DNA from: a virus
IMG/VR virus record: IMGVR_UViG_3300043429_000913
Location: 1 to 29,367 of that record
Length of the DNA stretch: 29,367 bases
Reading direction: 5' to 3' (one strand)
The notes beneath the pieces are model-generated. The model was not told the DNA's origin. It ran no database searches and saw only the letters and a list, made by a program, of their open reading frames with translations. Within the stretch, counting starts at the first letter, position 1; each line of letters starts with the position of its first letter. Shown here piece by piece: positions 1-29,367 of the stretch. A program made the position numbers and the translations under genes.

Positions 1-249
1 GTTATTCCCTCACTTGACGACGAATATGAAGAAAGAGCAGGATTAGAAGGACCATTTAACGCAAATGGTAGACCGATTTATTATGATCCAAAAGAAGGAA
101 AATACTGGGATCCAAAAACTGATTTTTACTTAGATGACGAAGAAGCCTCTACGCTATTCGCAGAATCATTTGAGGTAGTAGTGGAACATAAAGGGAAACT
201 AAAGAGAATTATCGTAGATTTACCGAAAGCTGGAAAGAGGAAACAATAA
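1..249 (+). CDS. C-terminal part of an unidentified phage protein (5' end outside window)
   Basis: The open frame runs from base 1 to a TAA at 247-249, giving 82 residues with no start inside the window. The visible part is rich in Asp, Glu, Tyr and Lys, with a DPKEGKYWDPKT stretch and a basic end (PKAGKRKQ). The stop shares a base with the ATG of the next gene (TAATG), which suggests translational coupling. I do not recognise the family. Its place at the head of a run of virion-like genes makes a structural or head-associated role possible, but this is context only. Confidence 0.7.
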   Translation, partial: VIPSLDDEYEERAGLEGPFNANGRPIYYDPKEGKYWDPKTDFYLDDEEASTLFAESFEVVVEHKGKLKRIIVDLPKAGKRKQ

Positions 250-1496
250 TGAGCAACAATATTAAAAGACTGATTGAACAAGCAATTCAATCTCAATTAC
301 CCGGCGCAGTGGTAAGGAAAATTCACCCACTCAATGAGGGTAAAAAGCCAAAGCCAGATTACATTGATATTGATAAAGATGGGAACAAAAAAGAACCCAT
401 GAAAAAAGCTATCAAGAATAAAGATCACTGTGATTCCGCATTTGATGAATCAAAAAAGAAGCCAAGTTCCGGACTATCTAAAAAAGAAAAATCATCAGTG
501 GTGAAGAAAGCAAAAGCTGGAAAAGATATTGGCAAAAAAGGTAAAGGCTTTGATGCGCTTGCTAAGAAAGCCGGTGGTGGCGAAAAGGGTAAAAAAATTG
601 CCGCTGCTGCAATGTGGAAAAATGTTGCTCGCGAAGATGTAAATGAAGCCGAGAATGAAAAGTGCACGGTTAAGTACAAAATGAAAAAGACTGATAAAAA
701 AATGTCGGTTGCTGAATATGATAATCGCGCTGATGCCGAAAAATTCTTGGATTCTATTAAGAAAAAAGGCGGTAATGGCATTATTAGTAAAACCGTAAAC
801 GAAGACGAAGTAACCGAAAAGGCAAAGTCAAAAGCTCAACAAAAATTCTTTGGTGTTGTTAATTCAATGCAAAAGGGCGATCAACCCAAAAAAGGTAAGG
901 CCGGTGAAGCAGCTAAATCAATGTCTAAAAAGGACGTAAAAGACTTTGCATCTACTAAACACAAGGGATTGCCCAAGAAAGTCAAGAAAACCGACGAAAA
1001 TGCGTCCGGTGGTTCTTCTGGTTCAGGTGCAGTGGCAACTACTAATCTACCCATTTTAGGTGATAAAAAGATCACTAAAAAACAAGTAGGAAATGGCATT
1101 TATGAAAGCCTTCTTCGTGGATACAGGAATGATATGTTACCAACAGCTAAAAAGCAATTAAATGAATCTATCTCTATAACCGTTGATGATGAAGACGCAG
1201 AAGCACTTCTTCAGTTGTTGGCAATGGCCGGTATTCAACAACAACCAAGTGCTGTTGTTGTATCTGATGAAGAACCATTAGACGAAAACAAACCAAATTG
1301 GCCAACGAAACCAGAAACATTCCAAGATACTCCAACCCTATCTTCTTATTCTGGTGGACTCAATAAGCCAAAAACAACCGGTCAATCCACTGTGCCGGTT
1401 CTTGCTAGCCAAAAAGATCGTCAGCATACTTATGAAAATGTAGATTTGGAAAGGACGCTGTTCAAATTGTATCAAGATTACAAGGGTAAAGAATAA
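249..1496 (+). CDS. Lys-rich modular phage protein, putative internal head protein
   Basis: 415 residues, very rich in Lys, Ala and Gly in the first 250 and acidic later. A motif near residues 36-52 (KPDYIDIDKDGNKKEPM) recurs in phage head proteins that I know only as hypotheticals. Around residues 194-247 the order KSKAQQKFFG ... AKSMSKKDVKDFASTKHKGLP resembles the small DUF3008 family of DNA-binding-like proteins. A segment near 110-125 (EKGKKIAAAAMWKNV) is another recurrent phage module. Residues 250-262 are a Ser/Gly linker. The start overlaps the previous stop (TAATG), and its own stop overlaps the next start the same way. The high charge fits a protein packed with DNA in the head, but that is inference. 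No catalytic motif was seen. Confidence 0.8.
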   Translation: MSNNIKRLIEQAIQSQLPGAVVRKIHPLNEGKKPKPDYIDIDKDGNKKEPMKKAIKNKDHCDSAFDESKKKPSSGLSKKEKSSVVKKAKAGKDIGKKGKGFDALAKKAGGGEKGKKIAAAAMWKNVAREDVNEAENEKCTVKYKMKKTDKKMSVAEYDNRADAEKFLDSIKKKGGNGIISKTVNEDEVTEKAKSKAQQKFFGVVNSMQKGDQPKKGKAGEAAKSMSKKDVKDFASTKHKGLPKKVKKTDENASGGSSGSGAVATTNLPILGDKKITKKQVGNGIYESLLRGYRNDMLPTAKKQLNESISITVDDEDAEALLQLLAMAGIQQQPSAVVVSDEEPLDENKPNWPTKPETFQDTPTLSSYSGGLNKPKTTGQSTVPVLASQKDRQHTYENVDLERTLFKLYQDYKGKE

Positions 1497-1771
1497 TGTC
1501 CAATCAAGCCAACGTCTATTCATCCGCTTCAAATCAAGTCTGGTACACGGATAAGGCTGCTATCAGCACGGGCGCATCCACGGTTACTTATCAAGTAAAT
1601 TTAGCACCCGATTTTGGCAATACAATTTATTCCAATCCTGTCCAAGTTCCGGCCAATAGTAGACAAGAAGTGTTCGTTGGTGTTGGCAATCAACTTACAG
1701 TGGTTGGCTCTTGCACGATTCAAGAAATTGGAACAGCAAGCTCTGGTACTGCTGGTGTAAACGCGGTTTAA
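1496..1771 (+). CDS. Small Ser/Thr/Val-rich protein, possible virion component
   Basis: 91 residues starting at the ATG that overlaps the upstream TAA. Composition (many Ser, Thr, Val, Asn and Gly, few charges) and alternating polar/hydrophobic stretches suggest an all-beta protein such as a decoration or fibre-associated protein. No signal peptide or membrane segment is present. The family was not recognised; placement between a putative internal protein and the injected-effector-like cluster is the only functional hint. Confidence 0.7.
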   Translation: MSNQANVYSSASNQVWYTDKAAISTGASTVTYQVNLAPDFGNTIYSNPVQVPANSRQEVFVGVGNQLTVVGSCTIQEIGTASSGTAGVNAV

Positions 1772-1775
1772 CCCA

Positions 1776-2402
1776 ATGCAACTAAAAATGTCGTTAACGG
1801 AATCATTGAGAAATACATTAAATCGGTTAGAGATATTATCCGAAGAAGAGTATGAGTATCGTGGAAGTCATGGCGCACCGGGACCAGAAGATGCGCCTTT
1901 ATATGATTTAACTGCAAATGGCATTTACCCAGAAGATGTATATTCTGCAAATGGTCAAAGGTATTATGGATCATATACTCCGGGTGATGCAACAGTATTC
2001 TCAATGATTCATACCTATCATAACAAGCCCAATGCGCCGGTAAAAATTTATCGTGCAATTCCGGCTGAACCAACTCCAGAAAAACAGATTGCAAATCTAC
2101 AAAAACAAATGTCATCTTTTCTGAAAAATGGAAGAATGCCAAATGATTCTAAATTCACTAATCCATACAAATGGTATGACTGGGCACACGACGAAGTAGA
2201 TAGATTATCGAAACTTCCGGCAACTGATACTCAAAAAGCAACAATAAATCCAGGAGATTGGGTATCTATTGATCGTCAATATGCGGTGGATCATGGACAA
2301 TCCGCGCTGAAGGGAAAATTTAAAATTATATCAAAAACAGTTCCGGCTAATCAAGTATTTACGAACGGTGATAGTATCAGAGAATGGGGATGGAATCCAT
2401 GA
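1776..2402 (+). CDS. Phage protein with ADP-ribosyltransferase-like motifs
   Basis: 208 residues. The N-terminal helix (LTESLRNTLNRLEILSEE, about residues 7-24) resembles leaders shared by many phage virion-associated proteins and ends in an xSE site. The rest has the order HGAPGPEDAPLYDLT (32-46), VKIYRAIP (89-96), GDWVSIDRQYAVDHG (160-174) and SIREWGW (200-206). A V-Y-R strand, a later Ser-bearing strand and a Glu in the last strand match the R-S-E layout of ADP-ribosyltransferase folds (candidates R93, S164, E203). That reading is from motif spacing and not proven. T4 packages and injects the ADP-ribosyltransferase Alt, so an injected effector is plausible. An alternative start at 1788 (MSLTES) is equally likely because neither has a clear Shine-Dalgarno. 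The stop overlaps the next ATG (ATGA). Confidence 0.7.
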   Translation: MQLKMSLTESLRNTLNRLEILSEEEYEYRGSHGAPGPEDAPLYDLTANGIYPEDVYSANGQRYYGSYTPGDATVFSMIHTYHNKPNAPVKIYRAIPAEPTPEKQIANLQKQMSSFLKNGRMPNDSKFTNPYKWYDWAHDEVDRLSKLPATDTQKATINPGDWVSIDRQYAVDHGQSALKGKFKIISKTVPANQVFTNGDSIREWGWNP

Positions 2403-2851
2403 GAGCCAAAGAATTTATCAGTGAATGGACAGTCAATGACAATCAATTGATTGATATGTTTGAGCATTTTAAAGAGTACTTAATAGAAGGCGCTGACGAA
2501 AAAGAATTGGAAAGATTGAATCGATTTTTAATAAACAATCAAACGATAAGTGATGTCAAAGTTGGCATGCAATACTATCCAGTATCGTTTAATGCATTAC
2601 TAACAACTGTTGATCCCTCTACTCCGGCGTTGATAACCATAGCCAGATTTGATGATAGCAGAACATTAGACGATATGGTACGTGATTATTATGTGTTTGA
2701 TGGATTAAAATTTGCTAATAATGGAATCAATGGTGGTTTTTTGAAAAGAACAATGTTGTTTGAATCTGAGCAACACTGGCAAGAATTTTTCACATTATTT
2801 TTGCTTGGGTTCAGCAGCAATGATTGGAAAATCAGAGAAAAAATATTATGA
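2399..2851 (+). CDS. Hypothetical protein with MRAKEFISE leader
   Basis: 150 residues. I chose the ATG at 2399 rather than 2384 because it forms an ATGA overlap with the upstream stop and begins with the same MRAKEFI peptide as the next gene. The leader MRAKEFISE resembles the T4 capsid-targeting sequence (MKTYQEFIxE), which is cut after an (I/L)xE site by the prohead protease. The body is mixed acidic and hydrophobic, and no known domain was recognised. The gene sits in a coupled run of ATGA overlaps, suggesting co-expression with its neighbours. Packaging into the head is inferred. Confidence 0.75.
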   Translation: MRAKEFISEWTVNDNQLIDMFEHFKEYLIEGADEKELERLNRFLINNQTISDVKVGMQYYPVSFNALLTTVDPSTPALITIARFDDSRTLDDMVRDYYVFDGLKFANNGINGGFLKRTMLFESEQHWQEFFTLFLLGFSSNDWKIREKIL

Positions 2852-4383
2852 GAGCCAAAGAATTTATTGTAGGAAATGATAACACAAAGATGACTCTTTG
2901 GCACGGCGGCAATCTTACTGACAATCTCGCTTTAATATCACAAAAAAAGGGAAGATTTGAATATGGTAGTGGATTATATGCGACCACTCATTGGGGAACA
3001 GCCAATAAGTATTCAAAAGGATCAAGAAAATTGTATAAGATCATTCTTCAAAAAGGCAATGATGCAAATTCTCATTCAATTGATTCGGATGCTGCGATAT
3101 CATTCGTTGATCAATATGTAGTTAAAGAAAAACGCAATGAAGTCAAGGAAAGAATACAAAAACGATCAAAAAATAATCAAATAAATGCTGAGACTTTTAA
3201 TAACATCATTCTGAACAATGATGCGATTCGTCCAACTAATACGAAAGATTTAAGTGAGTTTTTGGTTAGCCAAGGCATAGATTATCTATTGGTGCCAAAC
3301 GCATTTGGTTGGGGTGAGATGATGGTCGTTATCTTTAATATGAGAAAAATAGTAGAGATCAAGCGAGTACAACCAAAAGAAAAGATTGATACCTATGATT
3401 TGCCAACAGAGTTTAGTGAAAATAAAAGACGATTTAATGAACAAACTGAATTACCACCAGAATACAGTGGTCCTATGAGACAAACCTATATTATTCCCGG
3501 ACTATCTGCCGCCGACCCATATAACAACTATCGGTTTGGTGTCGCTATGGCACGTGCTCGTTCAGAGGCTAAAACCGACGATGTGAATCCATATATGCCT
3601 GAATGGACCGCTGAGACGACATTCGGAGAACATGGAGTCATATCTGGAATGAATGGCGGAATTAAACAAGTAATAGACAAGGCATTGACAATGACAAATA
3701 CACCGGGAGGAAAGAAGTTAGTAGTTACTCCTGAAAGCGACGAACCTAAGTTAGTGAATAACAAAAGCCCGATGGTTAGTTTTAAGGGATATAAAACGAA
3801 ACGAGACAAAAAAATCAGTGAAGGAAATTCTATGTCGCCAAGAAAAATTCATTTAAAATTCTTTAGCAAGCCGGGAACATTGGCAATGCTTGAATCTTAC
3901 GCGAATCCATCATCTGAGTTGCATATAAAGTTCAGAAAAGTAGTAGAAGAATATGATGATAGCTATTATGAGGCGATAGTAAGCGAAAGATCAACATCAA
4001 AACCAAGACTTGTTATTAACTTCAAGTTAAGTAAAAATGATAAGGAAATAGATGTGGGTAATATTGAACCAGTATTAGATACAGATGAAAAAGGAAAAAC
4101 TGTACATACATCCTCTGGCTCGTTTGATGGTGGCGTTGATTTGGGAACACGCGGCGTTCATTGGTTAATGAAACAATTGAAAAATTTTGCCAAGGCTCAA
4201 GGATTTTCTGTAGAGCGGATAACATCTTCCACGCGATATACTGGGGCAAGAGCGTTTAATAATTTGGGCAATGATGAATTTGATATGCCAAAAACATTTA
4301 AAGTCAATAAAAATTTGAAAGAAATTGCGGTATATGAGTCAAATAGAGGAACAACGACCTATTACTTGATCGAAGAACGATGA
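2848..4383 (+). CDS. Multidomain protein with N-terminal ART-like domain and MRAKEFI leader
   Basis: 511 residues from the ATG at 2848, which overlaps the previous stop and is preferred over 2824. Residues 1-7 and their first 20 bases are identical to the start of the preceding gene. Residues 17-70 read LWHGG ... FEYGSGLYATTHWGTANKYSKGS, and GWGEMMVV lies at 154-161. H19, Y44 and E157 would fit the H-Y-E triad of PARP/DUF3990-type ADP-ribosyltransferases. A second conserved block (about 203-316) contains YIIPGLSAADPYNNYRFGVA and NTPGGKKLV, a combination I associate with uncharacterised phage proteins. The C-terminal 180 residues are unassigned. Unlike its neighbour, the leader has VGN rather than a Glu at the expected protease site. 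A head-packaged effector is the leading guess. Confidence 0.75.
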   Translation: MRAKEFIVGNDNTKMTLWHGGNLTDNLALISQKKGRFEYGSGLYATTHWGTANKYSKGSRKLYKIILQKGNDANSHSIDSDAAISFVDQYVVKEKRNEVKERIQKRSKNNQINAETFNNIILNNDAIRPTNTKDLSEFLVSQGIDYLLVPNAFGWGEMMVVIFNMRKIVEIKRVQPKEKIDTYDLPTEFSENKRRFNEQTELPPEYSGPMRQTYIIPGLSAADPYNNYRFGVAMARARSEAKTDDVNPYMPEWTAETTFGEHGVISGMNGGIKQVIDKALTMTNTPGGKKLVVTPESDEPKLVNNKSPMVSFKGYKTKRDKKISEGNSMSPRKIHLKFFSKPGTLAMLESYANPSSELHIKFRKVVEEYDDSYYEAIVSERSTSKPRLVINFKLSKNDKEIDVGNIEPVLDTDEKGKTVHTSSGSFDGGVDLGTRGVHWLMKQLKNFAKAQGFSVERITSSTRYTGARAFNNLGNDEFDMPKTFKVNKNLKEIAVYESNRGTTTYYLIEER

Positions 4384-5006
4384 TATCCGAAAACAGAACC
4401 ACTGATAAACGATTCGGTGATCAGTGGCTATTTGAGTTCCCAAAAAGAATGGGAGCAAGCGGTCACAATCCCTATGATGATTTAATCATGGGAATGCAAG
4501 CAAACTCCTCGGTTGGTCATGTTACGAAGTCACTCGGGGATAATCTATTCATGATGCAAGTTGATGCAAATTATGCTTATTATTGGATAGAAAAAAATGG
4601 CGAAATAGAAATAATAGCGGGCGTGATGCCATTTGAAAACGGCATTGCTATAGGAGATGTTGGCAAAAAGCAAAAGGGATCGGTGTGGGCTGGTGATTTT
4701 TACAAAAGCATTGTAAAAAACTCTGGTGTGAAATTGCTATTTAGCGGCGATCAGATAAGCGACGAAGGCCATAGAATATGGAAAAACTTGCTAAAGAGCG
4801 ACAGTAAATTGTTTGGGTATGATTCTGCAAATACGAATTATTATCAAAATATAGATTCGGAAGAAGATTTAGAAAAGTTTTTGGGCGATACAGAAACGAG
4901 TAGAAATTTCAGATTCGTATTGTCCGAAAATGTAAAATCAAGATGTGGTGGTGTTTGGACATCATTTGAAATGTATCGCATTCATAGGTTGATACATAAG
5001 TATTGA
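4380..5006 (+). CDS. Conserved-looking phage protein, function unknown
   Basis: 208 residues, with the start in an ATGA overlap at 4380. A central block (about residues 65-150) has WIEKNGEIEIIAG, then SVWAGDFYKSIVKNSG and LLFSGDQISDEGHRIWKNL. The last segment recurs in my memory of phage accessory proteins of unknown role. The sequence has no signal peptide, no membrane segment and only one Cys. It is the last gene of a tightly coupled four-gene group; a 20-base gap with a Shine-Dalgarno separates it from the fibre gene. It is probably co-regulated with the ART-like proteins. The fold could be acyltransferase-like, but I cannot support that from motifs. Confidence 0.7.
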   Translation: MISENRTTDKRFGDQWLFEFPKRMGASGHNPYDDLIMGMQANSSVGHVTKSLGDNLFMMQVDANYAYYWIEKNGEIEIIAGVMPFENGIAIGDVGKKQKGSVWAGDFYKSIVKNSGVKLLFSGDQISDEGHRIWKNLLKSDSKLFGYDSANTNYYQNIDSEEDLEKFLGDTETSRNFRFVLSENVKSRCGGVWTSFEMYRIHRLIHKY

Positions 5007-5026
5007 ATTATTAAAGGAAAATTAAA

Positions 5027-6655
5027 ATGGCTATACCATCTCCATCCAATGTAGCGCCTTGGTATTTGCGCGATATGTGTCAGGCTCTAGAGCTTGACCC
5101 TGTATCCGGTAATGTTTTTATTCGCACAGGATTAAGTAATTCTATAGTTAATATTACTGGTCCAGTATCTATTCCTGGATTAGTGACTATTACTGGTAAT
5201 GCAAATATCACGAGTATGCCACCAATTACAGGCAATGTCAATGCAAATATCACTGGTGGCAATAGTAACGTAACTATATTGGGAAATGTTCCGGTTACTC
5301 AAGCATCTTCGCCTTGGGTAGTATCAGGAAACGTCAACGCAAATATCACTGGTGGCAATAGTAATGTAGCCGTTACTGGAAATATTGTTGGTATTACAAG
5401 TTTGCCACCTATTACACAAGGAACATCACCGTGGATAGTTAGTGGCACATTAACACCCCCTCCGGTTAGTAATGTCGTAATTACTGGAACCAACATTGAT
5501 GCATTTGGTAGACTCAGAGTAAGCGAGCCATATACTCTATTTAATTCTGCATTATCTGGCGAAAGAAGATATGACTTCTCATCTCAAACAGCGGGCGGTG
5601 GAGCAGTAAATTTTGACTTTAACGCAAATGTAAGGCAATTGCAAGTTAATTCAGTGAATGCAGCAAGCCAAGTGATCAGAGAATCAATGCTAACCTTCCC
5701 ATATCAACCTGGAAAAAGTTTGCTAATCATGCACAGCGTTTGTTTCGCGGACTGGACTTATAATACAATACAAAAAGCAGGATTATTCTCCGCAAGCAAT
5801 GGAGTATATTTTCAACAAGTTGGCAAGATAGTATCCTTTGTCAACAGAAGTTCATCATCTGGTGTATTAACAGAAGAAGTAATTCCACAATCAAGCTGGA
5901 ATGGCGATAAATTAAATGGAACAGGACCAAGCGGAATTACGCTGAATCCAAGCGCAACTCAATTATTGTGGCATGATGTAGAGTGGCTTGGTGTTGGTAG
6001 CATAAGATGCGGATTTGTTATCAATGGTCAGTTTATCTTATGCCATACATTCAATCATGCGAATAATCCGGCTTACCCAACCACTTACATGGGGACAGCC
6101 ACTCTTCCGATGCGGTACGAACTCACATCAACTGGAGGGGGAATAGGTACTGCCACTATGCAACAAATTTGTTGCACCGTAATGTCAGAAGGTGGATACA
6201 ATGAATCAACATTCACATACTCGGCTGGTACCGGAATTTCTTCGACACGTTTGGTAAATAGCGGCACATATTATCCTATAGTATCAATCAGATTAAATAG
6301 TGGGTTTTTGGATTCTATTGTAAAACTAGCACAGGTTGATATTCTAAGCCCCAGTGTAAATTATTATCGGTGGGTGGTATTAAAAAACGCAACACTGACT
6401 GGTGCAACGTGGGCATATCCGGCATCTTCCAATAAAGTGGACGTAGATACTGCCGCTACTGCAATATCTGGTGGAATAGAAATTCAATCAGGATTTGCAG
6501 CAAGCAGAGAAACAATGACTTTGGGCGAGTTGGGGTTTTATGCAAGATTGGGAAGAACGGTTGGGGGAGTATCAGACGTATTCACGTTGGCGCTCGCGGC
6601 AGAAAATAACAATGCGGATGTATGCGCCCAAATGGGATGGGAAGAAATACTATGA
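5027..6655 (+). CDS. Tail fibre or other virion structural protein
   Basis: 542 residues, start supported by AAAGGA at 5014-5019. Residues 20-150 are a low-complexity beta region with repeated GNVNANITGGNSNV units and SPWVVSG/SPWIVSG turns, typical of elongated phage fibres. DAFGRLRVSEPYTLFNS follows (about 161-177), a signature I know from structural proteins of T4-like cyanophages and freshwater phages. The remaining 360 residues are Ser/Thr/Gly/Asn-rich with no enzyme motif. Host or baseplate attachment is the expected role; which fibre it is cannot be told. The stop overlaps the next ATG (ATGA). Confidence 0.8.
   Translation: MAIPSPSNVAPWYLRDMCQALELDPVSGNVFIRTGLSNSIVNITGPVSIPGLVTITGNANITSMPPITGNVNANITGGNSNVTILGNVPVTQASSPWVVSGNVNANITGGNSNVAVTGNIVGITSLPPITQGTSPWIVSGTLTPPPVSNVVITGTNIDAFGRLRVSEPYTLFNSALSGERRYDFSSQTAGGGAVNFDFNANVRQLQVNSVNAASQVIRESMLTFPYQPGKSLLIMHSVCFADWTYNTIQKAGLFSASNGVYFQQVGKIVSFVNRSSSSGVLTEEVIPQSSWNGDKLNGTGPSGITLNPSATQLLWHDVEWLGVGSIRCGFVINGQFILCHTFNHANNPAYPTTYMGTATLPMRYELTSTGGGIGTATMQQICCTVMSEGGYNESTFTYSAGTGISSTRLVNSGTYYPIVSIRLNSGFLDSIVKLAQVDILSPSVNYYRWVVLKNATLTGATWAYPASSNKVDVDTAATAISGGIEIQSGFAASRETMTLGELGFYARLGRTVGGVSDVFTLALAAENNNADVCAQMGWEEIL
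5243..5364 (+). repeat. Direct repeat inside the fibre gene
   Basis: Bases 5243-5268 and 5339-5364 are identical over 26 bases, 96 bases apart, and encode the same peptide (ANITGGNSN). The near-perfect DNA identity, beyond what protein conservation needs, suggests a recent duplication or gene conversion in the beta-repeat shaft. Confidence 0.8.
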
Positions 6656-7089
6656 AAATTATACTTACAGTATTATTGCTATCAACATTTAGTGTAATAG
6701 CAAAAGAACCAAACATGGGAAAAAAGTATCCAACGAATATCATCAGAGTGATTGATGGCGATACGCTTAAAATAGAAGCTAAATGGTTGCCTGATCCGTT
6801 GCCAAAACAAATATCAGTTAGATTGAATAATATTGATACGCCGGAAAAAGGCGCTCGTTCTCAATGTGAATCAGAACAAATACTATCAGCAAAAGCAACA
6901 GAATTTACCAAGACAAAAGTTAAAGAATCAAAAAAACAAGAAGTAATAATTTATAAATTTGAAAAATATGGTAGGTTGCTAGCGGATATTGTGCTTGATA
7001 ATAAGAATCTGAGTAAAATGCTAATTGATAGCAAACTGGCAAGACCATACTATGGTGGAACAAAACAATCTTGGTGTGAGGTCAAGTAA
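6652..7089 (+). CDS. Secreted staphylococcal-nuclease-like (SNase) protein
   Basis: 145 residues from the ATG at 6652 (ATGA overlap with the fibre gene; preferred over 6622 because it starts a signal peptide). Residues 1-17 (MKIILTVLLLSTFSVIA) form a Sec-type signal with likely cleavage after VIA. The nuclease core is clear: VIDGDTLKIE (33-42), VRLNNIDTPEKG (56-67) and FEKYGRLLA (103-111). R57, E65 and R108 correspond to catalytic R35, E43 and R87 of the S. aureus enzyme, so it should be an active calcium-dependent nuclease. Length is near the minimal family size. Export would place it in the periplasm or medium, where it could degrade competing or released DNA; that role is inferred. Confidence 0.88.
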   Translation: MKIILTVLLLSTFSVIAKEPNMGKKYPTNIIRVIDGDTLKIEAKWLPDPLPKQISVRLNNIDTPEKGARSQCESEQILSAKATEFTKTKVKESKKQEVIIYKFEKYGRLLADIVLDNKNLSKMLIDSKLARPYYGGTKQSWCEVK

Positions 7090-7092
7090 AAA

Positions 7093-8640
7093 ATGGCCGC
7101 TGATTTATCATTAGTCAAAGACCCACACAAAAAGCATATATATACTAAACAACAAATAGAAGAGTTTGCTAAATGTTCTGATCCCATCATTGGTCCACAA
7201 TACTTCTTAGATCACTTCTTTTATATTCAGCATCCCACCAAGGGTAGAATGCTATATAAGCCTTATGAGTATCAGGTAGACCTCGCCAGAGTGTACCACC
7301 AAAATATCTATAGTATATCAATGCTGCCCAGACAAAGTGGTAAAAGTACGGTTGCGGCAGGATACTTGCTTTGGTATGCAATGTTTAACAGAGATTCAAC
7401 CATTTTGGTTGCAGCACACAAGCACACTGGCAGTCAAGAAATCATGACCAGAGTAAGATTTGCATACGAATGTTGCCCAGATCATATTAGAGCGGGTGCA
7501 ACAAGTTACAATAAAGGTAGTTTGGAATTTGAAAATGGGTCAAGAATAGTATCTACAACAACAACTGAGAATACTGGTCGTGGTATGTCTATATCATTAT
7601 TGTACCTGGATGAGTTCAGTTTCGTTCGGCCTGCGATTGCCGCAGACTTTTGGACCTCAATTAGCCCAACTCTTGCAACTGGCGGTAAATGTATTATCAC
7701 GTCTACGCCCAGTTCGGACGAAGATCAGTTTGCGTTATTGTGGAAAAATGCAAACAAATGTATTGATGCCTATGGCAATCCCACCGAGTTAGGAATCAAT
7801 GGATTCAAGGCATTTACTTGTCATTGGAGTGATCATCCAGACAGAGATCAACATTGGGCCGACAATATGCGAGCACAATTGGGTGATGATAGGTTTGAAC
7901 GAGAGATAAATTGCCGCTTTATTTCAGCAGAGGAGACTCTGATAGCACCAGCAAAATTGGCCGATCTTGAAAAACAAGAACCTATTTTTAAAATAGGCCA
8001 AGTAAGATGGTATAAGCAACCTAAACGCGATTCAATCTACTGTGTTGCGCTTGATCCAAGTGTGGGAACAGGTGGCGATTATGCAGCAATTCAAGTATAT
8101 GAAGCTAACACAACTGAACAAGTTGCAGAGTGGCAACATAATAGAACACCGATACAAGAACAAATTCGCATTTTAGCTGGTATATGCGATTATCTACACG
8201 AATTTACTGAAGATGATAAAACGATTTATTATTCAGTTGAAAATAATTCTGTTGGCGAGGCTGCATTGGTTAGTATAGCGGAATACGGTGAACCAAATAT
8301 AAAAGGGTATTTTTTATGTGAGCCGGGGAAACAAAGAAAAGGATTTTCTACTACAAGGCGAACCAAAATTGCTGCTTGTAATAAATTGAAAATGCTCGTT
8401 GAACGAGATAAAATGAAGATTAGTTCTGGTCCGTTAATATCTGAATTAAAAACATTTGTAGCTAAAGGCATGATTGGTTATGAGGCTAAAGCTGGTGAAC
8501 ATGATGATTTGGTGTCTGCTACTTTGATTGTAGTCAGAATGCTACAAACACTTCAGTCCTATTACCCAGAATTGGATAATAGAATAAAAGATCATGCCGA
8601 TATCATTGCACCTATGCCGTTTGTTGTGATGATGGGTTGA
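7093..8640 (+). CDS. 17: Terminase large subunit (gp17-like)
   Basis: 515 residues; T4 gp17 has 610. This DNA-packaging motor combines an N-terminal ATPase with a C-terminal RNase H-fold nuclease that cuts concatemers. Walker A is PRQSGKST (79-86) and Walker B LLYLDE (169-174). Nuclease acidic residues are visible at VALDPS (D321), YSVENN (E383) and EHDDL (D471/D472). ITSTPSS (202-208) fits the coupling motif. The start ATG lies 4 bases after the nuclease-gene stop. No small terminase is in the window. The TGA lies inside a TTGAT pentamer followed 20 bases later by tnpB, so an inserted element abuts the 3' end. The C-terminus (PMPFVVMMG) looks natural, so truncation is unlikely. Confidence 0.96.
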   Translation: MAADLSLVKDPHKKHIYTKQQIEEFAKCSDPIIGPQYFLDHFFYIQHPTKGRMLYKPYEYQVDLARVYHQNIYSISMLPRQSGKSTVAAGYLLWYAMFNRDSTILVAAHKHTGSQEIMTRVRFAYECCPDHIRAGATSYNKGSLEFENGSRIVSTTTTENTGRGMSISLLYLDEFSFVRPAIAADFWTSISPTLATGGKCIITSTPSSDEDQFALLWKNANKCIDAYGNPTELGINGFKAFTCHWSDHPDRDQHWADNMRAQLGDDRFEREINCRFISAEETLIAPAKLADLEKQEPIFKIGQVRWYKQPKRDSIYCVALDPSVGTGGDYAAIQVYEANTTEQVAEWQHNRTPIQEQIRILAGICDYLHEFTEDDKTIYYSVENNSVGEAALVSIAEYGEPNIKGYFLCEPGKQRKGFSTTRRTKIAACNKLKMLVERDKMKISSGPLISELKTFVAKGMIGYEAKAGEHDDLVSATLIVVRMLQTLQSYYPELDNRIKDHADIIAPMPFVVMMG

Positions 8641-8643
8641 TAA

Positions 8644-8658
8644 AAAAAGATAAATACA
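8644..8658 (+). promoter_or_regulatory. Candidate T4-type late promoter upstream of tnpB
   Basis: The 15-mer AAAAAGATAAATACA contains GATAAATA, one base from the T4 late-promoter consensus TATAAATA. The identical 15-mer occurs at 25885-25899 in front of another short gene. If active, transcription would start close to the tnpB ATG at 8662. No Shine-Dalgarno precedes that ATG. Confidence 0.4.
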
Positions 8659-8661
8659 AGT

Positions 8662-9921
8662 ATGATCTTCAAGTCCTTCAAATATCGTTTGAATCCAACC
8701 GATGCCCAGGCCGAGCAAATGCGTCGGACGTTTGGTTGTAAGAGATTTGTGTTCAATAATCTGTTGAATCAACAACAGACCAGATATGAATCTGGCGAAG
8801 GACACTTGACCTATTTTCAATGTAACAATCTATTGGTTGATTGGAAGAAGCAAGAAGATCGTGATTTTTTGGCAGAAGTCGACAGTCAAGCCTTACAGCA
8901 AGCGGCCAAAGACCTACACGAATCCTATAGTAACTTCTTCAAGTCGTGTTCTGGTAAACGCAAAGGCAAGAAGTGCGGACATCCGAAATACAAAAGCAAA
9001 TATGCTCGTCAAAGTTACAGAACGCCGAATAACAACGATACAATAAAGATAACTGATAATAGCATCAGATTACCAAGATTGGGCTATGTGTCAGCGATAA
9101 TTGATAGATCAATTGAAGGTAGGATTAAATCTGCCACTGTCTCAATGGATCGAGACGGCAAGTATTATGTGTCCGTGTTGGCAGAAGTAGAACAGAGACT
9201 GAAGCCGATGACCGGAATGGAAGTTGGTATCGACTTGGGGATAAAGGATCTATTCGTCACGAGTGATGGTAATAGATTCAGCAATTCTAAAGATTTGATT
9301 CGTATGACAAAAACCAAGCATAGAATCAAAATATTACAAAAACAACTGGCTAAAAAGGTCAGTGGCGGCAACAACAGAGAAAAGACCAGAATGAAATTAG
9401 CCAGTGCGTTCAAGCGATTGACTAATCAACGAAATAATTATTATCACGAGATAAGTACTTGGTTAGTTGATACGTATGATGCTATTTACATGGAAGACTT
9501 GAATGTCGCTGGTATGATGAAAAATCGTCGATTATCAAGAGCAATTCGGGAATCTGCTTGGTCAACATTGACTGATATGATTGAATACAAATGTTCTTGG
9601 TACGGTAAAACATTCCACCGAATCAATCGATTCTACCCGTCAACTAAGACCTGTAGTTGTTGCGATTACAAAATAGAATCGCTGTCGTTATCTGTGCGTG
9701 AATGGACTTGTCCACAATGTGGCAGTCATCACGACAGAGATAATAACGCAGCCATCAATGTCCTGAGACAAGGACAGAGAGATTATTATGATACTTCGCT
9801 GGTCCGACGCGAAGCGGGCAACATTGTTGTTGTCCCGACGACTCTTATGAAACTGAGTGCTAAAATCGAGAGGTCTGATAGACTGAAATCAGTTGCTCGG
9901 GGAATGGAGTTAGTTTACTAA
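8662..9921 (+). CDS. tnpB: TnpB family RNA-guided nuclease (IS200/IS605 OrfB type)
   Basis: 419 residues, full length for TnpB. The N-terminus (FKYRLNPTDAQ, 6-16) is the family start. The RuvC site is intact: D191 in VGIDLGIKDL, E278 in YMEDL and D360 in HHDRDNNAA. A zinc ribbon has C331/C334 and C350/C353 (CSCC...CPQC). These positions nearly coincide with ISDra2 TnpB as I recall it, so an active nuclease is expected. TnpB uses an omega RNA from its own 3' end to cut next to a short TAM motif. No tnpA and no clear transposon ends are seen, so it is a solo copy wedged between the terminase and the next phage gene. It may act as a homing endonuclease. Base composition is not obviously foreign. 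Confidence 0.93.
   Translation: MIFKSFKYRLNPTDAQAEQMRRTFGCKRFVFNNLLNQQQTRYESGEGHLTYFQCNNLLVDWKKQEDRDFLAEVDSQALQQAAKDLHESYSNFFKSCSGKRKGKKCGHPKYKSKYARQSYRTPNNNDTIKITDNSIRLPRLGYVSAIIDRSIEGRIKSATVSMDRDGKYYVSVLAEVEQRLKPMTGMEVGIDLGIKDLFVTSDGNRFSNSKDLIRMTKTKHRIKILQKQLAKKVSGGNNREKTRMKLASAFKRLTNQRNNYYHEISTWLVDTYDAIYMEDLNVAGMMKNRRLSRAIRESAWSTLTDMIEYKCSWYGKTFHRINRFYPSTKTCSCCDYKIESLSLSVREWTCPQCGSHHDRDNNAAINVLRQGQRDYYDTSLVRREAGNIVVVPTTLMKLSAKIERSDRLKSVARGMELVY
9794..9921 (+). ncRNA. Candidate omega-RNA region in the 3' end of tnpB
   Basis: Two adjacent stems lie inside the tnpB coding end: CTTCGC/GCGAAG (9794-9799 with 9809-9814) and CGGGCAAC/GTTG-T-CCCG (9815-9822 with 9829-9837, one bulged T). A weaker CTGA/TCAG stem follows near 9880. 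TnpB guide RNAs are known to overlap the 3' end of the gene and continue into flanking DNA as the guide. Here the scaffold would end near the stop at 9921 and the guide would lie in the 17 bases before the next ATG. Boundaries are inferred. Confidence 0.35.
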
Positions 9922-9938
9922 ACAAGGAATACAACACT

Positions 9939-10871
9939 ATGTTAAATCAAGATCAAACCTCTACGAACCTAAATGATTTGTTGTTATCGCGCAATATAAC
10001 GGCTGACACGTTGAATAATGACGGTCGTCCGTCTGAAGATACAAGTGATGCTACGTTGTTTCGCTTTGATTATACCGGTGATTCTGGTAAAAATTATGGA
10101 TCGGTGGTAATTTTATTGGGAACTGATTCAATGGCTATCTATTTTTCCGACAATATGGGAAAAGGATTTATTGATTCGGACAAAAAAGGATGGTATGATT
10201 TTTTGGCTCAACTCAAGCAATTTGCCGTTCGCCATTTTATGACATTTGATGTAAGAAATGTCAATAGAATGAAATTTGATATTGGTGGCCTTAAAAATCT
10301 CAAAGAAGGATTGATGGAAAGCTGGTCGGGAACTCGGAATGTGAGTTATGATGGCAATCCATCTCAAGCAAGATTGATGATCAAGCACTCTAAGCCTTTG
10401 GGTGAGAATGATTTGCGTTATCGGCAAATTGATAAATTATTTGTTGAAACTATTGACGGCGAACGATTTATGATGCCGTTTAAGAGCCTCACTGGTGGTA
10501 GAGCAATGTTGCAGCACGTTCGGCAAGGTGGAAACCCCTACGATCAGCGTGGTCAACATATTTGCTCCATTGTAGAGGAATTGAATGTCCTAAAAAGATA
10601 CACTCGTGCATCGTCCAATAAAACGTTTGAGGATGATTCGTCAATGAAAATGGCAGAGGACGTAAAAAACTACTATGAGAGCTTGAAAAAAACTGCTAAG
10701 AGAATTGCAAGACCAAAAGGATACTCTGAGTATTTTGAAAGTTGGGAGCCGTTGAACATCACTTATGGTGACGTGATCGTTGAAAATCTGAGAGAAATGT
10801 TCGCTCATCAGATGGTATACGAGGGATTGTCTAAAAAAGTGCTTGACAAAGTGAGAGGAAAACGGAGATAA
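9939..10871 (+). CDS. Conserved phage protein, possibly virion-associated
   Basis: 310 residues, ATG preceded by AAGGA at 9924-9928. The sequence is soluble and mixed; a distinctive block near residues 183-208 reads FKSLTGGRAMLQHVRQGG then NPYDQRGQHI, followed by a helical, basic C-terminus ending GKRR. I recall similar proteins only as hypotheticals in T4-like environmental phages. No catalytic motif was recognised. It lies between TnpB and another head-associated-looking gene, and before the TnpB insertion it presumably followed the terminase directly, which favours a late structural or assembly role. Confidence 0.75.
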   Translation: MLNQDQTSTNLNDLLLSRNITADTLNNDGRPSEDTSDATLFRFDYTGDSGKNYGSVVILLGTDSMAIYFSDNMGKGFIDSDKKGWYDFLAQLKQFAVRHFMTFDVRNVNRMKFDIGGLKNLKEGLMESWSGTRNVSYDGNPSQARLMIKHSKPLGENDLRYRQIDKLFVETIDGERFMMPFKSLTGGRAMLQHVRQGGNPYDQRGQHICSIVEELNVLKRYTRASSNKTFEDDSSMKMAEDVKNYYESLKKTAKRIARPKGYSEYFESWEPLNITYGDVIVENLREMFAHQMVYEGLSKKVLDKVRGKRR

Positions 10872-10875
10872 TGAT

Positions 10876-11664
10876 GTGAAAGAAGTAAAATTATTTGAAA
10901 ACTGGGTCAATCTGGTATCAGAAGGATGTTGGGCATTGCCTACTACAAGGGGCGATCAGAAAAAATTCCTAGAATTGATGGCTAAACCCATCATGGCAGG
11001 ACCTGATGGTGTTAATGCTAAACGACAATTAGATAATCTTTTTGGCGAAGATGCGCTATTTGATTCAATCACTGATGTAGCAGAGGTAGACCCAAATTCT
11101 GATGTAAGGTCCCTTGTGATTGATCACATGGAATCTTATGCAAGAGGTAATCCCGGTGTGGCTGCTGTGCTCAGTCAAATCAATTTGCAACAAGGGTTGA
11201 ATGCGACTCCACCCACTTCGGAGCCAGTTCCGCCAGTAGAACCTCCGCCGCCCCCTCCTCCAGATGATATGGAAGAGCCAGATGATATGGAAGAGCCAGA
11301 TGATATGGAAGGACCGCCACCAGAAGGAGATGATGGAGATATGAATATGGATTTAGATATGGACAATGAATTTGAAGAACCGGTTGCAGAATCAAAAAAA
11401 TACGAGTACAATAGAGACCTTGAGCAAATCCTCAAACACGCCGGTATAAAAAACCCAAAGGATCCACAAGAGGACGAAGATGAATGCGCTGTAGATTACG
11501 AAGTATCATCTTACGATAGAATGGATGAATCATGTGGCGAAGATTGCGAGGATTGTGAAGATTGCTCAGATGAGAAGGACCTTGAGATTCATGGCGGGCA
11601 TCCGGTACATGATCCAAGTTTGGTGAGATTAAAAACACTCGCTGGTTTCCCGATGGTGAAATAA
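10876..11664 (+). CDS. Acidic, Pro-rich, Cys-rich protein, putative internal head protein
   Basis: 262 residues from a GTG start at 10876, chosen because GGAG lies 8 bases upstream (10864-10867). The leader MKEVKLFENWVNLVSE resembles capsid-targeting peptides of T4-type internal proteins and ends in a VSE site that could be cut by the prohead protease. The centre has a proline run and three PDDMEE units. The acidic second half contains CGEDCEDCEDC (about 219-229), spaced Cys among Asp and Glu, which could bind metal. Residues 232-262 (HGGHPVHDPSLVRLKTLAGF) look ordered. The family is unknown. A perfect hairpin follows the stop by 6 bases, marking the end of the late transcript. Confidence 0.75.
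   Translation: MKEVKLFENWVNLVSEGCWALPTTRGDQKKFLELMAKPIMAGPDGVNAKRQLDNLFGEDALFDSITDVAEVDPNSDVRSLVIDHMESYARGNPGVAAVLSQINLQQGLNATPPTSEPVPPVEPPPPPPPDDMEEPDDMEEPDDMEGPPPEGDDGDMNMDLDMDNEFEEPVAESKKYEYNRDLEQILKHAGIKNPKDPQEDEDECAVDYEVSSYDRMDESCGEDCEDCEDCSDEKDLEIHGGHPVHDPSLVRLKTLAGFPMVK
11261..11314 (+). repeat. 18-bp tandem repeat, three copies
   Basis: CAGATGATATGGAAGAGC repeats at 11261-11278 and 11279-11296, with a third copy at 11297-11314 that changes only at its last three bases. It encodes the PDDMEE units, so copy number can vary without frameshift. Confidence 0.9.
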
Positions 11665-11670
11665 CACGAG

Positions 11671-11692
11671 ATCACTGAGTTCGCTCAGTGAT
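11671..11692 (+). terminator. Perfect 9-bp hairpin with TTCG loop after the late gene block
   Basis: ATCACTGAG, TTCG, CTCAGTGAT forms a perfect stem 6 bases after the stop at 11664. The downstream run (GATTTAACCTTTTT) is only partly T-rich, so it may be a terminator or a 3'-end stabiliser. Confidence 0.6.
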
Positions 11693-11702
11693 AGACTGAT
11701 TT

Positions 11703-11857
11703 AACCTTTTTGGTTGAAAACTTTGGCCGGATTCGCTATGGTCAAGTAAATACAAGCGTCCCCGCTCTGCGAAAGCATCGGGCTGAAGTCCATCCTAGTG
11801 ATGGCCAGTCGACACAGAGATGTTGGCTGTCTGACAAGACTCGACCTTTTTGGTTGA
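11703..11857 (+). ncRNA. Candidate structured RNA between direct repeats upstream of gp32
   Basis: No credible gene lies between 11665 and 11954. A 16-base direct repeat (ACCTTTTTGGTTGAAA) occurs at 11704-11719 and 11844-11859. Between the copies many short stems can form: CTTTGGCC with GGTCAAG (one bulge), TTCGC with GCGAA, CCATC with GATGG around CTAGT (11790-11804), GTCGA with TCGAC (11808-11812 with 11841-11845, followed by five T), and GGGC/GTCC around TGAA. Some compete. TAAATACAAG at 11747-11756 matches part of the tnpB-side promoter-like sequence. It may be an independent small RNA or the 5' part of the gp32 leader; it matches no RNA family I know. Confidence 0.4.
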
Positions 11858-11889
11858 AATACGTACCTCAACGTATTAAAATAATGAGG
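11858..11889 (+). promoter_or_regulatory. Predicted H-type RNA pseudoknot, gp32 autogenous operator
   Basis: Stem 1 pairs AATACGT (11858-11864) with ACGTATT (11871-11877). The enclosed loop CCTCA (11866-11870) pairs with TGAGG (11885-11889) as stem 2. Loop 1 is a single A, and the second crossing loop is seven A/T bases (11878-11884), lengths that suit a coaxial H-type knot. It lies 66 bases before the gp32 ATG, followed by an AU-rich open leader. T4 gp32 represses its own translation by nucleating on a pseudoknot of this layout and coating the downstream leader, so the same control is expected here. Confidence 0.75.
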
Positions 11890-11890
11890 C

Positions 11891-11950
11891 AGGCATCGTT
11901 TAAGTAAGGCATCTTTCTTAAATTTATTTTTAATTAACAATATAGGCATC
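11891..11950 (+). repeat. Three AGGCATC copies in the gp32 leader
   Basis: AGGCATC occurs at 11891-11897, 11907-11913 and 11944-11950 in an otherwise A/T-only leader, and GGCATC recurs at the start codon (11957-11962). The last copy holds the only AGG near the ATG and could be the ribosome-binding site. The others may be binding sites or decoy Shine-Dalgarno elements; function unknown. Confidence 0.55.
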
Positions 11951-11954
11951 AAAA

Positions 11955-12971
11955 ATGGCATCTTTGGCAGAAATCAGATCAAGATTGTCCGCGTCAGAAA
12001 ATCGCGGACAAAATTCAAACAACCAAATGGACAACACTCTTTATCCATTCTGGAACATTGACGAGGGCAAAAGCGCAACTATTCGCTTTTTGCCAGACGG
12101 CAATCCAAACAACACATTCTTTTGGGTAGAGCGAGCGATGATTCGCCTTGAATTCCCCGGTGTAAAGAATGGCGAAGAAAAGAAGGCAGTAACAGTGCGT
12201 GTTCCTTGTGTCGAGATGTGGGGCGATACGTGTCCTATTCTCACTGAGGTTCGCGCTTGGTTCAAGGATAAATCACTTGAAGAAATGGGACGCAAGTATT
12301 GGAAAAAGCGCGATTATCTATTCCAAGGTATCATTCGGGAAAATCCAATCATTGAAGAAAACGCACCAGAAAATCCTGTTCGTAGACTGATCATTGGTCC
12401 ACAGATTTTTAACATCGTAAAGTCAGCATTGATGGATCCAGAGTTGGATGAATTGCCAACCGATTATCAACGTGGTCTTGACTTTCGTGTAACCAAGGGA
12501 AGCAAAGGTGGCTATGCTGACTATAGCACCAGCACTTGGTCAAGGCGCGAATCTGCACTAACCGAACAAGAACAATCAGCCATTAAATCGCATGGTCTAT
12601 TTGATCTAGCTACATTCTTGCCCAAAAAGCCAAGTGAAGTAGAATTAAAAGTTATGACGGAAATGTTTGAGGCATCGGTTGATGGTCAACTATATGATAG
12701 TGAACGATGGGGGCAATATTTCCGGCCCGCTGGAATGGTCATCACTCAAAGCGGCGATTCATCATCTACTCCAAGTACCCCAAAGGTAGCACCAAAAGAA
12801 AAGGTTGAAGTAACATCAGAAGAAGACGATGCACCATTTGAATCATCGCCCACTCCTGTAAAAGTAACGTCGGTTAAAGCGCCGGAAGCTGAAGAAGCAC
12901 CAGTGGCATCTTCATCAAAGGCCGAGGACATTTTAAAACTGATAAGAATGCGACAGCAATCGGCGCAATAA
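11955..12971 (+). CDS. 32: Single-strand DNA-binding protein gp32
   Basis: 338 residues (T4: 301). gp32 coats ssDNA at the fork and in recombination and binds UvsX/UvsY partners. The N-terminus (ASLAEIRSRLSASENR) fits the cooperativity domain. The core reads LYPFWNIDEGKSATIRFLPDG (29-49), VPCVEMWGDTCPI (83-95) and YLFQGIIRENP (121-131), the pattern of gp32 in T4-like environmental phages. C85 and C93 lie where T4 has its zinc ligands, but the set seems incomplete. The C-terminus (265-325) is a disordered Ser/Pro/acidic tail for protein contacts, longer than in T4, ending in a short basic helix (ILKLIRMRQQ). The leader carries the predicted autoregulatory pseudoknot. Confidence 0.93.
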   Translation: MASLAEIRSRLSASENRGQNSNNQMDNTLYPFWNIDEGKSATIRFLPDGNPNNTFFWVERAMIRLEFPGVKNGEEKKAVTVRVPCVEMWGDTCPILTEVRAWFKDKSLEEMGRKYWKKRDYLFQGIIRENPIIEENAPENPVRRLIIGPQIFNIVKSALMDPELDELPTDYQRGLDFRVTKGSKGGYADYSTSTWSRRESALTEQEQSAIKSHGLFDLATFLPKKPSEVELKVMTEMFEASVDGQLYDSERWGQYFRPAGMVITQSGDSSSTPSTPKVAPKEKVEVTSEEDDAPFESSPTPVKVTSVKAPEAEEAPVASSSKAEDILKLIRMRQQSAQ

Positions 12972-12976
12972 GAAAA

Positions 12977-13873
12977 ATGCACAAGCCTTTCGTTTATGTT
13001 TGGATTCATTTATCAACGCAGCGTTGGTATATAGGGTCACGAACAGCGAAAGGCTGTCACCCAGATGATGGGTATATTACATCCAGCAAGATTGTTAATA
13101 AATTATTGACTATTGACACGCGAAGTGAATGGGTAAGAATTATATTGTTCATGGGAGATGTCAATGAGGTATTGGAATTAGAGACGAGGATACTTCGCAT
13201 ACTAGATGCAAAGAATGATACAAATAGCTTCAATAAGCACAACAATGACGGCATATCCGTGTGGGTTGGGGATAAAAATCCAATGAAAGATCCAGATGTT
13301 GTAAAACGTCAAAAGTCTGTGACGAGTGGAAAAAATCATTGGACAGCTAAACTGGGAGATAAAGAGCACCCACAAAAGGGACAGAAACGACCAACTATAT
13401 CGGGCATCAATCACCCCAATAAAAAGCCCGAAAATGCTGCTAAAATAAGTTTAGCCTTATCGGGAATACCAAAACCCAATATTAGGGGCGAAAATAATCC
13501 CATGCACAACGAGGTGAATAGACGTAAAGTATCCAAAGCACTAACAGGTAGAGAGAGAACCTCCTCGCACTCCAATAACATATCTAGGGCAAAGATCGGA
13601 ACAAAACAGCAAAAAGTTCCTTGTAAATTTTGCAGTAATTTGTTTGGGATTAGTAATGTAACAAAACATGAACAAGTATGTGTGATGAATATTGACATTG
13701 ATGACACACGATCAGTATCACATAATTCTATAAGAGTTCACACTCCAAAGGGATGGTTCAGTAGTATTGCAATCGCTGCTAGGGCATTGGGAATAGACCC
13801 AAGAACCATTAAAAGTAGAGTAAAATCACAAAATGTTGACAATAAAGATTATTATTATGAAAAACAAATTTAG
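12977..13873 (+). CDS. GIY-YIG homing endonuclease
   Basis: 298 residues. The GIY-YIG catalytic domain is at 5-80: VYVWIHL and RWYIG, SRTAKG, and LELETRIL with the metal-binding Glu at 70. The middle (95-210) repeats short NUMOD3-like units (GDKNPM, GKNHWT, GINHPN, GENNPM). A zinc finger follows (C216, C219, H231, C235). The end (258-283, KGWFSSIAIAARALGIDPRT) is a NUMOD1/IENR1-type DNA-binding helix-turn-helix. This full set resembles T4 Seg and I-TevI relatives. It is a free-standing gene between gp32 and uvsX, starting 5 bases after gp32 and with weak start signals. It should cut alleles lacking it and spread by recombination, which gp32 and UvsX themselves promote. Confidence 0.93.
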   Translation: MHKPFVYVWIHLSTQRWYIGSRTAKGCHPDDGYITSSKIVNKLLTIDTRSEWVRIILFMGDVNEVLELETRILRILDAKNDTNSFNKHNNDGISVWVGDKNPMKDPDVVKRQKSVTSGKNHWTAKLGDKEHPQKGQKRPTISGINHPNKKPENAAKISLALSGIPKPNIRGENNPMHNEVNRRKVSKALTGRERTSSHSNNISRAKIGTKQQKVPCKFCSNLFGISNVTKHEQVCVMNIDIDDTRSVSHNSIRVHTPKGWFSSIAIAARALGIDPRTIKSRVKSQNVDNKDYYYEKQI

Positions 13874-13884
13874 GAGAAAAATAT

Positions 13885-14952
13885 ATGAAACCGTTTGACC
13901 TGAGTAAGTTTCGTCGGGAGCTTACTAAATCAATTGAAGGACTATCAATTGGGTTTTCTGACCCAGTGGATTGGATTAGCACTGGCAATTTCGCTTTAAA
14001 TTATTTAATATCGGGATCATTTGACAAAGGAATCCCATTAGGAAAGGTAGTAATGTTTTCCGGCGATTCTGGTGCTGGTAAATCCTACATTTGCTCTGGT
14101 AATATTGCTAAAAATGCACAACAACAAGGTATTTTTGTTGTGCTAATTGACACTGAAAATGCCCTTGATGAATCATGGCTACGAGCGTTGGGCGTAGATA
14201 CCAGCGAGGATAAGCTATTAAAGTTAAATCTGGCAATGATTGATGATGTAGCAAAGACCATCTCAAAATTCATGAGCGATTATAAAAGTCTGTCTGAAGA
14301 AGATAGACCAAAGGTGTTGTTCATTATTGATTCGTTGGGTATGTTGCTTACACCCACCGACGTAAATCAATTTGATTCTGGTGATCTAAAAGGAGACTTG
14401 GGTAGAAAGCCAAAAGCACTTGCGGCGCTTGTTCGCAATTGTGTAAATATGTTTGGTAGTTATAATGTGGGATTGGTTGCAACGAATCACTGTTATGGAA
14501 GTATGGATCCATATAACCCTGATCCAATTATCTCGGGTGGTAACGGAGCAGTGTATGCAAGCTCAATTGTTGTTGCAATGAAGAAGCTAAAGCTAAAAGA
14601 AGACGAAGAAGGCAACAAGACCAAGGAAGTTCAAGGAATCAGAGCCGGTTGTAAGATAATGAAAACACGCTATTCTCAACCATTTACTGATATTGAACTG
14701 AGAATTCCATGGGACAAGGGAATGGACCCATATTCTGGATTCTTTGATCTTCTTGAGAAGAAGAATCTGATAACCAAGGAAGGAAATAGATATGTATATG
14801 TTGATATTGACGGAGAAATTCATAAATATTTTCGTAAGGAATGGTCAAGAAATGAAAATGGCATCATGGATAAAGTGATGGAAGAATTCAGCCAAAAACA
14901 AGCTATGGTGGCTGCACCATCGGAACCACAAGAAATAGAAGAAATGGAGTAA
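13885..14952 (+). CDS. uvsX: UvsX recombinase (RecA/Rad51 family)
   Basis: 355 residues (T4: 391). It polymerises on gp32-coated ssDNA with help from UvsY and drives strand invasion for recombination-dependent replication and repair. Walker A is GDSGAGKS (60-67), the catalytic Glu is in IDTENALDESWL (E92), Walker B is VLFIID (144-149), and the DNA-binding loop region follows near 158-175 and ISGGNGAVYASS (212-223). The acidic C-terminus (PSEPQEIEEME) is usual. The start has AGGAG at 13872-13876, nine bases upstream. The HEG gene just upstream probably interrupted a former gp32-uvsX neighbourhood. Confidence 0.96.
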   Translation: MKPFDLSKFRRELTKSIEGLSIGFSDPVDWISTGNFALNYLISGSFDKGIPLGKVVMFSGDSGAGKSYICSGNIAKNAQQQGIFVVLIDTENALDESWLRALGVDTSEDKLLKLNLAMIDDVAKTISKFMSDYKSLSEEDRPKVLFIIDSLGMLLTPTDVNQFDSGDLKGDLGRKPKALAALVRNCVNMFGSYNVGLVATNHCYGSMDPYNPDPIISGGNGAVYASSIVVAMKKLKLKEDEEGNKTKEVQGIRAGCKIMKTRYSQPFTDIELRIPWDKGMDPYSGFFDLLEKKNLITKEGNRYVYVDIDGEIHKYFRKEWSRNENGIMDKVMEEFSQKQAMVAAPSEPQEIEEME

Positions 14953-14955
14953 AAA

Positions 14956-15231
14956 ATGTCAGTAAGTTTAAGTTTGGCAAAGGAAATTTGGTCAGAGCTA
15001 TCTCAATATATTGATGAAAGCGATTTGACTGATGCGGCAGAGGCGGTTCTTGCAGCAATGATTGACAATGACATTGTTGCTTCAGAAATTCGTGAAGCAT
15101 TCAAGAATGATGAATGGATGAGTGATGCAGTAACCACCTATCTTAAAGACGATCATCTTCCGATGGAAATGGAATACGAAGATGATTGGCTTGATGACGA
15201 TTATGATGATGAAATTCACGAAGAATACTAA
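14956..15231 (+). CDS. Small acidic protein downstream of uvsX
   Basis: 91 residues beginning 4 bases after the uvsX stop. Residues 1-60 look helical (SLAKEIWSELSQYIDESDLTDAAEAVLAAMI), and the last 20 are almost all Asp, Glu and Tyr (EYEDDWLDDDYDDE). Close spacing implies co-translation with uvsX. The acidic tail could mimic DNA or bind a recombination protein, but no family was recognised. Confidence 0.75.
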   Translation: MSVSLSLAKEIWSELSQYIDESDLTDAAEAVLAAMIDNDIVASEIREAFKNDEWMSDAVTTYLKDDHLPMEMEYEDDWLDDDYDDEIHEEY

Positions 15232-15405
15232 GTGAAGCTATCTGAGATAATATTGGATGAGTGTTGTGTGGGATGAGAGATCGTAGTGGTACTCGACCAA
15301 TACAACAACCAAACGAAACGATTATTCGCGGAGCATTGGAAAAATAATATCCAAAGTCTCCGTGGATATATCCAAGCAAGAATTTAAGGACATAAGAAAC
15401 TACCT
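15232..15405 (+). other. Inter-gene region with two tiny frames and competing hairpins
   Basis: This 174-base gap holds a 14-codon GTG frame (15232-15276) that overlaps by ATGA a 24-codon frame (15273-15347), neither with a good ribosome site. A stem CGGAG..TTGGA / TCCAA..CTCCG spans 15329-15362. It competes with ATATCC/GGATAT further 3'. It could be leader structure for the downstream UvsY-like gene; I cannot assign a function. Confidence 0.3.
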
Positions 15406-15861
15406 ATGATTAGTTATTCGGACGTAGTTAAGAATATAACGCTTCTGCCCGATTTTATTGATGAATATCAATCAGAGCTAAACGCAGCAAAAAAAGAAAC
15501 CAGCATAAAAGGAATAATTGAACAGAATATATCAGCGTTGCCTGGGATTACTGAGCATAGATTTAATCAATTGCAAACCATAGAATCAGTCCTGAATTAC
15601 TGTAACATTCAGCATAAGATTATTAAGCAGAAGCATTACAAGAAGTACTTGGAACATTATGGCAGAGCATTGTCTTCAAAAGATGCTGAGAAATACTCAG
15701 AAGCAGAACAAGAATCCATTGATATGGAATTGATAATCAACGAAGTATCATTGCTCAGAAATCAGTATCTTGGCATCATCAAAGCACTTGAGCAAAAATC
15801 TTTTATGCTCGGGCATGTTGTACGCTTGAGAGTCGTCGGACTTGAGGATATTACAATTTAA
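15406..15861 (+). CDS. uvsY: UvsY-like recombination mediator
   Basis: 151 residues (T4 UvsY: 137), predicted almost entirely helical. It reads like UvsY proteins of environmental T4-like phages: a helix LNYCNIQHKIIKQKHYKKYLEHY (64-86), then a polar stretch DAEKYSEAEQE (94-104), then NEVSLLRNQYLGIIKALEQKSFMLGHVVRLR ending in a variable tail. UvsY loads UvsX on gp32-covered ssDNA. The locus next to gp32 and uvsX supports the call. Similarity to T4 UvsY itself is low by eye, so the name rests on length, helical pattern and context. Confidence 0.55.
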   Translation: MISYSDVVKNITLLPDFIDEYQSELNAAKKETSIKGIIEQNISALPGITEHRFNQLQTIESVLNYCNIQHKIIKQKHYKKYLEHYGRALSSKDAEKYSEAEQESIDMELIINEVSLLRNQYLGIIKALEQKSFMLGHVVRLRVVGLEDITI

Positions 15862-15864
15862 TAC

Positions 15865-15893
15865 TTGACTTCATGTGGAGGCAGGGATATAAT
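15865..15893 (+). promoter_or_regulatory. Sigma-70-type promoter for the deaminase gene
   Basis: TTGACT (15865-15870), a 17-base spacer and TATAAT (15888-15893) match 11 of 12 consensus positions. The -35 box starts 4 bases after the upstream stop. The expected start site is near 15900, at the ATG (15901), so the message would be leaderless or nearly so. Confidence 0.8.
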
Positions 15894-15900
15894 ACTTCAC

Positions 15901-16332
15901 ATGAAGATTGATACAGATTTAATCAGTGAACTTAAAACACTATCCTTGACCAGCAATCACCCAAAAGTATGGGTAGCTGCCGCATTAGTTCATAGGGGGC
16001 GAGTTATATCCTATGGAGTGAATAACATGAAAACTCATCCATACCAACACAAGTATGGGCGTAACAACGAGTGTGTATATTGGCATGCTGAAACGCTTGC
16101 AATATACAATGCCGATAAAAAATTAGGATTTAGAAAGTTCAGTAAATCCGAGCTATATGTGGTCAGATTGAAGTATGATAGCTCGGATAAAATAAAACTG
16201 ATTCAAGGGTTAGCAAAACCGTGTCCTGGTTGTATGCGATGTATTGATGATTATTCAATACCGAGCATCATTTATACCTTGGACCATCATGAAAAATCCA
16301 CTGCACATTACGGAATAATGACATTAGATTGA
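15901..16332 (+). CDS. Cytidine/deoxycytidylate deaminase-family protein
   Basis: 143 residues from ATG 15901; an in-frame TTG at 15865 is rejected because it is the promoter -35 box. Zinc-site motifs are WHAETLAIYNA (H62, proton-shuttling E64) and KPCPGCMRC (C108, C111), the layout of the CMP/dCMP deaminase superfamily. T4 Cd is longer (193 residues) and has extra ligands, so this is a compact member and substrate is uncertain: dCMP for dTMP synthesis is usual in phages, but base or nucleic-acid deamination is not excluded. No Shine-Dalgarno lies at a working distance. The 3' end overlaps the convergent minus-strand gene by 9 bases. Confidence 0.8.
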   Translation: MKIDTDLISELKTLSLTSNHPKVWVAAALVHRGRVISYGVNNMKTHPYQHKYGRNNECVYWHAETLAIYNADKKLGFRKFSKSELYVVRLKYDSSDKIKLIQGLAKPCPGCMRCIDDYSIPSIIYTLDHHEKSTAHYGIMTLD

Positions 16333-17064
16333 AGGATTTTTTACATAGAACTTAGTTGTTGGGAAAACCTTTTTAAGATTGGTTGGTTGAATAACACCCG
16401 CTTCTCTTAAAATCTCATGAACAAAGGGTTGCAATCTATCAACGTAGTATCCATGCTTGTTCATAATGCTTACCCACATTGGTGCCCTTTGTTTAACAAT
16501 GTTTTTTTCTGACCACCAGCTTTCCATATGATGCGCTTTTTGTGAATTATCATAGCTCTCGGTAAATCCACGTTTAGCGTCAATCTTAAATGATTTTGGT
16601 GCATCAACGAAATATCTTGATACCAACTGATTAACGTCAGTCATCAACGTGCCTGTGTTGTATTTTCCAGTGAAATCGTTGATTATACACGGTACTTTTA
16701 TATTATATTTTTGCGCTACCCACAATCTTGAACCACCGGTTACACCTTCAAGCAATAACCATCGTTCTTTTGGCAATCTCGTAATCTCTGGTGGTAGGTT
16801 GGATATCTTGCATCGTTTTGGCTCACCGCAAGTTACGATCAATGGATTTCTGAAGCCTTCTTTAAGGACACTTTTTTCTAGCTTATCGTAGTGACCGCAG
16901 ATTTTGTTCAATCCTTCTTCATATTCACGCATGATTTTTTCGCGAGCAATCCTTCCCCTTGGTGACCAATCTTCCCAAACTGTATTATACCCACCACCAC
17001 AACGACCTACCATTCCAAAAATGGTGGTTGGGTCTATCACGTCGTAAAAAACTCTGACTGACAT
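16324..17064 (-). CDS. ParB/sulfiredoxin-like domain protein
   Basis: 246 residues from the ATG at 17064, which overlaps the previous stop (TAATG) and has GGAGAG just upstream; the longer frame from 17118 is unlikely. Residues 66-130 show the ParB-N/Srx pattern: a helix, LKEGFRNPLIVTCG, WLLLEGVTGGSRLWVAQ and IKVPCIINDF. The rest, including a KAHHMESWW stretch, is unassigned. Such domains occur in phage nucleases and in ATP-using or DNA-binding proteins. It is last in the glycan cassette, coupled to a glycosyltransferase, so it may instead act on a small-molecule or glycan substrate. Function uncertain. Confidence 0.65.
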   Translation of the reverse strand: MSVRVFYDVIDPTTIFGMVGRCGGGYNTVWEDWSPRGRIAREKIMREYEEGLNKICGHYDKLEKSVLKEGFRNPLIVTCGEPKRCKISNLPPEITRLPKERWLLLEGVTGGSRLWVAQKYNIKVPCIINDFTGKYNTGTLMTDVNQLVSRYFVDAPKSFKIDAKRGFTESYDNSQKAHHMESWWSEKNIVKQRAPMWVSIMNKHGYYVDRLQPFVHEILREAGVIQPTNLKKVFPTTKFYVKNPSI

Positions 17065-17762
17065 TAATCTCTCCAGTAATCTAAAACCCACGGTTGAGGC
17101 GTGAGGTCGAATTTCCATATTCTTTCATTTATATGTACAGATTCGGGTATTGATGGTCTGCCATGATAGCAAACAATTGCTGCATTTTTTGGCAATCCTT
17201 CTCTACAGTGTACTTTGAAGCTAACCACTCTATTTGGTAAAATCTCTTGCCAATAAAATCTATCGCTTACGCAGTGATCAATCCAATGTTGGTCGCCATG
17301 TGGGTGTACCAATTCAACCGCTGCACTTGGGTTCTTTGTGAACTCTGTCCAAATATGTTCATATTCGCCATGCCTCCACATCATTAGTCCAGAACCCATT
17401 TCACCAGCAGTCCTTGCGATACCATTCAAAAAATCTCTCAATACTGTGATTTTATTTGCGGGTTGTTGTAATAGATCATCAATGTTGTCGGTTATTAGAG
17501 TATCAAGATCAACATAAAAGATTTTATCTCCTTTGGGAATGAGGATCTCGTTGCTGAACAAGTAGAGTTTATTCCACCATGATTGGAGGTTGGTGTATGG
17601 CAAATCATGTGCAAAGACGTTAGAATTCAAATCACTTGAATCCTCTGTAAAGCAATGAAAACTAAATGACAATGTAGTATTACGCTTAATTGAAGCATAT
17701 AGCTTGTTGACGTAATCTGCGTTGTATTTGTCGCCCCATTTTAAACAGACTATGTTGATCAT
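17064..17762 (-). CDS. Glycosyltransferase, GT-A fold (family 8-like)
   Basis: 232 residues from ATG 17762, which overlaps the methyltransferase stop (ATGA) with GGAAGG upstream. The N-terminus INIVCLKWGDKYNADYVNKLYASI is a nucleotide-sugar-binding start, and KIFYVDLDTLITDNID (about 80-95) carries the metal-binding DxD motif. MGSGLMMWRHG and HPHGDQHWIDH follow the usual acceptor-site order. It resembles the plus-strand protein at 21020-21733 in layout and motifs, so the two are probably paralogues. It is likely to add a sugar to a lipopolysaccharide or virion glycan. Confidence 0.85.
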   Translation of the reverse strand: MINIVCLKWGDKYNADYVNKLYASIKRNTTLSFSFHCFTEDSSDLNSNVFAHDLPYTNLQSWWNKLYLFSNEILIPKGDKIFYVDLDTLITDNIDDLLQQPANKITVLRDFLNGIARTAGEMGSGLMMWRHGEYEHIWTEFTKNPSAAVELVHPHGDQHWIDHCVSDRFYWQEILPNRVVSFKVHCREGLPKNAAIVCYHGRPSIPESVHINERIWKFDLTPQPWVLDYWRD

Positions 17763-18391
17763 GCTTCCTTCCATCTCCAATTTGAAAGAATATCAGCTGG
17801 GCATCTTCCTGTTTCTTTTAATGATGTTTTCATTACTTCTGGGTAATCATTGTCGCCGTTTTTTGTGACTCTTATACGAAGTTGTCCTGCAAGTGCCCAC
17901 ACTCTGGCATCAGCTACTGCAAATCCACACCTCTTTAAAACATCAATCAACTGTCCTGCTTGAAAATTGTGAATATGCCCTGGTGAAAATACACTATGCG
18001 ATGCCATATTTGGGCAAGCCATCCACATATACCCATCATCGCTAAGAAGTGAGTGAATAGTTCGCAGAAATTCAAAACAGTCTTCGACGTGTTCAATGAC
18101 ATGATGATGCCAAATTAAATCATATTTCGTGTTTTTCGTTAAGATGTCATCCCAAGATGAGAAGAAATCCACTGGTATACCTTGTAAGTATATTGGTTTT
18201 GGTATATCGTTTACTTTTCTCAAATCAATATCCAAAGCGTCTACTAATTTTGCTCCTCTTTTTATGAATTCCGAAGAAGCATATCCGTGGCCGCAACCTA
18301 TATCTAAAATGGTTTTGTTTTCAATGAATGGATTTGCGTCAAATGAATTTAGAAAAACGTCGGTATGGTTGTCTTGTGCTGTTTTTTCCAT
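17759..18391 (-). CDS. Class I SAM-dependent methyltransferase
   Basis: 210 residues. Motif I ILDIGCGHGYAS (28-39) binds SAM, the acidic VDALDIDLR (49-57) follows, and YDLIWHHHVIEHVEDCFEFL (about 89-108) is the post-II motif of Methyltransf_11/23-type enzymes. AGQLIDVLKRCGF fits the late helix. No DNA-methylase NPPY or cytosine motif is present, so a small-molecule or sugar target is favoured. It is coupled to the glycosyltransferase after it (4-base overlap) and follows the GT2 gene by 7 bases. Confidence 0.87.
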   Translation of the reverse strand: MEKTAQDNHTDVFLNSFDANPFIENKTILDIGCGHGYASSEFIKRGAKLVDALDIDLRKVNDIPKPIYLQGIPVDFFSSWDDILTKNTKYDLIWHHHVIEHVEDCFEFLRTIHSLLSDDGYMWMACPNMASHSVFSPGHIHNFQAGQLIDVLKRCGFAVADARVWALAGQLRIRVTKNGDNDYPEVMKTSLKETGRCPADILSNWRWKEA

Positions 18392-18398
18392 AACTAAG

Positions 18399-19178
18399 TT
18401 ACTGTATTAAATTGTTATTCGGTGCGGTTATTAGACCTGTTATCTTTGTCTCGTGAGACAACTGTGTGTTTTGAGTAGTTGGTATATTATGACTATAAGA
18501 TACCGAAGCATCTTTTGGGTGCCATTGGTGAACTACGAATGGACTTGAAACAAATTTTATGTTCAATCCCAAATTTTGCACTCTATAAAGAAATTCAACA
18601 TCATCGGAACCTCTTCCGTGTGCAAATCTTTCATCGAATCCATTGAGTTTTATTAAATTGTTTCTGGTAATAGCTGATGTAAAATGCCAAGCACATGGCC
18701 TTAGCTCGTCATGTACGTACCAACAATTTCCAGCTGACGACACCTTGTTTGGGTTACTGGTGTCAATCTCGCCAGTTTGCCTAAGAATCTCAGACTGACT
18801 CTTGTCTCCGGCGAAACAATGAAACGCAAGATAATTATTATCTGATAGATGATCCATCGTGTATTGAATAACATCTCCCATGTGGCAACACTCTGGGTTT
18901 TGAATGATGATCTTGTCGCCTTGGGACTCACGAAATCCTACGTTGAATGGAATGCAAGGGTTGAAATATGTCTTAGACTTATAAATATTTGACATTTTAA
19001 TTACATGGATATTCAATGATGGGAATTCATCGATTATGGAATCCAGAGAATGTTCCTGTTCACTAAAATCATCCACTATTATTACTTCAATTTGGTCGTG
19101 TTTATACGAGCACAGTGACTTTAAGCTGTAACGAAGTTGTGTTACCCTGTTATAATAAGTCATAACAATAGAAATCAT
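18399..19178 (-). CDS. Family 2 glycosyltransferase
   Basis: 259 residues from ATG 19178; a GTG five codons upstream (19193) would overlap the previous gene. The GT2 start MISIVMTYYNRVTQLRYSLKSL, VEVIIVDDFS-type segment (IEVIIVDDFSEQ, about 30-41), a hydrophobic IQNPECCHMGDV block (90-101) in place of a standard DxD, and LNGFDERFAHGRGSDDVEFLYR (about 183-204, the ED-like acceptor/catalytic region) are clear. It likely transfers a sugar in surface polysaccharide assembly. Neighbouring methyltransferases could cap or decorate the product. Confidence 0.9.
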   Translation of the reverse strand: MISIVMTYYNRVTQLRYSLKSLCSYKHDQIEVIIVDDFSEQEHSLDSIIDEFPSLNIHVIKMSNIYKSKTYFNPCIPFNVGFRESQGDKIIIQNPECCHMGDVIQYTMDHLSDNNYLAFHCFAGDKSQSEILRQTGEIDTSNPNKVSSAGNCWYVHDELRPCAWHFTSAITRNNLIKLNGFDERFAHGRGSDDVEFLYRVQNLGLNIKFVSSPFVVHQWHPKDASVSYSHNIPTTQNTQLSHETKITGLITAPNNNLIQ

Positions 19179-19183
19179 CTTTG

Positions 19184-19732
19184 TTATTCGCACTTAAAAA
19201 TAAAAAATCTGCCATTGGGCAATTCATTCAACACCACAACAGAGGAGTAAAATTGACTCAGTTTGTTATTCCACCACAACAAATCTTCTTGTATTAGATG
19301 AAGCTCTTGTCCAAGAATAACATCAGAATGATTTGCAATTCCCAGAATAGAGGACCTACCGATTCGTTTAATATTTTCGATCATCAAATCGATATTTTTG
19401 TATTCGATATGCTCTAATACATCCATACACACACACAAGTCAAATTGCTGATCTACGAAAATTGAATTTGTTGTTAAAAAATCTGCATTGACGTGGGGCA
19501 CGTCGCATAAAAATTCCTTACAACAAACGTCAGAGAATTCAATTCCGAGAGTGCTACTGTACCCTTCGGAGATGATCTTCCTAATGTAATGACCCTTGCC
19601 GCACCCAATGTCTATTATTTTTGAACTCTTGGCTAGTTTTCTAATTTCTAATAGCACAACCTCAAGTTTGTAGTCGTAGCTGTTGTTATATCTTTTATTG
19701 TTTTGGTAAATGTTGTTGTATATTTCTTTCAT
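19184..19732 (-). CDS. SAM-dependent methyltransferase
   Basis: 182 residues. Motif I is KIIDIGCGKGHYIRK (38-52), then STLGIEFSDVCC, and FDLCVCMDVLEHIEY (about 97-111) is motif post-I/II of class I enzymes. The start ATG lies 11 bases after the preceding stop. The sequence ends at FIFKCE without an extra domain. It differs from the other methyltransferase in this cassette, so the two probably act on different positions or substrates. No DNA-methyltransferase catalytic motif is seen. Confidence 0.85.
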   Translation of the reverse strand: MKEIYNNIYQNNKRYNNSYDYKLEVVLLEIRKLAKSSKIIDIGCGKGHYIRKIISEGYSSTLGIEFSDVCCKEFLCDVPHVNADFLTTNSIFVDQQFDLCVCMDVLEHIEYKNIDLMIENIKRIGRSSILGIANHSDVILGQELHLIQEDLLWWNNKLSQFYSSVVVLNELPNGRFFIFKCE

Positions 19733-19743
19733 GGTGATCGTTA

Positions 19744-20214
19744 TTAAGTCGTTATCGTCTCTGTTTTAAGCCATTCCATAGAAGCCAAGTATTCTACACT
19801 CGCTTTCTTTAATACAAAATCATTCAGTTTTCTGTGAGGAAATCGTTCGCAATTCCATATTATAATGGTAGGATTATCTATATCACAGTTATAAAACTGA
19901 ATGTCACTGTTCATTGAGCGAAAAGCCCATACTTGGCGAATACTATGATGTAATCTCACTGATTCGTTTAAGTATATTGCTTGTCCTCTAAATTTCATCA
20001 ATATGGGTATCAAAAACATAGAGTAATTGATGTCATTGCCAAGCACAGAAGAACAGTAACTATTTATCAGTGTTTTTGGTAGAGGAATATAATTAACCAA
20101 TCCCGGGTTGTATAAGGCAATTGATCGCACACACTCTACAAATAACTCTGGACGATTAATATCATAATCAATGTAGATGGGAATGATGTCATCATCTTCT
20201 GGCTTCAATCTCAT
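19744..20214 (-). CDS. GT-A-like protein without a visible DxD (degenerate glycosyltransferase)
   Basis: 156 residues; ATG overlaps the previous stop (ATGA) with CAGGA just upstream. The N-terminus IPIYIDYDINRPELFVECVRSIALYNP looks like a nucleotide-sugar-binding strand and helix, and FLIPILMKFRGQAIYLNESVRLHHSIRQVW (about 66-96) aligns by pattern with the segment that holds the DxD in related proteins. Here it reads YLNES. It is also shorter than full GT-A enzymes. It may be inactive, a partner of another transferase, or a divergent enzyme. Motif reading is by eye. Confidence 0.6.
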   Translation of the reverse strand: MRLKPEDDDIIPIYIDYDINRPELFVECVRSIALYNPGLVNYIPLPKTLINSYCSSVLGNDINYSMFLIPILMKFRGQAIYLNESVRLHHSIRQVWAFRSMNSDIQFYNCDIDNPTIIIWNCERFPHRKLNDFVLKKASVEYLASMEWLKTETITT

Positions 20215-20972
20215 TTCCTGATAATATCCTCTTCAATGCACTGCTCACCGTATTGAATTTCAACAATTCTGCACGGCTCATCAAACGGATTGCGTAACTG
20301 ATGCCAAGAACCTTGTTTTATTTTAGTTTCAGAATGATGATATAATACGGTGGTTAGATATTCTGAATTGATGGGGTGATAAGAATAAACCTCGCATTTT
20401 CCCTCTGATACTATCCAATATTCTGAACGATGATTGTGCATTTGCATTGATAGGCTACAGCCGGGATTTACTGTGAGTTCTTTTACTTTCATACCGGGTA
20501 CATCATGCAACACTCTGTAACAGCCCCATACTCGCTCGGTTTTTGGCGATTTCCACTCAGTCAAAATCCAACTGCTTGAATTTGCCTTGTTTGAACCACC
20601 TACGCCAAATTCAAACTTAACACGATCATCATTGATGGACATCTCTGGAATATTATCAGATGTTCTATCGCCACCGTTAACAAAAATAATTTCATCATCG
20701 GGGTAAAGATTCAGTAAATGCCGAATCGCTCCGATTGCGCTATTATCATCATCGTTAAATTCAAATGCTAAATCAACACATTTAATGTTGCTCACTAATG
20801 CCAATCGTTCTGAGATTGGCATAAATGATCTTCCTTTTTTTCTGGTTAACCATGCGTCTGAATTAACACCGACAGCCAAAATGTCGCCATAAGTTTTTGC
20901 TGCATTAAAGCATTCAAGGTGTCCACTATGAAGAGGATCAAATCCTCCAGTTGCTAGCACTATCTTTTTCAT
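20211..20972 (-). CDS. Nucleotidyltransferase-cupin fusion (cytidylyltransferase plus mannose-6-phosphate isomerase-like)
   Basis: 253 residues. Residues 1-135 are a RfaE/TagD-type nucleotidyltransferase: LATGGFDPLHSGH (6-18, the HxGH site), SDAWLTRKKG (38-47) and ISERLALV (53-60). It would join a nucleotide to a sugar- or alcohol-phosphate. Residues 146-245 are a cupin of the type II phosphomannose isomerase kind: ERVWGCYRVL (146-155), VKELTVNPG, MQMHNHRSEYWIVSEG (176-191, metal His and Glu) and SWHQLRNPF. The two halves could prepare an activated sugar for the glycosyltransferases downstream. It is the first gene of the minus-strand cassette and has no clear Shine-Dalgarno. Confidence 0.85.
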   Translation of the reverse strand: MKKIVLATGGFDPLHSGHLECFNAAKTYGDILAVGVNSDAWLTRKKGRSFMPISERLALVSNIKCVDLAFEFNDDDNSAIGAIRHLLNLYPDDEIIFVNGGDRTSDNIPEMSINDDRVKFEFGVGGSNKANSSSWILTEWKSPKTERVWGCYRVLHDVPGMKVKELTVNPGCSLSMQMHNHRSEYWIVSEGKCEVYSYHPINSEYLTTVLYHHSETKIKQGSWHQLRNPFDEPCRIVEIQYGEQCIEEDIIRK

Positions 20973-20977
20973 ATCGT

Positions 20978-21004
20978 TAAATAGAGTTATGTTAATTCTA
21001 TTTA
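20978..21004. promoter_or_regulatory. 8-bp inverted repeat in the divergent intergenic region
   Basis: TAAATAGA (20978-20985) and TCTATTTA (20997-21004) are perfect inverted copies 11 bases apart, centred in the 47-base gap between the divergent minus-strand cassette and the plus-strand glycosyltransferase. Position suggests an operator serving both directions. No consensus promoter was found in the gap. Confidence 0.4.
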
Positions 21005-21019
21005 GCTTTAGGAGAGTGA

Positions 21020-21733
21020 ATGAACGATTTTATTGATTGCGCCTGTTTGATTTACGGTGATAAGTATCACTCTGTTTATGTAGAGAAGTTATATAGAGCG
21101 TTAAAACGATCCTTTTCTGTTCCTATCAGATTTCATATTTTTACTGAAGAATCCAGAGTGATTCCCGATCAGCTTATCAAGCATTCGCTAATTGATTGGA
21201 GTCATATCGGATCGTTTAGCCCGTGGTGGTATAAATTGCAACTATTTAATAAAAATCATTTTGATGGTAGAGTGATTTATTTTGATTTGGATGTGGTGAT
21301 TACTGGTTCACTGGATTGGATATTTGCATTACCATTGAATTACTTTTGGTCTATTCAAGATTTCAGACGATTGTGGCGACCCTCCTCAACAATGATGAAT
21401 TCAAGCGTGATGCTATGGGACAATAGCCACTATCATTCTATTCATGACCGCTTGACAGACTGTGAATTGAAGCGTATAATGGGATTGTTCAGAGGTGACC
21501 AAGAATATCTTAGTTCGTTTTTGCGACCACCTGAATTGAAGTTTTTCAATCATGCTCAGGTTAAAAGCTGGCGATGGGAAGTGATGAACGGCGGATATGA
21601 TTTTGAGCATAGAAGGCATAAATCATCTGAGCAAGGTTCAGTGATAGATGATGATGTGAGCTTATTGATATTTCACGGTGATCCAAAGCCGCATGAAGTA
21701 AACGATGAGATTGTGATTAAGAATTGGTGGTGA
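21020..21733 (+). CDS. Glycosyltransferase, GT-A fold (family 8-like)
   Basis: 237 residues; AGGAGAG at 21010-21016 supports the ATG, spacing 3 to 8 bases. It starts with DFIDCACLIYGDKYHSVYVEKLYRAL, contains RVIYFDLDVVITGSLDW (about 88-104) with the DxD metal site, and has MMNSSVMLWD and RGDQEYLSS. Layout parallels the minus-strand enzyme at 17064-17762, and both end with a short aromatic segment. It is transcribed away from the cassette and may be a separately regulated copy or one with a different acceptor. Confidence 0.87.
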   Translation: MNDFIDCACLIYGDKYHSVYVEKLYRALKRSFSVPIRFHIFTEESRVIPDQLIKHSLIDWSHIGSFSPWWYKLQLFNKNHFDGRVIYFDLDVVITGSLDWIFALPLNYFWSIQDFRRLWRPSSTMMNSSVMLWDNSHYHSIHDRLTDCELKRIMGLFRGDQEYLSSFLRPPELKFFNHAQVKSWRWEVMNGGYDFEHRRHKSSEQGSVIDDDVSLLIFHGDPKPHEVNDEIVIKNWW

Positions 21734-21734
21734 T

Positions 21735-21815
21735 ATGATTTGGATTTTAATTTTTGTAATATTGATGGTAAACGTGCTATCAATCAATGGCTTATGGAAA
21801 ATTTTCAGAAAATGA
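21735..21815 (+). CDS. Putative 26-residue membrane micropeptide
   Basis: A frame of 26 codons starts 2 bases after the glycosyltransferase stop: MIWILIFVILMVNVLSINGL then a basic end (WKIFRK). It would form one membrane helix with positive charges at the C-terminal side. GGTGGTGAT precedes the ATG. Short hydrophobic frames can arise by chance in AT-rich DNA, so expression is uncertain. A holin, antiholin or lysis regulator is possible but not shown. Confidence 0.35.
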   Translation: MIWILIFVILMVNVLSINGLWKIFRK

Positions 21816-21822
21816 AAATTTT
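21798..21822. promoter_or_regulatory. AT-rich 9-bp inverted repeat upstream of a sigma-70-type promoter
   Basis: AAAATTTTC (21798-21806) and GAAAATTTT (21814-21822) are perfect inverted copies ending 2 bases before the -35 box at 21825. It could be an operator, an UP element, or the end-hairpin of the previous transcript. Confidence 0.4.
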
Positions 21823-21824
21823 AG

Positions 21825-21853
21825 TTGACTTTTTCAAATTTTGTGGCTAAACT
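21825..21853 (+). promoter_or_regulatory. Sigma-70-type promoter
   Basis: TTGACT (21825-21830), 17 bases, TAAACT (21848-21853). It precedes the mini-HTH gene at 21877, whose ribosome site AAAGGAGGTG (21863-21872) is a ten-base match to the 16S anti-Shine-Dalgarno. Confidence 0.7.
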
Positions 21854-21876
21854 TATATTTTTAAAGGAGGTGTTTT

Positions 21877-22041
21877 GTGCAACAAGTTAATGACATGATT
21901 CAATCAATTAAGACCTTATATTCGCAAGGACTTGATTTTGTAGAAATAGCTGCTATTCTGAATATCAACTCAGAGGTGGTGAGTAGGTATATTTACCAAC
22001 TAAGAGATGAAGTTAGCTTTGATGATTCCGAAGATTATTAG
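21877..22041 (+). CDS. Mini helix-turn-helix-like protein, 54 residues
   Basis: GTG start six bases after a near-perfect Shine-Dalgarno. The protein reads VQQVNDMIQSIKTLYSQGLD then FVEIAAILNINSEVVSRYIY, ending acidic (DDSEDY). The pattern of helix, G, I-A-x-x-L-x-I turn and recognition helix is a homeodomain-like/resolvase-type HTH. It aligns by pattern with proteins at 22840-22971 and 25917-26057. Too small for an effector domain; likely a DNA-binding regulator, perhaps as a dimer. Its own promoter has an inverted repeat directly upstream. Confidence 0.7.
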   Translation: MQQVNDMIQSIKTLYSQGLDFVEIAAILNINSEVVSRYIYQLRDEVSFDDSEDY

Positions 22042-22053
22042 GAGAAATTATAG

Positions 22054-22302
22054 ATGTATATATTTTTGGTTGATTACTTCATGCCTTTTCCGATTTCGGA
22101 ATACGGCGGTCTACAATGCGTAGTGGCTCAAAACGAAGATGCCGTGATTAAAATTTTAGCTGAATCTGTAGATGATTTCTACAAAAAAGAATATGATGAC
22201 ATTGAACAATGTATCAAGGATTGGGTTAATCGTTCGGTGCGATTGAAACTTGATGATTCAATACGCCTTGAGCCTGGTATAGTTACTCAATTCCTTACCT
22301 GA
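22054..22302 (+). CDS. Small conserved-type phage protein
   Basis: 82 residues; AGGAGA at 22039-22044, whose first bases are also part of the stop codon of the upstream gene, supports the ATG. The N-terminus MYIFLVDYFMPFPISEYGGLQCVVAQNEDAVIKIL resembles in pattern the protein at 24782-25075 (strand, strand, then A-x-x-E-x-x-A/D). The middle is acidic (DDFYKKEYDDIEQCI). Function unknown; probably early, in the operon started at 21825. Confidence 0.65.
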   Translation: MYIFLVDYFMPFPISEYGGLQCVVAQNEDAVIKILAESVDDFYKKEYDDIEQCIKDWVNRSVRLKLDDSIRLEPGIVTQFLT

Positions 22303-22312
22303 GATTACGAAA

Positions 22313-22783
22313 ATGAAAAAAATACTTGAACTTATTCTATTTGTGATAATCGTCGGCTTGATTGGTTATCTGATATACAACAAGGAAACAACCGTTACTG
22401 AAAAAGCGCCTCTCAATGTTGAAAAGCATATAGATAAATTCGTCTTCTCGGATGTTCCAAAAAGCGAAATAAATGCCAAGCAGCTTGCATACGAAATGCA
22501 ATATTGCAGAATGGTATCAGAGAAAATGCCGGAAATTATGGTCTCATTTAGCAAACAACTGATTAGCGACAATGAACCAGGCAGGCTCGCTCAACTGAAC
22601 CGAGTGAGGACAACGGTTACCTCCTTTACCAAAGTGATTGAGCGCAATGCTCTAATTCAGAGCCAATATGATTCATTGTTTGCATCATTCTACCAAGATG
22701 CTGCCAACGATATAAACACTGATCAAATGTCGGATGATGATTATTTTAAGTCCTATATTGTTTGCTATGAAAAATACATTTGA
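22313..22783 (+). CDS. Single-pass membrane-anchored protein, unknown
   Basis: 156 residues. Residues 5-21 (LELILFVIIVGLIGYLI) form one membrane segment after MKK, with the remaining 130 residues outside the cytoplasm if it is a signal anchor. That part is helical (KQLAYEMQYCRMVSEKMPEI, VRTTVTSFTKVIERNALIQSQY) with Cys at about residues 63 and 152, which could pair. No enzyme motif was seen. The TGA stop sits inside the -35 box of the next promoter. A role in superinfection exclusion or envelope modification is possible but unsupported. Confidence 0.7.
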   Translation: MKKILELILFVIIVGLIGYLIYNKETTVTEKAPLNVEKHIDKFVFSDVPKSEINAKQLAYEMQYCRMVSEKMPEIMVSFSKQLISDNEPGRLAQLNRVRTTVTSFTKVIERNALIQSQYDSLFASFYQDAANDINTDQMSDDDYFKSYIVCYEKYI

Positions 22784-22808
22784 CATTCGCTCAAATTAAG
22801 CGTAAAAT
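22780..22808 (+). promoter_or_regulatory. Sigma-70-type promoter
   Basis: TTGACA (22780-22785), 17 bases, TAAAAT (22803-22808): 11 of 12 consensus bases. The stop codon of the upstream gene (TGA 22781-22783) lies inside the -35 hexamer. It drives the mini-HTH gene at 22840. Confidence 0.8.
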
Positions 22809-22839
22809 ACGTTTTTTAATTGATTCACGAGGAATTCTC

Positions 22840-22971
22840 ATGTCAGACCTGATCATTGAAATTGAAGAAATGTATGTTGCCGGAAAAACCGTAGCGCAAA
22901 TCTCTGAAAAATTGAATATTCCTAAATATTTTGTCTTAAATGTCATTGATAGTTTGACATCTGAAATTTAA
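22840..22971 (+). CDS. Mini helix-turn-helix-like protein, 43 residues
   Basis: ATG at 22840 with GAGG at 22830-22833, seven to eight bases upstream; a longer frame from TTG 22780 is rejected because that TTG is the promoter -35 box. The protein is MSDLIIEIEEMYVAGKTVAQ followed by ISEKLNIPKYFVLNVIDSLT. The order V-A-x-I-S-x-x-L-N-I ... F-V-x-N-V-I fits a resolvase-type HTH and parallels the other two mini proteins. It has its own strong promoter, and its 3' end carries the next one, so it sits between two start points. A regulator role is inferred. Confidence 0.7.
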   Translation: MSDLIIEIEEMYVAGKTVAQISEKLNIPKYFVLNVIDSLTSEI

Positions 22972-22981
22972 TCTGTATAAT
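22954..22981 (+). promoter_or_regulatory. Consensus sigma-70-type promoter for the AAA+ gene operon
   Basis: TTGACA (22954-22959), 16 bases, TATAAT (22976-22981): both hexamers are perfect. It starts in the last codons of the mini-HTH gene. The AAA+ gene ATG is 33 bases further with CGGAG at 23001-23005. Confidence 0.85.
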
Positions 22982-23014
22982 ACTCATTTCTTAAATCAAT
23001 TCGGAGATAATCTG

Positions 23015-24007
23015 ATGGCTACTGTTACCGTTCACAAGGGTTCTTATCGCAACAATCTAATCGTAAATCAGACATTTGATCTGATTCGCGACTACAAAGA
23101 AGGCGTTTATGGTGGTTTTATCACCGTTTACGATGGTGAAAAAACAATGAGAGTAAAAGTAGATTCTCAGAATCATTATGAAATTGATGGCGAAATCACT
23201 GTAACAAAAAAGTCTCCCGTGATGGAATATGTTGAGACTGATGAAGAAATTATGGACCGAATTGAAACTCGCTTTGGTATTCTTGAAGAAATGACCAGAG
23301 CAGCCATATCAAATGACATTCGTGCAATGATCGTGGTAGGACCACCCGGTGTAGGTAAATCATACGGTGTTGAGCGTGAACTGGAACAAGCATCGGTATT
23401 TGATCAAATCGCTGGCACCCCGATCAAGCATAATATCGTCAAAGGTGCATTGACAGCTATTGGACTTTATACTACACTCTACAATTACAGTGATAGCAAC
23501 AATGTCATTGTATTTGATGATAGTGATGGCGTTTTCGGGGATGAGTTGAGTCTCAATCTACTCAAAGCCGCTCTTGATTCTGGTAAGCGCCGTAGAATCT
23601 GCTGGAACTCTGATAGCTATATGCTTCGGCGTGAAGGTATACCGGATTCCTTTGACTTCAAGGGATCAATTATCTTTATTACCAACTTGAATCTTGAGCA
23701 TATCAAGAGTAAAAAGCTACAAGACCATTTAGAAGCACTGCGGAGTCGGTGCCATTACTTGGACCTTACAATGAATACCGAGCGAGAAAAGTTCTTGCGT
23801 ATTAAGCAGATTCATCGCACTGGTGAATTGTTCAAGGGATATAATTTTGGAGAAGAAATGGGTCATCAGATCATTGATTTTATGGAAATGAATAAAAACA
23901 AGCTGCGAGAAATATCTCTTCGTATGGCACTCAAGATTGCTGATCTGACGAAAGTTAGCCCAGTAAATTGGAAAAATTTGGCTGAAGCTACTTGCATGGT
24001 GAACTAA
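23015..24007 (+). CDS. AAA+ ATPase
   Basis: 330 residues. After an N-terminal beta-rich region (1-65), Walker A is GPPGVGKS (109-116), Walker B is NVIVFDDSD (163-171), and sensor 1 is IIFITNLN (about 217-224). RSRCHYLDL could hold the arginine finger. It is a MoxR-like or phage-specific AAA+ protein that I know from T4-like environmental phages as 'AAA family ATPase'. It is not the clamp-loader large subunit gp44 by its N-terminal part. It could remodel a protein or nucleic-acid complex. It is first in an early operon with a perfect promoter. Confidence 0.88.
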   Translation: MATVTVHKGSYRNNLIVNQTFDLIRDYKEGVYGGFITVYDGEKTMRVKVDSQNHYEIDGEITVTKKSPVMEYVETDEEIMDRIETRFGILEEMTRAAISNDIRAMIVVGPPGVGKSYGVERELEQASVFDQIAGTPIKHNIVKGALTAIGLYTTLYNYSDSNNVIVFDDSDGVFGDELSLNLLKAALDSGKRRRICWNSDSYMLRREGIPDSFDFKGSIIFITNLNLEHIKSKKLQDHLEALRSRCHYLDLTMNTEREKFLRIKQIHRTGELFKGYNFGEEMGHQIIDFMEMNKNKLREISLRMALKIADLTKVSPVNWKNLAEATCMVN

Positions 24008-24008
24008 C

Positions 24009-24584
24009 ATGAATATATTCGCTCTTGATACATCACCAAAAACAGCAGCTATGTATCATAATAATTCACATAATATAAAAATGATACTTGAGCACGTGCA
24101 GTTGCTATGCACGGCTCATAGAATCTTAGACGGGGTTGAGGTTCAAGGTAAATCTAAAACTGGAAGAAAAAAGAAACAGTGGATTCTTTCTGATTCCAGT
24201 AAAAATGATTTGATGTATTCAGCTACTCATGTAAATCATCCAAGTGCAATCTGGTGTAGAACAACTGACGAAAATTACAAATGGCTACACGAACTCACGA
24301 TAGAGCTATGCAGAGAGTATGAATATCGTTATGGTAAGATTCATAAGTGCGAGCGAATCGGATTGATTGATATGCTACGCACACCACCAAACAATATTCC
24401 TAACGGGTCATTTACGCCAGTAACGCCAGCAATGCCATCAGAATATATCGTTGAAAATGATTTTGTTGCATCTTATAGAAATTACTATAACAACGGCAAG
24501 CAACATTTAGCAATATGGTCTGGAAAAATAAATGGTAGAAGTGTTCCGCATTGGTATACTGGAAAATTAGCAGAGGAAATGTAG
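24009..24584 (+). CDS. Conserved T4-like phage protein (MNIF...KMILE family)
   Basis: 191 residues. The pattern MNIFALDTSP, then HNIKMILEHVQLLCTAHRILDG (21-42), NHPSAIWCRTTDENYKWLHEL and EYEYRYGKIHKC is one I recall from many T4-like phages, where the protein has no assigned function. Conserved His (H21, H37, H76, H87) and Arg would fit a metal or nucleic-acid site. The C-terminal WYTGKL is a short tail. The gene follows the AAA+ gene by 1 base, so they are probably co-translated. Confidence 0.75.
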   Translation: MNIFALDTSPKTAAMYHNNSHNIKMILEHVQLLCTAHRILDGVEVQGKSKTGRKKKQWILSDSSKNDLMYSATHVNHPSAIWCRTTDENYKWLHELTIELCREYEYRYGKIHKCERIGLIDMLRTPPNNIPNGSFTPVTPAMPSEYIVENDFVASYRNYYNNGKQHLAIWSGKINGRSVPHWYTGKLAEEM

Positions 24585-24585
24585 C

Positions 24586-24795
24586 ATGAATAGGGATTGG
24601 ATCGTTGTTCCGATGACATTGTTTGCCGGAGCTTTACTCACCGTACTTTTAATTAGGTCAGAACTCAACGGACGTGTATCGCTTAGAAAAGAAGAATGGA
24701 GATGTATAAAATCAATAATGGTTGACAATAGGAACGTGGATAAAGTAGAATGTATTCTTTACAGCAAAGAGGAAAAAGACAATGACTCTGAATGA
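24586..24795 (+). CDS. Small single-pass membrane protein
   Basis: 69 residues, starting 1 base after the previous stop. Residues 5-23 (WIVVPMTLFAGALLTVLLI) are one membrane segment; the rest is basic then acidic with two Cys (C40, C57). Its end overlaps the next gene by 14 bases and contains a candidate promoter (24722-24751). Function unknown. Confidence 0.65.
   Translation: MNRDWIVVPMTLFAGALLTVLLIRSELNGRVSLRKEEWRCIKSIMVDNRNVDKVECILYSKEEKDNDSE
24722..24751 (+). promoter_or_regulatory. Candidate internal sigma-70-type promoter
   Basis: TTGACA (24722-24727), 18 bases, TAGAAT (24746-24751), lying inside the small membrane-protein gene and 30 bases before the ATG at 24782. Weaker than the others because of the 18-base spacing. 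Confidence 0.5.
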
Positions 24796-25075
24796 TGAAA
24801 AAATCTACGTGATTGAAACAATATCAATGTTCAAGATGACCTACTACGTTAGAGCGAGATGCGAAACTGATGCCCTGGACGAGGTATGTTGTAACAAAGA
24901 CAATGATTCCTTTATTGAGGGTTCTCAGCGTCATGTTGATGAGATTCAAATCAACGCAAGAGAAGTAACCGAAGATGAATTTATCAAGGAGTTTGATAAG
25001 GAAAATGAGTACTTGTCGGGGTGGCCGAGGGAAACAAAATTGGCCAGAATCAACGAGATAAACTATGAGAAGTAA
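24782..25075 (+). CDS. Small conserved phage protein
   Basis: 97 residues; AGAGGA at 24769-24774 supports the start. IYVIETISMFKMTYYVRARCETDALDEV (8-35) and EYLSGWPRETKLARINEINYE at the end recur in T4-like phages in my memory as a hypothetical family. It is acidic, with no membrane segment. It overlaps the next gene by 11 bases. It has a similar N-terminal pattern to the protein at 22054-22302. Confidence 0.7.
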   Translation: MTLNDEKIYVIETISMFKMTYYVRARCETDALDEVCCNKDNDSFIEGSQRHVDEIQINAREVTEDEFIKEFDKENEYLSGWPRETKLARINEINYEK

Positions 25076-25886
25076 TTATTGGAGTTGTTCAAAATTTGCT
25101 GATTGGGTACGGGGTGTACCTAGATTAACGTGCGGAACATCTCAAGAATGGAATGATTGGGAAAAGGAATGTAAGAAGCGGCATCCTCTTCGGTATCGGT
25201 TGGCAGAAGGGTTAGGCAATTTACAGGATTTTGTTATGTGGCCATTAGATAAACTCTACTCAATCAAGTATTGGCTTATAAATCGGTTTATCACCAAGAC
25301 TCACGCGCTGACTTCTAATTTGAAAAGGGGTTCTTGGTATGAGATGGATGACCGAATAATAAATTGTTTGTTTGATGAGCTTGTAAACTTCGTCGAGGTG
25401 GAGAAGGCATGGAAGAATATTGTTTTTTCCGAGAGAGAAGTGAAGAAGTATAACGCTCCTTGGTATGCTACTGGTTGGTTCAGATTTAGAAATTGGCGCT
25501 CACCGGAGGCCGGGGCCGATTATCTTGATTGGGAATCTACACTGATTATGGACGAATCTTGGGGTTATCACAAAGATAATCCAGATTATGGAAAGAAATC
25601 CTCTCAAGCGGAAACAGCAGAAACAATCTCTAAACTGTATCACTGGTGGAAGTTTGAGCGTCCAAACAGAAAGGAGCCTCATGAATTAAGTGGTTGGAGT
25701 GAAATTTGTAGAAAACGCGATGAATCTGACAAAGGAGTATTCGGAAGCCACGATGAAACTGATGAAGAATGTGCTGAGTCCAAAAAAGCGATAGAGTTAG
25801 CCACGAGAATCGAAGAAGAGTATCATGCTGAAGATACTCAGATGTTGATAGATTTAATTCAAATTCGCAGAAGCCTTTGGACTTAA
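25065..25886 (+). CDS. Conserved-type phage protein, function unknown
   Basis: 273 residues, Trp-rich (about 17 Trp), start overlapping the previous gene. Blocks such as RHPLRYRLAEGLGNLQDFVMWP (36-57), DDRIINCLFDELVNFVEVEKAW (95-116) and YHWWKFERPNRKEPHEL (192-208) stand out. The last 40 residues are acidic helix. I recall similar Trp-rich hypotheticals in T4-like phages but no function. It ends just before a late-promoter-like element. Confidence 0.7.
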   Translation: MRSNYWSCSKFADWVRGVPRLTCGTSQEWNDWEKECKKRHPLRYRLAEGLGNLQDFVMWPLDKLYSIKYWLINRFITKTHALTSNLKRGSWYEMDDRIINCLFDELVNFVEVEKAWKNIVFSEREVKKYNAPWYATGWFRFRNWRSPEAGADYLDWESTLIMDESWGYHKDNPDYGKKSSQAETAETISKLYHWWKFERPNRKEPHELSGWSEICRKRDESDKGVFGSHDETDEECAESKKAIELATRIEEEYHAEDTQMLIDLIQIRRSLWT

Positions 25887-25899
25887 AAAGATAAATACA
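25885..25899 (+). promoter_or_regulatory. Candidate T4-type late promoter
   Basis: AAAAAGATAAATACA, identical over 15 bases to 8644-8658, begins at the last base of the preceding stop codon area and includes GATAAATA (late consensus TATAAATA). The mini-HTH ATG is 17 bases downstream with GAGG at 25904-25907. Confidence 0.45.
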
Positions 25900-25916
25900 G
25901 ATTGAGGTAACGCAAA

Positions 25917-26057
25917 ATGAAAACGCCAATCATTGATCAAGTAAAAGCAATGATTATTGAGGGAAAGTCTTATGAGGAAATATCCTCAGAAGTTAAAGTC
26001 TCACATGATCTGATTGAATCTATCGCCTTATACTTGACAAAAACATCGCAAATTTGA
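25917..26057 (+). CDS. Mini helix-turn-helix-like protein, 46 residues
   Basis: MKTPIIDQVKAMIIEGKSYE then EISSEVKVSHDLIESIALYL. The arrangement (helix, G-K, E-I-S-x-x-V-x-V turn, helix with L-I-E-S-I) matches the two other mini proteins at 21877 and 22840. Unlike them, it is preceded by a late-promoter-like element rather than a sigma-70 one. It is followed at once by a strong terminator that uses the last base of the stop, so it forms a monocistronic unit. Function inferred as DNA binding only. Confidence 0.65.
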   Translation: MKTPIIDQVKAMIIEGKSYEEISSEVKVSHDLIESIALYLTKTSQI

Positions 26058-26082
26058 AATAACCGCCGCAAGGCGGTTATTT
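26057..26082 (+). terminator. Rho-independent terminator
   Basis: AAATAACCGCC / GGCGGTTATTT forms an 11-bp stem around GCAA, followed on the plus strand by further T. The 3' strand supplies the T-tract and the 5' strand the A-tract, so it could work in both directions. Confidence 0.88.
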
Positions 26083-26174
26083 TTAACAATGTTCAGAAAA
26101 ACACTTGCAATCATGATGGTTGTATAGTACACTTTAACTTCAACTTAACAATCTATGTGAGAAGAAGACCAACA

Positions 26175-26867
26175 ATGAAGATTTTATCTATCCTTAGTAG
26201 TGATAAGGACTTTAAAAGCAACATCGCTGTTGCCGCAACGGTAGTCATATCAATCATCGGAGTTCATGCTTATAATAATATTGACACAAGACTCGGTGCT
26301 ATAGAAAATAGACTGAATGGAGAAGTGGAAGTAACATTGGAAAAGGATCCATATTGGAAATCTCCAACAAAAAACACGATGAATGAATTTAGTTCACAAT
26401 CATCAAGGCTGTACAATACGCATCATAAACTTGTTCTATCTCGGCAAGATATAAATTGTCTTGCTAAAAATATCTATCACGAAGCAAGATTTGAGCCGTA
26501 TATCGGAAAATTAGCAGTTGCTCAAGTAACATTTAATCGCGCATTGGATGGTCGTTGGGGCGATTCAATATGTGATGTGGTGTATGCAAAAAAGCAATTT
26601 AGTTGGACTCTTAAAAAGAGCCTTCGTAATAAAAAGCTACCAAATAAAAGATTGAAAGCCATTCTACACGTAGTAGATAGATTCCAACATGGTGTGCGTG
26701 TCATTGAGTTAGATGATGCCAAATGGTATCACGCTAATTATGTTAGTCCAAAGTGGCGAGCAGATTACAAAAAGATCAATCAGATTGGACTACATATTTT
26801 TTACAAGGAAAGAGGAATCAGCAATAGATACTCCGAGCGACAACTAATAGCAGATAGCCATCAATGA
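26175..26867 (+). CDS. SleB-type cell wall hydrolase (endolysin)
   Basis: 230 residues from ATG 26175; a GTG at 26157 is in frame but has no ribosome site. Residues 16-33 (NIAVAATVVISIIGVHAY) form an N-terminal membrane segment of moderate hydrophobicity, possibly a signal-arrest-release anchor. The Hydrolase_2 domain follows: DINCLAKNIYHEARFEPYIG (92-111, catalytic Glu at 103), KLAVAQVTFNRALDGRWGDSICDVVY (112-137) and KQFSW (140-144). It would cut peptidoglycan for lysis or, less likely, entry. It overlaps uvsW by 4 bases. Confidence 0.88.
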   Translation: MKILSILSSDKDFKSNIAVAATVVISIIGVHAYNNIDTRLGAIENRLNGEVEVTLEKDPYWKSPTKNTMNEFSSQSSRLYNTHHKLVLSRQDINCLAKNIYHEARFEPYIGKLAVAQVTFNRALDGRWGDSICDVVYAKKQFSWTLKKSLRNKKLPNKRLKAILHVVDRFQHGVRVIELDDAKWYHANYVSPKWRADYKKINQIGLHIFYKERGISNRYSERQLIADSHQ

Positions 26868-28327
26868 TGAAAACGTGTATTATACAAGTATTAGATGAGG
26901 TTAACATTAAGCTGGTTAATTTGGAAGCAGATGTTAGACGAAAATTGGCAGCAAAATTTAATTATGATGTGCCTGGCGCAAGATATATGCCAGCAGTAAA
27001 ATTAGGGAGATGGAACGGCAAGGAATCATTCTTTTCCATCGCGGGTTCTACTTATCTTAATGTACTTCCGGAGATCATACCCATCTTAGAGAAGGATGGG
27101 TATGATTTTGTATTGGATGATAAAAGAAAGACTCATCGTCATTTTCATTTTGATCCTGTTTCGGAAACAACATTTGATAACAGAAATTGGCCAGATGGAC
27201 ATCCTATTGCTGGACAACCCATTCTTCTTCGTGATTATCAGGTAAGCGCAATCAATAGCTTTTTAGCTAATCCACAGTGCCTACAAGAGTTGGCCACTGG
27301 TGCTGGTAAAACAATTTTATGCGCCTCAATGAGTGCCACCGTAGAAAAGTATGGTCGGACTATAATCATCGTCCCAAACAAATCACTGATCACTCAAACA
27401 GAAGCCGATTACAAAAACATGGGGCTTGATACTGGTGTTTATTATGGTGATAGAAAAGAAATAGGAAAAACTCATACTATTTGTACATGGCAATCAATGT
27501 ACAATATGATGAAGAACACCATTGATGGAACAGCGGAAATTCCAATTCATGAGTTTATTGAAGGTGTTGTTTGTGTAATAGTTGATGAGTGCCATCAGCT
27601 AAAAGCAAAGGCTTTGCGCGAATTAATGACCGGACCATTGGCAAATATTCCAATCAGATGGGGATTAACCGGTACCATTCCAAAAGAACAATATGAATTC
27701 ATGAGTTTATTTTGCAGCATTGGACAGGTAATAGGAAAGCTATCTGCGAAGGAACTGCAAGACGAGGGACACTTATCTGATTGTCATATCAATATTATTC
27801 AATTGGTAGATCACGGTGAATTCAAGGATTATCAAAAAGAATTGAAGTTTTTGACAGAAAATCCAGAAAGACTCGGCCAAATTGCTAAAATAATTGACAA
27901 GATAAAGCAATCTGGCAATACGTTGGTGTTGGTTGACCGAGTAGCCAGCGGAAAAGAAATTGCAGCTAGATTGGGCGAAGATGCTGTATTCGTGAGCGGA
28001 AGTACCAAATCAAAAAACAGAAAAGAAGAATACGATTCAATCTCAGGCAGTGATGGTAAAGTTATTGTGGCAACGTATGGCGTGGCGAGTACAGGTATCA
28101 ATATTCCAAGATTGTTCAACATTGTACTAATCGAACCGGGCCGCTCTTTCGTAAGATGCATCCAGTCCATTGGTAGAGGACTAAGAAAAGCAGCCGACAA
28201 GAATCACGTGGAGATTTATGATATAACCTCTACTTGTAGGTTTTCAAAGCGACACCTCACGAAAAGAATACAGTATTACAAAGATGCTCAATATCCTTAT
28301 TCAAAAGAAAAGTTAGAATGGCGTTGA
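26864..28327 (+). CDS. uvsW: UvsW helicase (superfamily 2)
   Basis: 487 residues (T4: 503 to 587 depending on form). It unwinds branched DNA and R-loops, and in T4 ends origin-dependent replication. The N-terminal 100 residues are the small DNA-binding domain (KFNYDVPGARYMPAVKLGRWNG). The Q-like motif LLRDYQVSAI (121-130), motif I ATGAGKT (144-150), II DECH (241-244), III LTGT (268-271), V region VATYGVASTGINIP and VI QSIGRGLRK are all intact. The ATG at 26864 overlaps the lysin stop. Its TGA stop (28325-28327) lies in the -35 box of the next promoter. Confidence 0.95.
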   Translation: MMKTCIIQVLDEVNIKLVNLEADVRRKLAAKFNYDVPGARYMPAVKLGRWNGKESFFSIAGSTYLNVLPEIIPILEKDGYDFVLDDKRKTHRHFHFDPVSETTFDNRNWPDGHPIAGQPILLRDYQVSAINSFLANPQCLQELATGAGKTILCASMSATVEKYGRTIIIVPNKSLITQTEADYKNMGLDTGVYYGDRKEIGKTHTICTWQSMYNMMKNTIDGTAEIPIHEFIEGVVCVIVDECHQLKAKALRELMTGPLANIPIRWGLTGTIPKEQYEFMSLFCSIGQVIGKLSAKELQDEGHLSDCHINIIQLVDHGEFKDYQKELKFLTENPERLGQIAKIIDKIKQSGNTLVLVDRVASGKEIAARLGEDAVFVSGSTKSKNRKEEYDSISGSDGKVIVATYGVASTGINIPRLFNIVLIEPGRSFVRCIQSIGRGLRKAADKNHVEIYDITSTCRFSKRHLTKRIQYYKDAQYPYSKEKLEWR

Positions 28328-28352
28328 CAAGGGACATATTATGTGCTATAGT
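28324..28352 (+). promoter_or_regulatory. Sigma-70-type promoter
   Basis: TTGACA (28324-28329), 17 bases, TATAGT (28347-28352): 11 of 12 consensus bases. The uvsW stop TGA is inside the -35 hexamer. It is followed by AAAGGAG (28364-28370) and a TTG start at 28381. Confidence 0.82.
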
Positions 28353-28380
28353 GAATCATTAACAAAGGAGTGTCAGTAAG

Positions 28381-28884
28381 TTGAGAATTTTAACATTAGA
28401 TGAAAATCAAGCATATGAATTGAATTTTCTACCCAAAGAGGTAGATGACATCAGATTCGCTATATTTGACAATAGCAATCCTAATTCACCCGATTACTAT
28501 TTTATACCGCTGATCTTTCTTGAGAGTTTTTCAAGTCCAGCTTTGGTGCTGAAAATCGGTAATCATGTTATTAAAATGCCCGTAGATTGGCAAGTGCTAA
28601 TCGGTGAGCCAGATATGGGAGATTTGGAAATATTGCCGCTAACTGCAATATCCGACAGAGGATTCAAGGTATTTTCATACAATCCTCTGACCAGTTTTAG
28701 TCCCACGTTTTATGACATTGAAATTATTGATGTATATCATGAAGTAACATGGTATGCGCCTAAATTAAAAAATGGACAGATGCTTTGTGTTCCACTAACT
28801 GATGACCCTATGCCTCAGTGTATCTACTTCGTAAAAGATATTAGTAGAAATTGCGAAGTAGTAAACTATCAACACGCATGGTGA
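28381..28884 (+). CDS. Conserved-type phage protein upstream of gp62
   Basis: 167 residues from a TTG start, supported by AAAGGAG ten bases upstream and lack of an ATG nearby. The protein is beta-rich; a stretch LTAISDRGFKVFSYNPLTSFSPTFYDIEIIDVY (about 88-120) and GQMLCVPLTDDPMPQCIYFVKDISRNCEVV (131-160) recur in environmental T4-like phages as I recall, always as hypotheticals. No membrane segment or enzyme motif. It is expressed from a near-consensus promoter with the clamp-loader gene, suggesting a replication or early role. Confidence 0.75.
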   Translation: MRILTLDENQAYELNFLPKEVDDIRFAIFDNSNPNSPDYYFIPLIFLESFSSPALVLKIGNHVIKMPVDWQVLIGEPDMGDLEILPLTAISDRGFKVFSYNPLTSFSPTFYDIEIIDVYHEVTWYAPKLKNGQMLCVPLTDDPMPQCIYFVKDISRNCEVVNYQHAW

Positions 28885-28888
28885 TTTA

Positions 28889-29356
28889 ATGAGCGAATTG
28901 GATATATCTAACGAAATGGCTAAACTTGATCTTAAAGATAGGAACTTTTATGAGTCACTATCAGACGAAGATAAAAAACAGTTTAGTGCATACCTTATGA
29001 TACGCTGGGGGTCTTGCGTCCAAGGAGATGTTGATTTGCAAGAATACTATATTATGGCTTGTAATCAGAGATTAAATAAACACTTTTTTGCGTTAAATAA
29101 ACATCCTCAATTGCAATGGCTATGTGCTACCACGATATCACCGGGAATGGGAAAATTTAAGCACAATTGGATTCCTGTAAAGAAAAAAGAATCTAAGTCT
29201 AACAATAAAATAGAAAAATTCTTGACAAAGTTGTATCCATCTTATAAAATGGATGATATTCAGATACTGGCGTCTTTGACAACCAATGCTGAATTAAAAT
29301 CCCTTGCAAAAAGCACGGGAATGACTCCAGAACAAATTAAAAAGGAAATCGGATGA
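28889..29356 (+). CDS. 62: Clamp-loader small subunit (gp62-like)
   Basis: 155 residues (T4 gp62: 187). The middle (LNKHFFALNKHPQLQWLCATTISPGMGKFKHNWIPVKKK, about 61-99) matches the gp62 pattern in T4-like phages: a short acidic start, an L-N-K-H-F helix and a helix-rich C-terminus (ILASLTTNAELKSLAKSTGM) that contacts the large subunit gp44. gp44/gp62 loads the gp45 clamp. No gp44 or gp45 is in the window. T4 gp62 is itself poorly conserved, so the call is by pattern and context. Its stop overlaps another ATG (ATGA). Confidence 0.65.
   Translation: MSELDISNEMAKLDLKDRNFYESLSDEDKKQFSAYLMIRWGSCVQGDVDLQEYYIMACNQRLNKHFFALNKHPQLQWLCATTISPGMGKFKHNWIPVKKKESKSNNKIEKFLTKLYPSYKMDDIQILASLTTNAELKSLAKSTGMTPEQIKKEIG
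29222..29250 (+). promoter_or_regulatory. Candidate sigma-70-type promoter inside the gp62-like gene
   Basis: TTGACA (29222-29227), 17 bases, TAAAAT (29245-29250), about 100 bases before the next ATG at 29353. In T4 the genes after 62 (regA, 43) also have internal promoters. Confidence 0.45.
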
Positions 29357-29367
29357 TTTTAACAAAT
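29353..29367 (+). CDS. Start of the next gene, cut by the window end
   Basis: ATG at 29353 overlaps the gp62-like stop (ATGA) and is open to the window end (MILTN). GGAAATCGG lies just upstream. In T4 the gene after 62 is regA, but five codons are too few to name it. Confidence 0.35.

Follow-up and report, generated by a model that had tools for sequence, protein, structure and literature searches.

The operator of bacteriophage T4 gene 32 is a textbook example of autogenous translational control, and the pseudoknots of T2/T4 type have stems of about 5 and 7 bp. In RB69 and T4, the knot ahead of the gp32 gene is read by gp32 itself (PMC535899). RNase E processing of the T4 gene 32 mRNA, at a point shortly before the knot region, stabilises the message (PMC2988022, PMC3014915), and the reading frame of the neighbouring T4 segG gene overlaps the 5′ part of the knot (PMC535899, PMC2988022). 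RB49 has no evident knot, and study of diverse T4-related phages has been urged in a review (PMC535899, PMC3014915); how far the gp32 operator has spread beyond close relatives of T4 had been an open question. For jumbo phages, PMC5259590 gives ATAAATA as the predicted late promoter of CBB and GAP32 and places TATA-type promoters near the DNA-synthesis genes of related phages.

A gp32 homologue preceded by an RNA pseudoknot

The window, by which we mean the whole stretch of 29,367 nucleotides analysed here, is a 29.4-kb IMG/VR virus fragment that carries genes for terminase, a gp32-type single-stranded DNA-binding protein (SSB), UvsX and UvsY; the phage is jumbo-type. The SSB (338 amino acids, positions 11955–12971, plus strand) matches phrog_1192 with an E value of 2e-62, and its family profile matches the T4 and RB69 gp32 entries of the PDB with E values of 5e-6 to 9e-5, while a Pfam search of the protein returned no family at E 0.001. 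Its AlphaFold2 model, which had a pLDDT of 33 when predicted from the single sequence and of 70 with a 29-row alignment, matched only gp32 chains with a probability of 1.00, six of them in all (8gme, 1gpc, 2a1k and 2atq included). The gene downstream of the leader, called gp32 from its letters alone in an earlier sequence-only reading, is thus a genuine homologue of T4 and RB69 gp32 by both profile and fold. Its named relatives belong to jumbo phages such as PA5oct/Ettore, GAP32 and PBECO4. Elsewhere in the window, a TnpB/OrfB-type gene of the IS605 family (8662–9921) lies between the terminase and virion genes, and a run of genes on the minus strand (16324–20972) appears, from inspection of the ORF list by eye, to be glycosyltransferase-, methyltransferase- and nucleotidyltransferase-like.

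The plus-strand leader of the SSB gene contains an H-type RNA pseudoknot at 11858–11889. Stem S1 consists of seven Watson–Crick pairs between AATACGT (11858–11864) and ACGTATT (11871–11877), and stem S2 of five pairs between CCTCA (11866–11870) and TGAGG (11885–11889). The connecting loops are L1, a single A at 11865, and L3, AAAATAA at 11878–11884; the knot ends 65 nucleotides short of the ATG at 11955. The sequence-only reading had described exactly these letters and this geometry. On both strands of the window, this is the sole H-type knot at the scan thresholds (Watson–Crick pairs only, S1 of at least 6 bp, S2 of at least 5 bp, L1 of 0–2 and L3 of 5–9 nucleotides). No such knot arose in 10 Markov copies of the window, and 0.1–0.2% of 3000 Markov leaders had one. 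An intrinsic terminator was rejected, as S1 is followed by AAAATAA and the arrangement is not a G+C-rich hairpin with a U-run. The Rfam search gave no family at or near the gathering score for the knot leader, DNA similarity searches of phage records with the leader returned short A/T-rich matches only, and a search of the open-access literature turned up no earlier account of a pseudoknot in gp32 leaders of this clade.

Matched changes in both stems

The nearest relative, L001, differs from the window at 10 positions of the 251-nt leader (11704–11954), seven of which fall within the 32-nt knot. Six of the seven make up three complete compensatory pairs that are found in both stems: A-T to C-G at 11859/11876, C-G to T-A at 11869/11886, and A-T to G-C at 11870/11885. 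The seventh, T to G at 11864, removes the innermost S1 pair and leaves L001 with an S1 of 6 bp. Three compensated pairs appeared in none of 400,000 simulations with 10 random substitutions, and with a frequency of 5.5e-5 when seven changes were forced inside the knot.

The knot module is present in 52 distinct related leaders at about −95 from the ATG. These were chosen by the TAWAAT box at that position and not by pairing; L187, L357, L359 and L361, which have the box at the same place but lack the knot, were left out of the group. The knot leaders display 24 combinations of stem sequences, in which 240 of 252 cells are Watson–Crick when the best-pairing register is used for each leader. A structure-blind alignment of 23 distinct knots gives a covariation score of 0.389, compared with 0.130 in shuffled alignments (0/500) and with 0.134 or less when the partners are slid; kinship inflates the shuffle test, and the L001 comparison is independent of it. 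S2 arms pair perfectly with their own counterparts in 27 of 34 cases, as opposed to 5.8% when arms are swapped between classes. The stems contain five G·U and three A·C cells, too few to separate RNA from DNA. Finally, 51 of the 91 leaders with a −10-like box carry a superimposed knot, against 1.25% with shuffled flanks. The Markov leaders, the L001 simulations and these box-superimposed counts together rule out a chance origin.

The covariation that the sequence-only reading had proposed to look for in related gp32 leaders is thus present in both stems, as seen in the L001 pairs, the alignment score and the S2 swaps, and the structure is thereby shown to be conserved across dozens of related leaders. 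Since the letters have changed in matched pairs across dozens of viruses, the element is a real functional RNA; on the evidence of this covariation, the H-type pseudoknot at 11858–11889 is real and under selection.

The knot is confined to the gp32 leader

A covariance model of the knot was run on 18 large records. Twelve of the 13 knot-bearing records contain a single strong copy, at gp32, and the thirteenth, L118, contains one on either side of a homing-endonuclease gene. Four records of 300–342 kb with the other leader type gave no match at E ≤ 0.1, and the knot is the only strong match in the window. The training set included the window and its relatives in part, so the matches themselves are expected and the absence elsewhere is the informative part. 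The element is confined to the gp32 leader.

A partly structured leader with AGGCATC repeats

The leader downstream of the knot had been described as A/T-rich and open. It is A/T-rich, but not fully open, as a second hairpin of 7 bp (GTTTAAG/CTTAAAT) is predicted at 11898–11923 on the plus strand. The loop of this hairpin holds one of three copies of AGGCATC, which begin at 11891, 11907 and 11944 (11891–11950, plus strand). The copy at 11944 occupies the Shine–Dalgarno position, and a fourth GGCATC (11957) overlaps the start codon. AGGCAAC, of which AGGCATC is the window's version, has a density of 8.1 per kb in the gp32 leaders of the knot group and of 0.35 elsewhere. There are two to three copies of AGGCAAC or AGGCATC per leader in relatives, and the rest of the genome pieces is almost free of the motif. 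The repeats may be SSB-binding or ribosome-related. UUAAA occurs 1.44 times per leader against 0.52 expected, a count to which the second hairpin itself contributes. A hairpin of at least 5 bp is present in 43 of 43 leaders and in 64% of shuffles, and one of at least 6 bp in 33 of 43 compared with 29%; these counts and the fold predicted for the window speak against a leader that is open throughout.

On the other side of the knot, the window has a single copy of a structured segment (11704–11859, about 157 nt) bounded by a 16-bp repeat, ACCTTTTTGGTTGAAA. In L001 the segment occurs twice (1101–1270 and 1750–1908) and flanks an insert of about 480 nt, whose short ORFs of unknown function have the segment as their leader.

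Promoter-like signals overlap the knot

Signals resembling a bipartite promoter coincide with the knot. A −35-like hexamer, TTGAAA (11854–11859, plus strand), shares its last two bases with the first two of S1, and 17 nt further on, a spacing kept in most relatives, a −10-like box, TAAAAT (11877–11882, plus strand), is made up of the last S1 base and the first five bases of L3. TAWAAT is found at the S1/L3 junction of all knot leaders, as TATAAT or TAAAAT; a weak hexamer (TAGGAA, TAGTAA, TTGTAA) is usually present 17 nt upstream, and in the L403-type and L518 leaders the hexamer is a full TTGACA. A σ70-like promoter, TTGAAA-N17-TAAAAT, is therefore likely to overlap the knot, as read from these motifs, and because of the overlap RNA starting there, near the 3′ arm of S2, would lack the knot. 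Further upstream, ATAAATA is present in 38 of the 52 knot leaders (10% expected), with most knots 50–100 nt downstream of it. The only ATAAATA-like element upstream of the knot in the window is AGTAAATAC (11745–11753, plus strand), a weak look-alike whose assignment as a late promoter is doubtful.

Leader exchange and endonuclease genes

In many close relatives, a long stem-loop takes the place of the knot in the gp32 leader. These leaders fold with a mean of −21.7 kcal/mol in the sense and −16.5 kcal/mol in the antisense orientation, the sense strand being favoured in 80 of 96. Consensus folding of these leaders yielded the inner stem alone, probably owing to displacement of the outer arms in the alignment. 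About 96 relatives (e.g. L008, L019 and L095) have TTGACA-N17-TAYACT inside a stem-loop of about 60 nt just after ATAAATA. A U-run follows many of the stem-loops, which may also serve as terminators for late RNA. On the gp32 tree, knot and stem-loop leaders alternate even between closely similar sequences, which implies that leaders have been exchanged.

A second, marine lineage (L403, L408, L435, L444, L445 and L518) has knots with an S1 of 5 bp and an S2 of 7–8 bp, stem lengths nearer those of T4, and these knots lie on a full TTGACA/TATAAT promoter. In marine relatives (e.g. L447 and L465), the promoter is followed by a conserved TGTGCTAC and, downstream, by GGCAC/GCACA repeats; pairing between the two, noted by eye, is a possible alternative leader fold. 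A separate knot considered for the leader of Pseudomonas phage Ettore/PA5oct (L354), formed by AGTTTTGC..GCAAAACT and CTAACCC/GGGTTTAG with one bulge, was noticed solely on visual inspection and set aside: the no-bulge scanner gave no match to it, and a scan for relatives of this candidate yielded no usable set.

At nine loci, a GIY-YIG-like endonuclease gene directly precedes gp32, with a reading frame that enters the knot or extends across it; insertion of the endonuclease gene leaves a knot ahead of gp32. In L118, the endonuclease gene comes after an older knot with its leader, and a second knot precedes gp32. Both L118 knots (688–724 and 1399–1444) are complete and flank the GIY-YIG-like gene, whose own leader is of the gp32 type. 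In the window, a homing-endonuclease gene (12977–13873) lies directly after gp32 and before uvsX.

Proposed function of the knot

As far as sequence can establish it, the knot is a cis-acting RNA element on the gp32 mRNA. We assign a probability of about 0.5 to the reading that it is the operator for autogenous repression of gp32. By this mechanism, the 5′ leader of the gp32 mRNA would fold into the H-type pseudoknot and control gp32 in cis. SSB present above the level of free single-stranded DNA would nucleate on the knot and then coat the A/U-rich leader, with its AGGCATC repeats, as far as the ribosome site, and the coated leader would block the protein's own translation. The knot would be carried only by RNAs that start upstream, from a late ATAAATA-type promoter or by read-through, because the σ70-like promoter overlaps the knot and would start RNA near its 3′ end. 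We infer both translational repression by gp32 and gp32 as the ligand, the latter from (i) the T4/RB69 precedent, (ii) the homology of the proteins, (iii) the position of the knot and (iv) its gene specificity. Counted against an operator are the knotless close relatives of gp32, the superimposed promoter boxes, the weak late-promoter motif of the window and the partly structured leader.

It is possible, although we regard it as unlikely, that the knot is a 5′-UTR element of stability or processing, an mRNA shield or mature 5′ end that does not bind gp32, with the long stem-loop doing the same job. The first paired base of the stem-loop lies 0–5 nt after ATAAATA in 66 of 72 leaders, as does the start of the structure in 30 of 36 of their marine relatives, and this is the expected 5′ end of the late mRNA; knot and stem-loop substitute for each other among close relatives; and the T4 gene 32 mRNA is itself stabilised by an RNase E cut upstream of its knot (PMC2988022, PMC3014915). 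However, most knots are 50–100 nt past ATAAATA and thus away from the 5′ end, a plain hairpin would be enough for protection, yet the interleaved topology is retained, and the knot is gp32-specific. That specificity would also agree with a ligand such as the ribosome, a ribosomal protein or another phage protein, through which the knot would tune gp32 translation or transcription in the absence of feedback. The sequence does not name the ligand, but this reading is improbable in view of the homologous proteins and of the T4/RB69 precedent, in which gp32 reads the knot (PMC535899).

A mainly DNA-level element, in which a transcription factor or RNA polymerase reads the promoter and overlapping repeats and the RNA fold is incidental, is very improbable. 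The invariable TAWAAT box with its hexamer usually 17 nt upstream, the full TTGACA of the L403-type and L518 leaders, and the TATA-type promoters near DNA-synthesis genes of related jumbo phages (PMC5259590) agree with it, and the five G·U and three A·C cells do not tell RNA from DNA. On the other hand, two interleaved stems do not form one cruciform and would be an odd operator, matched changes and ever-new sequences in both stems fit a single-strand fold and not a factor with a fixed site, and the neighbouring stem-loop class is biased towards the sense strand. That the knot is conserved as coding sequence, with the 3′ part of an endonuclease frame continuing across it (V.NTD..VYNN), is hardly credible: such read-through is real in nine relatives, but about 40 knot leaders, the window's included, have no gene of this kind crossing the knot, the genetic code does not demand compensatory pairing, and a coding tail as the source of the window knot is refuted by the lack of both the read-through gene and the peptide.

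Beyond the operator reading itself, we tentatively propose that in this clade the operator may be embedded in a promoter, the early gp32 promoter lying inside the knot or the long stem-loop, such that RNA started by host-type σ70 would lack the structure and late-promoter RNA would include it, with the mobile endonuclease gene spreading the module between phages. If so, a change of promoter alone would switch gp32 from unregulated early to self-repressed late expression. Through covariation, a knot in the gp32 leader is now shown for a distant clade of jumbo phages. Its dozens of natural variants are ready-made compensatory mutants, and the promoter overlap, the exchange of structures and the knots at endonuclease 3′ ends make the timing and spread of such operators testable.

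Comparison with known systems

CBB and GAP32, with promoters of the late ATAAATA and the TGAAACG..TATA class, resemble the present set in that ATAAATA lies upstream of many gp32 leaders and a TATAAT-type box precedes gp32, that of GAP32 included; the available part of PMC5259590 differs in describing promoter motifs only, with no overlapping RNA structure found there. The nine relatives with an endonuclease gene right before gp32, its end overlapping the gp32 control region, parallel T4 segG and other free-standing homing-endonuclease genes next to essential genes (PMC2988022), whereas the endonuclease gene of the window follows gp32 and L118 has complete knots on both sides. In T4 and in some relatives of the present set, likewise, a GIY-YIG endonuclease gene lies beside gene 32 with its frame touching the knot (PMC535899).

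The T4-like layout claimed by the sequence-only reading stands as regards the knot, its loop sizes and the two-part arrangement. As in T4, T2 and RB69, an H-type knot with loops of 1 and 7 nt is located ahead of gp32 (PMC535899), and downstream of it come an A/U-rich leader with UUAA(A), the ribosome site and the gene of a homologous protein; the position, an L1 of 0–2 nt, an L3 of 7–9 nt and the enrichment of UUAAA are shared with the T4/RB69 operator (PMC535899, PMC3014915). The claim falls short in other respects. The window stems are inverted (7+5 bp instead of about 5+7 bp in T4/T2), the knot shares no sequence with the T4 operator, a second hairpin and AGGCAWC repeats are present in the leader, and many close relatives of the window gp32 lack the knot. 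Furthermore, promoter-like boxes lie inside the window knot, whereas the T4 promoters are upstream within segG (PMC2988022). The knot is T4-operator-like as far as can be seen, but we do not count it among the proven members of that type; it is probably a distant counterpart of the T4 self-regulation switch.
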